A DNA stretch of 64,000 nucleotides from Iphinoe sp. HA4291-MV1 (GTDB lineage Bacteria > Cyanobacteriota > Cyanobacteriia > Cyanobacteriales > Nostocaceae), in contig JAHHHH010000006.1 in NCBI GenBank assembly GCA_019359415.1, positions 1-64,000 on the forward strand, given 5' to 3'. Of this stretch, positions 1 to 64,000 are shown one piece after another. A program made the translations under genes and the position numbers. Numbering within the stretch: position 1 is the stretch's first letter; each line of letters starts with the position of its first letter. The notes under the pieces are model-generated. The model was not told where the DNA came from. It saw nothing but the letters and a program-made list of their open reading frames with translations, and made no database searches.

Positions 1-75
1 AAGTTTAATTGTTTTGGAGCTAATCGTGCCACATCCTAATCCTCCGCTTCTCAGCAAAAACTACTTTTAATCTAA

Positions 76-199
76 TTACTCATTCTCCCACAGTAATACC
101 TGGTTAACTTACGCCGTGCTGTACTAGGTGTAAATTCCGGGTGAGCAGGAACAATGATGTCATCAATATGTTGAGCGATCGCACGAGCACAATGACATC
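76..199 (-). pseudogene. C-terminal coding remnant, unknown family
   Basis: The minus strand stays open for about 38 codons and ends in TAG near position 76. The stretch IDDIIVPAHPEFTP is protein-like and rich in ordinary cyanobacterial codons, and a HIP1 octamer (GCGATCGC) lies inside it. I see no start codon with a ribosome binding site, and sequence to the right (200-424) is AT-rich and non-coding. This is best read as the tail of a decayed gene; the family is not recognised. The rest of 1-424 holds nothing else I can support. Confidence 0.25.
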
Positions 200-424
200 T
201 TACGTTTCACTTGGCTCATGTTATATTCTCTCTATTTTATCTTCTATCTAAAGATATAGTTTTATAGATACATTGAAAAACTAGCCAGGGATAGATACTT
301 ATTTCTAAAGAGAGAGTAGATAATACTGTTGTTTGTCATTACAAGTATTACTTAGTATTACTTAAAAATGTATTACTCTTGGATCTACAAACCTTAGTTC
401 TATAGAATTTTTCATTCTCGTCCT

Positions 425-2353
425 ATGGTAAACACTCCTCCATCGCTGTTTTCAGAGAATCAATACAAGGTAGAAGATGCACAGGCAGAAGTCTCAGCCA
501 TTATAGAAACACCACCATCAGAGACAGAAATTGATCTAGAGTTTCTCTACACTAGAGATATTGAATTTCGTCAGGAAACTATTTACTTTCTTGTTGTGGA
601 TCGCTTCTATGATGGCGATCGCTCAAACAGCGAAGGTGCTAATGCAGAACTGTATGATCCAACGAGACAAGATTGGGGTAAGTACTGGGGCGGTGATTTG
701 CAAGGCGTCATCGATAAGTTAGATTATCTCAAGAATATGGGAGTGACAGCAATTTGGTTAACTCCTTTGTTTGAACAAATTGAAGACTTGTTTGTTGGCA
801 ATGCAGCAATGCATGGTTATTGGACAAAGGACTTTAAGCGGATTAATCCTCGCTTCATTGCAAAAGACGAAGAACCTTCTTTAAATAAAACACAAGAAAC
901 AAGAAATACCACATTTGATAAGTTAATTGCCGAACTGCACGATCGCAAGATGAAGTTGGTGCTGGATATTGTCTGCAACCACAGTAGTCCAGATATTAGT
1001 GGTACCAAAGGTGAGCTATACGACGATGGAGTCAAAATTGCTGACTTTAACAACGATGTGAATCACTGGTATCATCATTATGGTGAAGTGCAAGACTGGG
1101 AAAGCGAATGGCAAGTGCAAAATTGTGAATTAGCAGGTCTTGCAACCTTTAATGAAAACAATACTGAATATCGTAACTATATCAAGTCGGCAATTAAGCA
1201 ATGGCTTGACCGGGGTGTAGATGCACTGCGGGTAGACACTGTTAAACATATGCCTATCTGGTTTTGGCAAGAATTTAACGGTGATATGTACAATCACAAG
1301 CCAGATGTGTTTATTTTTGGTGAATGGATTTTCAACCATCCTTCTGATGAGCAGTCTGTAGAATTTGCCAATCACTCTGGCATGACGATTTTAGACTTTG
1401 GGCTGTGCGTAGCAATTCGAGAAGCCCTCGCACAAGGTGCAGAAGATGGATTTTATCTCATTCAAAACATTTTTGACCAGGATTATCACTACAACGGGGC
1501 GACAGAATTAATTACCTTCATTGACAACCACGATATGCCCCGTTTCCAATCGCTGAACTCAGATCCAGCGATGCTGAAAGTAGCAATTGTTCTAATTATG
1601 ACTTCTCGTGGTATTCCTTGCATCTATTATGGTACAGAACAATATCTCCACAACGACACCGATGGTGGTAGTGACCCGTATAACCGCCCAATGATGGAAA
1701 ATTGGGATACGGATAGTGAAATTTATCGCTACATCAGGCTACTTTCTGGCTTACGGCGACTGAATCCAGCAGTGTCGATGGGTAGCCAATGGCAGAAATA
1801 CATTACACCCGATGTTTACTGCTACGTACGTCGCTATCGTGAATCACTGTGCTTTGTAGCACTCAATAGAGGCGCAGCAGTCACCATACCAGAGGTAGAA
1901 ACAGAACTACCTGATGGCGAACACACCTGTGTGATGACTCGCAATAAGTATGAAGTGAAAGATGGTAAAATTTACGACTTGCAACTCGAAGAGCGAGGCG
2001 CTATCGTCTTCAGCCATGTTGGAGAACGGGTGAAAGGGCAAACCATTGTGCGAGTCCAACTCAATGGTGTAGAAACTCAACCAGGTGAGATTATTGTCGT
2101 GACAGGGGACTGTCCAGAACTAGGCGAGTGGGATATAGGCAAAGCATGTCCTTTGGAGTATATTAACACGAACACTTGGTTTGCGGAAATCCCCTTTAAC
2201 GAAAGTGCTGGGAAATTGATTAGTTATAAATATGCTATATGGCGAGAAAGGCGATCGCCCCTACGAGAAAATCTGATGAATCGTCGCTGGGTTATTGCCA
2301 AAGAAGGTACCGTCAAATGGCGTGATACCTGGGCTTCCGGACGCGAATCATAA
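425..2353 (+). CDS. GH13 alpha-amylase / CGTase-like enzyme with C-terminal CBM20
   Basis: A 642-aa glycoside hydrolase that should cleave or transfer alpha-1,4-glucans such as glycogen. All four GH13 signature regions are visible: DIVCNH at 181-186, GVDALRVDTVKH at 264-275 with the nucleophile Asp271, FGEW with the acid/base Glu300, and FIDNHD with Asp370. The last ~100 residues (from about 540) look like a CBM20 starch-binding domain, with the typical VRVQLN start and the GDCPELGEWD motif. There is no signal peptide, so it is probably cytoplasmic and acts on stored glycogen. The start is the first ATG after an AT-rich leader; no strong ribosome site is seen. Cyclodextrin glucanotransferase activity cannot be told from plain amylase activity by motif alone. 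It stands alone, with the next gene convergent. Confidence 0.93.
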   Translation: MVNTPPSLFSENQYKVEDAQAEVSAIIETPPSETEIDLEFLYTRDIEFRQETIYFLVVDRFYDGDRSNSEGANAELYDPTRQDWGKYWGGDLQGVIDKLDYLKNMGVTAIWLTPLFEQIEDLFVGNAAMHGYWTKDFKRINPRFIAKDEEPSLNKTQETRNTTFDKLIAELHDRKMKLVLDIVCNHSSPDISGTKGELYDDGVKIADFNNDVNHWYHHYGEVQDWESEWQVQNCELAGLATFNENNTEYRNYIKSAIKQWLDRGVDALRVDTVKHMPIWFWQEFNGDMYNHKPDVFIFGEWIFNHPSDEQSVEFANHSGMTILDFGLCVAIREALAQGAEDGFYLIQNIFDQDYHYNGATELITFIDNHDMPRFQSLNSDPAMLKVAIVLIMTSRGIPCIYYGTEQYLHNDTDGGSDPYNRPMMENWDTDSEIYRYIRLLSGLRRLNPAVSMGSQWQKYITPDVYCYVRRYRESLCFVALNRGAAVTIPEVETELPDGEHTCVMTRNKYEVKDGKIYDLQLEERGAIVFSHVGERVKGQTIVRVQLNGVETQPGEIIVVTGDCPELGEWDIGKACPLEYINTNTWFAEIPFNESAGKLISYKYAIWRERRSPLRENLMNRRWVIAKEGTVKWRDTWASGRES

Positions 2354-2370
2354 CCAAAAAACGGTTGCGT

Positions 2371-2691
2371 TTACTGCTCCAATTTCTCCCAAAATCTTGC
2401 TTCCAAATCTACATTGCCTTTAATACGCTTTTTGAAAGCACGCTTGAATGAGGCACTGAAACTGACTTCCACTATTATTCCTCTAGCAAGTTGTCTCAGT
2501 TCATTGATATTGGAGGAAAACTTTAGTTCCCCTTTTTGCTGCTCAAAGAGCGCTGACTTTAAGTTCGTATGGATCTCTTCGCGGCGTTCCTCGCACAGAT
2601 ACTGCTTCAGCAGCAGTTGAATTTCTTGCTTTTCGTCAGTGGAAAGACTTTTGATTGCCTTAACCACATCACTGAAAGTCATGGTTTGCAA
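2371..2691 (-). pseudogene. Antitoxin fused in frame to a truncated RelE/YafQ-like toxin
   Basis: The first ~70 residues (MQTMTFSDVVKAIKSLSTDE...) match the small helical antitoxins common in Nostocales. The reading frame then runs straight into VEVSFSASFKRAFKKRIKGN, the typical start of the partner RelE/YafQ-type toxin, preceded by an AGAGG-like ribosome site and a GTG. The toxin stops after about 33 residues, against roughly 90 in intact relatives, so its catalytic half is missing. The break lies 18 bp from the 3' end of the convergent amylase gene. I infer a decayed TA operon in which a deletion removed the toxin end. Whether a fused 106-aa product is made is unknown. Confidence 0.6.
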
Positions 2692-2804
2692 AACCTTAAC
2701 GTATCTACTCGACTAATTTAACACGCTGTTTGTTCTTGGAGATGAACTCAATTCTATCTAACTGCTACGATGCAAGAAGTAGAATCGAGAACTAGAGGAA
2801 CAAC

Positions 2805-2870
2805 ATGAGCTTAGTAATTTCAGATGAGGTTGTGAAAGCGAGTAGATTGGCTCAACCGTGCGCCTACTAA
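2805..2870 (+). pseudogene. UPF0175 antitoxin N-terminal remnant
   Basis: A 21-codon frame starts MSLVISDEVVKASRL, which is the conserved beginning of UPF0175-family antitoxins in cyanobacteria, and has a good ribosome site (AGAGGAACAAC before the ATG). Homology ends after about 15 residues and the frame stops soon after. A right-end copy of the TAGACTTCTTG-type inverted repeat lies just downstream (about 2930-2944), so insertion of a small repeat element may have cut the gene. Too short to be functional as an antitoxin. Confidence 0.5.
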
Positions 2871-2952
2871 AAGTTTCGTCAGTTCTTCTGGTGTGCCTGG
2901 TGCGGTTGGTGCGCGAAATAAAAAATATTTATGCAAGAAGTCTAGTTAACCA

Positions 2953-3630
2953 TCAACTCACAACTGCTCCCAAACTATCTTGCAATTTTGCCACCATCTC
3001 AGCACGCGCCGAAACTTCCAACTTGCGGAACATCCTTTTTAGTGCTTGCTTCACAGAATTTTGTGTAATCCAAAGTTTTTCGCCAATTTCCCCATTCGTT
3101 AACCCCCGCGCCACCAACTCAGCAATTTCTAACTCACGGGGAGTCAGACGACTTGCGAACAAGCAGAGAGGTGTTTTTGGTTTTGCGCGTAAAGTTGCGA
3201 TTTTTGCAGAAACATGAAGGCATAAAGCACTCATGTCAGCGATATCATTGACATTAAAAGCAGGAGTTCCAGCACGAGCGAGATTAAGCGTTCCCACAAG
3301 ACGACCATCACAGACAATTGGTCCACTCATCACATGTTCATGGTCATGACGCGAGCAAAAATGTTTCCAGTCTCCTGTTGGTAACACCAACTGCTCGTGA
3401 GCAGGAGCATGACGCTCAACGACGTAGCGTCCAACCGGGTTACTTTCCATACACACACCAGGAACATCTTGAACGTCAATCTCTCTTAGGAACGGCTCAT
3501 TCAACAGATAAATACCCCAACGCTGTACGCCAAAATACTTCGCCACTGTACCCATCACAGCTAGTCGTAATTCTTGCTCATTGCTCACAGAAGCTATTTC
3601 ATGAAATACAGTTTGGAGAGATTTAACCAT
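2953..3630 (-). CDS. GAF-domain LuxR-family transcriptional regulator
   Basis: A 225-aa cytoplasmic regulator. Residues ~5-150 look like a GAF sensor domain (VMGTVAKYFGVQRWGIYLL, then GPIVCDGRLVGTLNLAR). Residues ~160-222 are a LuxR/FixJ-type helix-turn-helix, with the signature LTPRELEIAELVARGLTNGE and the recognition helix around ITQNSVKQALKRMFRKLEV. The domain order is that of stand-alone GAF-LuxR regulators that respond to a small ligand or redox signal; the ligand cannot be read from sequence. It is transcribed away from the DUF3386 gene starting at 3732, with about 100 bp between the two starts, so a shared divergent promoter and regulation of the neighbour are possible but unproven. 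Confidence 0.85.
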   Translation of the reverse strand: MVKSLQTVFHEIASVSNEQELRLAVMGTVAKYFGVQRWGIYLLNEPFLREIDVQDVPGVCMESNPVGRYVVERHAPAHEQLVLPTGDWKHFCSRHDHEHVMSGPIVCDGRLVGTLNLARAGTPAFNVNDIADMSALCLHVSAKIATLRAKPKTPLCLFASRLTPRELEIAELVARGLTNGEIGEKLWITQNSVKQALKRMFRKLEVSARAEMVAKLQDSLGAVVS

Positions 3631-3731
3631 AGGTGTACCCAGTTGGGGTCTATGCGAAACTTAATAATTACTTCTATGCTAATAGCAGCAAAAGTAAAAA
3701 GCTAATATAACTGGTGACAATAGGAGAAACA

Positions 3732-4388
3732 ATGACAGTAACACAAGTTTCTGCTCAAGAACTTTTTCGTGCTGCTTACGAAAACCGCTACACTTGGAAT
3801 AAAAACTTCCCTGGTTACACTGCAGATGTCACCTATAAGCAAGACGAGCAGGTGTTTACAGGTAAAATTCGTATCAACGCGAATCTCAAAGCAGATGTTT
3901 TTGAGGTAGAAGATGAGCAGGCGAAGCAAGTAATTAACAATCAAGCATGGGAAATAGCTATTCACCGCATTCGTCGCTCCTTTGAAGAAACCCATGGCGC
4001 AAACACGTTTCACTATGGTGTGACTGATGAAACTGGTGCTGTTGAAATTTTTCTAGGCGGGAAATCAGAAGGCGATCGCTACAAAATCCGCAATAATGAA
4101 GTGTGTCTTGTCCACCGTCATATCCACGGCGTTGTTGTAACGATTAACACTTTTAGTAGTCAACATACTGGGGAAGGTTACCTGTCTCATCAATACGACT
4201 CTGTTTACCACGATCCGAAAACAGGTGAACAAAAAGGTGGAATCAGCCAGTTTACAGATGAGTACGAAAAAGTTGGTGATTACTTTATCCTCAATCGCCG
4301 ATTGATTTCCACTGAAACTGCAGGACAAACATCAACTCAGGAAATTATCTTTTCCAACATTCAGTTGTTGGAACCTGTCGCTGCTTAA
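3732..4388 (+). CDS. DUF3386 domain protein
   Basis: A 218-aa protein matching the cyanobacterial DUF3386 family along its whole length, including the conserved ENRYTWNKNFPGYTADV, ETHGANTF and HIHGVVVTINTFSS blocks. The function of the family is not established. There is no signal peptide or membrane segment. I place the start at 3732 because AGGAG lies 5 bases upstream; a GTG at 3714 in the same frame has no such site. A strong hairpin terminator follows 37 bases after the stop, so it is probably a single-gene transcript. Confidence 0.88.
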   Translation: MTVTQVSAQELFRAAYENRYTWNKNFPGYTADVTYKQDEQVFTGKIRINANLKADVFEVEDEQAKQVINNQAWEIAIHRIRRSFEETHGANTFHYGVTDETGAVEIFLGGKSEGDRYKIRNNEVCLVHRHIHGVVVTINTFSSQHTGEGYLSHQYDSVYHDPKTGEQKGGISQFTDEYEKVGDYFILNRRLISTETAGQTSTQEIIFSNIQLLEPVAA

Positions 4389-4424
4389 GTTTTTTAGTGT
4401 TGGAAATACATATAATGTGCATAT

Positions 4425-4454
4425 AAAAAGACAGACTCATTAGCCTGTCTTTTT
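4425..4454 (+). terminator. Rho-independent terminator after the DUF3386 gene
   Basis: A perfect 10-bp stem (AAAAAGACAG / CTGTCTTTTT) with a 10-base loop, ending in a T run on the plus strand. It sits 37 bases after the DUF3386 stop codon. Confidence 0.85.
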
Positions 4455-4497
4455 ATGGGCTTATTTTTTTACAACTTTACTTAGAAAAATTACTTAA

Positions 4498-4610
4498 TAG
4501 ACTTCTTGTAAAAGTCCCTCTTTTCGCGCTCTTATTTGCGCCTTTGCGTCTACTCTGCGAGAACGGCTCCGCCGAATGCGTGAGACAAAAATATTTATAC
4601 AAGAAGTCTA
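4498..4610. repeat. MITE-like element with TAGACTTCTTGTA terminal inverted repeats
   Basis: A 113-bp non-coding segment bounded by perfect 13-bp inverted ends (TAGACTTCTTGTA / TACAAGAAGTCTA). It contains the GC-rich interspersed text found elsewhere in the window (CTGCGAGAACGGCTCCGCC). A related right end (GCAAGAAGTCTAG) occurs at 2930-2944. It carries no coding capacity. Confidence 0.6.
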
Positions 4611-4647
4611 GTGTTGTATAAGCAATCTCAATATCATCAGATAGCAA

Positions 4648-4743
4648 TTATTTAGTTCTTCTAGTGTTCTTAACCTCTGTTGCACGACAGATGATTGGTG
4701 CAGAAAGAATCACGAAAGCAATCAAAGCCAGATTAGTAAACAT
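4648..4743 (-). CDS. 31-aa single-pass membrane protein
   Basis: A 31-codon frame (MFTNLALIAFVILSAPIICR, then a short basic tail ending in RRTK) with a good ribosome site: AGAGG seven bases before the ATG. Residues 4-20 form one hydrophobic helix and the tail is positively charged, so the C-terminus should stay in the cytoplasm. The size and build resemble the small subunits of photosystem II or the cytochrome b6f complex, but I cannot match it to any named Psb, Psa or Pet protein. Unknown function; real coding is likely given the start context. Confidence 0.5.
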   Translation of the reverse strand: MFTNLALIAFVILSAPIICRATEVKNTRRTK

Positions 4744-4896
4744 TGTTTAACCTCTGTTATGTTTTCAGTTCATCTGGGTATAGGACTGCTGAGAGTTCCT
4801 GCAAAGTTCCAGAGATTTCTGGTCTTTAGGACAGTTTTCAAAGCTTCATATATGAACTTCTTCTTAAGTATTTTTTTACTAAGTAGCTCAACCTAA

Positions 4897-5244
4897 TTAA
4901 ACGTAAAAAAGGAATTTCAAAATCTTATCGCTGTACCTAAATATCTGCAAATAGAGAAGCAATTTACCAATAAGTCTTAAAGACTCGTCATCGAGTGTTT
5001 GATACTCGCTCATGAGTGTTTGATGCTCACGCACGAGTGTTTGATGCTCGCTCATGAGTGTTTGATGCTCACGCACGAGTGTTTGATGCTCACGCACGAG
5101 TGTTTGATGCTCGCTCATGAGTGTTTGATGCTCGCTCACGAGTGTTTGATGCTCGCTCACGAGTGTTTGATGCTCGCTCACGAGTGTTTGATGCTCACGC
5201 ACGAGTGTTTGATGCTCGCTCATGAGTGTTTGATGCTCGCTCAT
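4897..5244 (-). CDS. Possible heptapeptide-repeat protein
   Basis: A 115-aa frame made of 12 heptapeptide units (consensus L-V/M-S/R-E-H-Q-T) and a C-terminal tail of about 31 residues (DDESLRLIGKLLLYLQ...). The tail is unrelated to the repeat and looks like an amphipathic helix. No Shine-Dalgarno is visible before the ATG, and the repeat itself opens both strands, so the frame could be an accident. If real, the repeat would form an extended, mildly charged rod rather than a classical coiled coil, since hydrophobic residues fall at adjacent rather than a/d positions. Confidence 0.25.
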   Translation of the reverse strand: MSEHQTLMSEHQTLVREHQTLVSEHQTLVSEHQTLVSEHQTLMSEHQTLVREHQTLVREHQTLMSEHQTLVREHQTLMSEYQTLDDESLRLIGKLLLYLQIFRYSDKILKFLFYV

Positions 5245-5262
5245 GAGTGTTTGATGCTCGCT
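4993..5262. repeat. 13-copy 21-bp tandem repeat, open on both strands
   Basis: Thirteen head-to-tail copies of a 21-bp unit beginning GAGTGTTTGATGCTC, the last truncated. Variation is confined mostly to two spots (ACGCAC / CGCTCA / CGCTCAT). Because 21 is a multiple of three and no unit contains a stop, long frames exist on both strands: on the minus strand a heptapeptide repeat of the form SEHQTLV, on the plus strand AHECLML. The minus frame (4897-5244) ends with a unique 31-residue tail containing KLLLYLQIF, which makes that strand the better coding candidate, but it has no ribosome site and a stop lies in frame just upstream. Confidence 0.85.
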
Positions 5263-5719
5263 TCAAACGTAACAATTTCTGCTTGACAAAGAAACAGGTT
5301 TTTGTGCTACTCTATAAACAATGGAAAAGGTGTGCGCAGATAAACTCCTCTGCATAATAGCGCAATGAGTCATAAAGGCAACTGGTCATAAAAAGCATTC
5401 AGTTTGAAAACTCATAAAGAGGCTAGGTTGGGAGAATGTTCAAAGTGCGATCGCGTTGGCGTTGGCGCAGCCTCTCGTAGAGAAGCCTCTCGTCCCTTGC
5501 GCGTCTCCGACAGGAGAAGAGAAGCGGCTCCTTTGGAGCATCGCGTTCGGCGATAGCGCAAAGCAATTGCCCAAGGGGCAGTGGCAAAGCCAATCGCTAC
5601 ATAAGAGAAATTTTTTTAGCGCTACAGGTGATACAGTAGGGATTACTAGCTGCTATGCTCACACTAAACTTAAAATGATTGCAGTGGTTTGTACCTGGCA
5701 CGGTAACTGAGGGGATGAC
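5263..5719. other. Intergenic region with interspersed palindromic repeat
   Basis: There is no convincing gene. From about 5440 to 5600 the DNA is a mosaic of the extragenic palindromic repeat common in Nostocales (GCAGCCTCTCGTAGAGAAGC, and GCGTCTCCGACAGGAGAAG). The same motifs recur in reverse at 58035-58180. A TTGACA hexamer at 5283 may be the -35 box of a promoter for the kinase gene at 5720, but a good -10 at proper spacing is not clear. Confidence 0.5.
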
Positions 5720-7063
5720 ATGATTATAAATCCAGGGCAGTCATTGTTTGGTGGGCGCTACGTTATTGAAAGAGAACTAGGTAAAGGTGGAATAGGTATT
5801 ACCTTTCTCGCCAAAAACCGGCGTGGTGAATTACGAGTTGTTAAAACTTTCCGAGAAGACATTTTCAACAGCCCTACCTGTAGACCGTACCAAAATAAAT
5901 TACGAGATGACTTCAAAAATGAAGCGTTGCGATTGTCATTGTGTCGCCATCCTCATATAGTACAGGTGGAAAACGTCTTTGATGAAGGTGATTTTCCATG
6001 TATGGCGATGGAGTACATTGAAGGCGAAGACTTAGGCGATCGGATAAAACAAAAGGGAGTCTTACCCGAAGCCGAAGCACTGAGATATATCCAGCAAATT
6101 GGCGATGCATTAACCTTAGTTCATGATCGCGGTTTGCTACATCGAGATTTAAAGCCGAGTAACATCATGATGCGTGCTGACAAAGCCGAAGCAGTGCTGA
6201 TTGACTTTGGCATCGCCAGACAATTTATCTCTGGTGCTAATCAAAGGCTTACGGTTGGTTACACTCCCGGTTATGCGCCTCCAGAACAGTACAACTCGGA
6301 AGTCGAAGCGGGAGAATATATTGATGTCTATGCTTTAGCCGCGACGCTGTATCATTTGCTAACAAGATTTCCGCCGATAGTTGCCAATCAGCGGAAACAA
6401 TTTACCCTGCAACCACCAAAAGATATTAATCTCAACGTTAGCGACAGGGTGAACGATGCAATTATGCGGGGAATGGCGTTAAATTACAGATATCGTCCCC
6501 AGTCGGTGCAGGAATGGTTGGATTTATTAGAAATAGTAGTACCACCGACAATACCAGTTGCAAATCCGACACCAGTAATACAACCAATAATATCGCCTCC
6601 ACAACTTCCAACCTCAAACTCCCCTGCACCAACAGTCAAATTCCCATCCCAACCGCAAAGCGAAAAACCAATATCTCCTGTTGTTACACCTGATAACTGG
6701 GAATGCGTCCACACTATCCTTAGCTTTTCTGGAAAGGTCGCCCTTAGTCCCAAGGGAGATATTCTGGCGGGTATAGCAGGTTGTGTGATTCACCTGTTTG
6801 AAGTTAGTACAGGTAAACTTATCCGCACCCTAACTGATCATCATTCCAATTCGGTTCGTTCCGTTGCCTTTAGTGCAGATGGGCGAATTCTTGCCAGTGG
6901 TAGTCGGGACAAAACAATCAAACTGTGGGACGTGCAAACAGCGAAAGAAATTTGCACTTTAGATCATTTTAATGGTGTTTCTTCCGTCGCCTTTAGTCCC
7001 GATGAACATTGGCTTGCTGGTGGTGATGATAGCGGGAATATCAAGATTTGGCGGCGGGGGTGA
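5720..7063 (+). CDS. Ser/Thr protein kinase with three WD40 repeats
   Basis: A 447-aa Hanks-type kinase. Residues ~14-270 hold the catalytic domain with every key residue: glycine loop GKGGIG (21-26), Lys42, Glu68, HRDLKPSN with Asp143, DFG at 162-164 and APPEQ. A proline-rich linker (about 275-330) follows, then three WD40 repeats (RTLTDHH..., KLWDVQTAKE, KIWRRG). Seven blades are normal for a closed propeller, so the C-terminal part is short, either by truncation or because it pairs with another copy. There is no membrane segment. The start is set by the ATG at 5720 with GAGGGG upstream. Substrates cannot be predicted; cyanobacterial WD40 kinases act in stress and carbon/nitrogen signalling. 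Confidence 0.9.
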   Translation: MIINPGQSLFGGRYVIERELGKGGIGITFLAKNRRGELRVVKTFREDIFNSPTCRPYQNKLRDDFKNEALRLSLCRHPHIVQVENVFDEGDFPCMAMEYIEGEDLGDRIKQKGVLPEAEALRYIQQIGDALTLVHDRGLLHRDLKPSNIMMRADKAEAVLIDFGIARQFISGANQRLTVGYTPGYAPPEQYNSEVEAGEYIDVYALAATLYHLLTRFPPIVANQRKQFTLQPPKDINLNVSDRVNDAIMRGMALNYRYRPQSVQEWLDLLEIVVPPTIPVANPTPVIQPIISPPQLPTSNSPAPTVKFPSQPQSEKPISPVVTPDNWECVHTILSFSGKVALSPKGDILAGIAGCVIHLFEVSTGKLIRTLTDHHSNSVRSVAFSADGRILASGSRDKTIKLWDVQTAKEICTLDHFNGVSSVAFSPDEHWLAGGDDSGNIKIWRRG

Positions 7064-7088
7064 ACAAAGGTCATCAGTGGTAGTAGTT

Positions 7089-7319
7089 TCAAACATCACC
7101 TACTACAGCTATCAAGCGATGTTCTCGGTCAGCAGCAAACTCTAAACAGGCTCTAATGTCTTCTTCCGTCAATTCTGGAAAGTCATCTAAAATTTCTGTA
7201 TGAGACATTCCAGTTGCTAACCAGCCTAAAACATCATAGACAGTAATACGCATTCGTCTAATGCAAGGCTTACCGCCGCGTTTACCTGGCTCGATTGTAA
7301 TAATGTCGCGGTAGCTCAT
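7089..7319 (-). CDS. DUF433 antitoxin-like protein, partner missing
   Basis: A 76-aa DUF433 protein with the family hallmarks RDIITIEPGKRGGKPCIRRM and ITVYDVLGWLATGMS, a winged-helix-like DNA-binding fold. DUF433 genes usually precede a DUF5615 (PIN-like) toxin on the same strand. Here the 3' side is only 25 bp from the end of the convergent kinase gene, and no toxin is present. It is an orphan antitoxin or the survivor of a decayed pair. Confidence 0.8.
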   Translation of the reverse strand: MSYRDIITIEPGKRGGKPCIRRMRITVYDVLGWLATGMSHTEILDDFPELTEEDIRACLEFAADREHRLIAVVGDV

Positions 7320-7379
7320 AAGGAAAGTCGAGTTTGTTTTTACTCCCTAGTCTATCCTAAGCGTTGGAGTTTGCTGCAA

Positions 7380-7542
7380 AGGTTTCAGCTTCTCAGTTCC
7401 CGCGCTTCCTGGTTGCTGGTCTGAGGGAGATACTGAAGAAGAAGCACTCATTAACATTCAAGATGCAATCCATGAGTATCTAGCAGCACTGCAAGATCGG
7501 TTACAAGATGTGGAAATCCGCGAGATTGAGGTACAGGTGTAG
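7380..7542 (+). pseudogene. hicB: hicB antitoxin, C-terminal fragment
   Basis: The frame VPALPGCWSEGDTEEEAL followed by INIQDAIHEYLAAL is the conserved core and C-terminus of HicB antitoxins. The N-terminal ~20 residues and the start codon are lost; a stop lies in frame just upstream. The fragment ends at the TAG three bases before the hicA start, which keeps the normal hicB-hicA spacing. Confidence 0.7.
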
Positions 7543-7545
7543 TTT

Positions 7546-7677
7546 ATGCCTCGAATACCTGGCGTCAATCACTTAGATGCAGTGCGTGCTTTGAAGAAAG
7601 CAGGCTTTGAGATTATTCGCCAAGGTACACCACCCCTTGGGAGCGCTAACATCAGCACACCTTGGCGATTAGTATAA
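7546..7677 (+). pseudogene. hicA: hicA toxin, N-terminal fragment
   Basis: It starts MPRIPGVNHLDAVRALKKAG and continues FEIIRQGT, the first ~30 residues of HicA, then diverges (PPLGSAN...) and stops at 43 aa. The catalytic histidine that normally follows the RQG motif (RQGKHI/RQGSHI) is gone. Together with the hicB fragment this is a dead hicBA locus. Confidence 0.7.
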
Positions 7678-7830
7678 GCTACCAACTCTCTCACCAGAAG
7701 TATTTCAAAAATCAAATAGGAATCCTATATATTACTTGTAGACAAAAGTTTTGTGGGGTGGGCATCTTGCCTGCCCTAATTATGCAAATAAAATTTTAAC
7801 GTGATTGTTGACACCAATGAGCGGAACGTG

Positions 7831-7846
7831 CCTCCTACGGAGGAGG
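7831..7846 (+). promoter_or_regulatory. Hairpin masking the Shine-Dalgarno of the 7860 gene
   Basis: CCTCCT (7831-7836) can pair perfectly with AGGAGG (7841-7846) across an ACGG loop, so the ribosome site is locked in a stem. An ATG at 7850 in another frame begins an 8-codon frame that overlaps the true start at 7860. The arrangement could reduce or condition translation; this is inference. Confidence 0.4.
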
Positions 7847-7859
7847 TTTATGTATAAAT

Positions 7860-8882
7860 ATGTCAAATATATCTGACTATTCCACAACAACAGCAGCCAT
7901 CATTCAACAAGCAAAATCACTTGAGGAAACTCTACCACTAAGAAATGATGCTTGCCGATCAAAAATTTTTCTCCATCCACATCCAACTTCAAAAGTTTGC
8001 CTTTTTTTCCACGGATTTACTGCTGGTCCTTACCAATTTGAACCTATAGGGAAAAAACTGTTTGACGCTGGTTATAATGTTTTAGTTCCCTTACAACCAG
8101 GTCACGGAGTTGTTGGAAATTGGAATGGAGATAATCCCCCTCCTCTACCAACCGAACGCGAAATTTATCAAGAGTTTGCACTTTCATGGTTGAAAGTTGC
8201 ACAAGATTTAGGACAGCAAGTTATAGTCGGTGGGTTATCGACAGGTGGAAATTTGGCAGCTTGGTTAGCCTTGGAATATTCCCAATCTATTGAGAAAGCT
8301 TTACTATTTGCTCCTTACATAAGCGGTAACAATGCAATAGTAAATTTTATCGTGGAAGTTCTCCCAATTTATTATGAATGGCTGAATAAAGAGCATCCAG
8401 GTAATTTTGGCTATGAAGGCTTCCGCATTCCTGCACTAAGAATTTTTTTAGACATGGGTCAAGAAATTATTGATAGAGTAAAAACTAATTTAGCAGTGCC
8501 TATGTTTATTATTTTTAGTGAAAGCGACCAAGCCATCAACCAGAGTGAATTGCAAGATTTTTCTAAAGCTACAATTGAACAGCAGGCAAAATCCTGGTAT
8601 CACAGCTTTGATAAAATCTTTGAAATTCCCCACACCATGATGACAAAAGCGGAGGGAAATCAATATCAAGACCTGCTAATTACTGTGGCTAAAGCTTATA
8701 TTGAAAGCGATATTACTTGGACTGAGGTTCTGGAAATCGGTTATCAGATACTACAGGGAAAAACTTTTGGTATTGCTACTAAAGAGCTAAATTTAACTGA
8801 AAGAGTTTCTCCAGATTTATCGGTCATGTTGGCAGTAATGGATAAGAAAATGATTATTGATTCTTTCAAAGAGAAAAGCTGA
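7860..8882 (+). CDS. Alpha/beta hydrolase
   Basis: A 340-aa serine hydrolase of the alpha/beta fold. The nucleophile elbow is GLSTGG (near residue 128), preceded by the oxyanion-hole strand CLFFHGFTAGPYQF; the acid is likely in FSESDQ and the histidine in EIPHTMM. It resembles the carboxylesterase/monoglyceride-lipase type (HGFTAGP motif). There is no signal peptide. The C-terminal ~70 residues (from KAYIES) extend beyond the hydrolase core and have no recognised fold. Substrate unknown. The strong AGGAGG lies in a hairpin (see the site at 7831). Confidence 0.82.
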   Translation: MSNISDYSTTTAAIIQQAKSLEETLPLRNDACRSKIFLHPHPTSKVCLFFHGFTAGPYQFEPIGKKLFDAGYNVLVPLQPGHGVVGNWNGDNPPPLPTEREIYQEFALSWLKVAQDLGQQVIVGGLSTGGNLAAWLALEYSQSIEKALLFAPYISGNNAIVNFIVEVLPIYYEWLNKEHPGNFGYEGFRIPALRIFLDMGQEIIDRVKTNLAVPMFIIFSESDQAINQSELQDFSKATIEQQAKSWYHSFDKIFEIPHTMMTKAEGNQYQDLLITVAKAYIESDITWTEVLEIGYQILQGKTFGIATKELNLTERVSPDLSVMLAVMDKKMIIDSFKEKS

Positions 8883-8910
8883 ATCTTTTGTTAAAAAAGT
8901 ATTGTAAAAT

Positions 8911-10092
8911 TTACAATTTGCTGGAAGATGTTTGAATTGACTTCAGAATGCCATTTTCCACTTGATTAATTGCTACCATGATACCATTTTCTGAGTTTTC
9001 TAGTAGGGAAAATTTAACTTGTCTCAAATAATCGTGAATAGCCTCTCGTAATCTTGGTTTTTCGACCGCAACTGTATGATTGTAATCCCAAACATCCCAA
9101 ATTATTATACCTATACCTACAATCGGGTCTAATAACTGTGCTCCAATTTTTCCAGCCACTACACCACCAGTTTTTGCTGCTATTTTTGCACCAGCTTTTC
9201 CGGCAAAGGATACGACAATTTTACTTCCTACCTTTGTCACTGTTGGAATCATTGCTTTTGCAAGTAGGTAAGTACTTCCACCAGTCAAAACCTTCAGTGA
9301 TAAATTAGAGATATTTCCTTCCATATCATTGATAGTCACTGCAATATCACCAAGATAACGCTCCCAATCTCCCTGAGGAATCTTGTAACTGCTTTGAATA
9401 TTAGAAATATTTTTACCCAATTCTGCAATATACAAATTTATACTATCACTTGTGATTTTCTCCAGTTCAAGCTGTGCAATTTTAGGTCTGAGGACACGCT
9501 TGGCAAATTCTGTTTGAAAATCCTCAGTAAATTTTTCGGCTACTGCTTGTCCCGGAGATGGTTTCTTTTCATTTGTCCAATGAATAACTGCTGAATATAA
9601 CCACGTAAAAGGAGTGCTCAATTCCATCTTCTTTTGATTAAAGTAATTAAAATACCAATCGAAAAAGCTCTTATCAACACGAGTCATCAATTCCTCAACC
9701 CAATTATCTAATTGTTCTGAAGCAAAACTCTCTGACTGAGAATGCGCATTCCTAAGAGCAGTAACGAGTGCTTGGTCGATATCTTTGGGTATTTGTGGGA
9801 TAACTACACTAACTTCTTTACTAGGATTCTTACCTGAATCTCCTAGTTTCCCAAAAGATGAATCTGTTATTAAAGCTTTGCTTAGCAAGGGAATAAGAAC
9901 AATGATAATGACAACAACCCAGATAAAAGGAGTTACTGACTTAATAAAGTCACTCCAAGCTTTAATACGCTGCGTCTTTTGTTCAAAAGAAACTTTTTTT
10001 TCTACTTCCTGAGAATTTTGTCCAATATTAGCTGATGTTATTGGCTGCTGAGCAGAAGTAGACTCTAAATCTTGCTGTTGTTCCTGTCTCAT
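8911..10092 (-). CDS. Membrane-anchored protein of unknown family
   Basis: 393 aa. A Gln/Ser-rich N-terminus is followed by one strong membrane helix (about residues 50-72, FIWVVVIIIVLIPLLS), then a long, mostly helical domain. Residues ~285-335 (AKAMIPTVTKVGSKIVVSFA and the following AGAKIAAKTGGVVAGK) are small-residue rich and could form a second, Gly/Ala-rich membrane hairpin. I do not recognise the family. It lies 108 bp downstream of a kinase gene on the same strand, so co-transcription is possible, making it a candidate partner or substrate. Confidence 0.7.
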   Translation of the reverse strand: MRQEQQQDLESTSAQQPITSANIGQNSQEVEKKVSFEQKTQRIKAWSDFIKSVTPFIWVVVIIIVLIPLLSKALITDSSFGKLGDSGKNPSKEVSVVIPQIPKDIDQALVTALRNAHSQSESFASEQLDNWVEELMTRVDKSFFDWYFNYFNQKKMELSTPFTWLYSAVIHWTNEKKPSPGQAVAEKFTEDFQTEFAKRVLRPKIAQLELEKITSDSINLYIAELGKNISNIQSSYKIPQGDWERYLGDIAVTINDMEGNISNLSLKVLTGGSTYLLAKAMIPTVTKVGSKIVVSFAGKAGAKIAAKTGGVVAGKIGAQLLDPIVGIGIIIWDVWDYNHTVAVEKPRLREAIHDYLRQVKFSLLENSENGIMVAINQVENGILKSIQTSSSKL

Positions 10093-10200
10093 AATAGTGT
10101 TTGAGCTAACATACTGTTCTTATCTAACGTGAAGTACTTGGCAAAGTTATGTTTTATTTTCAGTCATTATGGCTCCAACATCCTTCTAGTAGGGAGAATG

Positions 10201-12207
10201 TCACCGAACTACCCGCCAAAGATTGATTGTCCCATCAGCACAACCACTGACAAGGGTGTTGCCATCAGCACTGAAAGCAACGGAAGTCACCTCTTTAGAA
10301 TGTCCCTTGAGAGTACGAATTTCCCTTTTCGTTACGACATCCCACAGTTTGATCGTGTGATCGCTACTACCACTAGCAAGGGTTTTGCCATCTGAGGTGA
10401 AGGCGACAGAATTAACTGAATAGGAATGCCCAAAGAAAGTGTAGATTTCCTGTCCAGTTGCTAAATCCCACAATTTGATAGTGTCGTCAGCACTGCTACT
10501 TGCAAGAATTCCTCCCAGTCCTCCCTGGCGAAGGGGAGAGTCAGGGGGGATGGGACTGATGGCGACGGATCTAATCGGTTGGGAATGTCCTTTGAAAATT
10601 CTAATGACTTGCTTGTTTTTTAAATTCCATAGTTTGATGGTTTTGTCCTCACTACCACTGGCAAGAGTTTGTCCATTGGGACTAAAGGCGACAGATTTCA
10701 CCGCACCCGAATGTGAGTGAAGGGTTGCGATTTCCCTTCCTGATGACAGTTCCCACAGTTTGATGTTACCGTCAAAACTGCCACTGGCAAGCATCTTGCT
10801 ATCTGGACTGATGGCAAGGGACTCAACCGAACTCGAATGCCCATACAAGGTACGAATTTCTTGTCCAGTGAATAGATTCCATAGTTTAATTGTTTTGTCA
10901 CCATTGCCACTGGCTACAGTACGACCATCCGGACTAGTCGCGACGGAATGAACCGAACCAGCATTCCCTTCGAGTGTGAGGATTTCCTTTCCAGTTGACA
11001 AATTCCATAGTTTGAGTGTTGTGTCAAAACTGCTACTGACAAGAATCCCTCTCAGTCCCTCTTTATGAAGGGGGGAGTCAGGGGGAATCGGACTGATAGC
11101 AACAGAAGTCACCAAGTTGGAATGCCCGTTGAGGGTTTTCATCCGGAAATTGTTTTCCGCTATGAGGTTTAGGGGATAAAAATTGTTTATATACCAAAAT
11201 CCCCCAAATCCCAACAATATAATGGCAGCACCTGCTAAAAGTTTGTTTCTCAGTATGGGAGGTTCTAAGGATGGTAACTGAGGTGCCAAATCTTTGATGA
11301 CTTCATCTACTGACTGATAACGCTCATGAATGTCTTTTTTCAGAAGCTTATCAAAAACTTCAGCTAAATCTGCACTTATCGGACGTTTCAAATATTGCTG
11401 CCAAGAAGCAACCCAGCTATAGCCGTTTTCTGTCCAAAGAAGAGCTGGTGAGACACCTGACATTAAATGAAAACACGTAGCTCCCAAACTAAACAAATCG
11501 CTTGCTGGGTGAGCCTCACCATCCTGCAATTGTTCTAGAGGGCTATAGCCACGTGTACCAATAGTCGTCCCAGGTTTCGCCCGCACTGTTGCGCTTAGCT
11601 GCTTTGAAGCACCAAAATCAATGAGTACAATCTCCTCCTTTGCTCTATTTGTCTTCTCCCTACTTACAGAGGAAACAACGGAGGTTCGCCGCATAATATT
11701 TTGTGGCTTGATGTCCCGATGAATGACTCCACGCTCATGGATAAACTTGAGAATAGGCAGCAAATTGAGTAAAACTTCCCGAATTTCTGTTTCGTGATAT
11801 GTTCCTCGTTGTCGCAACTCTTTGAGCAAAGTCTGCCCATCAATAAACTCTTGCACTAAATACAGATAGTTATCTTCCTCAAAGTAAGCCAGCAAGGTAG
11901 GGATTTGTGAATTTTTCCCTAGTTCTTGCAATCGCTGAGCCTCCTGTTGGAATGACTCAATCGCCTTCTTCAAAGCCCATGTTCCCTGGACTTTCGGTGC
12001 CAATTGCTTGACGACGCAACGTTCATTTAGCTTATCTACATCTTCTGCCAAGTAGGTTCTACCAAATCCACCCTCATCTGAAAGCACCTTGATGACACGA
12101 TAGTGACCCCTCAAAAGCGGTACCAGTGGTGCACCACAACTCTGGCAATTCGTTATCCCTTTAGGATTGAGAGGTTGCAAGCAATCGGGGTTGAGGCAGC
12201 AGAGCAT
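10201..12207 (-). CDS. Ser/Thr protein kinase, zinc ribbon + kinase + TM + seven WD40 repeats
   Basis: 668 aa. It opens with a small zinc ribbon (CLNPDC at 4-9, CQSC at 21-24), then the kinase domain: EGGFGR loop at 45-50, Lys67, Glu89, HRDIKPQN with Asp165, and DFG at 197-199. A membrane helix (about 323-341, LLAGAAIILLGFGGFWYI) separates it from a full seven-blade WD40 propeller (about 358-668). Blades 1 and 5 each carry an extra segment of the form IPPDSPL..GGL.GIL, which is the translation of an interspersed DNA repeat (see the repeats at 10506 and 11045). The propeller should face the periplasm or lumen if the N-terminal kinase is cytoplasmic. Confidence 0.92.
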   Translation of the reverse strand: MLCCLNPDCLQPLNPKGITNCQSCGAPLVPLLRGHYRVIKVLSDEGGFGRTYLAEDVDKLNERCVVKQLAPKVQGTWALKKAIESFQQEAQRLQELGKNSQIPTLLAYFEEDNYLYLVQEFIDGQTLLKELRQRGTYHETEIREVLLNLLPILKFIHERGVIHRDIKPQNIMRRTSVVSSVSREKTNRAKEEIVLIDFGASKQLSATVRAKPGTTIGTRGYSPLEQLQDGEAHPASDLFSLGATCFHLMSGVSPALLWTENGYSWVASWQQYLKRPISADLAEVFDKLLKKDIHERYQSVDEVIKDLAPQLPSLEPPILRNKLLAGAAIILLGFGGFWYINNFYPLNLIAENNFRMKTLNGHSNLVTSVAISPIPPDSPLHKEGLRGILVSSSFDTTLKLWNLSTGKEILTLEGNAGSVHSVATSPDGRTVASGNGDKTIKLWNLFTGQEIRTLYGHSSSVESLAISPDSKMLASGSFDGNIKLWELSSGREIATLHSHSGAVKSVAFSPNGQTLASGSEDKTIKLWNLKNKQVIRIFKGHSQPIRSVAISPIPPDSPLRQGGLGGILASSSADDTIKLWDLATGQEIYTFFGHSYSVNSVAFTSDGKTLASGSSDHTIKLWDVVTKREIRTLKGHSKEVTSVAFSADGNTLVSGCADGTINLWRVVR
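10506..10553 (-). repeat. Interspersed repeat inserted in frame in WD40 blade 5
   Basis: The plus strand reads AATTCCTCCCAGTCCTCC, continuing to a GGGGAGAGTCAGGGGGGA arm, an imperfect hairpin. Its minus-strand translation is IPPDSPLRQGGLGGIL, which interrupts the SP..G/ILASS turn of blade 5. Other blades lack it. Confidence 0.65.
11045..11091 (-). repeat. Interspersed repeat inserted in frame in WD40 blade 1
   Basis: A diverged copy of the same repeat as at 10506 (CCCTCTCAGTCCCTC, then GGGGGGAGTCAGGGGGAA). It translates to IPPDSPLHKEGLRGIL at the equivalent turn in blade 1. Confidence 0.65.
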
Positions 12208-12343
12208 CTTTTGTCAAGCGTGACTGTGCTGCAATCTATGATATTACATCCAAAATTTTTCCGGGAGAAAATTATCAAAATTATAATTAATTATTACTGC
12301 TCAAAGTCAGAAAGCTCTTTGAAGCGATCGCTCTTTTCCTGAT

Positions 12344-13075
12344 TCATGCAACAGATCTAATGTCTACAGAATCTGATTGACGTAGGGATTGCCAGAAGTT
12401 GAAAATCTGCTCTGCTACAAGCTGGGGTTGAAAGAAATGAAAAAAATGCCGTCCTTCCGGACATTTCCATATGCGATCGCTCTCCTTTAGATACGGTTGC
12501 CATCCATCTAAAGCATTAGTTTCGACAATAATATCGTCTATGCTCCCACAAATCATTAAAGGCACTGGAACTGGCTCTGGAGGGATACTCAACCGTTGAA
12601 AAAGCGAGTGAGGCGAAAGCGAGCAATTTAAGTCTCGCTCCAAAATTCTCAGCAAACGCTTGATGGTGTGTTGCTCCTGATAGCCAAACAGGTTGTACAC
12701 AAAAGCAGTCAAAGTCCTTTGCCGATTTAAGAATTGACGATGGCTATAATAGTGAGCTTGCCAATCAATAGCAGCATCAATACCCACAGCCAACAGAGTC
12801 AAAGACTTAACTTTTTCTGGATACTGACGAGTATAGAGTAGCCCCAACAACCCTCCTATACTGTGACCGATGAGATGGACAGGTTGATCACAAGATTTAA
12901 GATAATCTTGCAACAGTTCAACTGCGACATCTAGCGAACTTCCCTCATCTTGAGTTTGGTGATATTCCCATAAAGCAAGAGTGACTTGATGCGACAGTTT
13001 ATACATCAACGGCTGAGCAAAGCATTTTAAATTAGGACTTGTATTTAACCAAATAGCATCTGGTAACTTAGACAT
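12344..13075 (-). CDS. Alpha/beta hydrolase
   Basis: 243 aa, cytoplasmic. The nucleophile motif is GHSIGG (residues ~70-75), with a catalytic Asp probably in CGSIDDIIVE and the His in EGRHFFHFF. It is shorter than the family norm at the N-terminus: there is no clear HG oxyanion-loop motif before the elbow, only the WLNTSPNLK segment. Substrate unknown. The gene is upstream of, and on the same strand as, the 10201 kinase, but 136 bp away. Confidence 0.75.
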   Translation of the reverse strand: MSKLPDAIWLNTSPNLKCFAQPLMYKLSHQVTLALWEYHQTQDEGSSLDVAVELLQDYLKSCDQPVHLIGHSIGGLLGLLYTRQYPEKVKSLTLLAVGIDAAIDWQAHYYSHRQFLNRQRTLTAFVYNLFGYQEQHTIKRLLRILERDLNCSLSPHSLFQRLSIPPEPVPVPLMICGSIDDIIVETNALDGWQPYLKESDRIWKCPEGRHFFHFFQPQLVAEQIFNFWQSLRQSDSVDIRSVA

Positions 13076-13409
13076 TCAATTTACCTGCAAATAAGTTATC
13101 TATCCAGCGATAAGAATTTTAGGAAGAAAGAATAAAATTATCTTTTCATAAATTGCAAATAATTTCTATTAAATATGCTACATAACTAAACACACCTTTA
13201 CTCATAACCAAGAAGACGAGTGGGGGCTTGCTTCTCTCCCTCCTAGAAAGTGAGCCTTGTATTATCTTGCAGTCCACTAAGATGAGTTAGCGAGGTCTTG
13301 ATTCACCGACAGTGGACTTGTAGAGGTTGTTGTCATTTCACATCCATCAGCTTTTTTGATAAGAATATTCAACAAGCCTGAGAAATAGCTTACACTAAAA
13401 ATTGATTTA
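13076..13409. other. Intergenic region
   Basis: AT-rich spacer between two divergently transcribed genes. I see no hairpin, tRNA or small gene. It should hold the two promoters, but no clear boxes stand out. Confidence 0.4.
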
Positions 13410-13811
13410 ATGAAATATACTTTCAATAAAAATGAGAGCGATCGCTTCACCGTAGTTGGAGATTTGCGAACTAGTATTATGATGACATTGGTCAATGTCT
13501 TTACGGTTTTTCCTGACAAGCAGAAAGATACTCTTTGGGCGCTCCACAAAATCTACAAAGAAACTGTCAGACATCAACCAGGATTTATTTCTGCTAGGTT
13601 ACTTATCAGCGATGATGGGACTAAAGTTACAGTGCTTGCTCTGTGGGACAGTCAGCAACAGCTTGCAACTATAAAACAAATTCCGCGCTTGCAAAATTTT
13701 CATAATTCGGAATTATTAGAGGCTGTTATTTCAAGCGATGCTCATGTCTATAGCACGTTCATAGAAGTTCCAGGGGCTTTGCACAAGCACAGAAAACAAA
13801 AAACTGACTAG
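13410..13811 (+). CDS. ABM-domain (antibiotic biosynthesis monooxygenase-like) protein
   Basis: 133 aa. Residues ~25-120 fit the dimeric alpha/beta barrel of ABM/quinol-monooxygenase-like proteins: MTLVNVFTVFPDKQ, HQPGFISARLL, VTVLALWDSQQQL. The fold is used for oxidation of polyketides, heme breakdown or simple ligand binding, and the sequence gives no residue set to choose between them. An internal ATG at 13481 (MMTLVNVF) would give a protein starting exactly at the domain; neither start has a convincing ribosome site. Confidence 0.65.
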   Translation: MKYTFNKNESDRFTVVGDLRTSIMMTLVNVFTVFPDKQKDTLWALHKIYKETVRHQPGFISARLLISDDGTKVTVLALWDSQQQLATIKQIPRLQNFHNSELLEAVISSDAHVYSTFIEVPGALHKHRKQKTD

Positions 13812-14112
13812 CGCTTGTTAAATTGGCGTTTGTGCAAATTCAACAACGAGCCATACTCACCAGATACTGTTGGCGAATCCAATGTAGGGTGAGCATGTAG
13901 GGCGCGCGAAGCGATCGCCTCCACCAGGAACATCGCTTGCAAAGCACCTGAGTGTCCATCACGTTGACAGGGCTAACACTGCCATCTTAATATGAAGTAT
14001 CACTCCTCAAGAATTCGCCAATAACATCAGTAATGCGTGAATGTTTGAGTGATTCGCCCAGCGCAGTGTCCTTTGGGCAATAATCGTGGGTTATCACCTC
14101 TGTTGGTCAACT

Positions 14113-14220
14113 ATGAATAACGAGATTATTCTTTTTCTCATCAGCGCTAGTATTCTCATTGCCTACCTTATCTTCTCTGCGTTAACTGAAATGGGCACAA
14201 AGTTACCTTGGAAAAAATAG
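14113..14220 (+). CDS. Possible 35-aa membrane peptide
   Basis: A 35-codon frame, MNNEIILFLISASILIAYLI, then a short polar tail ending in PWKK. One membrane helix covers residues 5-22. No clear Shine-Dalgarno is visible; GTTGGT precedes it. It may be a genuine microprotein or chance. The rest of 13812-14578 shows HIP1-like text and no other gene. Confidence 0.3.
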   Translation: MNNEIILFLISASILIAYLIFSALTEMGTKLPWKK

Positions 14221-14523
14221 CGATTAGTCCTCAAACTCCCAGCTTAAGCTGAAGTTCCCCTTGATTCTTAACTTTTCTACTTCCCAAGACATTTATATTT
14301 ATACTTCACACGAGCACAGATTGCGCGTTTGAACCCAAGGTTAGTAACTTGATTAAAAAAGCTCAGTTTCTGACCGTGCAAAGTATAGCCTCAGTATGGA
14401 TGTTCAGCGATCGCTGGTTTTTGGGTTGGGTAAATCCTACTCAAAATTGCCTGAAAGTGCAAAATCGGGCGCATAACTTTAGATTCCGTAAAGTACAAAA
14501 AGTACAAAAATAATTCATCCAAC

Positions 14524-14548
14524 AAAAAAGCCTCTCATACAAGAGGCT
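14524..14548 (-). terminator. Rho-independent terminator of the 14579 gene
   Basis: On the minus strand, AGCCTCT pairs with AGAGGCT (7 bp, 6-base loop) followed by six T residues. It lies 31 bases beyond the stop of the 1050-aa gene. Confidence 0.8.
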
Positions 14549-14578
14549 AGGACAGAACAGTCAATAAAAAGTATCAAA

Positions 14579-17500
14579 CTACACTAGCATAAGTACAGCA
14601 ACTGCTCCTCCAATAGCAGAGAACACTCCTGAAACGAGTGCTGTAGCAAACAGCCACCAAGCTGCTGATGCAGCAGCTTTGCGTGTTTCTTCGGCTTGGC
14701 GCTGTGCTTGAAGTTTCACTTCTTCTAAGCGTCGCTGTGCTTCCTGCTGGATGCGTTCTGCTCGTTGCAATACATTGTTTCGTGCTCGTTCAACTTGGTC
14801 GATAATGCGGTTAGCGTCTTCCTGCGAGATATCCTCGCGGGAACTCAAAACTGCGACTAAGGTATCGCGGTTGAAAGAAGATAGGCGATCGCGCAATGCT
14901 TCAAACCCTGCTTGCGGGTCATCAAACAATGTGCGAACATCGTGTTTAATATTATCGTAGTTGAGTTCCGGGCGCTCTAAAGAGTTGAGATAGTTGCGAA
15001 TGCGGGCAAAAACTCCATCAACCACATCTTGAATACGCCGCTGGATACTCCGCACTTGTTCCACAAACTGGTCGCGGACTGATATCATGGTGTCTGCAAT
15101 TCGTGCTGCTTCCTCATCACTCAGGTCTTCCCGCAGTTTCAGCAGGGTGATGATGGTAGAGCGGTCAAATTGGGAAAGGCGATCGCCTATACTTTCTATT
15201 CCCACTTGTGGATCATGCACCAACAGAGATAGGTCGCGTTTGATACCTTCTGGATTCAGTTCATCCTTGCCACTCCTGCGTAGATACTCTTCCAAATATA
15301 CTTGGAAAGTTTGTACTCTCTGCTGAGTTCGGGTAGCTAGGCGACGAGGTGTACGCACGATGTCGCGAATAGAAGTTTGCACAGAATCAATGACCTGATT
15401 GACTTGCTCTTCGCTCAAGTCCTGACGTTGACTCAGTAACTTCACCAAAGTGTCTCTATCAACCTGTGACAATCGGCGACGCAGTGCGATGACTCCTTCT
15501 CTTGGATCTTGGAACAGTCGATTCAAATCCCGCTGAATTTCTTCAGGATTGAGTTCTTCTTTTCCTGTGTTCCGCAGGTAGTCTGCAATTGTAGTCGTTA
15601 CCGAGTCGTACTGCTCCTTAGCTTTATCTACTAGGGTTCTTGGTGCGTGGCGAATGTTGCTCCAGTTTTCCTCAACATTGTCAAGGATTTGATTTGCTTG
15701 GTCTTCGCTCAAGTCTTGCCGCTGACTCAGTAATTTCACTAAAGTATCGCGGTCAAAACGAGACAACCGCGCCCTGATTGCAGCGATTCCTGCTTGCGGG
15801 TCATCTAAAAGTCTTCTCAGGTCAGCGCGGATAGCGTCGGGGTTGAGTTCTTCTTTGCCTGTATTCCGCAGATAAGATTGTAAATTCAGCCACAGCGATT
15901 CAGCTTGATATTTTGCCTGCTCTGCAATTCCTTTGGATTCAACTAAAACTTGAGCACGCTGTTTTTCCAACTGGTCAAGAATTGTGTTTACTTCCTCAGA
16001 CTCAGGATAAATATCATTGCGCTCTAGCAGGATTCTGCGCATTTCCTGGCGGTCAACCTGAGCAAGTCGCCGAGAGAGGGTTTCGTAATCTGCGTCTGGG
16101 TCTTCCAGTAGGGGCTTGAAATCCCGCTCAATGCCTTCTGCACTTAAGTCTGACTTAGGGGTTACAAGTAGATAACTATCTACGCGGCGTTGCAAATCTT
16201 GTACTATCTCTTTTTCTTCCTCTGCGATCACTGCAATGAGCACGTCTTGGCGGATGAGTTCTAAGCGATCTGCAATGCGCTGAATTTCAGCTTGAGTGAG
16301 CAGACCCCTAGTTTTAAGAATATTGACAAAATCACTCCGAGAAAGCCGCTCTAATTCTCGCCGTACTGTGGCTGGATCAGCGGCGGGATCATAAATAACG
16401 TCACGAAATTCTTGGGTAATTTTTTCTGAATTCAGTTCCCAGGAATATGTGTTGAGTAAGTAATTTTCTACATCAGTTCGAATGGGACTGTAAGGCTGTT
16501 TTGGTGTAGGAAGACCCAACTTATCTGCTTGTTCGGTGACTTTATCTTTAGCGTTTGTGAGAGCACCTAGAATTTTTTCTACATCCAAGTCTGACAAATC
16601 GGTTCGCCCCAATACAACGCCGGTCAACGCGGATAACGCTTGCTGAACTGTCCGCTGAATTGGACCAGGAGTTGTTTCTTGGGTTGCCCTTTGGTCAGCT
16701 TCTTTTGCAGAACGCATCTCTGCCATCAGTTGCTCTAGCTTGGCATTGAGTTCATCTGTCCTGGTTTGTCCTGGTGGCAATGATTTGAGATAATTAACCA
16801 ATTCTCCCAAGCGGTCTTGTACTGGTTGTTGCATTGGTTGTTGTTGACCTACCACCTGTTGCCAAACGCCATATAGCGTGTCGGCTATACGGTTAACTTC
16901 TCGCTTGGAAAGGTCAGTGCGACTGCTGATTAATTCAACAAACTTCTGGCGATCAATGTAGCTTAGATCTGGACTACCAGCGATCGCTCTTAATTGCGGA
17001 TCGTTCAGTAATCTTTCAAATTCGCCCCGAATCTTGGATATATCCAGTTCTGGTGGACGCACCATTTCCAAGTAATCTTCTACTTTATCTCGGAGTGCGC
17101 CTGGGTCTATAGCACTGCCTAGTTCCCGACGTACAGCGGCAGCGGCGGCTTCAGCTGTTGCTACCACTTGCTGATTAACAGCTTTTGCCCCCAATGCAGC
17201 GGTCGCTGTCCCCAGAATCGCTTGTAAGCCGGAAGTTGCCGTGTTGACCAACGAGCCAATTAAAGAACCCACCGTGGTTGAACTCACCCACACTAACAGT
17301 AAAAAGTACGCTCCCCAAATCACCAACCCCAGAATTGCTCCCTGCACCGGAGACCAATCTCCAAAAAGACTGAGTCTTATTGCTAGGAAACAAGCAATGG
17401 CAAGCGCAATAGTCACAGTGATTAATGTCCATAGTCCCAGCGCTGTACCTATTTTGCGAATGGTACCGCCAAAACTTTCAACCTCTCCATGACCTCCATT

Positions 17501-17731
17501 TGAATCAGATGGACGACCCAAGTAGGAAATCCCCGCAGCAACGGAGAGGTTTGTGAGAACTAATTGCAGTGCAAAAGCTAGGATCACACCAGAGATTAAA
17601 GCGAAAAAAAAGTGCGGTCCAAATCCAGAAAAGGCATATGACTGGTTAGCATTTGTTGGCTGGTTATCAACTTGTGCCACCCAAAAGAGTGGCTTGTACA
17701 GTGCCAGCGTGATGTGCGTACTCTGAAACAT
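14579..17731 (-). CDS. 1050-aa membrane protein with about eight helical repeats
   Basis: The N-terminal ~160 residues contain three membrane helices (about 38-60, 97-120, 128-155). The middle is a tandem array of about eight units of ~85-110 residues. Each unit pairs a (L/I)NP..I..DL..L..DP segment with a motif of the form LSxFDRDTLVKLLSQRQDLS, then an IxDxxE helix. Units five and six (QRQDLSEDQANQILDNVE and QRQDLSEEQVNQVIDSVQ) are nearly identical. A charged coiled-coil stretch (QRRLEEVKLQAQRQAEETRK) precedes a last membrane helix at the C-terminus. The family is cyanobacterial and its function is not known to me. The repeat array may be a scaffold between two membrane anchors. Confidence 0.8.
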   Translation of the reverse strand: MFQSTHITLALYKPLFWVAQVDNQPTNANQSYAFSGFGPHFFFALISGVILAFALQLVLTNLSVAAGISYLGRPSDSNGGHGEVESFGGTIRKIGTALGLWTLITVTIALAIACFLAIRLSLFGDWSPVQGAILGLVIWGAYFLLLVWVSSTTVGSLIGSLVNTATSGLQAILGTATAALGAKAVNQQVVATAEAAAAAVRRELGSAIDPGALRDKVEDYLEMVRPPELDISKIRGEFERLLNDPQLRAIAGSPDLSYIDRQKFVELISSRTDLSKREVNRIADTLYGVWQQVVGQQQPMQQPVQDRLGELVNYLKSLPPGQTRTDELNAKLEQLMAEMRSAKEADQRATQETTPGPIQRTVQQALSALTGVVLGRTDLSDLDVEKILGALTNAKDKVTEQADKLGLPTPKQPYSPIRTDVENYLLNTYSWELNSEKITQEFRDVIYDPAADPATVRRELERLSRSDFVNILKTRGLLTQAEIQRIADRLELIRQDVLIAVIAEEEKEIVQDLQRRVDSYLLVTPKSDLSAEGIERDFKPLLEDPDADYETLSRRLAQVDRQEMRRILLERNDIYPESEEVNTILDQLEKQRAQVLVESKGIAEQAKYQAESLWLNLQSYLRNTGKEELNPDAIRADLRRLLDDPQAGIAAIRARLSRFDRDTLVKLLSQRQDLSEDQANQILDNVEENWSNIRHAPRTLVDKAKEQYDSVTTTIADYLRNTGKEELNPEEIQRDLNRLFQDPREGVIALRRRLSQVDRDTLVKLLSQRQDLSEEQVNQVIDSVQTSIRDIVRTPRRLATRTQQRVQTFQVYLEEYLRRSGKDELNPEGIKRDLSLLVHDPQVGIESIGDRLSQFDRSTIITLLKLREDLSDEEAARIADTMISVRDQFVEQVRSIQRRIQDVVDGVFARIRNYLNSLERPELNYDNIKHDVRTLFDDPQAGFEALRDRLSSFNRDTLVAVLSSREDISQEDANRIIDQVERARNNVLQRAERIQQEAQRRLEEVKLQAQRQAEETRKAAASAAWWLFATALVSGVFSAIGGAVAVLMLV

Positions 17732-18120
17732 CCTAATTTCTTCCTATGTAGCTCAAATCGGTGGGGATGAAAAGTTGCGTGAAAGTAAATTTTAGTAAAT
17801 TTTGTATCTGTCATAATACCCAACTCATGAGCATAGAATCCTGGAATTATGGTACTTGTGGCATCCCTCCAAAGTTTGAAAACTTGCTACAGCGTGGGAT
17901 AGAAGTTTTTCTACCTAATTATTCAATGAACTAAAGTTAATTTACAAAAACAATTTTTTGCCTAAGTCTAGAGAGACACGCTAGCGAAAACAGTGCTCAC
18001 TCTCTTGGTTGGAGTCTTGAGCAAAAATTTCTTTGACTTTGCCACAAAGCCAGAACAAACGCTGGTCTTTCCCGTTGTTCTTCTATTGATTAGGTAAAAT
18101 CCAGCTTATTCGTTAATCTT
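17732..18120. other. Intergenic region upstream of the hli pair
   Basis: No gene seen. A 20-base direct repeat starts here: TTTACAAAAACAATTTTTTG at about 17941 recurs with one base missing (TTTACAAAAACATTTTTTG) at 18131. The second copy overlaps the HLR1 site; the first has only one half-site. Confidence 0.45.
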
Positions 18121-18138
18121 GTTACATTTTTTTACAAA
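18121..18138 (+). promoter_or_regulatory. HLR1-type RpaB binding site
   Basis: GTTACATT-TT-TTTACAAA fits exactly the HLR1 consensus of two (G/T)TTACA(T/A)(T/A) repeats separated by two bases. HLR1 is bound by the response regulator RpaB upstream of high-light genes, including hli genes. It lies about 165 bp before the first hli start. This is a motif match only; binding is inferred. Confidence 0.65.
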
Positions 18139-18302
18139 AACATTTTTTGCACCCTCTCTAGGTGGATTTATCCAAGGAAAAACTGTTCTGATAATCGTCC
18201 ATAAGAGGTGCAGATAGTTTGTACCCATTGACAGAAAGCAGCAGAGTTGTGGATAGCTACATTGAAGTCAAGAAACAAATTGAACTTGAATGAGGAAAAA
18301 AA

Positions 18303-18506
18303 ATGGAAACTCGTCCCAGCACTGATTTACCACCCATTGCTACAGAATATAACGGCAAAGACCGCAACGCTTTTCTGTTTGGTTTGAATCCCCAAGCTGA
18401 ATTGTGGAATGGTCGTTTGGCAATGATTGGTTTTCTTGCTTACCTGCTTTGGGATTTGGCTGGCTACAGCGTCCTGCGTGATGTTCTGCACTTCATTGGT
18501 TACTAG
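18303..18506 (+). CDS. High light-inducible protein (one-helix CAB/ELIP/HLIP)
   Basis: 67 aa. A single thylakoid membrane helix carries the chlorophyll-binding ELWNGRLAMIGF motif, where the Glu/Asn/Arg are the conserved pigment and ion-pair residues. Hli proteins bind chlorophyll and carotenoid, quench excess energy and assist photosystem II assembly. Start: ATG after GAGG. Very similar to the next gene; the pair arose by tandem duplication. An HLR1 site upstream suggests control by RpaB under strong light. Confidence 0.93.
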   Translation: METRPSTDLPPIATEYNGKDRNAFLFGLNPQAELWNGRLAMIGFLAYLLWDLAGYSVLRDVLHFIGY

Positions 18507-18556
18507 CTATTAGTCCCTCATTCAATATCAGCTTAATTATTGTGAAGGAAAAAACA

Positions 18557-18769
18557 ATGCAAACTCCTGAAACTCGTCCTTCTACTGATTTACCACCCGT
18601 TGCTAAAGCTTACAACGGTATAGACCGCAACGCCTTTATTTTTGGTTTAAACCCCCAAGCTGAACTGTGGAACGGTCGTTTAGCAATGATTGGGTTTCTT
18701 GCCTACCTGCTTTGGGATTTGGCTGGTTACAGTGTCCTGCGTGATGTTCTGCACTTCATCGGGAACTAG
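18557..18769 (+). CDS. High light-inducible protein, second copy
   Basis: 70 aa, nearly identical in its membrane helix (ELWNGRLAMIGFLAYLLWDL) to the preceding protein and 50 bp behind it, so probably co-transcribed. I choose the ATG at 18557 because AAGGA lies six bases upstream; a GTG at 18542 is in frame but poorly placed. The N-terminus has three extra residues (QTP) compared with its twin. Confidence 0.92.
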   Translation: MQTPETRPSTDLPPVAKAYNGIDRNAFIFGLNPQAELWNGRLAMIGFLAYLLWDLAGYSVLRDVLHFIGN

Positions 18770-18790
18770 TCATAAACTTTGTAGAGACTT

Positions 18791-18820
18791 TGTAGAGACG
18801 TAGTATTCTACGTCTCTACA
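18791..18820 (+). terminator. Strong hairpin after the hli pair
   Basis: A perfect 13-bp stem (TGTAGAGACGTAG / CTACGTCTCTACA) with a TATT loop, 21 bases after the second hli stop. There is no T run, so it may act as a transcript-stabilising end. It belongs to the GAGACGT-type inverted repeats seen also at 36174 and 46193. Confidence 0.6.
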
Positions 18821-18858
18821 TCAAATCTAATTTTGGCAGACGAGATTGAAATTGGGAA

Positions 18859-18985
18859 GGGAGCATCCCAATTTTTTTCCAAACGCACGCGCAAAGTAGC
18901 TCTGATTCACACTCTGTGTTTCTTTGCGCCAACCTCTGCGACCCGCGTGCGTTTAAAAATAAACTCAAACATTTGGGATGCTCCC
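18859..18985. mobile_element. MITE with ISKra4-type ends
   Basis: A 127-bp element bounded by GGGAGCATCCCAA and TTGGGATGCTCCC, a perfect 13-bp inverted pair. A second nested pair (AAACGCACGCG / CGCGTGCGTTT) lies further in. The outer ends share the first ten bases (GGGAGCATCC) with the ISKra4-type insertion sequence at 55951. There is no coding capacity. A target duplication is not obvious. The remaining bases of 18770-19297 show only terminators. Confidence 0.6.
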
Positions 18986-19163
18986 AATTAGGAACCACTT
19001 TCTGGACAAGGTTAATAAACCAATTTCTCCCAATTTCTCCTTCCCATACTTTAACAGTAATGCAGCACAAGTGAACTCCTCAACCAACTCTGCCTAATTT
19101 ACCTTTACTTTGAGAAAACTTTACCGTATTGTGATAACTCTTCTCTTCTTTTGCAAAATAGCC

Positions 19164-19199
19164 TAAAAAAACACATACATGTATTATGATGTGTTTTTT
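19164..19199 (-). terminator. Bidirectional terminator of the universal stress protein gene
   Basis: The stem AAAAAACACAT / ATGTGTTTTTT with a 12-base loop has A and T runs on both sides. It lies about 100 bp past the stop of the minus-strand gene at 19298. Confidence 0.65.
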
Positions 19200-19297
19200 A
19201 CTTTGGAACAATAGGGATAATTATCCTGTTAGTAAGGGTTTCAAGAACCGGGTTTGTATGCTCAGATGTCTCTCCACAACATTCCCAAATATCTCTA

Positions 19298-19990
19298 CTA
19301 AAGGCGTTTCTCATTGACAAAATTGGGTATACCCAGTACAGAACAGGGGAAGTTAGAACCTAACTGTTGGACTATCGGATGATTAACAGAGTTACAGCCG
19401 AGTAATAGCAAATTTGCAGCTTCTGAGGTAACAACTTTCCTAAGTTCCTGAGCAATACAACCAAACCGAAGATGAGCTTTAAAAGAACTTTTCCATTCTG
19501 CAGCTAAACAACTTGCTTGCCGAAGAATACATTCTGCTTGTGCAAATTTATCTACCAATATTTCTTGGGTGTAAGCTGCGTTGTCCTGCATTTTTGGTTG
19601 AGTTGTCACACCTGTGTCAAACTCTCTTAAGGAGAAGCTTGTTGAACAGTGTGGTGGATTTTGTTCCGTAACGCGTTGACTAAAAAATTTATCTATTTGC
19701 AAAATATTTGCATTCTGACTGCTTTTATTTTCCTCTATCACATAGACGACTTGAACTGTCACTTGCGCTTTTGTGGCTAAACGTGTTTGATGAGCGATTA
19801 ACAAGGCAATATCTAACGCAGTATGACTGTTGGGAGAACTATTATAGCCAACGATTAAATTGACTGATTCTGCAGATTGAGCTTGTACAGAAAAAGGTGT
19901 CTTTGGCACTGAGATTAGTACCATTTGGTCGAGTAAATCATCTCTTCCGATCGCGTTTTGCAGACGCACCAAGATAGGCTTAAGATTCAT
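19298..19990 (-). CDS. Universal stress protein family protein
   Basis: 230 aa with a UspA-like fold: the first strand VNLIVGYNSSPNSHTAL, the second strand VTVQVVYVIEE, and a late hydrophobic strand NLLLLGCNS. The usual ATP-binding G-x2-G-x9-G-(S/T) motif is not clear (GCNSVNHPIVQQLGSNFPCS), so it may not bind ATP. It follows the ABC transporter genes on the same strand, 124 bp behind the ATPase gene; a link with the transporter's stress response is inferred. Confidence 0.7.
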   Translation of the reverse strand: MNLKPILVRLQNAIGRDDLLDQMVLISVPKTPFSVQAQSAESVNLIVGYNSSPNSHTALDIALLIAHQTRLATKAQVTVQVVYVIEENKSSQNANILQIDKFFSQRVTEQNPPHCSTSFSLREFDTGVTTQPKMQDNAAYTQEILVDKFAQAECILRQASCLAAEWKSSFKAHLRFGCIAQELRKVVTSEAANLLLLGCNSVNHPIVQQLGSNFPCSVLGIPNFVNEKRL

Positions 19991-20114
19991 AACTTTATTG
20001 TCACGCTAAAGAACTAAAGAAAAAATTACAAAAGCAATAACTCATTTATAGTTCATAACTCATATTTGAGTTGATAATTACGAATTACAAACTGTAAATT
20101 ACGAATTTTATCGA

Positions 20115-20951
20115 TTACTCGTCTTGGGTGAAATACCGATCCAGGAAATTGAGTGCGTAGTTGCGGAGTTCGTAGTATTCTTGTGAGTTCCTCATGGCAG
20201 CACGTTCACATGGATGAGGAAACGGTATTTCTAGTATCTCCCCAATGTTAGCCGATGGTCCATTGGTCATTAGAACGATGCGATCCGACATATAAATCGC
20301 TTCATCCACATCATGGGTAACCATCATGACTGCCTGTCGGTGATTTTCCCAAATATCCAACACCTGTCGCTGTAGTTTCCCCCGAGTAAGCGCATCTAAC
20401 GCCCCAAAAGGTTCGTCCATTAGCAACATCTTTGGGCGAATTGCCAATGCTCTGGCAATACCCACCCGCTGCTTCATACCACCAGAAATTTCATCAGGAT
20501 ACTTATCAGCTGCCGCTGTTAAATTTACCATTGCCAGGTGTTCGTTCACAATGCTAATTTTTTCAGCACGATTGGCATCTTTTAGCACTTCGTCTACAGC
20601 AAGCCGAATATTTTCGCGCACAGTTAACCAAGGTAAGAGCGAATAGTGTTGAAATACCATCATACGCTCGGCTCCTGGTTGACGAATTTCTTTGCCATCT
20701 AACCGCACTGAGCCAGAAGTTGCTTTTTCTAATCCTGCTACAATTTTCAAAAGTGTGGATTTACCGCAACCAGAGTGACCAATAACAGCAATAAATTCAT
20801 CTTCACCCACTGTCAAATTAACGTTATCTAAAACGACAAATTGATTTCCATCAGGTGTTGGATATGATTTATATAAATTTTCAATTTCCAGAAATCCAGT
20901 GCGAGGTGAAGCCATATCATAGGCATCTCTTGAGAAAGAGGTAGATTTCAT
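20115..20951 (-). CDS. ABC transporter ATPase, nitrate/bicarbonate/sulfonate type
   Basis: 278 aa. Walker A is GHSGCGKST, the signature is SGGMKQR, Walker B is LLMDEPFGALD, the H-loop is VTHDVDEA, and the Q-loop is FQHYSLLPWLTVREN. It energises import with the permease and binding protein encoded upstream. It is of NrtD/CmpD/TauB length and lacks the extra C-terminal regulatory domain found in NrtC. Start chosen at 20951, where AGGAG is six bases upstream; a longer frame begins at 21005 without such a site. Substrate: nitrate, cyanate, bicarbonate or a sulfonate; not resolvable here. Confidence 0.88.
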   Translation of the reverse strand: MKSTSFSRDAYDMASPRTGFLEIENLYKSYPTPDGNQFVVLDNVNLTVGEDEFIAVIGHSGCGKSTLLKIVAGLEKATSGSVRLDGKEIRQPGAERMMVFQHYSLLPWLTVRENIRLAVDEVLKDANRAEKISIVNEHLAMVNLTAAADKYPDEISGGMKQRVGIARALAIRPKMLLMDEPFGALDALTRGKLQRQVLDIWENHRQAVMMVTHDVDEAIYMSDRIVLMTNGPSANIGEILEIPFPHPCERAAMRNSQEYYELRNYALNFLDRYFTQDE

Positions 20952-21075
20952 TTGACACTCCTGCAATACTCTATTTATGAATCGTTCAAAAATGACATGA
21001 GTCATTTACAAATGACAAAGGACGAATGGCAAAGTAAAGAATGGTTAACACATCAGGTTAACTTTGCTCAATCTC

Positions 21076-22488
21076 TTAAGATATAAAGAAAGATTTAGGA
21101 GCGTTAGCTCTAATCTCAAAGCTCTTAAGATACCCCACTGGATCGCTGGGGTCAAAAGCTTTGTTATCAATAAATAGTTCAGCTTGTTCTATCTTGTAAT
21201 CTTCTTTTGGACATTCAATTTCCATTTCAGCAGCAATGTCTCGATATAAGTCAGTTCGCCAAGCTTTACGCGCCAATTCTTCAGCATTTTTGGGTATTTC
21301 TTTAATTTGTCCCCAACGAGCTGACTGAGTCATAAGCCAAATACTCTGAGAGTGCCACAGAAATGTGGAATGGTCGTTTGGTGTTTTGACAAGGTTAGCA
21401 GGTTTCTCAAAAAAGATTGTTGTTTCAGGCGCTTTCCAAACTCGTTTTTTACCATCAAAACCACCGTAATTATATTCACCGACAATAGCTGGTTTTGTTA
21501 ATTTGAGCTTTGCTCCTGTAAACGACTTACTCGTGAGAATCTTAGCCACTTCCTCTCGGTTTTTTAAATCACTACAATATCGACAAGCTTCTATCATTGC
21601 CTTAACCAAAGAGCGATAAGTTTTGGGATTTTCTTTGATGAAAGACTCCATCACACCTAAAAGTCTGTCTGGGTGTCCTTGCCAGATTTCTCTACCCTGA
21701 GCAAAGGTAAAGCCAATTCCGTCATTACCAGTAATTGCTCGTGAATTCCAAGGTTCAGCTACCATGTAGCCTTGCATTGCTCCAATTCTCATATTCAGCA
21801 CCATCTGTGGAGGTGGGATGATGATAATGCGAAATTCTTCATCAGGAGCAACTCCAGCAGCTGCTGCTAAGTAGCGGACAAAGTATTCATAAATAGCCGA
21901 ACTCAGCACCACTGCCCAAACTCGTTTCTCAGAGGGTAATTTTTCAAAGTAATTACGAAAATCTCGTCCAAACTCTTCTAAATTGCCGTTATAGTCTCGC
22001 CAAGGACGTAACCCAGACTCCCACATTGCTTTATTCATCGTCATCGCGTTACCATGGCGATGAATTGTCATCGCTGCACACAGGGGAGCATGACGTGCGC
22101 CTTCTGCACCTGTTCTAGCATTCGTTACTGCACCACTCACCACTGGCGAAGCATCAAGGCGTCCAAAAATAATACCATCACGGGACGTAGCCCAACTTGC
22201 TTCGCGGCTGAGAGTGACATTTAAACCATACTTACGGAAAAATCCTTTCTCCCAAGCTACAGCAAAGGGAGCGCAGTCATTCACAGGTACATATCCCACT
22301 GTAATGTTAGGTTTTTCCAGTGTTTTGGGGTCTACTACTGGTTCGGTTGCCAACGCCGCTTTTGATAATCCTTTAGGGGCACGGTTAGCATTAATTGCAC
22401 AAGAAGAAATTCCAGTTGCGAATGCTGTTGCTCCCAGCCCTGTAAGAAAGTTTCGTCGCGTCCAGTTATTTGTGTTATTGTGACTCAT
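21076..22488 (-). CDS. NrtA/CmpA-type substrate-binding protein
   Basis: 470 aa. The N-terminus has a twin-arginine signal (WTRRNFLTGLGATAF) followed by SSCAIN, which also offers a lipobox-like Cys, so it is exported and probably lipid-anchored. The body matches the nitrate/bicarbonate binding family: ITVGYVPVNDCAPFAVAWEK, GYMVAEPWNSRA, and GHPDRLLGVMESFIKENPK. It captures the ligand outside the inner membrane for the ABC permease. Gene order is permease, binding protein, ATPase. AGGGG lies seven bases upstream of the ATG. Confidence 0.87.
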   Translation of the reverse strand: MSHNNTNNWTRRNFLTGLGATAFATGISSCAINANRAPKGLSKAALATEPVVDPKTLEKPNITVGYVPVNDCAPFAVAWEKGFFRKYGLNVTLSREASWATSRDGIIFGRLDASPVVSGAVTNARTGAEGARHAPLCAAMTIHRHGNAMTMNKAMWESGLRPWRDYNGNLEEFGRDFRNYFEKLPSEKRVWAVVLSSAIYEYFVRYLAAAAGVAPDEEFRIIIIPPPQMVLNMRIGAMQGYMVAEPWNSRAITGNDGIGFTFAQGREIWQGHPDRLLGVMESFIKENPKTYRSLVKAMIEACRYCSDLKNREEVAKILTSKSFTGAKLKLTKPAIVGEYNYGGFDGKKRVWKAPETTIFFEKPANLVKTPNDHSTFLWHSQSIWLMTQSARWGQIKEIPKNAEELARKAWRTDLYRDIAAEMEIECPKEDYKIEQAELFIDNKAFDPSDPVGYLKSFEIRANAPKSFFIS

Positions 22489-22716
22489 GAAAAACCCCTT
22501 GCGGCGGCTAAATGACTCAGAATATTAACCACGAAGGCACAAAAGTTGCTGTTTAAGCTGTCACATGTTTCATTTTTGTACAGTTCCAGCAGGTAGCCTG
22601 CTTATAAAACAGGGAGTTTTTATTTTTTGGCGTTGCATATTTGCGGAATGAAAAGGTTCGCGCAAAGACGCAAAGAAGAGCGTGAAAAGAACGAATGAGT
22701 GACTGCTGATGAGTGG

Positions 22717-23568
22717 CTAATTTGAAGTTATTGGGCGACTAGTAACAAAAGCTTGTATTCTACCTATGGCGTAATCAAGAAATAGACCTGTTAAGCCAAT
22801 AACTAGCACAGCAAGAAAAACAGAATTCAGGTTCAGGCGACTCCATTCATCCCAAACAAAAAAGCCGATTCCAATACCACCTGTGAGCATTTCTACAGCA
22901 ACGATAACTAGCCAAGCAATTCCTAAACTTATTCGCAAACCTGTAAAAATGTAGGGTAAACTTGCAGGCCAAATAATTTTTGTAATTCTTCGCCAACGAG
23001 GCATTTCTAGAACTCGTGCTACATCTATATAATCCTTAGGAACACTGGAAACTCCCAAGGCAGTGTTAAGAATTGTTGGCCACAAAGAGGTAATGAAAAT
23101 TACGAATATTGCTGATGGATCTGCCAAATTAAAGATAGCTAGAGCAATAGGAAGCCATGCCAGGGGTGATACTGGTTTGAAGATTTGAATGACGGGATTT
23201 AGAACCATCATTGCTGTTCTGGACATCCCGATGAGAAAACCAACTGGAATTGCGACCAAAGCACCTATAGCAAAACCTAATAAAACCCGTCGGATACTTG
23301 CTATTAATAGCCAGCCAATACCTAGGTTACCTGGTCCTCTTTGGAAAAATGGGTTAAGGATATAATCTAAATTTGCTGTTAACGCCTCTGGAGGGGTGGG
23401 CATTAATTCATGATTGGCAAGGGCAATAATCCACCACACAACAATTACGCCCAAAAAACCAACCAAAGGTAGCAGGAAAGTATCCCGTACAATAATTGGC
23501 TTAGTGTGTTTCCAAGCTGTTCGACCAGCAACTGCCAAAATAGCAGCTACATTCAGTTGAAATATCAT
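22717..23568 (-). CDS. ABC transporter permease, NrtB/CmpB/SsuC type
   Basis: 283 aa with six predicted membrane helices and the conserved binding-protein-dependent transport loop (VPKDYIDVARVLEMPRWRRI, EAA-like). First gene of the import set. I choose the ATG at 23568 because GAGG lies six bases upstream; an earlier frame start at 23601 lacks a site. A 228-bp gap separates it from the binding-protein gene, longer than is usual within this operon type. Confidence 0.87.
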   Translation of the reverse strand: MIFQLNVAAILAVAGRTAWKHTKPIIVRDTFLLPLVGFLGVIVVWWIIALANHELMPTPPEALTANLDYILNPFFQRGPGNLGIGWLLIASIRRVLLGFAIGALVAIPVGFLIGMSRTAMMVLNPVIQIFKPVSPLAWLPIALAIFNLADPSAIFVIFITSLWPTILNTALGVSSVPKDYIDVARVLEMPRWRRITKIIWPASLPYIFTGLRISLGIAWLVIVAVEMLTGGIGIGFFVWDEWSRLNLNSVFLAVLVIGLTGLFLDYAIGRIQAFVTSRPITSN

Positions 23569-23601
23569 TGGTGACCTCAACAGACTTAAGCGCAGGTACA
23601 A

Positions 23602-24359
23602 TCAATCCGAGCAGTACCAGCCCAGGATACTGATGAGATCAATCATTACAATAATAATTATTACAATTTATTATTACGATAATATTGTCTCTTCAGTCTC
23701 CTCTCATTGCCTACGAAGTTAGCTGACGGGCTAGGGCTGAGAGATGCCCCTCTTATAGAAGAAGGAAAAAACAAGAAGTCAGAAAGATATATCTACTCTT
23801 TTCTTTGTTTGTTTTTCTTTCTTTACTTTTCCATCTTCTACGAGATACGCCCCATATGTTGGTTCCTCCGCTCCAACTTATGCAATACAATTCATTGGAT
23901 TAGGCTGACTTACTCTTATTTTTGATAAATGTAACACTAGTACACAGTCAAGTCAAGCTATCTTAGGATATACCTCTTCCAAGCAAAAAGCAAGCATCCT
24001 TGTAGAGTCAATTTATCTATATTTAGATATATAAATATTATCTAGATATAGCAATCCTAAATAGGTTGTGAAAAATCCAGCCTTCACAGAAACCCGGTTT
24101 CTCTGTGTTCACGAATGATTTAGGACTGCTATATATTGTCTAGAATCATATATTATTATAAATAAAAATTACATACTTTCCATAAAAATATTAATAAAAA
24201 ATGTAGCATTTTTATATAAAAAAATAACAAAATATTGTCTACTGCAAATTGTAACGAATCTTATCAGTCATGCGATTCGCTATACAGAGTCGGGAAGCAT
24301 AAATTGTGAAACCTTCTCAATTACTATCAATCCCTATCAGGGATGCCTCAAGCTTACCC
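23602..24359. other. Long AT-rich intergenic region
   Basis: About 760 bp between divergent gene ends, with no convincing coding frame. Features seen: a GCTGAGAGATGCCC stretch at about 23733 that superficially recalls a riboswitch (rejected), AT-rich repeats TTATTATTA near 23650, and one MITE-like element at 24046. Confidence 0.5.
24046..24134. repeat. MITE-like inverted repeat with a central AAACCCGGTTT palindrome
   Basis: An 89-bp element with 17-bp ends ATATAGCAATCCTAAAT / ATTTAGGACTGCTATAT (one mismatch). The centre holds AGAAACCCGGTTTCT, a motif also inside the element at 51062. Non-coding. Confidence 0.6.
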
Positions 24360-25655
24360 TCATTTTTTCACCCTAGCGAGCGCATCTTCAGCCGCAGCCT
24401 TCTCAGCATCTTTCTTACTGCGCCCTTTACCTTGTCCGTACTCTTTGTCTCCCACAAATACTTTAGCTATAAACTCTGGGGCGTGAGAAGAACCACCGAT
24501 TTGAAGTGTAACATACTTGGGTGGTGTTTGGGTGATGTTGCGTTGTACCCATTCCTGAAATCGATTTTTAGAGTCTACATTTGAGCGAAACTCCACAATA
24601 CTCTCAGGGACAGAATCAAATAGCGGTTCTACAACAGCACGCACTGCTTCGATATCATAATTATTGTCTAGGTAGTAAGCGGCGATGACTGCTTCAAAGG
24701 CGCTGCTTAGTAAATTGGGATTTTGGTAACCTCCTTCTAAAATTGCACCTCTACCTAAGCGCATTCTGCGATTTAAGCCAACCTCAGTTGCAAATTTTGC
24801 CAGTTGCTTTTCATCTACTAACGCAGAACGGCGACGTGTTAACTCATCTTCTTCCTTTTCTGGATAACGACGATAGAGGTATTCGCCGCTTAAAAAAGTC
24901 AGCAAAGCATCACCGAGAAACTCTAGGCGTTCATTGTGTTCTCCTTCTTGGGGATTTTCATGAACATAGGAACGGTGTGTAAATGCACGGCGTAAAAGAG
25001 AACTATTGTGAAAGCTTTGTTGTTTAATAATTTCAGCCAATGTCTCTGTTTTGGAGGCTTTTTCAACTTGCTTAGGACACAGTATTCCTAAAATTTCTTG
25101 CTTGTGCTGTTCTGCAACATTCGCCTCTGGTGCAGAGATAGACTTGAGAAGTCGAGTGATCGTGTCGAGGGTGCGATAAGTGTCCTCAACACAAAAGCGA
25201 GATTGATGCTTCCAAGTGTTGCTGGTTTCAATTAATTCACTGACTAAAGCACGTTCGGCATAACCTAATTTTTTGCTAAATACCTGATCCCACTGCTCAA
25301 TTATGACTTTTAATAAAGCAAAAACATCGTCACGTAGAATATCTTCTGGGTTAGGCTTTAAAGTTGAATTAAAAGATATATATGATAAAGCAATTGTTAG
25401 CCAATGTTCACCATAGACTTTTTGCATCTCCCTTTTTATATATGGGTGTAAACCTTGATTTAAAAGAGCTAAACCTCTGCTAACTTGTTCGTGGTTACTC
25501 ACAGCAATCTGTGTATTTAAAGTGACATTTTTCAAAGTAAACTCATCTCCCAGAGTCGCGCACGGGGGCTTCGTGGGAATTGGGATGGGAATTGGGAAGA
25601 CGTACCCATTCCCTTGCCCTTCTCCTATTGGAGCTTTTTGTTTGCTACTTTGCAT
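24360..25655 (-). CDS. rnc: Ribonuclease III with N-terminal HEPN_Swt1-like domain
   Basis: 431 aa against the usual ~225-230 for RNase III. The C-terminal part is RNase III: signature HNERLEFLGDA (~240-250), the second catalytic block LLSSAFEAVIAA and a dsRNA-binding domain (from about 360, ending GRSKKDAEKAAAEDALAR). In the second block the acidic residue equivalent to Asp114 of the E. coli enzyme appears as Ser, while the Glu is kept. Residues ~50-180 match the Swt1-type HEPN helical domain (VSRGLALLNQGLHPYIKREM, LGYAERALVSELIE, HQSRF, TYRTLDTITRLLKSISAPEA). The HEPN R-x4-6-H motif is changed to SNTWKH. The start is uncertain: the ATG at 25655 has GGGAG ten bases upstream, and a low-complexity PIPIPIP stretch follows it. 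Confidence 0.85.
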   Translation of the reverse strand: MQSSKQKAPIGEGQGNGYVFPIPIPIPTKPPCATLGDEFTLKNVTLNTQIAVSNHEQVSRGLALLNQGLHPYIKREMQKVYGEHWLTIALSYISFNSTLKPNPEDILRDDVFALLKVIIEQWDQVFSKKLGYAERALVSELIETSNTWKHQSRFCVEDTYRTLDTITRLLKSISAPEANVAEQHKQEILGILCPKQVEKASKTETLAEIIKQQSFHNSSLLRRAFTHRSYVHENPQEGEHNERLEFLGDALLTFLSGEYLYRRYPEKEEDELTRRRSALVDEKQLAKFATEVGLNRRMRLGRGAILEGGYQNPNLLSSAFEAVIAAYYLDNNYDIEAVRAVVEPLFDSVPESIVEFRSNVDSKNRFQEWVQRNITQTPPKYVTLQIGGSSHAPEFIAKVFVGDKEYGQGKGRSKKDAEKAAAEDALARVKK

Positions 25656-25823
25656 ATTACGGGAACTCCCAAAATTCCAAAAGCTACAATTCGTGAACGA
25701 TAAATGCAATAATGTAGGGCGTTTGTACAAGCTTTACATAGCAGTAGCCCATCTTAGCATAGAATTCTACACTGGAAGCTAAGTACGGAGCGACCCTAAT
25801 TCACTGATCTGAGGAGTTTTATT

Positions 25824-26345
25824 GTGGACTTATCCCGTATTCCTGCCCAACCTAAATCAGGTCTGATTAACGTTCTGATTGAAATTCCAGGCGGAAGTAA
25901 GAACAAATACGAATACGATAAAGAACTGCAAGCTTTTGCTTTAGACAGAGTGCTTTACTCGTCGGTACAATATCCTTTTGACTACGGCTTTGTCCCTAAC
26001 ACCTTAGCAGATGATGGCGACCCATTGGATGGTATGGTCATCATAGATGAGCCAACTTTCCCAGGATGTGTCATTGTAGCAAGACCAATCGGTATGCTAG
26101 AGATGATAGATGGAGGCGATCGCGATGAAAAAATCCTTTGTGTTCCTGACAAAGACCCACGTTACATTGGTGTTAAATCCTTGAAAGACATTGCACCACA
26201 CCGATTGCAAGAAATAGCTGAATTTTTCCGCACCTATAAAAATTTAGAGAAAAAGGTGACGGAGATTCTCGGATGGCAGGATGTTGATAAGGTCTTGCCT
26301 TTAGTAGAAAAGTGTATTAGATCTGGTCGCGAAAAAACAACCTAA
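25824..26345 (+). CDS. ppa: Inorganic pyrophosphatase
   Basis: 173 aa, family I soluble pyrophosphatase, which hydrolyses PPi to two phosphates and drives biosynthetic reactions forward. The signature DGDPLDGMV (Asp triad binding Mg2+) is intact, as are [25 protein letters not shown] and the late KDPRY segment. It starts with GTG, fixed by GAGGAG eight bases upstream and by the family's typical [10 protein letters not shown] start. First of three same-strand genes (ppa, panD, MBL-fold). Confidence 0.96.
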
Positions 26346-26444
26346 AACATTTCCACTACCCAGAACCAGTAAACAGTGAACAGTAATCTGTTAGTTATTG
26401 TCTAAACTGATAACTGGTAACTGGTAATTGATAACTCAAACCCA

Positions 26445-26828
26445 ATGCAGCGCACGCTTCTTTTGGCAAAAATTCATAACTGCACGCTCACAGCAGCAAA
26501 CATTAACTATGTGGGAAGTATCAGCGTAGACCAAGTTCTGCTGGACAAAGCAGGTATCTTACCCTACGAACAGGTGCACGTAGTGAATGTTACCAATGGC
26601 GAGCGCTTTGTTACTTATGCGATCGCAGCTCCAGCAAATTCAAGAGCAATTGAGTTGAATGGAGCAGCAGCGCGTCTAGGCGTGACGGGCGATCGCTTGA
26701 TTATAATGTCTTACGGGCAGCTCGCTTTGGAAGAGTTAAAAACACACTCTCCCACAGTTGTTATTGTGGACAACACAAACCAACTGTTGGAAGTGCGGCA
26801 CTACGATGACCTGCTTAGTCAGACCTAG
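26445..26828 (+). CDS. panD: Aspartate 1-decarboxylase
   Basis: 127 aa. It makes beta-alanine from aspartate for pantothenate and coenzyme A. The proenzyme self-cleaves between Gly24 and Ser25 (NYVGSISVD) to create the pyruvoyl group; this site is intact, as are NGERFVTYA and [20 protein letters not shown]. Length is normal. It lies 99 bp after ppa on the same strand. Confidence 0.95.
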
Positions 26829-26840
26829 TTTTGAGCAAAT

Positions 26841-27740
26841 ATGTCAAATTTTAAGCTGTCGCCTCCCCAGAACTACACAATTCCAGAGTCACTTCCTCAG
26901 ATTCTTTGTCAAGAGTCAGAATTTGCGGTGCAATTTTGGGGTGTACGGGGTTTAATTCCCACACCAAGTAGCTACACCATTCGATATGGTGGCAATACTG
27001 CTTGTGTAGAAATGCAAGTAGGTGGGAAACACTTGGTTTTTGATGGCGGTACTGGTTTACATCTACTTGGGAAAAGTTGGCTGCAACTGCAATCGCCGTT
27101 AGAAGCCCATTTATTTTTTACCAACTCCCAATCAAATCGTATCCAAGGATTTCCCTTTTTTGCCCCTGCATTCAAGAGCGAAAATTGCTTCCACATTTAT
27201 GGGAGCGCTGCCTTAAATGGAGCTTCTATTAAACAATGCTTATGTGATCAGATGCTCCAACCACACTTTCCTTACCCTTTACAGGTCATGCAATCGCAAT
27301 TGCACTTTCATAATTTGACATCAGGTAAGGTGGTGAAGATAGATGATGTTACCGTTACAACGGCAATCATTAATCACTATCAAAAATCAATTGGCTATCG
27401 AGTCAGTTGGAAAGAGTATAATATATCCTATGTAACAGATTTACCCCAGAGTGCAAATGAAGTGGAGCGAGAATGCATAGCACATCTCACAAAAGGCGTT
27501 AATTTGCTAATTGCTAATGCAACTTACGCTCCCCCAACAGCACGTAACCATCACGACCCTGACGGACACTGGGATACTGCTATGGATTTGGCTAAAACTG
27601 CTAAGGTGGAACGATTAGTTATCTCTCATCATCATCCAGATGATGACGATGATTTTCTTGATCAAGTACAAGTTGAGGTGAAATCTGTCTTTCCCAAAGC
27701 GTTACTAGCCAGAGAAGGTTTAGTCTTACCTGTTGTATAG
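26841..27740 (+). CDS. MBL-fold protein with lost metal site
   Basis: 299 aa with the metallo-beta-lactamase-fold layout of phosphodiesterase-like proteins (FWGVRGLIPTPSS, GGNTACVEMQVG, VFDGGTGLHLLG). The HxHxDH motif that binds zinc reads TNSQSNR at residues 94-100, so both histidines, the aspartate and the last histidine are all replaced. A later HHHPDDDDD stretch keeps histidines. Most likely it is a non-catalytic scaffold or sensor. It is 12 bp after panD, so the two are probably co-transcribed. Confidence 0.8.
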   Translation: MSNFKLSPPQNYTIPESLPQILCQESEFAVQFWGVRGLIPTPSSYTIRYGGNTACVEMQVGGKHLVFDGGTGLHLLGKSWLQLQSPLEAHLFFTNSQSNRIQGFPFFAPAFKSENCFHIYGSAALNGASIKQCLCDQMLQPHFPYPLQVMQSQLHFHNLTSGKVVKIDDVTVTTAIINHYQKSIGYRVSWKEYNISYVTDLPQSANEVERECIAHLTKGVNLLIANATYAPPTARNHHDPDGHWDTAMDLAKTAKVERLVISHHHPDDDDDFLDQVQVEVKSVFPKALLAREGLVLPVV

Positions 27741-28097
27741 TTAATTGTTTCTAATAAATAACAAATAATCATTCTGAAACAGAATTTACTGACTTAGTCA
27801 GTGTTGCAGTTATTTTTATTACCACCTTAACAGATGGGATGAACAAAGCAATGCTGTCACTACTTGTAAAAAAGTCATTCTCAAAACCCTCATTCTATAA
27901 GAATTTTAGTACAAAATTGTCTTGAAGAATAGTACTCAGTTTATGATAACTTTGCTAGATTGAGCTATGGTTTCACAAGTATAATCACGTTTTCTATGTT
28001 ATTCTTGGGAAGGTGAGAATTATTTTCGGCTGTGTGACTAGTGTTATGGTTATCTCTCCGAATCTAATCTCTATACCTTTGATTCTGGAGAGGTTTT
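27741..28097. other. Long 5' region upstream of rbp
   Basis: About 350 bp with no coding frame. In Nostocales rbp genes a long 5' untranslated leader controls cold induction, so part of this region may be transcribed; I see no clear promoter boxes. Confidence 0.35.
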
Positions 28098-28418
28098 ATG
28101 TCAATTTTCGTCGGCAATCTATCTTATGATGTAGAGGAAGAAGACCTCAAGGAGGTCTTTTTAGAATACGGAAAAGTGAAAAGAGTTCAAGTCGCTACAG
28201 ACAGAGACACTGGTCAAAAAAGAGGTTTTGCTTTTGTAGAGATGGAAACAGAGGCTGATGAAGCAAAAGCGATTGAAGAGCTTGATGGCGCTGAATGGAT
28301 GGGTCGTAATCTCAAAGTGAATAAAGCTAAGCCCAGGTCAGAGGGAGGTTCCTCTGGTGGTAGACGGGGAAACAATAGAGGTGGAGGTGGTAGTGGTGGA
28401 TACTCTCGACGCTACTAA
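28098..28418 (+). CDS. RRM RNA-binding protein (Rbp family)
   Basis: 106 aa. One RNA recognition motif with RNP2 (IFVGNL, residues 3-8) and RNP1 (RGFAFVEM, ~41-48), then a short Gly/Arg/Ser-rich tail. Cyanobacterial Rbp proteins bind single-stranded RNA, and several are induced by cold. The glycine-rich tail (SSGGRRGNNRGGGGSGG) is typical of the cold-inducible RbpA type. Followed by rpsU, the known rbp-rpsU arrangement of Nostocales. Confidence 0.93.
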   Translation: MSIFVGNLSYDVEEEDLKEVFLEYGKVKRVQVATDRDTGQKRGFAFVEMETEADEAKAIEELDGAEWMGRNLKVNKAKPRSEGGSSGGRRGNNRGGGGSGGYSRRY

Positions 28419-28501
28419 GCTTGAAGAGTCAGTGATGTAACGCACTTGAAGAGTCAAGCTTTTTGGGTTATCAGACTAGGCTCTCGATTTATCCAAACAC
28501 G

Positions 28502-28529
28502 AGACTGGCTACACCCAGTCTGGCTTTTT
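28502..28529 (+). terminator. Rho-independent terminator after rbp
   Basis: AGACTGG pairs with CCAGTCT (7 bp, six-base loop) followed by GGCTTTTT, 83 bp after the rbp stop. A weaker CTTGA/TCAAG hairpin with a T run lies at 28445-28464. Confidence 0.75.
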
Positions 28530-28670
28530 CCCATTGTTTTATCCCAAACTAAAGGATTTAACTATCGGGTCACAAGGCAAGGGTAGATATGGAGTCTGCC
28601 CTTTTTTGCTCACGGGTTACTAAATTGTTTATACCCAGTTACTCATTCAGTTGATTTCGTAGGAGAGAAA

Positions 28671-28856
28671 ATGACCCAAATAGTTGTGGGCGAAAATGAA
28701 GGAATTGAGTCAGCCTTACGTCGATTTAAGCGACAAGTTTCCAAGGCGGGAATTTTTCCAGATTTAAAGAAACATCGTCACTTTGAAACACCTTTGCAAA
28801 AACATAAGCGTAAAGCAGTTGCGAGGTCAAAGCAGCGTAAGAACCGTTTCCACTAA
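28671..28856 (+). CDS. rpsU: 30S ribosomal protein S21
   Basis: 61 aa, basic, matching bS21 ([20 protein letters not shown], then [20 protein letters not shown]). The S21 protein sits at the 3' end of 16S rRNA near the mRNA channel. GGAGAG five bases upstream marks the start. The tail ([15 protein letters not shown]) is the usual basic C-terminus. Confidence 0.95.
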
Positions 28857-28970
28857 TAAGATTGGTGCTGAGTGTCTTGTTCTGATGGTCTCCACTCAAG
28901 AGGTCTGTTATGTTGGTTGACATTGACCGACCAGAAGTGATGTTTGCCAAAGCGCTGAGGAAGATAAACC

Positions 28971-30089
28971 TCATACCGATTGAAATATCGTTTTGGAAAC
29001 TGAATTGACTGCCACAGAAAGTTCTTGTAACTTCTGAGCAATCGCACCACTAGTGAACAATTCCTCTGCCTTGGCTATACCCTCACGCATATCTGAACAA
29101 ATTCCACAACGCCAAAGGTAAAACCCTCCATTCCATAAAGCTGTTTCCATAAGGTCGGAGGGTTTGCCGTTCAATACCCTCTGCATATCAGCAGTCAACT
29201 CTTCAAGGGTAACCAGAGGTACATTCTTTGTCGTAAAGCCATAATCACGAGGGGACAGGTGTAACCGTTCTATTGATACATTGTCTAATATATTGTCTAT
29301 TGATATATTGCTTGTCTCATCAAGTTTTGAAGTTGTTGCTATACCAATAATAGCAGTGCGATCGCGTGGTAACTCGCAGCTACCCTCCAATCCCTTTACC
29401 GTTGTCAATTGAGTCAATCCTCGCAATGCTAGGGTACTTTGAAACAAAGTTTCTGTGGGAGGATGAACAAACCCAGCAATGATATGAGCATTTCCTGCAT
29501 AAGGACACCAAATGAGTTCCATTGTTGCTAAGGGTGGACGCTTGCCCAGTTGATCGCGGTACTCCCAAATACTATTCGTTAGAGGAAAATGCTGAGGAGT
29601 ATAAACAAAGCCAATTCCTGTTTTTTCAAACACCTGCTGGGTTTTCTCTAGCGACAGTCCCGTCCAATCAACTCCTAACCCCTGCCAAATATCTACCAGT
29701 GGCACTCCGTACTTTGTAGGCAAACAATCTCCACCGTGCATGACTACTGGTTGTCCGCTTGCTGTCAGAAGCAAAGCCGTTACTGGACTGATGGGTGCGG
29801 TGCGAGTTCTACCATCATAAGGTATGCCTAAAACTATAACTGATCGTTTGCACTTTACTGGTTGCAGTTTTGGTCCTAGTTCATCGTAAGCATCTAACAT
29901 TCCAGCTATTTCTTGAGCCGTGGGACGTTTAATACGATGAGCAATTAAAAATGCCCCAATTTGTGCTGGTGTTGCTTCTCCCAGCAGTATCATCTTGATT
30001 GCCGCAGCTGCTTCAGCACGAGTTAAGTCCTTCGCAGTATGCTCACCACTGCCTACCTTTTTTAATAAATCCCTAAATACTGTGCTCAT
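28971..30089 (-). CDS. Anthranilate phosphoribosyltransferase family protein (TrpD-like)
   Basis: 372 aa. The N-terminal helical domain (RAEAAAAIKMILLGEATPAQ, IGAFLIAHRIKRPTAQEIAG) and the glycine-rich catalytic domain (VVMHGGDCLPTKYG) follow the TrpD/nucleoside phosphorylase II fold. The usual TrpD phosphoribosyl motif KHGN is absent; HGGDC takes its place, so true anthranilate transfer is doubtful and the substrate unknown. Residues ~270-290 (ISIDNILDNVSIE) come from a short AT-rich DNA repeat and look inserted. It lies 75 bp after a LysR gene on the same strand. Confidence 0.85.
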   Translation of the reverse strand: MSTVFRDLLKKVGSGEHTAKDLTRAEAAAAIKMILLGEATPAQIGAFLIAHRIKRPTAQEIAGMLDAYDELGPKLQPVKCKRSVIVLGIPYDGRTRTAPISPVTALLLTASGQPVVMHGGDCLPTKYGVPLVDIWQGLGVDWTGLSLEKTQQVFEKTGIGFVYTPQHFPLTNSIWEYRDQLGKRPPLATMELIWCPYAGNAHIIAGFVHPPTETLFQSTLALRGLTQLTTVKGLEGSCELPRDRTAIIGIATTSKLDETSNISIDNILDNVSIERLHLSPRDYGFTTKNVPLVTLEELTADMQRVLNGKPSDLMETALWNGGFYLWRCGICSDMREGIAKAEELFTSGAIAQKLQELSVAVNSVSKTIFQSV

Positions 30090-30164
30090 ATTTTTGTCCT
30101 TTGTCCTTTGTGCTTTGTTAAAAGTTGAGATGACAAACGACAGATGACTAATGACTAATAACTA

Positions 30165-31121
30165 CTAACAAGCCGATTTTGCAAGAGAGTGAAATTGTGG
30201 TGGTACATTGTCTCTAACCAACTGCCAAAAATGCTTGATAGGAGGAATCTGAAGTCGATCGCCAGTTGTGACCATAACAACTTGCCGAGTTAAACTAGAA
30301 CTGTCAGGTGAAGAACCATTACTGTTACTGTTGCAGGCTAGAGGACGAACTGCAAGGCTAGGGTCAATACGTGCTTCGACTAAAGCCGACTGTGGTAGCA
30401 TAGCCACGAATTCTCCTTGACGCACAACTCCCCGGAAAGCATCCAAGGTATTAACCTCTAAAGCCGCTTGCAGTGTGGCTTCTAACCGTTCAAATCTGTC
30501 TTGTATTAGGCGTTGCATCCCATAACCATCTTTAAACACCACTTGTGGATAACAAATAAGCTCCGACCAAGAGATGCGTTCATACTGCGCTAACGGGTGA
30601 TTTTTTGCAACTAAAACTTCTATTGGTTCATCATACAGCACTTCTACCAACGTTTCTTTGCCAGCAGTTAAGAAGCGATTATTCATCACTATTGCCAAAT
30701 CCACTAGCCCATCTTTGAGGACTTTTAAAGCGCGATCGCTCCCGAGCGATGTCACCCGCAATTGGACTTGTGGATAATCATGACAAAATTTTTGCAAAAC
30801 TGGTGGCAAGTAATAAGCACACAGTGAGTGAATGGCTGCTACACAAAGTTCTGGCTGCTTTCCTGCCAATAAATCAGCGATTTCCTGTGTAGCACTTTGC
30901 CACTCTTGGCATATTTTACGAGCTCGAGGCAGCAAGCGTTCACCCCCTAGTGTCAGCTTTGCTTGAGAAGTTCTGTGAAAGAGTTCCAAACCCAAATCTT
31001 CCTCTAGTGCCTGAATTTGCCGACTGATAGTCGATTGAGTCACACCACATTTTCGTGATGCACTCTGAAAGCTGCCAGTTTCCGCGATCGCCAGAAAGGC
31101 TTGCAACTGTTCTAGGCGCAT
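30165..31121 (-). CDS. LysR-type transcriptional regulator
   Basis: 318 aa. Residues 1-60 are the LysR helix-turn-helix (LEQLQAFLAIAETGSFQSAS, QSTISRQIQALEEDLGLELF); residues ~90-300 are the effector-binding domain (LCVAAIHSLCAYYLPPVLQK). A Ser/Asn-rich insert (NSNSNGSSPDSSS) lies near residue 265. It is transcribed ahead of the TrpD-like gene and could activate it; effector unknown. Confidence 0.93.
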   Translation of the reverse strand: MRLEQLQAFLAIAETGSFQSASRKCGVTQSTISRQIQALEEDLGLELFHRTSQAKLTLGGERLLPRARKICQEWQSATQEIADLLAGKQPELCVAAIHSLCAYYLPPVLQKFCHDYPQVQLRVTSLGSDRALKVLKDGLVDLAIVMNNRFLTAGKETLVEVLYDEPIEVLVAKNHPLAQYERISWSELICYPQVVFKDGYGMQRLIQDRFERLEATLQAALEVNTLDAFRGVVRQGEFVAMLPQSALVEARIDPSLAVRPLACNSNSNGSSPDSSSLTRQVVMVTTGDRLQIPPIKHFWQLVRDNVPPQFHSLAKSAC

Positions 31122-31283
31122 GTTGATGTAGCCTGAAGTACACTTATGGCTTTCATCAAGTTATCGTACTTTCGGGCGTAAATTAGTACTGCTTGTTACA
31201 GCTTATGTTTGCTGAGAAATTTTTTACAGCTTTAGCGTTTTATTTTTTACTGGAAAGCAGGTGCTTTCATTAAATTTTTCTCA

Positions 31284-31709
31284 CTAATTCTCCATAGTCC
31301 AATCTTCAACCCGCAAACCAGGTACACGCGAAAAATCCTTCTGGTTGCGCGTCACCAAAACACCATTATTGGAAATTACAATTGCTGCTATTCGTAAATC
31401 TTGCGTACCGACACGAACTTTTTGACGCAGGAATTCTGCGTAGCAATTGGCAGCATCTTGGTTGAATTCCAGTACGTTGATAGTTTTAAAATCTTCTAAT
31501 GTCTCTCGTAATTGTGTGTAAGCTAACACCAACGCTTTTTGTGAATTAGCCCTTCTGACACGATTCAGCCTTCCATACATCTGTTCTTCAAGTGTAATAA
31601 CTGTCGTGGCTAGTTGTTCAAAAGGAGTTGCATTAACACGTTGACTAACTAAGGGATGCTCTCGCTGAAAAAGTGACAGAGTGTCTGTATCAAGTATCCA
31701 CAAACTCAC
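31284..31709 (-). CDS. VapC-type PIN-domain toxin
   Basis: 141 aa. The PIN nuclease acidic residues are present: Asp7 in ILDTDTLS, the middle Glu in VITLEEQMYG, and Asp in GTQDLRIAAIVIS and NQKDFSRV. It should cut RNA, typically initiator tRNA or rRNA, when released from its antitoxin. It starts at GTG and overlaps the antitoxin stop by four bases (GTGA), showing translational coupling. Confidence 0.9.
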   Translation of the reverse strand: MSLWILDTDTLSLFQREHPLVSQRVNATPFEQLATTVITLEEQMYGRLNRVRRANSQKALVLAYTQLRETLEDFKTINVLEFNQDAANCYAEFLRQKVRVGTQDLRIAAIVISNNGVLVTRNQKDFSRVPGLRVEDWTMEN

Positions 31710-32083
31710 GCTTGCTCTTCCTCAGCATCAAGTTGACGATAATATTCTTCCATTTGCGCATCTCGTTCACGTCGATATGCTTCGATATCCGCCAGCATAT
31801 CATCGAATTGCGGGTCATCCTTATACTTACCCGCAAATTTCATCCAAGGATGTTCAGATTTTGGCTGTTCAATTTCTTGAGTCACTATTTCTACATTTTG
31901 CAAACGAGCATTCACAAGTTCATGCAGGTTTTTCAGTGCATCTTCGCGTGTTGCGGCTAACACTTGACAGTCTGGTAAACCCCAAACAGTTGCTTGATAC
32001 TCTCCTTCTTTTTCTTCGACTAGTACTGAATAATTAAGTTTAGATAAGTTATCAGCAGTATTATTTACCAAATTCGTAGTCAT
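31706..32083 (-). CDS. HicB-like antitoxin of the VapC pair
   Basis: 125 aa from the ATG at 32083 (GAGG nine bases upstream; a longer in-frame start at 32098 is less likely). The N-terminal half has the HicB-type fold (YSVLVEEKEGEYQATVWGLP, REDALKNLHELVNARL); the acidic helical tail (FDDMLADIEAYRRERDAQME) probably wraps the PIN toxin. HicB folds normally pair with HicA, so this is a hybrid module with a PIN toxin. Confidence 0.8.
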   Translation of the reverse strand: MTTNLVNNTADNLSKLNYSVLVEEKEGEYQATVWGLPDCQVLAATREDALKNLHELVNARLQNVEIVTQEIEQPKSEHPWMKFAGKYKDDPQFDDMLADIEAYRRERDAQMEEYYRQLDAEEEQA

Positions 32084-32234
32084 AAAGTTTATCCTCAAAA
32101 CTTTTTTAGGCTTAATTAGTTAAGAGCAAAATTAATTCGTTAACGACGACAAATATTGCTTCTAATATCTATTTTCACCTAGCATCATCAAAATTGGACA
32201 ATAACCCAAATAATGTGTTATTCGACATCATAAA

Positions 32235-32290
32235 TCGGGATGACTGGATTTGAACCAGCAACTCCTTCGTCCCGCCGAACGAAGTGCGCT
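32235..32290 (-). pseudogene. tRNA-Pro 3' fragment with duplicated anticodon
   Basis: On the minus strand the 3' two thirds of a tRNA-Pro(CGG) are present: anticodon stem CTTCG/CGAAG, T arm GCTGGTTCAAATCCAG and the acceptor end CATCCCGA. The anticodon loop reads TTCGGCGGGA, ten bases instead of seven, as if the CGG triplet were doubled. The 5' part (acceptor and D arm) is missing. tRNA 3' ends are the classic attachment sites of integrative elements, so this may be an att scar. Confidence 0.6.
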
Positions 32291-32638
32291 GGTGCTGTAC
32301 TACAAGTTTATGACTCACTAGGCAATGATATTTTGCGCTTAGAAGTAGCAATGGTTATTACAGAAGATAAGAAAGCTGTTTATATTTTGGCAATTTTTGC
32401 TCAAGATTTTGCATACACTGATGATGTAGAGATTTTTCCCAAAATACTCGTCTTGTCTATAAACGCATGATTTCTTACAATTCAAGATAATAGGTATCAG
32501 TTTACATCAATTCATCACTCCTAGTGTGTTAATTGAAATGGTGTAACAAGCATCACAGTACTTTCATACTCCCTCATCTCAAAATCAGCAAATGCATGAT
32601 AAGGTGTTATCCACTGTTTTCCCTTGACACTTAAGCCA
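32291..32638. other. Region between the tRNA fragment and the rep gene
   Basis: The plus strand stays open to 32470 across VYDSLGNDILRLEVAMVITE and VYILAIFAQDFAYTDDVEIF, which looks like the tail of a decayed gene with no start; family not recognised. The rest is AT-rich without a clear promoter. Confidence 0.35.
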
Positions 32639-35600
32639 ATGCATCTGTACTATCTACACTCCCAACACCTTGAGGAATTAGTCCAAGGTAGTGGTATAGA
32701 TCTAAACCTTGCAAGACTCAATTTTATGTCTTTACAAGGCAGAACCACATATGATTACCTACTAATTTCTGAACATCTTCCCCGCACAAATACTGGAATG
32801 GTCAAAAGCGGGTGGTTACAACGTTACGCCCACATCACTGAAGGTGGTTGGTGGTGTTCTGGACTTGATCCCCTGAATGATTGGAAAGCAATGGAGTGGG
32901 GGTGCTTTAAGCCCAACCAACCTCGATTAAGTGAAAATGGCAAGTTAGTTAAGTATGAGCATCCCCCCAGTACACCAACGCGGGTATTTTGTCTGCGGGT
33001 ATCACTGCATATCTGGCAGCAAGTCGCTCAAAGTTACAATGTACCCATGCCCAACAGTATCAACATTGCTTGCAATGGTGAAGCCGAAGGCTTTTGGCAA
33101 TGGGTGATGGAACGGAACATCCCCATCATCATTTGCGAAGGAGTCAAAAAAGCAGCAGCACTGTTGACACAAGGATATGCAGCTCTAGCCATCCCTGGAA
33201 TTACCAGTGGTTACCGCGTCATCAAGGATGACTTTGGTAAAGTTATCAGTCGCCAGCTTATCCCAGATTTAGTAGCGTTTGCCCTCACTAGGCGTATCTT
33301 TTATATTTGCTTTGATTTTGAAACTCAACCCAAAAAAGTTGCAGCAGTTAATAATGCTATCTCCCAGCTAGGATTTCTATTTCAAGAAAAAAATTGCCCC
33401 GTCCAAGTCATCGAACTTCCAGGAATGGAAAAAGGGATTGATGATTTTATTGTCGCCAAAGGAGCAAGTGCTTTCGAGACGGTTTATCGACAAAGCATTG
33501 ATTTAGAAGTTTACCTTGCCAACATCAAACCTCACACCGAGTTAACCATTCCTGCTGCACTCACCCTCAACCGCCGCTATTTAGAGGAAATACCGTTTCC
33601 TTCTTCTGGATTAGTTGGAGTGAAGTCTGCAAAAGGAACAGGGAAAACCACAACACTGCAAGCTGTTGTGAATCAAGCCAAAAGCAGAAATCAACCCGTA
33701 TTACTCATTACTCACAGAATCCAACTGGGACGCTTTTTATGCGAAAAAATCGGTGTGCAATGGGGAATGAGACGAGGAGAGGAGTGGAGGACAAGGGAAG
33801 TCGGGGACAAGGTGACAATGCCCATTGCCCATTGCCCATTGCCCATTGCCCATTCTATTACTGCATCTGTTCATTCTTTTGGATTGTGCGTTGATTCCAT
33901 TTGGAAGCTGAATCCTGATGATTGGCGAGGGGCGATCATAATTTTGGACGAAGTAGAACAGTCTTTATGGCATTTACTTAACAGCAATACTTGTAAAGAT
34001 AAACGTGTCAAAATTTTAAAAGTATTCCAGCAGATTATTTCTACCGTGCTGATAACTGGAGGATTAGTAATTGCTCAAGATGCTGATTTATCAGACGTTT
34101 CCTTAGAATATTTACAAGGATTAGCAGGGATGAAAATCATGCCTTGGGTTGTTGTGAATCAGTGGAAACCCCAGCAAGGTTGGGATGTAACTTTCTATGA
34201 TTCTCCTAATCCAACTCCCTTAATTCATCAGCTGGAATTGGATTTGATGACAGGACAGAAATGTTATGTCACGACCGATAGTCGCTCTGGACGTTACAGT
34301 TGTGAAACAATAGAACGTTACCTTCAAGAGCGTTTAGAAAGATTGCAAAAGCAATTTCCAAAAACTTTGGTTGTTAGTAGTCATACGACAAGTACACCGG
34401 GTCATGAAGCTGTTGATTTTGTTGCAGCTATCAATCAAAAAGTGACTGAATACAACACTGTTTTTGTGACCCCTAGCCTTGGTACAGGAATTAGCATTGA
34501 TGTCCAACATTTTGACCGCGTTTACGGTATTTTTCAAGGAGTCATTCCTGACTCGGAAGCACGACAAGCATTAGCAAGAGTACGCGACGATGTACCACGT
34601 ATTGTCTGGTGTGCGAAGCGAGGAATTGGCTTAATCGGTAGTGGTAGTACAAATTATCGTTCATTGTCTGATTGGTATCAAGAAAATCAAAAAGAAAACA
34701 TAGCTTTGCTCAGTCCACTACATAAAATTGATGTAGATTTACCGTTGGTTTATGACCCTATTCATTTACGAACTTGGGCAAAATTATCTGCCAGGGTGAA
34801 TACTTCTATCACACTTTACCGTCAATCTATGAAAGACGGTTTGATAACCGATGGGCATCAAATTCATGTACGAAGTCATGATGTACAAAAAAATATTATC
34901 CGAGATCTACGCCTTGCTTTTCTAGCAACTAACCCTAGTGATTTAACAACTCGTAAAAGATTAATCATAGAAATATTCCAAGTCCAAAAAGATTGGTCGC
35001 AAAACCGTAAGCAATCAAAAGAGATTGACAGCAAAATAAGAGACATTAAACGACGAAATCAATTGGTGTCTGCAACTACTGTAACCAATGCTAAGGATAT
35101 TGATTATGTAGAATATAATCAGCTATTAGTTAAACACTCACTGACTGAAGATGAACGGGACCAAATTAATAAATATCTTCTCAAACAAAAGTATGGTATT
35201 GAAGTGAATCCCCTGCTAAAGTTACGTGATGACAAGGGATATTATTGCCAATTATTAACTCATTATTATCTAACTCATGAAAGTGAGTATTTCCGCCTGA
35301 GAGACAAGCAGGAATGGTATCAGCAATTGACTTGGGGTGAAGGAAAAGTTTTTCTGCCAGATTTAAAAACCTACGCACTTAAAATTGAAGCATTGAGAGC
35401 ATTGAGAATGTTACAGTATTTGGAACCACAACGAAAATTTACTGAAAATGATGCGGATTTATTGTTGTTGAGAAATATTACTTTTCAGTGTAGTAAACAT
35501 ATCCAAAGAGCACTTGGTATTAGCTTATTGCAAGAAAAAGAGTATATTTCACCGATAAAAATACTCAAACGGCTGTTGAACTTGTTAGGGTTGAAGCTAA

Positions 35601-35812
35601 AACGGGTGAATAATGCGATCTATCAAATTGACCCTGAAACACTCTATGACGGTAGGCAAAAAATATTTGCTGTTTGGCATCAACGTGATAAATTGATGTT
35701 GGCTAATTTTAAGAGCATTGGCTTTGACATAAAGGATAATCTTTCAGATTGGTGGAATGAGACGACACACGTGAAGCCTACTTATACAACTGGAGTCAAG
35801 ATTAAGATGTGA
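32639..35812 (+). CDS. CyRepA1-family plasmid replication protein (DUF3854 primase-like plus helicase/ATPase)
   Basis: 1057 aa. The first third carries a DUF3854/Toprim-like domain (IPIIICEGVKKAAALLTQGY, IFYICFDFE). A P-loop ATPase/helicase follows: Walker A SAKGTGKTT (~330-338), LLITHRIQLGR, Walker B ILDEVE (~435-440), and late helicase motifs (YVTTDSRSGR, FVTPSLGTGISIDV, QALARVRD). This build is that of the CyRepA1 proteins that initiate cyanobacterial plasmid replication. Between motifs, residues ~377-405 (RRGEEWRTREVGDKVTMPIA and on) are an in-frame low-complexity insertion. The start at ATG 32639 is preferred over an upstream TTG. The C-terminal ~350 residues have no recognised domain. 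Presence in a chromosomal context suggests an integrated plasmid. Confidence 0.88.
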   Translation: MHLYYLHSQHLEELVQGSGIDLNLARLNFMSLQGRTTYDYLLISEHLPRTNTGMVKSGWLQRYAHITEGGWWCSGLDPLNDWKAMEWGCFKPNQPRLSENGKLVKYEHPPSTPTRVFCLRVSLHIWQQVAQSYNVPMPNSINIACNGEAEGFWQWVMERNIPIIICEGVKKAAALLTQGYAALAIPGITSGYRVIKDDFGKVISRQLIPDLVAFALTRRIFYICFDFETQPKKVAAVNNAISQLGFLFQEKNCPVQVIELPGMEKGIDDFIVAKGASAFETVYRQSIDLEVYLANIKPHTELTIPAALTLNRRYLEEIPFPSSGLVGVKSAKGTGKTTTLQAVVNQAKSRNQPVLLITHRIQLGRFLCEKIGVQWGMRRGEEWRTREVGDKVTMPIAHCPLPIAHSITASVHSFGLCVDSIWKLNPDDWRGAIIILDEVEQSLWHLLNSNTCKDKRVKILKVFQQIISTVLITGGLVIAQDADLSDVSLEYLQGLAGMKIMPWVVVNQWKPQQGWDVTFYDSPNPTPLIHQLELDLMTGQKCYVTTDSRSGRYSCETIERYLQERLERLQKQFPKTLVVSSHTTSTPGHEAVDFVAAINQKVTEYNTVFVTPSLGTGISIDVQHFDRVYGIFQGVIPDSEARQALARVRDDVPRIVWCAKRGIGLIGSGSTNYRSLSDWYQENQKENIALLSPLHKIDVDLPLVYDPIHLRTWAKLSARVNTSITLYRQSMKDGLITDGHQIHVRSHDVQKNIIRDLRLAFLATNPSDLTTRKRLIIEIFQVQKDWSQNRKQSKEIDSKIRDIKRRNQLVSATTVTNAKDIDYVEYNQLLVKHSLTEDERDQINKYLLKQKYGIEVNPLLKLRDDKGYYCQLLTHYYLTHESEYFRLRDKQEWYQQLTWGEGKVFLPDLKTYALKIEALRALRMLQYLEPQRKFTENDADLLLLRNITFQCSKHIQRALGISLLQEKEYISPIKILKRLLNLLGLKLKRVNNAIYQIDPETLYDGRQKIFAVWHQRDKLMLANFKSIGFDIKDNLSDWWNETTHVKPTYTTGVKIKM
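33819..33854 (+). repeat. Five-copy heptamer repeat (TGCCCAT)n inside the rep gene
   Basis: Five tandem copies of TGCCCAT, the reverse of the ATGGGCA heptamer seen at 39275, 42165 and 48450. It follows a GGGGACAAGG-type stretch that also accompanies those repeats. The frame of the replication protein is kept through the insertion. Confidence 0.85.
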
Positions 35813-36173
35813 CAAAGTAACAAATTGGAATTACCCGAAATTTCTGCTGAAATTTGGCGACTGCTATATTAGAGGAATTGCAGGGCAAGCGCATCTTGTC
35901 AATAAGAACGCAAAAATCTCAAGAAAGAGTCAAAGAATCGTATTAAGCCCCGTTTCTTGATAAGCACTTAGGCGTAGACGCTTTGCGGCTTGCCGGAGGC
36001 ATCGCTATTAGCCCGTAGAAATCAATCGAACCCTAAATCCTTATTTGAGCGTTAATTCATTAAGTGTATGTTTTGTCAATCCCATTTGAGATGCGCTTAC
36101 CCTGAGAGGAATTGGAGTAGGCGATCGCGCAACTTAACTTATTCATCTGAGCGATCGCTCTGAAGTCTTTGAA
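35813..36173. other. Intergenic region with interspersed repeats
   Basis: Two HIP1 octamers and the palindromic text GACGCTTTGCGGCTTGCC are present; no gene seen. AGATGCGCTTACCCTGA at about 36092 recurs at 50823. Confidence 0.45.
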
Positions 36174-36197
36174 AGAGACGTTGCATGTAACATCTCT
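36174..36197 (-). terminator. Hairpin at the end of dapL
   Basis: AGAGACGTT pairs with AACATCTCT (one mismatch) around GCATGT, 11 bp past the dapL stop. It belongs to the GAGACGT inverted-repeat family also at 18791. Confidence 0.5.
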
Positions 36198-36207
36198 TGT
36201 GAGGTTA

Positions 36208-37440
36208 TCATTCTTGCTTCTGGGTAATCCGCTTCATCGCCTCCTCCACATTCTCCCGACTATTGAAAGCTGAAATACGAAAGTAACCTTCACCCGCAGC
36301 ACCAAACCCAGAACCAGGTGTACCGACAACACTGCAGGTGTGTAGCAACTTATCGAAGAAATCCCAACTGGACAAACCATTTGGCGTTTTCACCCAAACA
36401 TATGGTGCATTCACGCCACCGTAAACTGCTAATCCTGCGACTGTCAGTTTCTCACGAATAATTCTGGCATTCTCTAGATAGAAGCTAATCAGTTCCTGAA
36501 TTTGAGCTTGTCCTTCCTTAGAGTAAACCGCCTCGGCTCCCCGTTGCACGATGTAGGACACACCATTGAATTTGGTAGACTGGCGGCGGTTCCACAGTTT
36601 CCACAGTTCCACATCGGAACCATCAGCTGCTTTTGCTGTAAGCGTTTTTGGGACAACGGTGAACGCACAGCGGGTACCAGTAAAGCCTGCATTTTTAGAA
36701 AAGGAACGAAACTCAATCGCACATTCGGTTGCTCCTTCAATCTCGTAGATGGAGTGAGGAAGTTCTGCATCAGTGATATAGGCTTCGTAAGCTGCATCGA
36801 AGAAAATGATGGAGCCGTGTGCTCTAGCATAGTCCACCCATGCCTTTAGGTGTTCCTTGGTAGCGACAGCACCAGTGGGGTTATTGGGGAAGCAGAGGTA
36901 AATTAAATCGACTTTCTGAGAGGGAATTTCAGCAGTGAAGTTGTTCTGGGCGGTAATTGGCAGATAAACTAAACCCTCAAATTCGCTTTTATCATTTGCT
37001 AGTCCGGTATGTCCTGCCATGACATTGGTGTCTACATACACAGGATAAACGGGATCGGTGACAGCGATGATGTTGTTATCACCAAAGATGTCGAGAATAT
37101 TGCCTGTATCACACTTGGAACCGTCGGAAATGAAGATTTCAGATACATCAACCTCGCACCCCCGCGCTTGGAAATCCTGGGCAGCTATTTTCTCCCGTAA
37201 CCAAGTATAGCCTTGCTCTGGACCATAACCTTTGAACGAAGCGCGATCGCCCATTTCTTCAACCGCTTTAATCATAGCCGTGCGGCAAGCTTGAGGCAGT
37301 GGTTCTGTGACATCGCCAATGCCTAATTTGATAATTTTAGCATGATTGTTCGCTTGTACGAAGGTATTGACCCGTCGCGCAATTTCGGGAAACAGGTAAC
37401 CTGCTTTCAATTTGAGGTAGTTGTCGTTAATCGTTGCCAT
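36208..37440 (-). CDS. dapL: LL-diaminopimelate aminotransferase
   Basis: 410 aa PLP enzyme that converts tetrahydrodipicolinate directly to LL-diaminopimelate in the lysine and peptidoglycan pathway of cyanobacteria and plants. Visible marks: start [52 protein letters not shown] and the PLP-lysine motif [13 protein letters not shown]. The family start favours the ATG at 37440 over one at 37455; neither has a strong ribosome site. A single gene. Confidence 0.95.
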
Positions 37441-37952
37441 AGTAGATTGATACATAATGTCATAAATAAACAGCTTACTGCTATTTGATTAATGATTTAT
37501 TGAATAAAGCTCGCAATGAATTATCTTGCAATGCATCATTGCCATAGTAGTTTGTACTAAATGCAACAAATAAACAACACAATCAATATTTCCTCGTTTT
37601 TCTTTTTTTAGTTGTGGAACTAAGTATAAGTACGAATGAAATCCATGTCTTGATATAAAAAATAAATTTCATCAAAAAAATATTGTTCTTGAGCATTTTT
37701 GTACTACATATACACCATAAAATTCGATAAAATTCGTGTCTGTAGCGGTTTATCAGAATCACGAATATATATTGAAAAAATAAAAAATAAAAAGAAAACT
37801 AGTACTATTGAATCACTATAAACAAAATATATTTATTTATTCAGAGTATTAATAAGAATAAAACTAAACAAGAAAAATTTAAGTATATAATCATTGATAT
37901 GCGTATTAATGCGCATATAAAGTGTAATACAAAAAACTCCGGAAAGAAATTT
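37441..37952. other. AT-rich promoter region
   Basis: About 500 bp of very AT-rich DNA between the divergent dapL and small-peptide genes. No coding frame, no repeats of note. The compositional dip suggests promoters or recently gained DNA. Confidence 0.4.
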
Positions 37953-38159
37953 ATGAACAACTATCAAACAACCACCAAAACTGCCTACAACCACGATTGC
38001 CAAGCAAATGCCAACTTCGACTTAGAGTTAGATGAGCAGCTGCTAAGAGCAGTGGTAGGTGGTGTGGCTGGAGGTGTTTTTGTGGAAGTGCCATTTGTCG
38101 GCCCTGTAGTAGTAGGATTCGAAGTTCCACCTCCCAATCTGGGAGTAGAACTCGGATAA
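37953..38159 (+). CDS. Double-glycine-leader peptide (possible RiPP or bacteriocin precursor)
   Basis: 68 aa starting MNNYQTTTK at 37953, with GGAAAG eight bases upstream. Residues 22-37 (FDLELDEQLLRAVVGG) form a classic double-glycine leader: acidic helix, spaced Leu/Val residues and GG. The predicted core after Gly37 is 31 aa (VAGGVFVEVPFVGPVVVGFE, then VPPPNLGVELG): hydrophobic, rich in Val, Gly and Pro, acidic, and free of Cys, Lys and Arg. A second GG at 40-41 is an alternative cut site. Cysteine-peptidase ABC exporters usually process such leaders, but none is encoded nearby, nor is any modifying enzyme. A longer frame from 37899 is unlikely. Confidence 0.6.
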   Translation: MNNYQTTTKTAYNHDCQANANFDLELDEQLLRAVVGGVAGGVFVEVPFVGPVVVGFEVPPPNLGVELG

Positions 38160-38327
38160 CCTTAATAAATCGAGTGAGCAGGAAAATTGGGGGTGGTATT
38201 TTTTAGATATTTTCCTATCTACATCATCAAACGACTTGCGCTCGATTGGTTTCAACAAACTTCTGTAACACTTGTGCCACTTCGGGGCATTCCGACACCA
38301 AGCACTCACGGGGAAGTCAAAAATCAA

Positions 38328-38358
38328 AAGTCAAAATTAATACTTTTGACTTGTTTTG
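38328..38358 (+). terminator. Possible terminator
   Basis: AAGTCAAAA / TTTTGACTT (9 bp, seven-base loop) followed by GTTTT, about 170 bp after the leader-peptide gene. The sequence is part of low-complexity AAAGTCAAAA text, so significance is moderate. Confidence 0.4.
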
Positions 38359-38532
38359 CCCCTACACCCGCGTGCTTTATTTATGCTTTGATTTCCTAAT
38401 TTTAAAACCAGCCAGTAGCTTACTCCCCTAATGAGATTTGCTGCTGGCTTTAAGCTGTTCCACATTTTACTTGTATAATTAGGGCGAGCAAGATGCCACA
38501 AGTACAAGCCATCGGACAAATTATAGAAACGC

Positions 38533-39261
38533 TCAAACGCTATCGAAATTCACAATCGCTGCAAACCCCTCCGACTCCAACGAGTGATTTCCCGGTCGTA
38601 TAGAAAAAAGCGTTTGCATTCCAGTAGCCTGTGCAGCTTTCAGTTCAGCCGTTACGTCCGAGATAAAGAGAATTTTTTCTGGTGCAACTCCAATAGCTTC
38701 AGCTATTTTGCGATAACTCTGAGCCTCCCGTTTTGGACCAATTTGAGTATCAAAGTAACCGCTGATAAAAGCAGTCAAATCTCCCACTTCACTGTAGCGA
38801 AAGAGGAGTTGTTGCGCTTGGACACTACCAGATGAGAAGATAAACAGCCGTTTGAGCGCAGTTGTCCAACGTTCAAACGCAGATTTTACGTCTGTAAACA
38901 TTTGCGATCGCAGTGTACCATTCCGATACCCCTCATCCCAAATCTTGCCCTGTAATGATTTTAATCCTGTTGATTTGCGGTCAATGGCAATCAAATGGTG
39001 GATATAAGGAACAGCCGTCTTCACTTCCGTTAAGTGCCAATCACTTACCAATAATCCCTGCGCCAAATCAGTTTCGTACTCTTGCCTTAACAGGTGCAAA
39101 TCAGTCTGCACCTGTGCATCTTGCTGATGAGTTGTGAGAAAATCGGCTACATGGTCACGGGCAAACGGAAATAACACCCCGAAGACATAGTCAACCGGGG
39201 TAGTTGTACCTTCAATATCTAGGAGGATAACGTCTGTGTTATCAGAATAGCGTGTGGTCAT
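38533..39261 (-). CDS. mtnC: Enolase-phosphatase E1 (acireductone synthase)
   Basis: 242 aa HAD-family phosphatase of the methionine salvage pathway; it enolises and dephosphorylates 2,3-diketo-5-methylthiopentyl-1-phosphate. HAD motif I is LLDIEGTTTPVDYVF with the family's DxExTTTP form, motif II is IFSSGSV, motif III is GPKREAQSYRKIA, and motif IV is ILFISDVTAEL. Length is normal. The other salvage genes (mtnB, mtnD) are not adjacent. A heptamer repeat array starts 14 bp upstream of the start codon. Confidence 0.92.
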   Translation of the reverse strand: MTTRYSDNTDVILLDIEGTTTPVDYVFGVLFPFARDHVADFLTTHQQDAQVQTDLHLLRQEYETDLAQGLLVSDWHLTEVKTAVPYIHHLIAIDRKSTGLKSLQGKIWDEGYRNGTLRSQMFTDVKSAFERWTTALKRLFIFSSGSVQAQQLLFRYSEVGDLTAFISGYFDTQIGPKREAQSYRKIAEAIGVAPEKILFISDVTAELKAAQATGMQTLFSIRPGNHSLESEGFAAIVNFDSV

Positions 39262-39274
39262 GTTGATTTAAAAA

Positions 39275-39368
39275 ATGGGCAATGGGCAATGGGAAATGGG
39301 CAATGGGCAATGGGCAATGGGCAATGGGCAATGGGCAATGGGCAATGGGCAATGGGAAATGGGCAATG
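39275..39368. repeat. Heptamer tandem repeat (ATGGGCA)n, about 13 copies
   Basis: About 13 copies of ATGGGCA with two variant units (ATGGGAA), in the short spacer ahead of mtnC. It is of the STRR heptamer class typical of Nostocales. A GGGGACAAGGGGACAAGGGG run follows at about 39432. Confidence 0.92.
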
Positions 39369-39497
39369 CTTTATCCCTGCGACCAATGGAGTTCAGATCA
39401 GCGTTGAGTTTGGGGAAGCACCGGGGGAGGGGGGGACAAGGGGACAAGGGGATGAAGAGTTTCATGCGCGGCGGTGTGTATGGTTCATTTGGGCTTT

Positions 39498-40016
39498 TCA
39501 ACGACACCCCAAGCTGTCACGAGTTGACACCCCTGTAACGGGATTGACTCCATCAGCACGTTTGCACATCAACTTTACTTCGTAGGTATCAATAATTGAA
39601 CCAGAAAAATCTGCTCCTGTAATCACCGCATCAAAGAAGTGACTGCTGCTGAGCATCGCATCAGTAAAAATAGCGTTGGTTAAATTGGCTTCACTAAAAA
39701 TGACGCGATCGGCAAATGTTTCTGCAAGATTGGCTCCGCTTAAGTCTGCCTTAAGGAACGATCCCTTGGTGAGAATGGTTCTACTGAGATTTGCCCCTCG
39801 GAAATTTGCCCCCTGCATACTTGCACCTGCAAAGGACGTTCCATGTAAATCTTTATTAGAAAAATCTTGATATTGTAAGTCGGCGAGTGTATAGTTGACG
39901 GTGTTTTCCTGAGCTAGAACAGCAGGAGTATTCAAAAGTAACCAACAACCTGTCAACCAAAAGAGGAGCAGGACACTGAAAATAGACTGTAACCAAGCTT
40001 TATCTTTCCGCTTCAT
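39498..40016 (-). CDS. Exported pentapeptide-repeat protein
   Basis: 172 aa with an N-terminal signal ([15 protein letters not shown], cleavage probably after AVLA-Q). Residues ~55-140 are pentapeptide repeats of the A(D/N)LxX type ([30 protein letters not shown]) that fold into a right-handed quadrilateral helix. The C-terminus has two Cys ([14 protein letters not shown]) that could form a disulfide in the lumen or periplasm. It resembles thylakoid-lumen pentapeptide proteins of unknown role. Confidence 0.85.
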
Positions 40017-40533
40017 TGAAAATAAGAAAATATCCTGAAACTAGTGAGATTAGTGCTGTTCGGCGTACCCGTTCAAATATGAGGATATTTTGGAACCGCA
40101 GATGCACTTATTGATGTACGCAGATAAATTATCTGTGTACATTATATCAGCACCACTAGAATTTCCATTAAGTTTACGGGTAGTGGAGTGGAGGTGAATT
40201 GGCAAACACGAGTGCGTGCGCTTTGCGCTCAGCGCGTCCACGGACAATCGCGTTTTTGCAAATGCCTTACGAGGACCAAGCCATTTTTTTGACTCAAGAA
40301 ATAGCGATTGGAGATAGTGTCTTTAAAAGGTATTCTTAAGATTGGAATTAAAGTATTAAAACTGCATTCTCACTTGTCTAATAGGGAAATGCTTTGAAAG
40401 TATATGTCATTTTTTTAACTGACAGGCAATTGTAAAAGTTGTCGTTCTTGTGAAGTTAGCAGTCTAGATTTTTCCTCTGCAAAAGCAACACCTATAAGAA
40501 TTTTGCATTATTAATTCTCAAAGGAGGTTACCA
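40017..40533. other. Intergenic region
   Basis: No coding frame that can be supported. GC-rich text (GAGTGCGTGCGCTTTGCGC) around 40210 belongs to the interspersed repeat family; the remainder is AT-rich and should hold the divergent promoters. Confidence 0.4.
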
Positions 40534-42078
40534 ATGTCAGAATTCCAAAGAGTTACAGTTCGCCCGATGGATGAGTATAACCAGACATTGGTTTCCTATG
40601 TACATCCACTGGATTGGGTTAATCCTCAACCTGCTGATTGCTATGACTTAGTGGTTATTGGTGCAGGTACAGCAGGATTGGTGGTGGCTAGAGGTGCAGC
40701 GCTTGTCGGTGCGGGTTTAAAAGTTGCTTTGATTGAAAAGCACCTTATGGGTGGAGATTGTTTGAATTTTGGTTGCGTACCATCCAAGTGTCTTATCCGG
40801 TCTTCTCGCGTGGTTGGCGAAATGTGGAATGCTAAAGCATATGGAATTCATGCGCCCAAATATATTGATGTTGATTTTTCTGAAGTCATGACACGGATGC
40901 GGCGCTTAAGAGCTAGGATCAGCCATCATGACTCAGCGAAACGCTTTCAAAAGATGGGTGTGGATGTCTTTTTGGGGAAAGCTCAGTTTTCTAGCAGTGG
41001 TACTGTAGAAGTTGGTGACAAGACTCTCTACTTCAAAAAAGCAGTTATTGCTACAGGAACCAGACCCCTACAACCTTCCATCCCAGGAATTGAAGAGGCG
41101 CTTTATCTGACCAATGAAACAGTTTTTTCTCTGATTCAAAAACCACAAAGGTTAGTGGTGATTGGTGGTGGTCCAATTGGTTGCGAATTAGCACAGGCTT
41201 TTCGACGTCTAGGTTGTGAGGTGATACTTTTTCATAAGGGGACTCATATCCTAAATAAAGAGGATGCTGACGCCGCCGAGATTGTTCAAAAAGTCTTTAT
41301 CCAAGAAGGAATTCGCTTAGTGCTGAATTGCCAAATACAAAAGGTGGAAAAGACACATGATGGCAAAACGCTTTACTTTACCTGCAATGGAAAGCAAGAT
41401 GTTGTCACAGTCGATGAAATTTTAGTTGGTACAGGACGCGTCCCGAATGTGGAAGGTCTGAATTTAGACACAGTCGGGGTAGAGTACGACCAGCGCCAAG
41501 GTGTGAAGGTGAATGATTACCTTCAAACCACAAATCCAAAAATTTATGCAGCGGGTGATATTTGCATGAGATGGAAGTTCACTCATGCTGCTGATGCTGC
41601 AGCCCGGATAGTCATTAGAAATGCACTATTTTCTCCGTTTGGTTTGGGACGGAAGAAACTTAGCAGTTTAGTTATGCCTTGGGTCACTTATACCGATCCC
41701 GAAATTGCTCATGTCGGAATGTATGAACATCAGGCGCAGGAGATGGGTATTGATGTAGCGACAATTAAAATTCCTTTTACTGATATAGACCGCGCACTTG
41801 CTGATGGAGAAGAGGAAGGATTTGTTAAAATCCATCATCCAAAGAGGTCTGATAAAATTTTGGGTGCTACTATTGTAGCCCGCCATGCAGGTGAGATGAT
41901 TTCACAGATCACAACGGCAATTGTGGGTAATATTGGCTTGAATAAACTGAGTCAGGTGATTCATCCTTATCCAACTCAGGCTGAAGCCATCAGGAAAGCT
42001 GCAGATGTCTATTATCTCTCCACAGCCCTCACACCAAACACCAAAAGATTATTAGCGTGGGTGAAAAAGTTTTCGTGA
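40534..42078 (+). CDS. FAD-dependent disulfide oxidoreductase, mercuric-reductase-like
   Basis: 514 aa flavoprotein of the class I pyridine nucleotide-disulfide reductases. FAD motif VIGAGTAG (41-48), redox-active cysteines C76 and C81 in GGDCLNFGCVPSK, NAD(P)H-binding motif VVIGGGPIGCELAQ, second FAD motif YAAGDIC, and the dimer-interface base HPYPTQAE. It has no N-terminal metal-binding domain and no C-terminal Cys pair, both needed in true MerA, so mercury reduction is unlikely. The strong AAAGGAGG five bases before ATG marks the start. The convergent PAS-CRP regulator lies downstream. Confidence 0.88.
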   Translation: MSEFQRVTVRPMDEYNQTLVSYVHPLDWVNPQPADCYDLVVIGAGTAGLVVARGAALVGAGLKVALIEKHLMGGDCLNFGCVPSKCLIRSSRVVGEMWNAKAYGIHAPKYIDVDFSEVMTRMRRLRARISHHDSAKRFQKMGVDVFLGKAQFSSSGTVEVGDKTLYFKKAVIATGTRPLQPSIPGIEEALYLTNETVFSLIQKPQRLVVIGGGPIGCELAQAFRRLGCEVILFHKGTHILNKEDADAAEIVQKVFIQEGIRLVLNCQIQKVEKTHDGKTLYFTCNGKQDVVTVDEILVGTGRVPNVEGLNLDTVGVEYDQRQGVKVNDYLQTTNPKIYAAGDICMRWKFTHAADAAARIVIRNALFSPFGLGRKKLSSLVMPWVTYTDPEIAHVGMYEHQAQEMGIDVATIKIPFTDIDRALADGEEEGFVKIHHPKRSDKILGATIVARHAGEMISQITTAIVGNIGLNKLSQVIHPYPTQAEAIRKAADVYYLSTALTPNTKRLLAWVKKFS

Positions 42079-42164
42079 CCAAAGAAAGAACTCACCAACT
42101 CACCAACTCAGTCAATCACGAGAAAACCTCACGAATCTTGCTATGAAAAGAGACCTCCTCCCCC

Positions 42165-42194
42165 TTGCCCATTGCCCATTGCCCATTGCCCATT
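42165..42194. repeat. Four-copy heptamer repeat (TGCCCAT)n
   Basis: Four copies of the heptamer TGCCCAT lie between two convergent genes. Same unit, in reverse, as at 39275. Confidence 0.85.
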
Positions 42195-42239
42195 TTCAAG
42201 TTAGTCAGAAGAAAACAGATATTCTGCATTCTTCTCAAA

Positions 42240-43439
42240 CTATATATCTTTCAAAATAATGTGGTGTCTAGAATCAAAACTAATTTTCCCTTGCTGTTGT
42301 AACTTGCCCATGAGTCGTGTAATGGTTACTCTAGTTGTGCAGCAGGCGTTGGCAAGTTCTTCGTGAGTGAAGCGAATACTCAAACGAATTCCCTCTGCCA
42401 CTGATTGACCAATTTCCTGTTTTAAAAGCAGCAACAATTGGTGAAAACGGTCTTGTACCCGTCGTCTAACAGCAATTAGCAAAAAAGATTCCGTTTGCCG
42501 TAACCGTTGATTGATTTTTGGTAACATGGTATGACTCAACGCTGGTGAAGCTGCAATTTCTGCAAGGTGAATTGACACTAATGCCACATCTGATAGAGCC
42601 GTTGCTTGGTAAATTTGTAGTGCGGTCAGGCTTGAACCAAAAACCATTCCTTCTCCAGCCAACCCAACGATGACTTCTTCACCCGTTTCACACAGCGTAC
42701 TTAGCTTGACGCAGCCTTGACACACATACCAAATTGTGCCTGTATTGAGGGGGATAGTTTCTCCTTTACTATATTTGTGCCAGAGACGGTTTTGGCTCAG
42801 GTCGCAGTCGTTCTTGAGGAGTGCTAATTCTACTTGCTTGCGCTCAGTAATATCACGCAGCAACCAGCGGAGTGCTATTGGCTTATGCTGCTGATTGCGG
42901 ACAATTCCCACTGTCATGGCAGCGTCAAATAACTCACCATTGCGTTTTTGTATACGTACTACTAACTCTTTTGCTTTACTGCATTCGCATAGTTGGATGA
43001 GGTAGCCGCGAAAGCTTTGACGATCTGGAAGCGCTACGAAGTTAACCATTGGTTTGCCCAACAGATGCTGCTGTGGAATGTTCAGTAGTGTCGCAGCAGT
43101 ACGGTTGGCTTCTCGAATCACGCCTATGGTATCTGTCACGAAATAGGCGTCGGGTGCAAACTCAAATAAATCTTGGTAGCGTTGGCGTTCCTTTTCTAGC
43201 AAAGTTCGTGTTTGTAAGAGTTCTTCATTCTGCTGATGGAGTTCCTCCGTAGCCAAATTGACCATTTCTGAAGCACTACCAAGTTCGACAAGAGCTTGCG
43301 GTAGCACATTTTTTGGTATGACAGGTATTGTATTTAGATTGTCGTATAAATCTGTTAAACGCCTGGACATTCCTTGTACGCGTTTGGAAAATTTGTCTAT
43401 TTCTAATTTGTCTATATTCACCTGAAATATCCACTCCAA
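42240..43439 (-). CDS. PAS-CRP/FNR family transcriptional regulator
   Basis: 399 aa. Residues ~1-80 form a helical lead-in; ~85-200 are a PAS sensor (FAPDAYFVTDTIGVIREANR, LRWLLRDITERK); ~215-310 a cyclic-nucleotide-type jelly roll (SKGETIPLNTGTIWYVCQGC, EEVIVGLAGEGMVFGSSL); ~345-395 a CRP-type helix-turn-helix (FTHEELANACCTTRVTITRL). A PAS domain ahead of CRP is uncommon and suggests redox, oxygen or light input into direct DNA binding. The PAS shows no clear heme histidine or LOV cysteine motif. Ligand unknown. Confidence 0.88.
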   Translation of the reverse strand: MEWIFQVNIDKLEIDKFSKRVQGMSRRLTDLYDNLNTIPVIPKNVLPQALVELGSASEMVNLATEELHQQNEELLQTRTLLEKERQRYQDLFEFAPDAYFVTDTIGVIREANRTAATLLNIPQQHLLGKPMVNFVALPDRQSFRGYLIQLCECSKAKELVVRIQKRNGELFDAAMTVGIVRNQQHKPIALRWLLRDITERKQVELALLKNDCDLSQNRLWHKYSKGETIPLNTGTIWYVCQGCVKLSTLCETGEEVIVGLAGEGMVFGSSLTALQIYQATALSDVALVSIHLAEIAASPALSHTMLPKINQRLRQTESFLLIAVRRRVQDRFHQLLLLLKQEIGQSVAEGIRLSIRFTHEELANACCTTRVTITRLMGKLQQQGKISFDSRHHIILKDI

Positions 43440-44246
43440 GATTTTAAAGGTTGAGCTAAAAATCTACCTAAGTAAGGTGTAAGACGAATGTAATGTCATT
43501 CAGACAAACATACTCAGCAATTGCTCGTAAAAATGACTGTTTTGCTGAACCTACCAAGTGATAAAGTAAAATGTTACTATGCTGCAATTACTAACAAAAT
43601 TTACTTAATAAAGTTAGATTTAAAAGTTTTCGACAGTTTCCAATCATCCATAACGTTTTCATAAAACCCATATTCCGCACTTCAAGATGTAGTATAATAG
43701 TCTTCAAGAAAAATTCCTAATAGTGCTCCAAAGTCAAGTATTAATACTGAGTAATTAGGGGTGATTTGTGATTGTTATTTAACCATCATTAGCCAGATAT
43801 TGGAAATCTTCGTGTATTACAAAATGATATCAAGTTCGTTTGATTACTTATCATGCCTGAAGAACCTCACCCCGCCAAAGCTACGCTTCGGCTCCCCTCC
43901 CCGGATCTCGGGGAGGGGATAAAGGGGTAGGGTGCAGATATCGTGGGAATCACAACTAATCAACCGGACATGATATGAAGTGCGGAAAGTGGGATAAAAA
44001 GCATTGAGGTGTAGCAGGAGCGTGAAAGTTATCATTTTTTAATGCGTAAGACAGTTTTAAAAACCTCTTAACAAAAGTACAGTAAAGCAGATAAATCACA
44101 CAGCGCTTCTATCTCTAGTGAGAGAGTACTGGAAATTCAGGTATATGTAGAAAAATAACAGAATTTAACGCTTTATTTCTCTGCTTGACTCCTAGGATTT
44201 ATTTCCTGATTTTCAACCCCTACAGGAGATTCATACAGAACCTGTT
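43440..44246. other. Intergenic region with an interspersed GC-rich repeat
   Basis: About 800 bp without a gene. From 43863 to 43965 a strong inverted repeat is seen (CCCTCCCCGGATCTCGGGGA flanked by ACCTCACCCC and GGGGTAGGGTG), a family common in cyanobacterial spacers. The remainder is AT-rich. Confidence 0.5.
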
Positions 44247-44300
44247 GTGCCCTATAGATTAGGTACAATATACTGTTTCGCATCACCCTCGTTGTATCTT

Positions 44301-45701
44301 ATGCAAACTCCAAACGGTGTGACTTCTACTCTCCAAAACGTATTGCGCAGGGAATTGCGAGAGATAGTTAGAATTCAATTGCAAATGCTGCTGGAAGCGG
44401 GGGACTTGCAAGCAGCAAAGGCTATTTTGGTACCTGTACAATCTCCGGATATTGCCGAGGCGATTGAGGGCTTACCAGAAGCAATGCATGCTTTAGCATT
44501 TCGCTTGCTTTCCAAACAAGAAGCGATCGAAGTTTATGAATATCTCGACTACAGCGTCCAAGAACGGCTTATTGAGGAATTGAGAAGTCAGGAAGTCCTT
44601 GATATTGTTGATAAAATGTCGCCAGATGACCGAGCCAGGTTATTTGATGAATTACCAGCAACAATCGTTAATCGACTGTTAGAGCAACTAAGTCCAGACG
44701 AACGCCGAGCCACATCTCAACTGTTGGGTTATGAAGCTGGAACTGCTGGGCGGATCATGACACCAGAGTTAATCTCGCTCAAAGAAGATTTTACAGTGGC
44801 GCAAACTTTGGAGCTAATTCGCAGCTTAGCTAATGCCAGCGAGATGATTTATTATCTCTATGTTACTGATGCAGCAAGGCGTTTGACCGGAATTTTGTCC
44901 CTGCGAGAGTTCGTGACTTCTCAACCTGAGCAAAAGGTTGGCGACGTCATGACTCGAGAAGTTGTGTTTGTCTACACCGATACAGACCAAGAAGAAGTCG
45001 CCAGGTTGATCCAAAGATACGACTTTCTTGCTGTGCCTGTGGTGGATCGAGAACAACGTCTTGTGGGTATTATCACTGTTGATGATATCATAGATATCCT
45101 ACAAGAGGAAACGACTGAGGATATCTACACCTTGGGTGGTGGGGTGCAATCCGGAGGTGACAGCTATTTTCAGTTGAATTTAATTTCAGTGGCTCGCAAG
45201 CGAGTTGTGTGGTTGTTGGTCTTACTTGTAACCAACACTATTACGGGAACTATTATTAAGTCACAAGAGGATATTTTGTCAAAAGTGGTGGTGCTGGCGG
45301 CGTTTATCCCCTTGCTAACTGGTACTGGTGGTAATGTTGGGGCGCAGTCTTCCACAGTGGTGATTCGCGGGATGAACACGGATGAAATTCGTGCTTTGGG
45401 GCCTTTGCAAGTTGTTGGGCGAGAAGCACTTGCAGGTGCGTTGCTCGGAGGAATACTGGGAATTATCGCCACAGTATGGGCTTTCCTTTTGGAAAAAAAT
45501 TTAGAGGTAGCGATCGCAGTCGGAAGCTCTCTTGTAGCTATTTCTGTTTTAGCTTCCATCTCTGGTTCTGCACTACCGTTTTTGTTCCGCCTACTCCGTT
45601 TAGATCCAGCATTGATGTCAGCACCATTTATCACCACAGCAGTGGATGTATTAGGTGTCTTAATTTACTTCAACTTGGCACGAGTTATTTTAAAAATATG
45701 A
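44301..45701 (+). CDS. mgtE: Magnesium transporter MgtE
   Basis: 466 aa. N-terminal MgtE_N superhelical domain (VQSPDIAEAIEGLPEAMHAL, LSPDERRATSQLLGY), two CBS domains (VGDVMTREVVFVYTDTDQEE, LVGIITVDDIIDIL) and five C-terminal membrane helices with the pore-lining PLLTGTGGNVGAQSSTVVIRG. MgtE is a Mg2+ channel gated by cytoplasmic Mg2+ bound to the N and CBS domains. The ATG at 44301 fits the family; a GTG at 44247 would add 18 residues. A single gene. Confidence 0.94.
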   Translation: MQTPNGVTSTLQNVLRRELREIVRIQLQMLLEAGDLQAAKAILVPVQSPDIAEAIEGLPEAMHALAFRLLSKQEAIEVYEYLDYSVQERLIEELRSQEVLDIVDKMSPDDRARLFDELPATIVNRLLEQLSPDERRATSQLLGYEAGTAGRIMTPELISLKEDFTVAQTLELIRSLANASEMIYYLYVTDAARRLTGILSLREFVTSQPEQKVGDVMTREVVFVYTDTDQEEVARLIQRYDFLAVPVVDREQRLVGIITVDDIIDILQEETTEDIYTLGGGVQSGGDSYFQLNLISVARKRVVWLLVLLVTNTITGTIIKSQEDILSKVVVLAAFIPLLTGTGGNVGAQSSTVVIRGMNTDEIRALGPLQVVGREALAGALLGGILGIIATVWAFLLEKNLEVAIAVGSSLVAISVLASISGSALPFLFRLLRLDPALMSAPFITTAVDVLGVLIYFNLARVILKI

Positions 45702-45825
45702 GTTATGAAGAAGAATTCAGCAGGAATCATCCTGAATTTTGTCTTCTGAATTCTTCTTTTGCGACCTCTCATTTCTGACTCTTAACCAAATCCTATCTTG
45801 AAAATGGAGAATGGGTATATGATTT

Positions 45826-46083
45826 TCACAGATTTGATGAGGTATCTGGGGCAACGATTTCGCCAGTCCCTAAATTTAGTATCACGTCTTGATCAGTAAT
45901 CAAGTCTGTGAGTTCCTTAACTTGTAAATTCATTTCCTCACAGGCTTGTCGTAACTCTTGTGCAAAAGTATTGAGGTCATCTCCATAGCCACATTGGTAA
46001 GCAGCAGTTTCAATTCCCTGCTTAGCATTTGCTCTTGCACAATCTACTAATTCGGTGCCTTTGAGTGGTGTTTGGGATGCCAT
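45826..46083 (-). CDS. Conserved small cyanobacterial protein
   Basis: 85 aa, acidic, mostly helical (TPLKGTELVDCARANAKQGI, GYGDDLNTFAQELRQACEEM, VKELTDLITDQ). There are no membrane segments. It has three cysteines (near 15, 31 and 48). I recognise the general type as a conserved cyanobacterial hypothetical but know no function. It lies convergent to mgtE. Confidence 0.7.
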   Translation of the reverse strand: MASQTPLKGTELVDCARANAKQGIETAAYQCGYGDDLNTFAQELRQACEEMNLQVKELTDLITDQDVILNLGTGEIVAPDTSSNL

Positions 46084-46192
46084 ATCCGTTTTTATCTTAT
46101 TAAGGTTTATTTGCTAGATTATCAATGAGTTGAAGTATTGATTCATCCCCCTAATGGTTTAGGAATGTTAAAAATTAGGAATAAAAATTCAT

Positions 46193-46220
46193 GTACAGAC
46201 GCACCACATCGCGTCTGTAC
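46193..46220. repeat. Inverted repeat, terminator-like
   Basis: GTACAGACGC / GCGTCTGTAC (10 bp) around ACCACATC. It lies just past the 3' end of the SDR remnant. Same family as the hairpins at 18791 and 36174. Confidence 0.65.
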
Positions 46221-46227
46221 AACTTCA

Positions 46228-46466
46228 TTACCCGTTGACAACGGTACCACCATTGGGATGTAATACTTGACCAGAGAAATAAGAAGAGTCATCAGATGCT
46301 AAAAATACATAGCTAGGTGCTATTTCTTCTGGTTGTCCTGCTCTTTGCATAGGGACTTGTTTCCCAAAAGTTTCCACTTTCTCTTCTGGAAAAGTTGATG
46401 GTATCAAAGGTGTCCAAATTGGACCGGGAGCGACAGCATTAACACGAATTCCCTTTTCAATTAAAC
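46228..46466 (-). pseudogene. SDR oxidoreductase, C-terminal fragment
   Basis: About 79 residues (LIEKGIRVNAVAPGPIWTPL, GQPEEIAPSYVFLASDDSSY, SGQVLHPNGG) are the C-terminal quarter of a short-chain dehydrogenase of the YghA/glucose-dehydrogenase type. The cofactor-binding N-terminus and catalytic Tyr-x3-Lys are missing; homology stops at about 46466, and no coding follows upstream. A deletion remnant. Confidence 0.75.
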
Positions 46467-46828
46467 ACAACTACACAACTCTGCCATGATGAAAGGTATG
46501 AAGCTTTCATCTGTTTCTTAAATTATCTATTATTATGTCGCGATAATTTATCATTCTTTGGATGTAAACTAACTCAATTTTTATCAATCTTAAGACGTAA
46601 AAAATTTAGACAAAGTGAGTCATTATTTTTTAGTTCTTCCCTCCATTTCATCTTTGTCCTCCATCTCCTAATTCTCTTTTTTAAGAATGATTAAGAGTCT
46701 TATTCATTTCTCCCTTTGACAGTAAAAATCTGGAAATGAAAAGTTATCTGTAAAACGAGGTATTGGCAGACAAAAATTAATTAGGATATACCAGAGTTAG
46801 ACAATGCTGGAGGGAGCAAGGCTAGGCT
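46467..46828. other. Intergenic region
   Basis: AT-rich, no coding frame or clear hairpin. Probably includes the promoter of the ATP-grasp gene. Confidence 0.35.
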
Positions 46829-48439
46829 ATGACGATGCAAATGGTCAATAATTCTTATTTAGAACAAACTGAGAAGTTTCGACATCTTCAATTAACTTTG
46901 GGCGAGCGTTGGAAAACAGTTGAAACATTTGATAACAGCGACGCGGATATTGTCATTGTTCCCTCTTTGAGCATTGACCAACGTGAACTAAGAAAGGTTG
47001 AAGGTTGCGAACATTACGAAGAACGGCTGCTGTTTTCCTTGATTCGTCTGCGGAATCCCCGCAATAGACTCATTTACGTGACATCATTACCATTGCATCC
47101 TAGTATCATTGATTACTATTTGCAATTGTTGCCTGGAATTCCTTTTTCTCACGCTCGCAATCGCTTACTGCTACTTTCAACTTACGATGCCTCTCTCAAA
47201 CCCTTGACGCAAAAGATTTTGGAGCGTCCTCGCCTCATAGCGCGGATTCGTCAAGCTTTGAGGCTCGACAAATCATTTATGGTATGCTACAATGCTACAG
47301 AACTAGAAGCGGAATTATCTCTAAAAATAGGACTTCCACTGTACGCTGCTGCACCTGATTTACAAATTTGGGGAACCAAAAGTGGTAGTCGGCAAATCTT
47401 TGCAGAAAGCGGTGTTCCACATCCAGATGGCAGTGAAAGAGTTTGGAATGAATTAAATTTAGCAGAAGCTGCTGCTGATTTGTGGGAGCGTCAACCAACG
47501 TTAAAGCGGATGGTGGTGAAACTTAATGAAGGAATCTCTGGAGAAGGAAACGCGCTCTTAGACCTCAGACCGATTTCGAATTTAGCTCCTGGTGATGGTT
47601 CTCATGCAGAACGCTTAGCAGCGATAAAAGAGCGTTTTCTAACAATGAGATTTCAGGCAAAAGAAGAACATTGGGAGAATTTTTCGGGACGAATCACTGA
47701 GTTAGGAGCAATTGTTGAAGCATTTGTGGAAGGAGAAATCAAGCGATCGCCCAGTGTACAAGGACGCATCACACCCGATGGCGAGGTAGAAATCCTCTCA
47801 ACCCACGACCAAATTCTGGGTGGACCAGATGGTCAGATTTATCTTGGTTGTCGATTTCCTGCAGATGAAGTCTATCGACTACAATTGCAGCAGATGGGGT
47901 TAAAAGTTGGCAGAAATTTGGCAGAAAAAGGTGCGTTAGAAAGATTTGGAGTTGATTTTATCGCTGTTGACCAAGGAAATGGACAATGGGACATCCAGGC
48001 GATTGAAATTAACCTACGTAAAGGCGGTACAACCCATCCCTTCATGACCCTAAAATTGATGACGAATGGTCGTTATGACCTTTCGACAGGTTTGTTTTAC
48101 AGTCAGCAAGGGCGTCCCAAATATTACGTAGCCACTGACAACCTGCAAAAAGACCGCTATCGGGGACTTCTGCCCAACGATTTGATGGATATCATCGCTC
48201 ACCATAGGTTGCATTTTGACACCGGAACCGAGACAGGAACGGTGTTTCACTTGATGGGTTGTCTTTCCCAGTTTGGCAAATTGGGATTGACGAGCATAGG
48301 CGACTCTGCGCAACAGGCACAAGAAGTTTACAACAAAGTCGTCAAAGTTTTGGATGAAGAAACTTCCAGCAACAATAATGGTTTCTCTTCGTCATCGGAA
48401 TATGTCTTCCCCATGACTTGGGATGGATGTAGCAGTTAG
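46829..48439 (+). CDS. ATP-grasp / peptide ligase PGM1-related protein
   Basis: 536 aa (ATG at 46829; a second ATG in frame at 46841 is possible). The central part has an ATP-grasp fold: MVVKLNEGISGEGNALLDL, VEAFVEGEIKRSPSVQGRI, QLQQMGLKVGRNLAEKGALE, FGVDFIAVD, IEINLRKGGTTHPFMTL. It is most similar in layout to PGM1-type peptide ligases that join amino acids in pheganomycin-like pathways. Many cyanobacteria encode one without a peptide cluster; no precursor gene is adjacent here. The C-terminal ~110 residues complete the PGM1_C region. Substrate unknown. Confidence 0.85.
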   Translation: MTMQMVNNSYLEQTEKFRHLQLTLGERWKTVETFDNSDADIVIVPSLSIDQRELRKVEGCEHYEERLLFSLIRLRNPRNRLIYVTSLPLHPSIIDYYLQLLPGIPFSHARNRLLLLSTYDASLKPLTQKILERPRLIARIRQALRLDKSFMVCYNATELEAELSLKIGLPLYAAAPDLQIWGTKSGSRQIFAESGVPHPDGSERVWNELNLAEAAADLWERQPTLKRMVVKLNEGISGEGNALLDLRPISNLAPGDGSHAERLAAIKERFLTMRFQAKEEHWENFSGRITELGAIVEAFVEGEIKRSPSVQGRITPDGEVEILSTHDQILGGPDGQIYLGCRFPADEVYRLQLQQMGLKVGRNLAEKGALERFGVDFIAVDQGNGQWDIQAIEINLRKGGTTHPFMTLKLMTNGRYDLSTGLFYSQQGRPKYYVATDNLQKDRYRGLLPNDLMDIIAHHRLHFDTGTETGTVFHLMGCLSQFGKLGLTSIGDSAQQAQEVYNKVVKVLDEETSSNNNGFSSSSEYVFPMTWDGCSS

Positions 48440-48449
48440 GGAATAGGAA

Positions 48450-48625
48450 TTGGGCAATGGGCAATGGGCAATGGGCAATGGGCATTGGGCATTGGGAACT
48501 GGGAACCGGGAACCGGGAACCGAGAGCTGGGAATTAGGAACTGTGAATCGAGCATTGTCCCCTTGTCCCCCTTGTCCCCCTTGTCCTCCTTGTCCCCCTT
48601 GTCCCTTACCTCTTGCCCATCGCCC
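48450..48625. repeat. Compound low-complexity repeat: heptamers then (TTGTCCCCC)n
   Basis: (ATGGGCA)4, two ATTGGGC variants, then drifted units (ACTGGGA, ACCGGGA), followed by a run of nonamers TTGTCCCCC/CTTGTCCCC to about 48605. No coding. It is the most decayed of the heptamer arrays in the window. Confidence 0.8.
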
Positions 48626-48688
48626 CTTGTGCCCCTTATCCCCATAGGAGTTATGTACAATCGACTCAGGCTATCTTTTTGAGCGCTT

Positions 48689-50470
48689 GTGTTCCACATC
48701 AATCAAAATGCAGTTCATTGCATTAATTCAGATTGTCCGCGTCCTTATCCCCAGCCTTGGGGAAACAAATTTTGTCACACCTGTGGCGCACCGCTACAGC
48801 TTTTAGATCGCTATGTCCCACTCCAGCGTTTGGGATCAGGTGGTTTTGCCCAAATTTATACAGTTTGGGATCAAAAGACACAGACAGAAAAAGTACTGAA
48901 AGTGTTGATGGAAAGTTCACCAAAGGCGCTGGAATTGTTTGCTCAAGAGGCGGCGGTTTTAAGGAGTTTGCGACATCCGGGTGTTCCCAGAGTCGATGCT
49001 GATGGGTATTTCTCTGTAGAAATGTTGTCTTCTGCAACGACTCTACAAAGCAATCTCAAGCCTCACCAGTTCCATTGTCTAGTGATGGAAAAAATTAACG
49101 GTCAAACTCTCGAAGAAGTCTTCCAGCAGTATCCCCAAGGGTGTCCCCAAACGTGGGTTTTAAACTGGCTTATCCAGGCTGTGGAGATTTTACAAGAGTT
49201 ACACAGTCGCAAAATAATTCATCGCGATATCAAACCTTCTAATTTAATGCTGCGTACTCCCCAAGCCTCTCCAAACAAAGGGAGAACAAACAGAGATACT
49301 CAGCTAGTGCTGATTGATTTTGGGGGAGCAAAACAATATAGTTCCAACCTATTTGGTGCAAAACCTTCCTCAACCAGGTTATATTCTTCTGGTTACAGTC
49401 CCCCAGAACAAATTGCTGGGGGTATTATTGGACCTGCTGCTGATTTTTATGCCCTTGGTCGAACTATGATTGAAATGTTAACGGGCAAATCTCTCTGCGA
49501 TTTGGAGAATCCCGTAACTGGAGAGTTGCTTTGGCGCAATAGAGTGAATATCAGTCCTCAACTAGCAGATTTGCTGGATGAGATGATACAAGAAGATGTG
49601 CGATCGCGTCCAGCAAATGCAGCAATCCTGCAAAAACGTCTCGTAAAAATTTCCCAAATATCGCCACAGCAGGGGATATTTTCCCAAATTGAGCAATCTT
49701 TTCGGCAAGGGTTCGGACAAACTAAGGGGATTTTTGTCCAAGTGGAAGACTCTGTTGGGCAAGCACTTGCAACCTCTGCTCACGCCGTAGGTCAAACAAC
49801 TCTTTTTATACTAAAGGCTATTTTCAACGTTTTTATCGCTTGTTTAGACACATTTTGGACAATGCTTCTCACTGGTATAGGCGCTAGTTTTGGTACTATA
49901 GGTGGGTTTACTTTAGCGTCTGGAACAACCATAGATGAGCAACTTGCCAGAATTCTGTCTCATCAGCTAAGCGAACTGTTTCTTACGACTCCAGCTATCT
50001 CAGGAGCAGAGCTTCTTTTGTGTGCAGGAGCAGGCTTAGGAACTGCATGGGGACTAACGCTTGCGGGGGGGTTTAATCAGAAGCGGCGGTTTTTTGTCAC
50101 ATCATTTATGGGAATTGTCAGTTATGGATTCGGTTGGCTAATTTTACAATTCATTACACCACAACAGGGAAGTGAGAGAGTATTAGGATTGATTTTGGCT
50201 GCTGTTTCTCTGCTCACCATGAGTTTAGGTTTTCGTAGCCATCATATCGTTTACGCTATGATTGCTGCGTTTGGTACCGCTGTTGTTTTTGCGGTTTTCT
50301 TTTTTTTAGGATTTCCAACAAATATATTTGACTTCTTGCGCTCACCCAACTGGAACGAACTTTGGCTTCCAGTGACTTTTTTTGGTTTTGTCGGCGTCTT
50401 TCTAAGCTTCTGGTTGGGGGTGAGTCATTACCTCATTGTTCCTGGTTTGCGCTTGTTAGGCTGGCGTTAA
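48689..50470 (+). CDS. Ser/Thr protein kinase, zinc ribbon + kinase + membrane domain
   Basis: 593 aa starting with GTG. N-terminal zinc ribbon C11/C16 and C29/C32 (CINSDC, CHTC), kinase domain ~42-330 with GSGGFAQIY, Lys71, HRDIKPSN, DFGGAK and SPPEQ; then a membrane domain of about six helices (from ~370: LFILKAIFNVFIACLDTFW and on). It shares the zinc-ribbon/kinase layout of the 10201 gene but swaps the WD40 propeller for membrane helices. Probably sensory, with input from the membrane domain. Confidence 0.88.
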   Translation: MFHINQNAVHCINSDCPRPYPQPWGNKFCHTCGAPLQLLDRYVPLQRLGSGGFAQIYTVWDQKTQTEKVLKVLMESSPKALELFAQEAAVLRSLRHPGVPRVDADGYFSVEMLSSATTLQSNLKPHQFHCLVMEKINGQTLEEVFQQYPQGCPQTWVLNWLIQAVEILQELHSRKIIHRDIKPSNLMLRTPQASPNKGRTNRDTQLVLIDFGGAKQYSSNLFGAKPSSTRLYSSGYSPPEQIAGGIIGPAADFYALGRTMIEMLTGKSLCDLENPVTGELLWRNRVNISPQLADLLDEMIQEDVRSRPANAAILQKRLVKISQISPQQGIFSQIEQSFRQGFGQTKGIFVQVEDSVGQALATSAHAVGQTTLFILKAIFNVFIACLDTFWTMLLTGIGASFGTIGGFTLASGTTIDEQLARILSHQLSELFLTTPAISGAELLLCAGAGLGTAWGLTLAGGFNQKRRFFVTSFMGIVSYGFGWLILQFITPQQGSERVLGLILAAVSLLTMSLGFRSHHIVYAMIAAFGTAVVFAVFFFLGFPTNIFDFLRSPNWNELWLPVTFFGFVGVFLSFWLGVSHYLIVPGLRLLGWR

Positions 50471-51433
50471 TTTTGGAGGGAGCAGGGAGCAGGGGAGAAA
50501 AAGAGTTATTGGACAATAATTTCCCCTGACATAAATAATTTTGCGTAACCACTTACCCTTACACCCTACACAGGGTAAGCGCATCTCAAACCCTATTGAC
50601 ACAGTAGTTTTGGGGTTCACCCAAAACACAAATTAAGTTCAAAATTATCGCACTGAGTTCAGGAGGGTTGACATTTGCACCTTTCTGTGAGTCAAAAACA
50701 TAAAAAGCTATTTGACTCATGTTTTTTCAATCATTTACGACAATTCGTCCTATTTTGAATGAAAAATCTCTATTCAGATAGAGTTTTAAGCTTTCTGTCT
50801 GTATCGAGAGCTACAAAATTAGATGCGCTTACCCTGACACCCTACACCCCTACACTCTTAGTTTTGCTCATCGTATCAATTTTCTTCCATAGTCTGACTT
50901 TTCACGGTAAGTCTTATAACCACGAACCAGCGTGGGTTTTTCCACAGCCTTATTCTCTATAGTTCTGAATTAATGAAAATAACGAACGGAAAAATAAGGG
51001 CTTGGAAAACCCTCAAAGTAGACTTTTCCACATAGCGTGAAAAGTCAGTTCCATAGTTAGCAGGGCTTACGCAAAAAAACCCGGTTTCTACCAAAAATCG
51101 TCTGTTTCGCAATCAAATACGAACGAAGAAACCGGGTTTCTGACAAATGGTGCGTAAGTCCTAGTTAGTACAAAAGTTAGTTAGTCCAAAGGATGAGATT
51201 TTGAGTGGTTAATGTAAAGATTTGTAGTACAAAAGTTAAACAAAATTGACAGCAATTTTCTGGAAAAATTACCGACTTTTCTTACAAAATTATTATTGAC
51301 ATTTTGATGAATAAAAGTCTATTCTTTATGATGTGTTATTTAAGTGACTTTACTTAGAATATCGAAATAGTCAAGACTGCCAAAAAATCAAGAGAGCAAC
51401 TTTCAAATTTTTCTGCAAAAAGAGGAGATAAAA
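50471..51433. other. Intergenic region with several inverted repeats
   Basis: No gene supported. Items seen: CTTACCCTTACACCC with AGGGTAAG near 50550, a repeat of CGCTTACCCTGACACC at 50826, a hairpin GACTTTTC/GAAAAGTC at about 51023-51049, and one MITE at 51062-51162. Confidence 0.5.
51062..51162. mobile_element. MITE with AGGACTTACGCA-type ends
   Basis: 101 bp between AGGGCTTACGCA and TGCGTAAGTCCT (one mismatch). AGTTAG lies on both sides, a likely target duplication. Inside are AAACCCGGTTTCT and GAAACCGGGTTTCT, which pair with each other. The ends match the terminal sequence of the transposase remnant at 52183. Confidence 0.6.
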
Positions 51434-51922
51434 ATGTTGTTACAGCAACGAAGAAATTCTTTTGTGGCTGCATCACTTACAGCTGTTGTGTCTAGTGCCC
51501 TTACTTTAGGGGTTATAAGCTTGGGAACCTCTGCTGGAGCGCAAGAAGCATATGGTAAGAAAGATTATACTTGCTCTAATGCAACTTTGAAGGGCACCTA
51601 TGGAGTTCTAGCTGAAGGCTATCTAGGTACTGAATTACCCTTGACTTATGCTAATGGGGTAAGAACGGCCGTTTTTGATGGTAAAGGTAATTTCAATGGA
51701 AGAGGTTATGTATCAGCTAATGGAATTATCTCTCAGTTCACGACTCCTGGCACCTACGAAGTTAGTAGTGATTGTACTGTCACACTTTACAGCACTATCG
51801 TAGGAGGTTTAGGAGGAGAAAGCAATCAGTTTGGCGTAATTGTTGATGGAGGCAAGGAAATATACACCTCACGAACAGACACTGGTGTAAGTGTAAATGC
51901 TGTCTTTAAGAGAGTGAGGTAA
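51434..51922 (+). CDS. Exported protein, unknown family
   Basis: 162 aa with a signal peptide (SLTAVVSSALTLGVISLG, cleavage near SAGA-QE). The mature part is beta-rich: CSNATLKGTYGVLAEGYLG, AVFDGKGNFNGRGYVSANG and GTYEVSSDCTVTLYS, with two cysteines that may form a disulfide. This pattern (CSxATLxGTYG plus FDGxG plus GTYxVxxDCT) occurs in many secreted bacterial proteins with no assigned role. AGAGGAG lies seven bases upstream of the ATG. A large hairpin follows 80 bp downstream. Confidence 0.8.
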   Translation: MLLQQRRNSFVAASLTAVVSSALTLGVISLGTSAGAQEAYGKKDYTCSNATLKGTYGVLAEGYLGTELPLTYANGVRTAVFDGKGNFNGRGYVSANGIISQFTTPGTYEVSSDCTVTLYSTIVGGLGGESNQFGVIVDGGKEIYTSRTDTGVSVNAVFKRVR

Positions 51923-52002
51923 GTCGGATTAGAGGACTTCTAAAGAATAAACCGATCAAAAAAACTCAAGAGTCCGCAACTCAGCAATAATAATAATTGT
52001 TA

Positions 52003-52049
52003 TTAGGGGGAGGAAACGGTTGCCGTCGGCAACCGTTTCCTCCCCCTAA
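52003..52049. terminator. 47-base perfect palindrome
   Basis: A 23-base arm (TTAGGGGGAGGAAACGGTTG and CCG) and its exact complement flank a single T. It lies 81 bp after the stop of the exported protein gene. There is no T run, so it may act as an RNA-stabilising end or be a repeat element. Confidence 0.6.
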
Positions 52050-52182
52050 AGTTTGTATGAAAAACTTTGCACTCCGTAGCAAACTTCAAGTGCAGCGTTG
52101 ATAATTATTATGAAATATTTTTACCGTCTCAATCTTTGAGAAATTTTTCTTCAGATTACGTGATTCCACAACAGATATCAAT

Positions 52183-52500
52183 AGGACTTACGCATTGACA
52201 AAATGAGTAACCCATGTAGTCAAGCAGTATAAGTACCGCTTAGATTCTCTAAAATATATTCACGTACAACTAAAGTGAATAGATTTCTTTGTAATTCATA
52301 CCAATTGGAAATTATTTTTTCAGAACGCATTAGTTCTAAACGAACAAATGCTTGGAGCGAACAAAATATATGTGTTTTTATCGCATAGCTATCTCTAACC
52401 ATGAATTGACAAATACCACATAAGAGTTTGACCGCTCTGTGAAAACTTTCAATTTCCCAATGGATATCATGAATTGTGAGCAATTCGTAAGGATTCAGGT
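52183..52500 (-). pseudogene. IS4/IS701-like transposase, C-terminal remnant
   Basis: About 90 residues (IHDIHWEIESFHRAVKLLCG, ICQFMVRDSYAIKTHIFCSL, QAFVRLELMRSEKIISNWYE) are the C-terminal end of a DDE transposase. The element's end, AGGACTTACGCATTGACAAA, is kept at 52184. The frame upstream of ~52500 is foreign DNA from the IS66 piece, so the remnant is fused to another element. Confidence 0.7.
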
Positions 52501-52547
52501 TAGGGGATATTGACAAGTGTGACATCTGAAGCGGACTATCATACATT

Positions 52548-53145
52548 ATGGAAAAAAACCTGCCGCTAAAATTAGACCGTGAAACCCTTGGACAGTTGGC
52601 GACCAAACAACTGGTGGACATTATTGCCGAGCAGGCGATCGCTATAGAGAAACTAAATAACAGAATTTTAGAACTAGAACAAGAAGTAGAAAAACTTGCA
52701 TGTTAGTAGAGATTTAGACAGTAAAATATCATCGAAGCCACCCTCTGGAGATATCCTCAAAAAAACAGAAAAGAGGCTTGAGGATAATCATGAGCAGGGC
52801 GAGACTCCAAAACGGAAGCCAGGAGGACAACCAGGACATCCCGGTAAAACTCGCTCATGGTTTGGTCGAGTAGATCGGTTTGAGATTTTACGCCCCCAAC
52901 TGTGTCATTGCTGTGGTCAGACGGACTTTGTTGGCGAGCCGATAAAAATCGAAACACTAGCTTTAGCGCAGCTGGCAGAGCGGTCAATAGAAATTGTTGA
53001 ATACCATCGACACACATGCATTTGCTCCCAGTGCGGTGAAGCACAAACAGCAGACTGGTCATCAGATATAGTCCCAGGACAAGATATCGGAATCAGACTG
53101 CAAGCTTTTTTGGGATGGATAAATAATTATGGACATTTACTGTAA
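52548..53145 (+). pseudogene. IS66-type transposase, N-terminal half, frameshifted
   Basis: It starts MEKNLPLKLDRETLGQLATK with a coiled-coil (KLNNRILELEQEVEKL). The frame breaks near 52695 by one base and continues as VSRDLDSKISSKPPSGDILK, then GGQPGHPGKTR and a zinc-finger region (CHCCGQ, CICSQCG), stopping at WINNYGHL. The DDE catalytic half is gone. Ends abut the 3' end of the PEP-CTERM gene at 53137. Confidence 0.8.
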
Positions 53146-54030
53146 GGACTCAGGTCGAAATCTTTTTTTGGATCTGATTTGAGTGAGATACAACCAGCAG
53201 AGCAGCATCAAACCACTAAAGCCTATGAGGCTTGGCGTCATCGTCGGTTCAGGAACCCGACTAATGGATTTGTTGGCGGTGATTGAGAAAGATTCTCCTG
53301 GAGCAAGGGTAAAATCCCACTCGAAAGCGTAAGCAGTATCGCCAGTCAGGGGACCGGAAAAATTTGTCAGTGTGGTGGGAGCGTCGTCTTCCAATGAATT
53401 TAGAATGTCAAAGACAGGAGCCAGTTGATAGCGGTTTGCTGGAGTAACGACTTCCTTAGCCAAGGTAATACTATCCGACACCGTGGTTATACCCCTACCT
53501 ATTGTTACTGTGTCCTCCGTACTGTTCTCATTAAGGTCAAAGTCAGTGTAGTTAAAGAAGTGGAAGTCTAAGGGATTAGAGCCAGTATTTCCAGTGTTTT
53601 GAATCGTGATATTTTCCAGTAAGTTAGATATGCCACTCCCATTTGCATTACCATTCAACCTATAGTCAATCGCAATCTTAAAGTCGGTACCAGCATATGT
53701 AGCAGAAATTTGGTTGGCAGATGGTTGAATGAGGTCAATTAAATTGAGAGAATTGATAGATTTTTCTGAACCTCCGGAGCCAACACGATACCAGAACGTA
53801 TTCTGGAATAACTGATTCACATCGTCAACAGTCCAGAATAGTATGCCATTATTTGTAGGATTGTTTGAGAAAGAAGGTTCAAATGCAGCTATCGAATTGT
53901 TATCACTCAACGCTAACACAGCGGATTTTGCTGGTCGAGCTGTAATTCCCAAACCAGTCAAAATGATGGCTACAGTAGTCGCCACAGACACAGATTTTCC
54001 TTTTAAAAAGTTGATCCCTTTCCTCAACAT
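53137..54030 (-). CDS. PEP-CTERM sorting-domain protein
   Basis: 297 aa. N-terminal signal (VATTVAIILTGLGITARPAK, cleavage near AKSA-VL), a beta-rich body (FEPSFSNNPTNNGILFWTVD, DFHFFNYTDFDLNENS), and a C-terminal VPEP motif, membrane helix and basic tail (SRVPEPTMTPSLIGFSGLML, IRSKKRFR): the PEP-CTERM sorting signal handled by exosortase. The mature protein should be exported and processed. The last few residues (PESLQ) may derive from the abutting IS66 fragment. Confidence 0.85.
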   Translation of the reverse strand: MLRKGINFLKGKSVSVATTVAIILTGLGITARPAKSAVLALSDNNSIAAFEPSFSNNPTNNGILFWTVDDVNQLFQNTFWYRVGSGGSEKSINSLNLIDLIQPSANQISATYAGTDFKIAIDYRLNGNANGSGISNLLENITIQNTGNTGSNPLDFHFFNYTDFDLNENSTEDTVTIGRGITTVSDSITLAKEVVTPANRYQLAPVFDILNSLEDDAPTTLTNFSGPLTGDTAYAFEWDFTLAPGESFSITANKSISRVPEPTMTPSLIGFSGLMLLCWLYLTQIRSKKRFRPESLQ

Positions 54031-54190
54031 ATTGAATCTCTTGATAAATTAACAAGCTTGGAAGAAAGCAGAGTACATGAACTAATTCGCTCTATCATGA
54101 ACCGCTATCCTTACCCCCCACCCTACTCTGCTTCGCTCAGTTCTACAAGGTTAAGGGTGGGGACTACTGCACGTCGTTCAAATTGGTAAT

Positions 54191-55783
54191 TTAGCCAACA
54201 ATATCTTCTGCAAGAATCCGTTCCAAGTTGCGTTCTGCCAAAGCTGCAATGGTGAAGGCGGGATTTGTGCATGCTGCAGAGCCAGGAATAAGGGCACCAT
54301 CAACGACATAAAGCCTCTTATAACCTTTAACTCGCCCGTAGAAATCACAAGCTTTTCCCATAACCGCTCCTCCTAAAGGATGAGCAGTAGTGCTTCCACT
54401 CAGGTCAATTGTAGTTCGGTTCTTACCTTTTGAAGTAGCATTTTTCCTATTAAGTAATTTGTAGGTAAACTTCGCGGCTTCCAAAACTTTGGGATCTCCT
54501 GACTGACTCCCATTCTCTGGCCAATTTAACTTAACTAAACCTGTAGTAGCATCATAGCTAAATTTACCCTTTACTGATGGGATACCCATACCAAGAGATG
54601 CTATTGTTCCCTCAGGAGCATTCCATACTGGAAAACACATGAGAGAAATAGGACCGATAGGATTATCAAAGTGTTGAATTAGTGCACTTGCAGGACCTCC
54701 TTGTTGAGAATTTGTAGGTCCTGGTACACCTGAACGAACACAGAAAGTGTCGCCATTATTACCCCATTCTAAACCTATATAGTCATTTAATCTGGGTAAT
54801 GTGCCTGTTGCTTTAGCCTTGACCAGTAGTGCGGAAGTTCCCATAGAACCGGCTGCCAAAAATAAATAGCGACAGGTAAAACTTTTTGTTGTAACGACTT
54901 CTCCAGATTCATTAATTTCATTGCATGAAACACGATAACCGTGTCCGGCAACTTCACTTATTGTCGTTACTAAATGTAACGGTAAAATACTCACTTTTCC
55001 AGTTTGCTCAGCTTCGACTAAATAATTACGATCTAGACTGTTTTTCGCTCCACTATTGTGACCATACCAAACTTCAGCAGCAATAGCAGAAGGTACTTTG
55101 GTTCCATTTATTTCTTCACGAACTATATCCCAATCTATAGCCAGATCTAGCAATCGATTAGGAATACCAGCAACATTTGCCTGCTCAAGAAACCGGCGCA
55201 TTAACAAATAATAATTACTAGCCAAAATATCTTGTGGAATCACCGAGACTTTTTGCACTGAACGGGCGCGAGGATAATAAACACTATCAAGTTCGTCGTA
55301 GTCAATCTCAGGTGGAAAAACTCGATAAAATAGCTCGCGAGAAGGCTGATAATGTACACAGTTATAAACTAACGACCCACCTCCAACACCAGCACCACAC
55401 AAAACAGAAATTCCATTTTCATCTTTACGCTCTAAAATACCTGTATATACATCAACAGGGACACCATCATACGTCGTTGAACTGAGCCACGCAGCTCTGC
55501 CATCAGGTTGACGATAAGTAGCAAAAGTATTTTGCTCAGGCGTAATAAGCCAACGACGACCTCGTTCTAACAATACTGTATTAATGCCAGCTTGTCCCAA
55601 ACGCAAAGCTGCAACAGCTCCACCAAAACCACTACCAATAACAATAGCTGGTACAAACTCATCTTTTCCAGGCTCGTTATTGGCTCTAGCAATGCGACTA
55701 CTGATTACTGAAGCCATTAGGCTAGCAGAAAATAGAGTAGAACTTTGAAGAAAACGACGCCGTCCATAAGACCTACGAAGCAT
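54191..55783 (-). CDS. Cholesterol-oxidase-like GMC-type FAD oxidoreductase, Tat-exported
   Basis: 530 aa. Tat signal (RRRFLQSSTLFSASLMASVI), FAD-binding motif GSGFGGAVAALRLGQAG, GAGVGGGSLVYNCV, second motif YLFLAAGSMGTSALL and C-terminal DLSGSTTAHPLGGAVMG with the catalytic-type His, then VVDGALIPGSAACTNPAFTI. This is the class I cholesterol oxidase layout, but the steroid-pocket residues cannot be judged, so another alcohol or sterol may be the substrate. Such enzymes make hydrogen peroxide. It sits 160 bp behind the PEP-CTERM gene on the same strand and is flanked by IS debris. Confidence 0.85.
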   Translation of the reverse strand: MLRRSYGRRRFLQSSTLFSASLMASVISSRIARANNEPGKDEFVPAIVIGSGFGGAVAALRLGQAGINTVLLERGRRWLITPEQNTFATYRQPDGRAAWLSSTTYDGVPVDVYTGILERKDENGISVLCGAGVGGGSLVYNCVHYQPSRELFYRVFPPEIDYDELDSVYYPRARSVQKVSVIPQDILASNYYLLMRRFLEQANVAGIPNRLLDLAIDWDIVREEINGTKVPSAIAAEVWYGHNSGAKNSLDRNYLVEAEQTGKVSILPLHLVTTISEVAGHGYRVSCNEINESGEVVTTKSFTCRYLFLAAGSMGTSALLVKAKATGTLPRLNDYIGLEWGNNGDTFCVRSGVPGPTNSQQGGPASALIQHFDNPIGPISLMCFPVWNAPEGTIASLGMGIPSVKGKFSYDATTGLVKLNWPENGSQSGDPKVLEAAKFTYKLLNRKNATSKGKNRTTIDLSGSTTAHPLGGAVMGKACDFYGRVKGYKRLYVVDGALIPGSAACTNPAFTIAALAERNLERILAEDIVG

Positions 55784-55950
55784 AGATTTTACCCCTCATC
55801 AATTAGATGGCTTGAAATTAATTAGTGAACTGTAACGATTCTGTTGCAAAAACTTTTTAAAAACAGTTTTAAGTCGTTAACTTATATCATATTATGTATT
55901 GCATACAAAACACTAAAAAAATAAAATTTCTAACAATGGTTCATGCACTT

Positions 55951-57126
55951 GGGAGCATCCACTTTTGGCAGAAACACCTAATCAAAGAGCAAGTAAACCA
56001 TTAAGATAAGCACAACGAACAGAGAGGATGTGATTGACACTTTTAACATTCCACTGTGCACCAGAAATTTTCATCCTGGCACCAATTTGTTTAATAGCAG
56101 ATTCAACTGCTCCAGAACCAATAGAACACAGTTGTTCAGCTTGGTAATAGCTGTAGTTGACAATACGAGAGTGATGTTTGACGAGATCAGCGATGAAGTT
56201 CTTAGCTTGTTTGCCCCGACAATGATGAAATAAAGCTTTAGTTTCTTCTACTTGACCTTGCCATAAAAGAGTTTCAGCAGCTTTGAGTCGCTTTAAAGAA
56301 CCACCAACTTTATAAAGATTTTCCTTGAGGTGATACCAATCTAATATTTCCCAACGCTGAAAATACTCTGTTTTACCAAACTCTTTGACTAAATTCCACA
56401 CACCGTCATGACCGTCCCCCAAGCACACTAACGGGTTAACCAAATGCTGACTATTGACATAATCAACTAGTGATTGGTTGTCATCAAAAAATGCACCATA
56501 GTAAATCCCTTGCAGGCGAACGGTTTTATAGTCTCGCCAGTAACAGCCTGCTTTCGGCTGCCCCCTGAGTCGGACTTTTCCTCCATCTACACTGACTTCT
56601 AAAACTGCTTGTCATGCTAGCGGTAGTTGAAAATCTTGTTCGAGAACTAGTTTTTGTTGCGTTGAGTGACCAACTTTCACTCCTGTTAATGCCTCAATCT
56701 CAACTTCTGCTTTTTGATATGATTCATTTGCTGATAGCCTCAAACAACACTTTTGAAGTAATGGACTTAACCTACTTCTTGCCTTCAAACCCAGTCTTTG
56801 TAGCTGTTTGGCTTTAAGAGTCAGTTCCCCCACCAAGCTTTTAATTTTCCTGGTTTTACCTACTTTGGTTCCAGTTTTTTGTTCGATAAAAAAAGGGCTA
56901 TTTCTGGGCTGACTAGTTCTAATACTTGACTGCGAACTGTTTTTTCTATGCCTTCGAGGTCTGTCAGCTTACTTTTGTCTGCTTCTTCATACAGCAGTGT
57001 TGATAATTCTTGTAGGCAGGCTTTAATCCGTTCTTGTTTCTCTTGGTTCATTGTCAGCGATCGCACAGGGTTATTTCCCTTTACATTTTCCCAGAAATGG
57101 TAAATATTCCAAAACTGGATGCTCCC
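55951..57126 (-). mobile_element. ISKra4-type insertion sequence, 1176 bp, inactivated
   Basis: The ends GGGAGCATCCACTTTTGG and its inverted partner CCAAAACTGGATGCTCCC match at 17 of 18 positions. Both sides carry ATGCACTT (55943-55950 and 57127-57134), a perfect 8-bp target duplication, so insertion was clean. The single transposase gene inside is broken (see next). Confidence 0.85.
55982..57051 (-). pseudogene. ISKra4-type transposase with one frameshift and one stop
   Basis: From the ATG at 57051 (MNQEKQERIKACLQELSTLL) the frame runs to a T7 run (plus-strand A7, about 56885-56891), where one base shifts the reading frame; the native frame resumes as TGTKVGKTRKIKSLVGELTL. A second lesion is an in-frame TGA at about 56610 (LPLA-stop-QAVLEVSVDGG). 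After it the frame continues to the true end. The catalytic acids are visible: Asp in VSVDGG, Asp in LGDGHDGVW, Glu in GSGAVES. Slippage at the T7 run could be programmed, but the nonsense codon argues for decay. Confidence 0.8.
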
Positions 57127-57145
57127 ATGCACTTTCTGTTCAGGG

Positions 57146-57360
57146 CTATTTCATTCTAAAAAGTTGCTTGAGTGTGTCTAGCCCAAAGGAGCATAATCGT
57201 TGAGCTTGTGCCATATTTTCAAACATCTGGTTACGATATAAATTGAGAGTAAAGTTACGAGCCATAGCAAAAATCTGAGGTAACGGAGTGGTACGAATTC
57301 TCGACTTCTCCTCTGCCTGAGTCACGTCTCTAACATAATGTACTTGTAACCGTTCAGAGG
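57146..57360 (-). pseudogene. ISAs1-like transposase, C-terminal fragment
   Basis: About 70 residues ending in LCSFGLDTLKQLFRMK: HYVRDVTQAEEKSRIRTTPL and PQIFAMARNFTLNLYRNQMF are the tail of H-repeat/ISAs1-type transposases. The rest is missing. It lies 12 bp from the target duplication of the ISKra4 element. Confidence 0.65.
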
Positions 57361-57416
57361 GTGAAAAGAAGACACAAAACACTCCCCATGTTGAATCAAA
57401 TAATTAAGTAACAAAG

Positions 57417-57692
57417 TTAAGCAGCTTTGAGCAAGTCAGAATCATTAGAATTCGTATCAACTTCTGGAAGCAAACAAAGAGCAGGTTTACCTTCACGAGC
57501 AGCAACAACTGCTTGCGTCATAAACTCTAGAATATTTCGTAGCTGAGACTTGAGGCTTGTAACCACAGTTAAGATTCGAGTAACAAAGGTACTACCAGCC
57601 TGAGTTTGAGAACCAAAACTGGTACGTCGCCAGATCACAGCCGGACGAATTGCTCTTTCAGCAGCATTATTTGTTGGCTCGACACAGGGTTG
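57417..57692 (-). pseudogene. IS66-type transposase, C-terminal fragment
   Basis: QPCVEPTNNAAERAIRPAVI, then WRRTSFGSQTQAGSTFVTRI, is the conserved C-terminal block of IS66 transposases, including the final Glu of the catalytic triad (AER). The upstream frame stops at about 57694. It may be the missing half of the element at 52548, now inverted and 5 kb away, or another copy. Confidence 0.75.
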
Positions 57693-58344
57693 TTACAAAC
57701 AGCTACATTGCAGGCTCGACTTTGAGTAGTTGACGACAAGTACGAAGTTTAAGATACCTCTTTATAGAAACTTTAAAATGAAATAATAAGCCTCATACCA
57801 ATTCTGTATGAAGTTGCACAGAATAAAACGCCTGAAATCCTTGCTAAATAAAGAGATTATTATATGCAGGCTCACATAAAATTGGTATCAAAGCATTGCT
57901 AAACAATGCTTTGAGGCGAAAGTCATTAAACAGGCGTCAAAAAGAAGAAGTCAGAATTGCTGCAATTCAGGAGTCAGAATGCAATTAGTGGGGGCTTGAA
58001 CCCACCACGCTATTGTTGACCGCCAAATCTTCTCTTCTCCTGTCGGAGACGCTGCGCGAATAATTTGGTGGAGGCTGGTGTACCCCCAAGTCATCCACCC
58101 TACGGGTGAATCCTTCTCCTATCGGAACAGGTGAGCCAACGGATACGCTTCTCTACGAGAGGCTCCGCCAACGCGAGCACCAGATACCAAGTGAGGGAGA
58201 CCCTCCTCCTGCAGTACTGGTTCACCACGTAGCCCAAATGCCCAACTGAATTTTGGTGTGGCGACTGACGTCACGACTACTTTCAAAGGTCAAAATTTCT
58301 CAAAATCTTTGTAGGGTAGAGATTTATAAATCACTGGTTTGTTT
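57693..58344. other. Repeat-rich intergenic region
   Basis: No gene seen. ATACCAATT and AATTGGTAT form an outer inverted pair (57797 and 57881). AAAGCATTG/CAATGCTTT lies at 57892. A T-arm-like hairpin (GTGGGTTCAAGCCCCCAC in reverse) occurs near 57986 but no tRNA fits. At 58035-58180 are copies of the CTTCTCTACGAGAGGCTCC palindromic repeat. Confidence 0.5.
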
Positions 58345-60468
58345 CTACAGAACGAGCTGCACCATCTTGGCATGAGAAGGTTTTCCTTTATCGTTAATGT
58401 AAAACATCATGTAGTAGCCTGGAGGACTCATGTGTTTGTCCGTGGGTGCGGTGAAGGAAATACTGGCAAGCTTTGCTGATGCATCGTTGGCGATATTTTG
58501 CTGAAATTGCAGATCGACTAGCCGTTGCCCGACATTAAAACTATGAGTTACCGATCCGAGCTTGATTAAAACCAGGGATGCGTTGTTGGTGGGATTGCTG
58601 ACGCTTATTGTCTGTTGGGAACCGTAGGTTATTTGTTCGGGCGCTTGAGTAATCTCCGAACGAGGACCTTTTATGAACAAATAGGGGGGGTTAAATATTT
58701 CCGGCTGCCAAGTTTCGGCCAAAAAGAAGTTCTGTCCTTTGTCAATTAAGTCACCAGTGCCAGCTTTGATATCAAGACGAAGCTGCGTGGCTTGATCCAC
58801 AGGCGGGTTTATCGGGCCATTTCGGTTATCCCAGGCTGCATAACCGCCCTGTCCGCCGAGCACCAAAACTCGGGCATCGGGCAAGAGTATAGCATTGTTA
58901 TGGTAGAGTCTGGGTTCGGTACCCGGATTCATCCACTTAGTTTTATAGCCAAGAGGTGCGTTTTGCTCCGGTGTCATCAAGATGGGATGATACACGGGCA
59001 TGTAAAATACGTAGTTGCCTCCATTGACAACCAAGATTTGTTTATTGGGAAGAATGACCGCGTTAGGGGTGGTGCGGCGGGCGGAGGGGCTATCTCCGAG
59101 AAAATTCTCCTTAAGTTCCCACTCACCGATTCCTCCCGACACGGGAGCACGCCAACGTTCAATAGAAGCAGTGGTTCTGGCTCCTTCAACCGGCAGATCG
59201 GGACCGAAATTCGGATTGTTCATGCCTTCCAAGCCACCCATGAGCAAAATATCTCCATTTGGAGAATTGGGATCGAGTAGGCTCGTCGTGTAATACTTAG
59301 ACCATCCTTCTCTTTTCGGACCTGGCTGAAATTCAACTGATAAGCCATCCTTCGAGTCTTTAATCGACATGAAGTAGGTGTTATGGGTTTTGCGAGCTGG
59401 AATTTCCCGAGTTCCTCCTGAGTCACCTGTAATCAAGAATCGACCATCTTTTGTCGGGTACGTATGAGCATACAGGTCGATGAAATCAGGTTCGCCATCT
59501 TCCTTTGGAGTGTTATAGGGAGTGTTAGGTAAATTCTTCAGGTCAAGAGATTGCCAAGCATTTTCCGGCGGCTGATTGGGATCGAAAACGTCAAGTTGGC
59601 TGGTGACCTTTAGCTCATCATAGCTAATTCCAGAAAAAACAGCAATCTTGCCAGACTCTAAAGGAAGTAAAGTTGGATACCAATGACCATCAGACATCTC
59701 ACCCGCTAACTCCCACTTATTTTCTTTCCAGTTATAGCGGTTTGCCTGTTTTGTGCCTAGAGGTGTGGGAGCTGGATAGGGAAACCAAGAGCCACTGACA
59801 AACAGAACATCCCCGTTGGGCAAGTGCAGATGACCTCCACAGAAAGGGTCATTGACTTCATCACTAGCGCTCCCTTTATATCTCACAGGTGAGGGGGGCG
59901 ATGTAATTTTGGTAAAGGGGTTTGCACTATAGTCGATCGCTTTGATGGAGTTTCCCTGAGCATCAAGGAGCGGAAAAGGATCAGAGAGGGTCGGATCGAA
60001 CACAGACGTATTATCGAGCAACCAAGGTGGTCTTCCATCTTTACCTTCTACCCCTTCGTTGGCTAGGAAAAGCCGAACGGAACCCCCATTCGCAATCAAC
60101 ACTTTGCCATTGGGTAAAAGTGCGGCGTTGAGACCCTGCACTCTCTCGTTGATGTCTTTTGGCATTGGGGGCGTGTACCAAGCTCCCATTTTTTCGGCTG
60201 GTCCTTCGACAGCGCGCAGTGGGGCGGCAGACTGGTTAGCAACGTCCGCTTGTGCTAGCAGTGGGGGAGTGGGTAGCTTGATAATGTTCGCTTCTGCTCG
60301 CGGTGGGGGAGCGGGCAGCTTAGCAATGTTCGCTTCAACTCGCCGCAGCCCAGGAGCAGGCAGCTTGGCAACGATCGCTTCATTCCAACCGAAGATTGTG
60401 ACGGTTATTGCTAGAACAAAAGCGATAAAAAGCACTAGTATTTTTTGAAGACTATTGTGTCGCATCAT
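58345..60468 (-). CDS. Galactose/glyoxal-oxidase-like copper radical oxidase
   Basis: 707 aa. An N-terminal hydrophobic helix (LVLFIAFVLAITVTIFGW) acts as signal or anchor, followed by three Pro-rich repeats (AKLPAPPPRAEANI). The body is a kelch-type propeller plus a C-terminal DUF1929 domain. Candidate active-site residues of the AA5 copper radical family all align: Cys210 (DPFCGGH), Tyr264 (GHWYPT) for the Cys-Tyr cofactor, Tyr522-His523 (PRLYHN), and His642 (VTHSFN). The enzyme would oxidise an alcohol or aldehyde with release of hydrogen peroxide outside the cell membrane. Substrate unknown. Same strand as the next two genes. Confidence 0.85.
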   Translation of the reverse strand: MMRHNSLQKILVLFIAFVLAITVTIFGWNEAIVAKLPAPGLRRVEANIAKLPAPPPRAEANIIKLPTPPLLAQADVANQSAAPLRAVEGPAEKMGAWYTPPMPKDINERVQGLNAALLPNGKVLIANGGSVRLFLANEGVEGKDGRPPWLLDNTSVFDPTLSDPFPLLDAQGNSIKAIDYSANPFTKITSPPSPVRYKGSASDEVNDPFCGGHLHLPNGDVLFVSGSWFPYPAPTPLGTKQANRYNWKENKWELAGEMSDGHWYPTLLPLESGKIAVFSGISYDELKVTSQLDVFDPNQPPENAWQSLDLKNLPNTPYNTPKEDGEPDFIDLYAHTYPTKDGRFLITGDSGGTREIPARKTHNTYFMSIKDSKDGLSVEFQPGPKREGWSKYYTTSLLDPNSPNGDILLMGGLEGMNNPNFGPDLPVEGARTTASIERWRAPVSGGIGEWELKENFLGDSPSARRTTPNAVILPNKQILVVNGGNYVFYMPVYHPILMTPEQNAPLGYKTKWMNPGTEPRLYHNNAILLPDARVLVLGGQGGYAAWDNRNGPINPPVDQATQLRLDIKAGTGDLIDKGQNFFLAETWQPEIFNPPYLFIKGPRSEITQAPEQITYGSQQTISVSNPTNNASLVLIKLGSVTHSFNVGQRLVDLQFQQNIANDASAKLASISFTAPTDKHMSPPGYYMMFYINDKGKPSHAKMVQLVL

Positions 60469-60735
60469 AATACAAAACTTGATTTACAGTTAAATAAATT
60501 GAGAGTCGGCGTTATCTAGCATGATGTTTCTTTGTGGAAGGGACATTGGGCAAAACCGATTTCTTTAGTAAGCTAATATACCTTGAAATTGCACAACATG
60601 CGCGGGCAAGATGCCATAGGTGTCAACTTAAGGAGACGTCGGTGCAGCGCTGGATTCACCGAAACGAGATTTTAGAAGGATTTGGGCTGAAGTTGACACT
60701 AATGGCATTAACGCTCTTAGGAAATCAAGAGAATA
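60469..60735. other. Spacer between two oxidase-region genes
   Basis: 267 bp. A frame on the plus strand overlaps the end of the next gene and shows no family features. No terminator is clear. It could hold a promoter for the copper oxidase gene. Confidence 0.35.
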
Positions 60736-62382
60736 CTATACGCGAAGAGTTCCAGAAGGAACCACTTCTAACAGTCCAAACCGTGCCGGACCAGCAGAAC
60801 CGTTGGAATTTGTCAAGAGGAGCGATCGGTTGCCAAGGGGCGCATCCGCCGCCGCAGTCAGGGTCAAGATAAAAATTTGGGAACCTTCTTCTTCTCGAAA
60901 ATCAATCTTTTGCGCGGTGACGCCAGGTGCACCCACGAACTCGATTGTGGCATCACGCTCGCTATTACGAACCTTGAGGGCAACATTCTCAATCGTCGTT
61001 CCTTGCTCGATTCTTATATTCAAATTGGAACGCTCGCCGACTTTGAGCACATCGAATTCCCGCAAGACATCGGGATAAGGCAAAGGATTGTCGGGGATTT
61101 CGACGCACGGATAAGACTGAGGGGGGGTTTGTTGAGGAATACCCTGACCAATTACCGCAACTGTAACGGTTTCCGCAATTTGAGCGCCGTACTCAATTGG
61201 GAATCCACTAATCGAGATATCGCTGACCGTAAAGCCTAGTTCTGGTGGAACTTCGTAAACGGCATGAAGAATCAAATCGTAGGTTTCTTTACCTTGGCGC
61301 TTGCGACCGCGAATGACTTTCCAGTAGTCTGATGGCTTGGCACCGCGAGGCGCTTTGCGGGGGAGTTTGTAAGTTGTGAAATTAGGTTCTTGGAGGTAAA
61401 GCCCTATAGGGTTTTTGAGGGTCACTCTCACGCCCGAACCCAACCCTTTTGGACCGCGCACTAAATCGTTGACTGCTGCACTAATGTAGGGATCACTATT
61501 ACGGTTGGGGGTGCCATGCAGACCGCAGTTGACGAGTTTGCTGGGGTCGGTGATGGCATTTCCTCGTTTGTTCTCCCGCACGATCGTGGACTGTCCTGCT
61601 AAGAACATTGCCCCAAACTGGGAGTTGAAAGTGCCAACCAAATGAGCTAAACCATTGGTTGGCTTATTATTCCACTCATTGAGATCGTTGTAAGCCGGTC
61701 GTCCGGTCTGGGGATCGACAATTGGATTACCGCTATCGTCTCGCAGATACAAATCCTCTAGCTTGACTTGCTCGCTAATAAGTTGCTTGTAGAGGCGCAA
61801 CACGGCATTGGGAGAGACATCCCACAGAGCGTACCAGTACTCTCGGGTTTCGCTCGTGAATGAGACTTTCGTAATTTTTCCCTCAGCATTGCGGGTGACA
61901 CTCCACTCGGCATACTCATCCTGCCAACCGCGAGGACCTTTCGGCTCGTAGTCGGGATCTGGCACTCCATTATCGGCATATTCCCAAAGCTTGCGCCGAC
62001 CTACCTGGGGAAAGGTATACTTAATGCGGTTGGGATAAGTCGTCCAAGAGATGGGAACTGTTGGCGCTCCCTCAGGAACCTCAGTTGTTCGGGGATTGTA
62101 ATAATCGGTGAGAGCGGGTTGGTTCGTGAAATTCCAAGGCTCGTTTTGCAAGACTCGCTCGGTCAAACGATTGACATCCTCGTTCCAGCGCGATCGCAGC
62201 AGTTGTTCAAGTTGTTCTTCACCTCGTTGAAAATCATTCTGAAATCCCGGTAGATCGAATGTAAAGCCGGGCGCACTTTGAGCAAAAACTTTGCTGAAGC
62301 GGTTGAATTGCAGTTCATGCAAACCCCAAGCGGTGAATGCTGCTCCTGTAGCTTGCAAAAAATGACGGCGCGAGAATTTCAT
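60736..62382 (-). CDS. Tat-exported protein of unknown family
   Basis: 548 aa from the ATG at 62382; a longer frame upstream is unlikely. The Tat signal KFSRRHFLQATGAAFTAWGL shows folded export, often with a cofactor. Conserved-looking blocks: WTTYPNRIKYTFPQVGRRKL, YWYALWDVSPNAVLRLYKQL, NGLAHLVGTFNSQFGAMFLA, LVNCGLHGTPNRNSDPYISA, and a C-terminal beta domain. Scattered His and Cys (VNCGLHG) could bind metal. I do not recognise the family. Neighbours (copper radical oxidase, c-type cytochrome) suggest a redox role. Confidence 0.75.
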   Translation of the reverse strand: MKFSRRHFLQATGAAFTAWGLHELQFNRFSKVFAQSAPGFTFDLPGFQNDFQRGEEQLEQLLRSRWNEDVNRLTERVLQNEPWNFTNQPALTDYYNPRTTEVPEGAPTVPISWTTYPNRIKYTFPQVGRRKLWEYADNGVPDPDYEPKGPRGWQDEYAEWSVTRNAEGKITKVSFTSETREYWYALWDVSPNAVLRLYKQLISEQVKLEDLYLRDDSGNPIVDPQTGRPAYNDLNEWNNKPTNGLAHLVGTFNSQFGAMFLAGQSTIVRENKRGNAITDPSKLVNCGLHGTPNRNSDPYISAAVNDLVRGPKGLGSGVRVTLKNPIGLYLQEPNFTTYKLPRKAPRGAKPSDYWKVIRGRKRQGKETYDLILHAVYEVPPELGFTVSDISISGFPIEYGAQIAETVTVAVIGQGIPQQTPPQSYPCVEIPDNPLPYPDVLREFDVLKVGERSNLNIRIEQGTTIENVALKVRNSERDATIEFVGAPGVTAQKIDFREEEGSQIFILTLTAAADAPLGNRSLLLTNSNGSAGPARFGLLEVVPSGTLRV

Positions 62383-62577
62383 TATTTTGGTACTCCATTT
62401 ATTATCCGAAATTAGTTCTTGCTGTAAATTTTTCGTTGTAGCGCGAATTTTCACGACGCTGTAATAGAGCTTTGCGAAGACGAGAGTCATGGGAGAAACA
62501 AGCGCATCGCGCTATCGTCAACTCTGAGTCAAAGCGATCATGCTTGCTGGTAGTTGTTGCCTTCTCACCAGATAAAG

Positions 62578-62709
62578 TCAGGACTTACGCACGAACAACG
62601 TAACTATAGTCATTGCGCCGAACGCGAGTGCGTGCCGTTAGGCATAGGGAAGCATAAGCCCTTAGATCACGCAACCCGCTCTTTTTTGTAGCGCGTGCGT
62701 AAGTCCTGA
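62578..62709. mobile_element. MITE with TCAGGACTTACGCAC ends
   Basis: 132 bp with perfect 15-bp inverted ends TCAGGACTTACGCAC / GTGCGTAAGTCCTGA. It lies in the 380-bp spacer between two exported-protein genes. The ends match the element at 51062 and the transposase-remnant end at 52184, forming one family. Confidence 0.7.
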
Positions 62710-62762
62710 AAATCAGAAGTTAAAGCACAACTGCTGTGCCAAGCCTGGTAGGCGTTATTGAG

Positions 62763-64000
62763 TTATGACGCTTGTCCACCATCGTCCAAATTGATTGTTG
62801 GAACCTCTGGACATTCCGGCACTTCGGATAGGCTGGTTTCTGGAAACATTAGTCTGGACTCGTAAAACGCGCAGAAGGGTCGGGTTGAGATAAAGCGATC
62901 GCGCTGCTTGACACTCCACCGCATCAGGTAATCTAAGCGTTCGCCGGTTTCGAGATTGGCAACTGAGTCTACATAGTCTTGCAGCCGCTTTGCAGTTAGC
63001 TGTTTCCATTGCTCCTTGGGCAACTCCCAGGTATAGAGGAACTGCTCCTCTGCTGTGCAAGCGTCAAAATCTTTAGCATTGCAAGCTTGTGCTCCCGTCT
63101 CCTTAATTTTGGCGGCAAAATCTGTGGGGACGCTGCTGACTCGATTGGCGATCGTGCCGGTCGTTATTTCTTTCGCGTATTTCTGAAGAGAAGCGCGTTT
63201 TTCAGAAAACAACGGATTTTTGAAGTCCACCATCAATAGGGCGGCGACGAATTTGTCCGTCACAACCTTCGATTGCAGCAATTTTTGCGTCACGTAAATG
63301 TCTTCCGCCGCTATCTGCGGTACGTAGAAGGCAAAATAGGTTGCGCCTGGATACTCATATGCCTTCTCGCTCGTGCGGAAGAACTCTTTCGTGCCAACCA
63401 ACTTGAAGTCATATTTCTTCAGATAGGCATCATAGTCATCCCGAGGTAACCTCACTGAAAGTGTGGAGTAATCCAGCCCCAAAGTTGTCTGCAAAAGCGT
63501 ATCTGACAAGAAAGTGTCATTGGGAGGAACGCCGGTAATATCAAGATTCTTTGGACTTGTATTCCATCCTTTGCTCTGAACGTCAGTGGACTTAAAGTTA
63601 ACGGTGGTATTGGTGGTCAAGTAGCGCAACATTTTATCGACATCACTGATAGAAATGGTGCTACCTTCCTTGCGGATGCGCTCTCTCAACCAATTCTTGT
63701 AGTAGCTTTGAATGTCGCCTCTAATGAGCGGCTCAAAGATTTCAGCACCGCGCCGTTGCAGAAAGAAGCTATCGGTGGCGAGTGCCTCTGAAACGTTCAG
63801 TGAGGAAATATTGGCTCGCTGAGATTGCCAATTATTCCAAGGAAGCTCTATCTCCCTCATAATTGGAATACCGTTATGATGACAGGCAAAGCAACCCTGT
63901 CCCATCGTTTGCGGTTTTCGTGCATTAGAAGTATTGCCCGTCCAAGCCCACACAAAAGGAGAATTATCACTAGTGAATCCCTGTTGGTATGTTAGGAGAT
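62763..64000 (-). CDS. c-type cytochrome-like protein, 5' end outside the window
   Basis: At least 412 residues; the frame stays open to the right edge (TYQQGFTSDNSPFVWAWTGN precedes the first visible start codon), so the N-terminus and any signal peptide lie beyond. The motif GQGCFACHHNG is a CxxCH heme attachment site. A later region has DYMR-like helices and Cys residues (AQACNAKDFDACTAEEQ, RPFCAFYES, VPECPEVP). It should be a periplasmic electron carrier. Position ahead of the Tat protein and copper radical oxidase genes, on one strand, suggests a common pathway. Confidence 0.75.
   Translation of the reverse strand, partial: LLTYQQGFTSDNSPFVWAWTGNTSNARKPQTMGQGCFACHHNGIPIMREIELPWNNWQSQRANISSLNVSEALATDSFFLQRRGAEIFEPLIRGDIQSYYKNWLRERIRKEGSTISISDVDKMLRYLTTNTTVNFKSTDVQSKGWNTSPKNLDITGVPPNDTFLSDTLLQTTLGLDYSTLSVRLPRDDYDAYLKKYDFKLVGTKEFFRTSEKAYEYPGATYFAFYVPQIAAEDIYVTQKLLQSKVVTDKFVAALLMVDFKNPLFSEKRASLQKYAKEITTGTIANRVSSVPTDFAAKIKETGAQACNAKDFDACTAEEQFLYTWELPKEQWKQLTAKRLQDYVDSVANLETGERLDYLMRWSVKQRDRFISTRPFCAFYESRLMFPETSLSEVPECPEVPTINLDDGGQAS

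Follow-up and report, generated by a model that had tools for sequence, protein, structure and literature searches.

The stretch of DNA analyzed here (64,000 nucleotides of a contig from Iphinoe sp. HA4291-MV1, referred to below as the window) carries on its minus strand a gene in which a Swt1-type HEPN domain is joined to an RNase III nuclease domain and a double-stranded RNA-binding domain (dsRBD). The features of this gene, with residues numbered along the called protein (P0001), are as follows:

24360..25502, minus strand: fusion gene (HEPN_Swt1-RNase III-dsRBD) from its likely start codon, GTG (residue 52), to the stop
upstream end 25655 (ATG) or 25730 (TTG), minus strand: ORF of the fusion gene as called, with its earlier alternative starts
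25134..25478, minus strand: Swt1-type HEPN domain, residues 60-174 (Pfam PF18731, E 1.2e-31; identical span in the genome search)
25206..25223, minus strand: HEPN motif S145-N-T-W-K-H150, replacing R-N-x-W-A-H (Arg lost, His kept)
24654..25007, minus strand: RNase III nuclease domain, residues 217-334 (Pfam PF14622)
24909..24935, minus strand: RNase III signature NERLEFLGD, residues 241-249 (E38, E41 and D45 columns intact)
24690..24713, minus strand: LLSSAFEA, residues 315-322 (D114 column: S318; E117 column: E321)
24375..24569, minus strand: dsRBD, residues 363-427 (Pfam PF00035, E 6.4e-19)

The gene itself probably does not include the first ~50 residues of the ORF as called. Its seven full-length closest relatives match it only from residue 38-42 onward, and in six of the seven there are in-frame stops within the matched stretch; the open frames of these relatives start at about residue 38-50 (window numbering), and the alignment begins at A51-V52. 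Because the relatives match and align only from there and most of them carry stops before it, the GTG at 25502 is the likely start, although translation might instead begin at residue 42 (TTG) or, with the rare ATT codon, at residue 50. The extension at 25503-25655 is absent from the relatives and probably non-coding; it overlaps short repeats of the GGGAATTGGGA kind that were spotted by eye. An unconserved extreme N-terminus might also be taken as the mark of an error in gene calling or assembly that fused two separate genes, but this explanation is refuted by the relatives, since the whole fusion lies in one open frame in six of the seven congeners, and in the seventh (G005), where the gene is split over contigs, the piece L010 still spans the junction of HEPN and RNase III. 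A search for the same architecture, as proposed in the sequence-only reading of this DNA, also located the fusion in at least 33 of the 218 genomes of the window's family (counted by reading fetched loci whose candidates were picked by ORF length), and it is present in all eight genomes of the window's genus, in one case split over two contigs. The window genome, which is 95% complete, has a single PF18731 match, the fusion gene itself, and three RNase III genes: besides the fusion there is a paralogue of 240 aa (type B) and, at 162 aa, an ORF as short as a Mini-III. The ORFs that neighbor the fusion within 19-31 kb are presumably transport and metabolism genes, which they resemble.

The proposal that the N-terminus is a Swt1-type HEPN domain is borne out by the Pfam profile HEPN_Swt1, which scores 109.8 bits against a cut-off of 27.5 and covers all 115 of its positions on residues 60-174. 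By this profile the domain belongs to the Swt1-like branch of the HEPN superfamily; the R-x4-6-H motif of the superfamily is absent, Ser145 standing in the Arg column, so that the suspected loss of the catalytic Arg also holds. The Swt1-like family includes members that have been judged inactive (PMC3710099, in the part of the paper available). A structural model of the region is all-helical (pLDDT 87.3), as had been anticipated; the expected resemblance to a solved HEPN fold did not emerge, in that Foldseek against the PDB gave no match at E <= 0.001 (226 at E <= 10) and a profile search of solved chains with HEPN gave one match at E 0.66. The assignment of the domain therefore rests on its sequence and not on its fold. 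The full-length model (pLDDT 85.9) has as its best structural matches the RNase III enzymes of Thermotoga, E. coli and Aquifex, and its low pTM of 0.45 means that the arrangement of the domains is not fixed by the model.

The sequence-only reading had placed the pairing of these domains outside the standard description of RNase III, although the pairing was not new. The fusion has been in print since 2013, when Anantharaman et al. (PMC3710099, in the available part) listed Swt1-like HEPN domains fused to 'RNASEIII and DSRBD (Cyanobacteria), active', with an example from Lyngbya, and termed such proteins two-headed RNases. The window protein agrees with these in domain order, in the Swt1-like type of its HEPN and in phylum; however, the two-headed RNases of that account are termed active, whereas a clade of Brasilonema and near genera, to which we return below, lacks the HEPN Arg in all 12 of its readable rows. 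With the common bacterial RNase III (TIGR02191; E. coli Rnc) the window protein shares the RNase III fold, the NERLEFLGD signature, the equivalent of E117 and the dsRBD, but it differs from Rnc in its added HEPN domain and in the Ser at D114.

Two further systems invite comparison. The HmaC/DUF499 ATPases, which belong to the Hma (Type-1 BREX-related) defense systems (PMC12839542, in the available part), have an N-terminal HEPN of the same Swt1 family, and seven HEPN rows from long ORFs align to that of the window at 37-45% identity; one of the long ORFs, L199, is HmaC by PADLOC and DUF499 by Pfam. In the Hma systems, however, the fusion partner of the HEPN is an AAA+ ATPase, encoded alongside a helicase and a methylase, while here it is RNase III; no PADLOC model matched the window protein at E <= 0.001, and this protein is not a HEPN-DUF499 ATPase beside a helicase and a methylase, the composition by which a Hma/BREX-related system would be recognized. 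Eukaryotic Swt1 is alike in pairing a nuclease with a HEPN domain, one judged possibly inactive and proposed to be an RNA sensor (PMC3710099, in the available part), but its nuclease is a PIN domain and not RNase III, which makes it a distinct fusion. The word HEPN is absent from the available part of a review of cyanobacterial RNase III (PMC10989914), and among the literature matches listed no title deals with the Brasilonema case or with an exchange of NYN and HEPN. The pairing itself is already known; what the present analysis adds is the apparently lost cutting site, together with signs of swapping of the front module between species. The window protein can be described as a known architecture in what appears to be a new state, with the HEPN motif dead and the fold kept.

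The C-terminal half is an RNase III with a dsRBD, as had been supposed: Ribonucleas_3_3, Ribonuclease_3 and dsrm (363-427) all lie above their Pfam cut-offs, and the NCBIfam RNaseIII equivalog scores 223 bits against a cut-off of 166. The active-site columns are named by E. coli positions, which were placed on the letters through the E. coli sequence; on the same footing, the E100 column presumably holds Ala. Columns E38, E41, D45 and E117 read E, E, D and E. The numbering follows PMC8708148 (in the available part). Three of the four carboxylates (E41, D45, D114, E117) are present, and the alignment upholds the earlier observation of a Ser, Ser318, in the D114 column. This replacement lowers the standing of the protein as a canonical RNase III and not as a member of the RNase III family, because unfused orthologues share the Ser. 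In a phmmer alignment to Drosha, the residue opposite S318 is N for the first of Drosha's two RNase III domains and D for the other.

Among 66 fused rows, the D114 column is N in 36, S in 21, D in seven and A in one, the remaining row (L044) being without the D114-E117 stretch, and columns E38, E41, D45 and E117 are intact in 62, with E38 replaced by N in two rows and by Q in one. The 41 unfused type-A rows divide into 28 with S and 13 with D (one a fragment), while D occurs in all eight type-B rows, which were kept out of the type-A counts. Genomes that bear the fusion added 15 unfused rows of the S type and 13 of the D type (one of each repeating an earlier gene), after the exclusion of four remote paralogues and a fragment. 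The unfused set used for the tree described next has 66 rows with 41 S and 25 D, in which one D gene is counted twice and one is a fragment. In an RNase III tree computed without the D114 column (ten name prefixes for duplicates or remote paralogues and six of the eight type-B rows removed; gene L165/L308 counted twice), the S of the window falls within a clade that unites 21 fused with 37 unfused rows (SH-aLRT 97). Since all 58 carry S, whether fused or not, S318 was inherited and is not tied to HEPN. The idea that the D114 change is coupled to the fusion is accordingly unsupported for the window's lineage, and the trees hold too few independent events to sustain it more widely, the average number of informative independent pairs being below one. 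A hint of such coupling outside the window's lineage comes from the tandem loci L155, L156 and L160, where N in the fused gene contrasts with D in the unfused gene next to it.

Nor does the change at D114 need to kill the enzyme, as the available parts of three papers suggest: the E. coli D114A mutant remains weakly active with excess Mg2+ (PMC8708148, Table 1), D114 alone among the four carboxylates makes no direct contact with Mg2+ (PMC9291653) and some class III enzymes have N instead of D in their first RNase III domain (PMC5357909). In Anabaena 7120, deletion of alr0280, which is one of two candidates (with all4107) for an RNase III of the D114S type, prevents an antisense RNA from depleting glnA mRNA (PMC11288750). 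One might nevertheless suppose that both heads have been altered on purpose, and that the fusion is a binder or sensor of double-stranded RNA with damped cleavage while the 240-aa paralogue does the cutting, in favor of which one could cite the 57 of 64 fused rows in which D114 is replaced by another residue (35 N, 21 S and one A) and the tandem loci just mentioned. We regard this as improbable given the intact remaining columns in nearly all fused rows, the constraint on the RNase III half, the residual activity of D114A and an association between D114 and fusion that is beyond the reach of the tree test.

The state of the HEPN catalytic loop varies among the relatives. R and H are both intact in 52 of the 65 readable HEPN-RNase III fusions, and the 12 rows that lack the Arg (seven from genus g1, three from g6 and one each from g175 and g62) make up the clade of Brasilonema and near genera; one additional row (L146) keeps R and has Y in place of H, and L010, which is ended by a contig edge, is also without R. 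When 25 positions that are at least 90% conserved across 49 other fusions (L146 and L170-L173 left out) are followed into the R-lost clade, 20 are retained in at least 10 of its 12 rows. The positions replaced in half or more of the rows, R145 (12 of 12), N146 (seven) and A149 (six), all belong to the catalytic loop; H150 and D110 are each changed in three. The frames of all 12 rows stay open across HEPN and RNase III. We read this as a probable loss of HEPN cutting in a domain whose fold was kept, under relaxed constraint.

PF18731 matches (E <= 0.001) were obtained for 42 of the 386 genomes sampled across the phylum and for 72 of the family's 218. Many of those outside the fusions are ORFs of ~1,100 amino acids, of which the one tested in full, L199, is the HmaC/DUF499 protein. 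A HEPN tree divides 66 RNase III-fused rows plus five others from 54 long rows, so labeled by ORF length, plus five others (SH-aLRT 98). In the RNase III tree, by comparison, fused rows are scattered and mixed with unfused ones. For these trees, duplicates L055 and L077 were removed throughout, rows with fewer than 150 residues of RNase III or 100 of HEPN were dropped, and L174 and L010 were used in the HEPN and the RNase III tree only, respectively. A single fusion inherited by descent alone is rejected in tests that were each made against a point-estimate tree, weak nodes included: the fused rows do not form one clade (AU p 4.9e-5; 27 fused among 68 rows), and for 26 fused proteins the HEPN tree and the RNase III tree are mutually incompatible, also when the set is reduced to 18 rows (p 0.002 and 0.006). 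Given the scatter of the fused genes and the conflict between the trees, HEPN has been lost from, and/or moved between, RNase III alleles. Patterns built from cyanobacterial rows found, among the best 80 of 208 contig matches across genomes, 25 RNase III fusions, all cyanobacterial by title; among viral contigs, one of 23 pattern matches encodes a relative of the HEPN query.

In the window's family, the slot before a type-A RNase III is taken by a fused HEPN or, often, by an NYN or HNH gene standing on its own. Of the 28 unfused type-A genes, 17 have an NYN gene (PF01936 in the one tested) upstream on the same strand, ending 60-293 bases before the RNase III domain; an HNH gene lies 46-99 bases before it in five, and six have neither. 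None of the 34 fusions (33 with upstream sequence) has either gene upstream. Outside the family the arrangement is not exclusive, NYN or HNH being upstream in five of 33 fused and 15 of 44 unfused rows, counts in which tandem copies are unmerged and some flanks are short. At the scale of whole genomes, strong NYN matches were found in 11 of 16 chosen for an unfused gene of this RNase III clade (five of the 16 also have a remote second fusion), and in none of 28 with the fusion in its place, three of which have weak matches and two of which (G006 and G007) additionally contain an unfused RNase III beside an HNH gene. On a 68-row tree, with L010 left out of the upstream count, there are on average four informative independent pairs in the expected direction and none opposite, with a median p of 0.125 that is not significant by itself.

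The RNase III DNA of the fused L112 is 95.7% identical to that of L018, which has an NYN gene, and both flanks of the two loci contain homologous pieces; L107 (fused) and L019 (NYN) present a similar picture at 95.9%, and L050 and L026 have HEPN and HNH, respectively, at a homologous site. In five of seven fused/unfused pairs the sequences become homologous again 4-7 bases into the RNase III domain, and they do so at 61 bases in L050/L026 and at 37 in the window's pair with L012. A broader interpretation, which we offer tentatively, is that of a modular cassette in which a constant double-stranded RNA nuclease, tuned by N or S at D114, is served from a 5' slot by partner nucleases that recombination swaps at an almost constant breakpoint, in the manner of polymorphic conflict systems; the Brasilonema partner would have become non-cutting and the constant enzyme would have taken over.

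The forces acting on the two halves of the protein were estimated as dN/dS (Nei-Gojobori, with codon bootstrap). For the seven genes of the window's genus, the value is 0.431 for HEPN (95% interval 0.315-0.576) and 0.141 for RNase III (0.098-0.199); with four more R-lost genes these become 0.374 and 0.098. Five groups with intact HEPN, of which the first three are from the window's family, gave 0.171, 0.177, 0.216, 0.284 and 0.504 for HEPN, and 0.094, 0.129, 0.159, 0.225 and 0.319 for RNase III, in a comparison where the last two groups have four and three sequences only and synonymous distances are unequal between groups. The raised HEPN rate is not unique to the dead clade, because the two small intact groups show it as well.

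A HEPN value of 0.43 would also fit a domain on its way to loss, and it might be argued that the HEPN of the R-lost clade is a dead passenger with no present role, whose end point is represented by some of the unfused RNase III genes of the family. The loss of H as well in three of the 12 rows and the mixing of fused with unfused genes, including the two nearly identical same-genus pairs, could be understood in this way. We consider such decay rather unlikely, however, since the 12 frames have stayed open, most of the conserved HEPN positions have been retained and the pairwise HEPN dN/dS values (0.25-0.65 for the 21 pairs within the window's genus) are all below 1. Moreover, no HEPN remnant was found in ~1 kb upstream of the unfused genes of the window's family, in a search of 52 unfused RNase III rows whose seven significant matches were all tandem neighbors or split or broken copies in family f2, and whose best match below threshold (E 0.032) is on a par with a reverse-strand control (E 0.04).

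The reading that we prefer, with a probability of roughly 60%, is that the window protein is a working, perhaps slowed, RNase III in which a catalytically dead HEPN domain has been kept as a module for binding or dimerization. Its C-terminal half, as part of a dimer, would cut double-stranded RNA; profile and model support the fold, and dimer and activity would follow those of the family. The Asp114-to-Ser change, a trait of a clade of cyanobacterial RNase III whether fused or not, most likely slows the enzyme or alters its metal requirement without killing it, to judge from the published mutants. In most fused relatives R-x4-H is intact, and the whole protein there is therefore probably a two-headed RNase. 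In Brasilonema and near genera the catalytic loop appears to have been lost while the fold stayed under weakened yet purifying selection, for which reason the HEPN of the window is probably a non-cutting module that might bind RNA or strengthen the dimer. Of the original suggestion that an RNA-recognition domain had been added to a possibly changed nuclease, the non-cutting N-terminal domain survives, whereas the change in the nuclease is uncoupled from HEPN and need not be fatal to it. If the preferred reading is correct, an RNA-processing enzyme has domesticated an RNase domain of the defense type as a component that no longer cuts, and close relatives show this domain in intact, dead and absent versions. 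That a fused HEPN alternates with a neighboring NYN or HNH gene would suggest that RNase III has a functional partner in filamentous cyanobacteria.

Several other fusions deserve mention. Genome G367 has two different HEPN-RNase III fusions, L043 and L076, of the S and N types, and in genome G777 the fusion L176 is broken by a stop in its HEPN part. Family f2 (L155, L156, L160, L163, L165 and L178) has arrays in which a fusion, or separate HEPN ORFs, is followed by unfused RNase III genes; D114 is kept in its fused L163 and L165 and in the fragment L178, but with N in the E38 column. The remote fusions L170-L173 of family f28, which keep D114, have the HEPN motif RNxHAH and show weak HEPN profile scores of 44-64 bits, possibly represent a separate fusion event.
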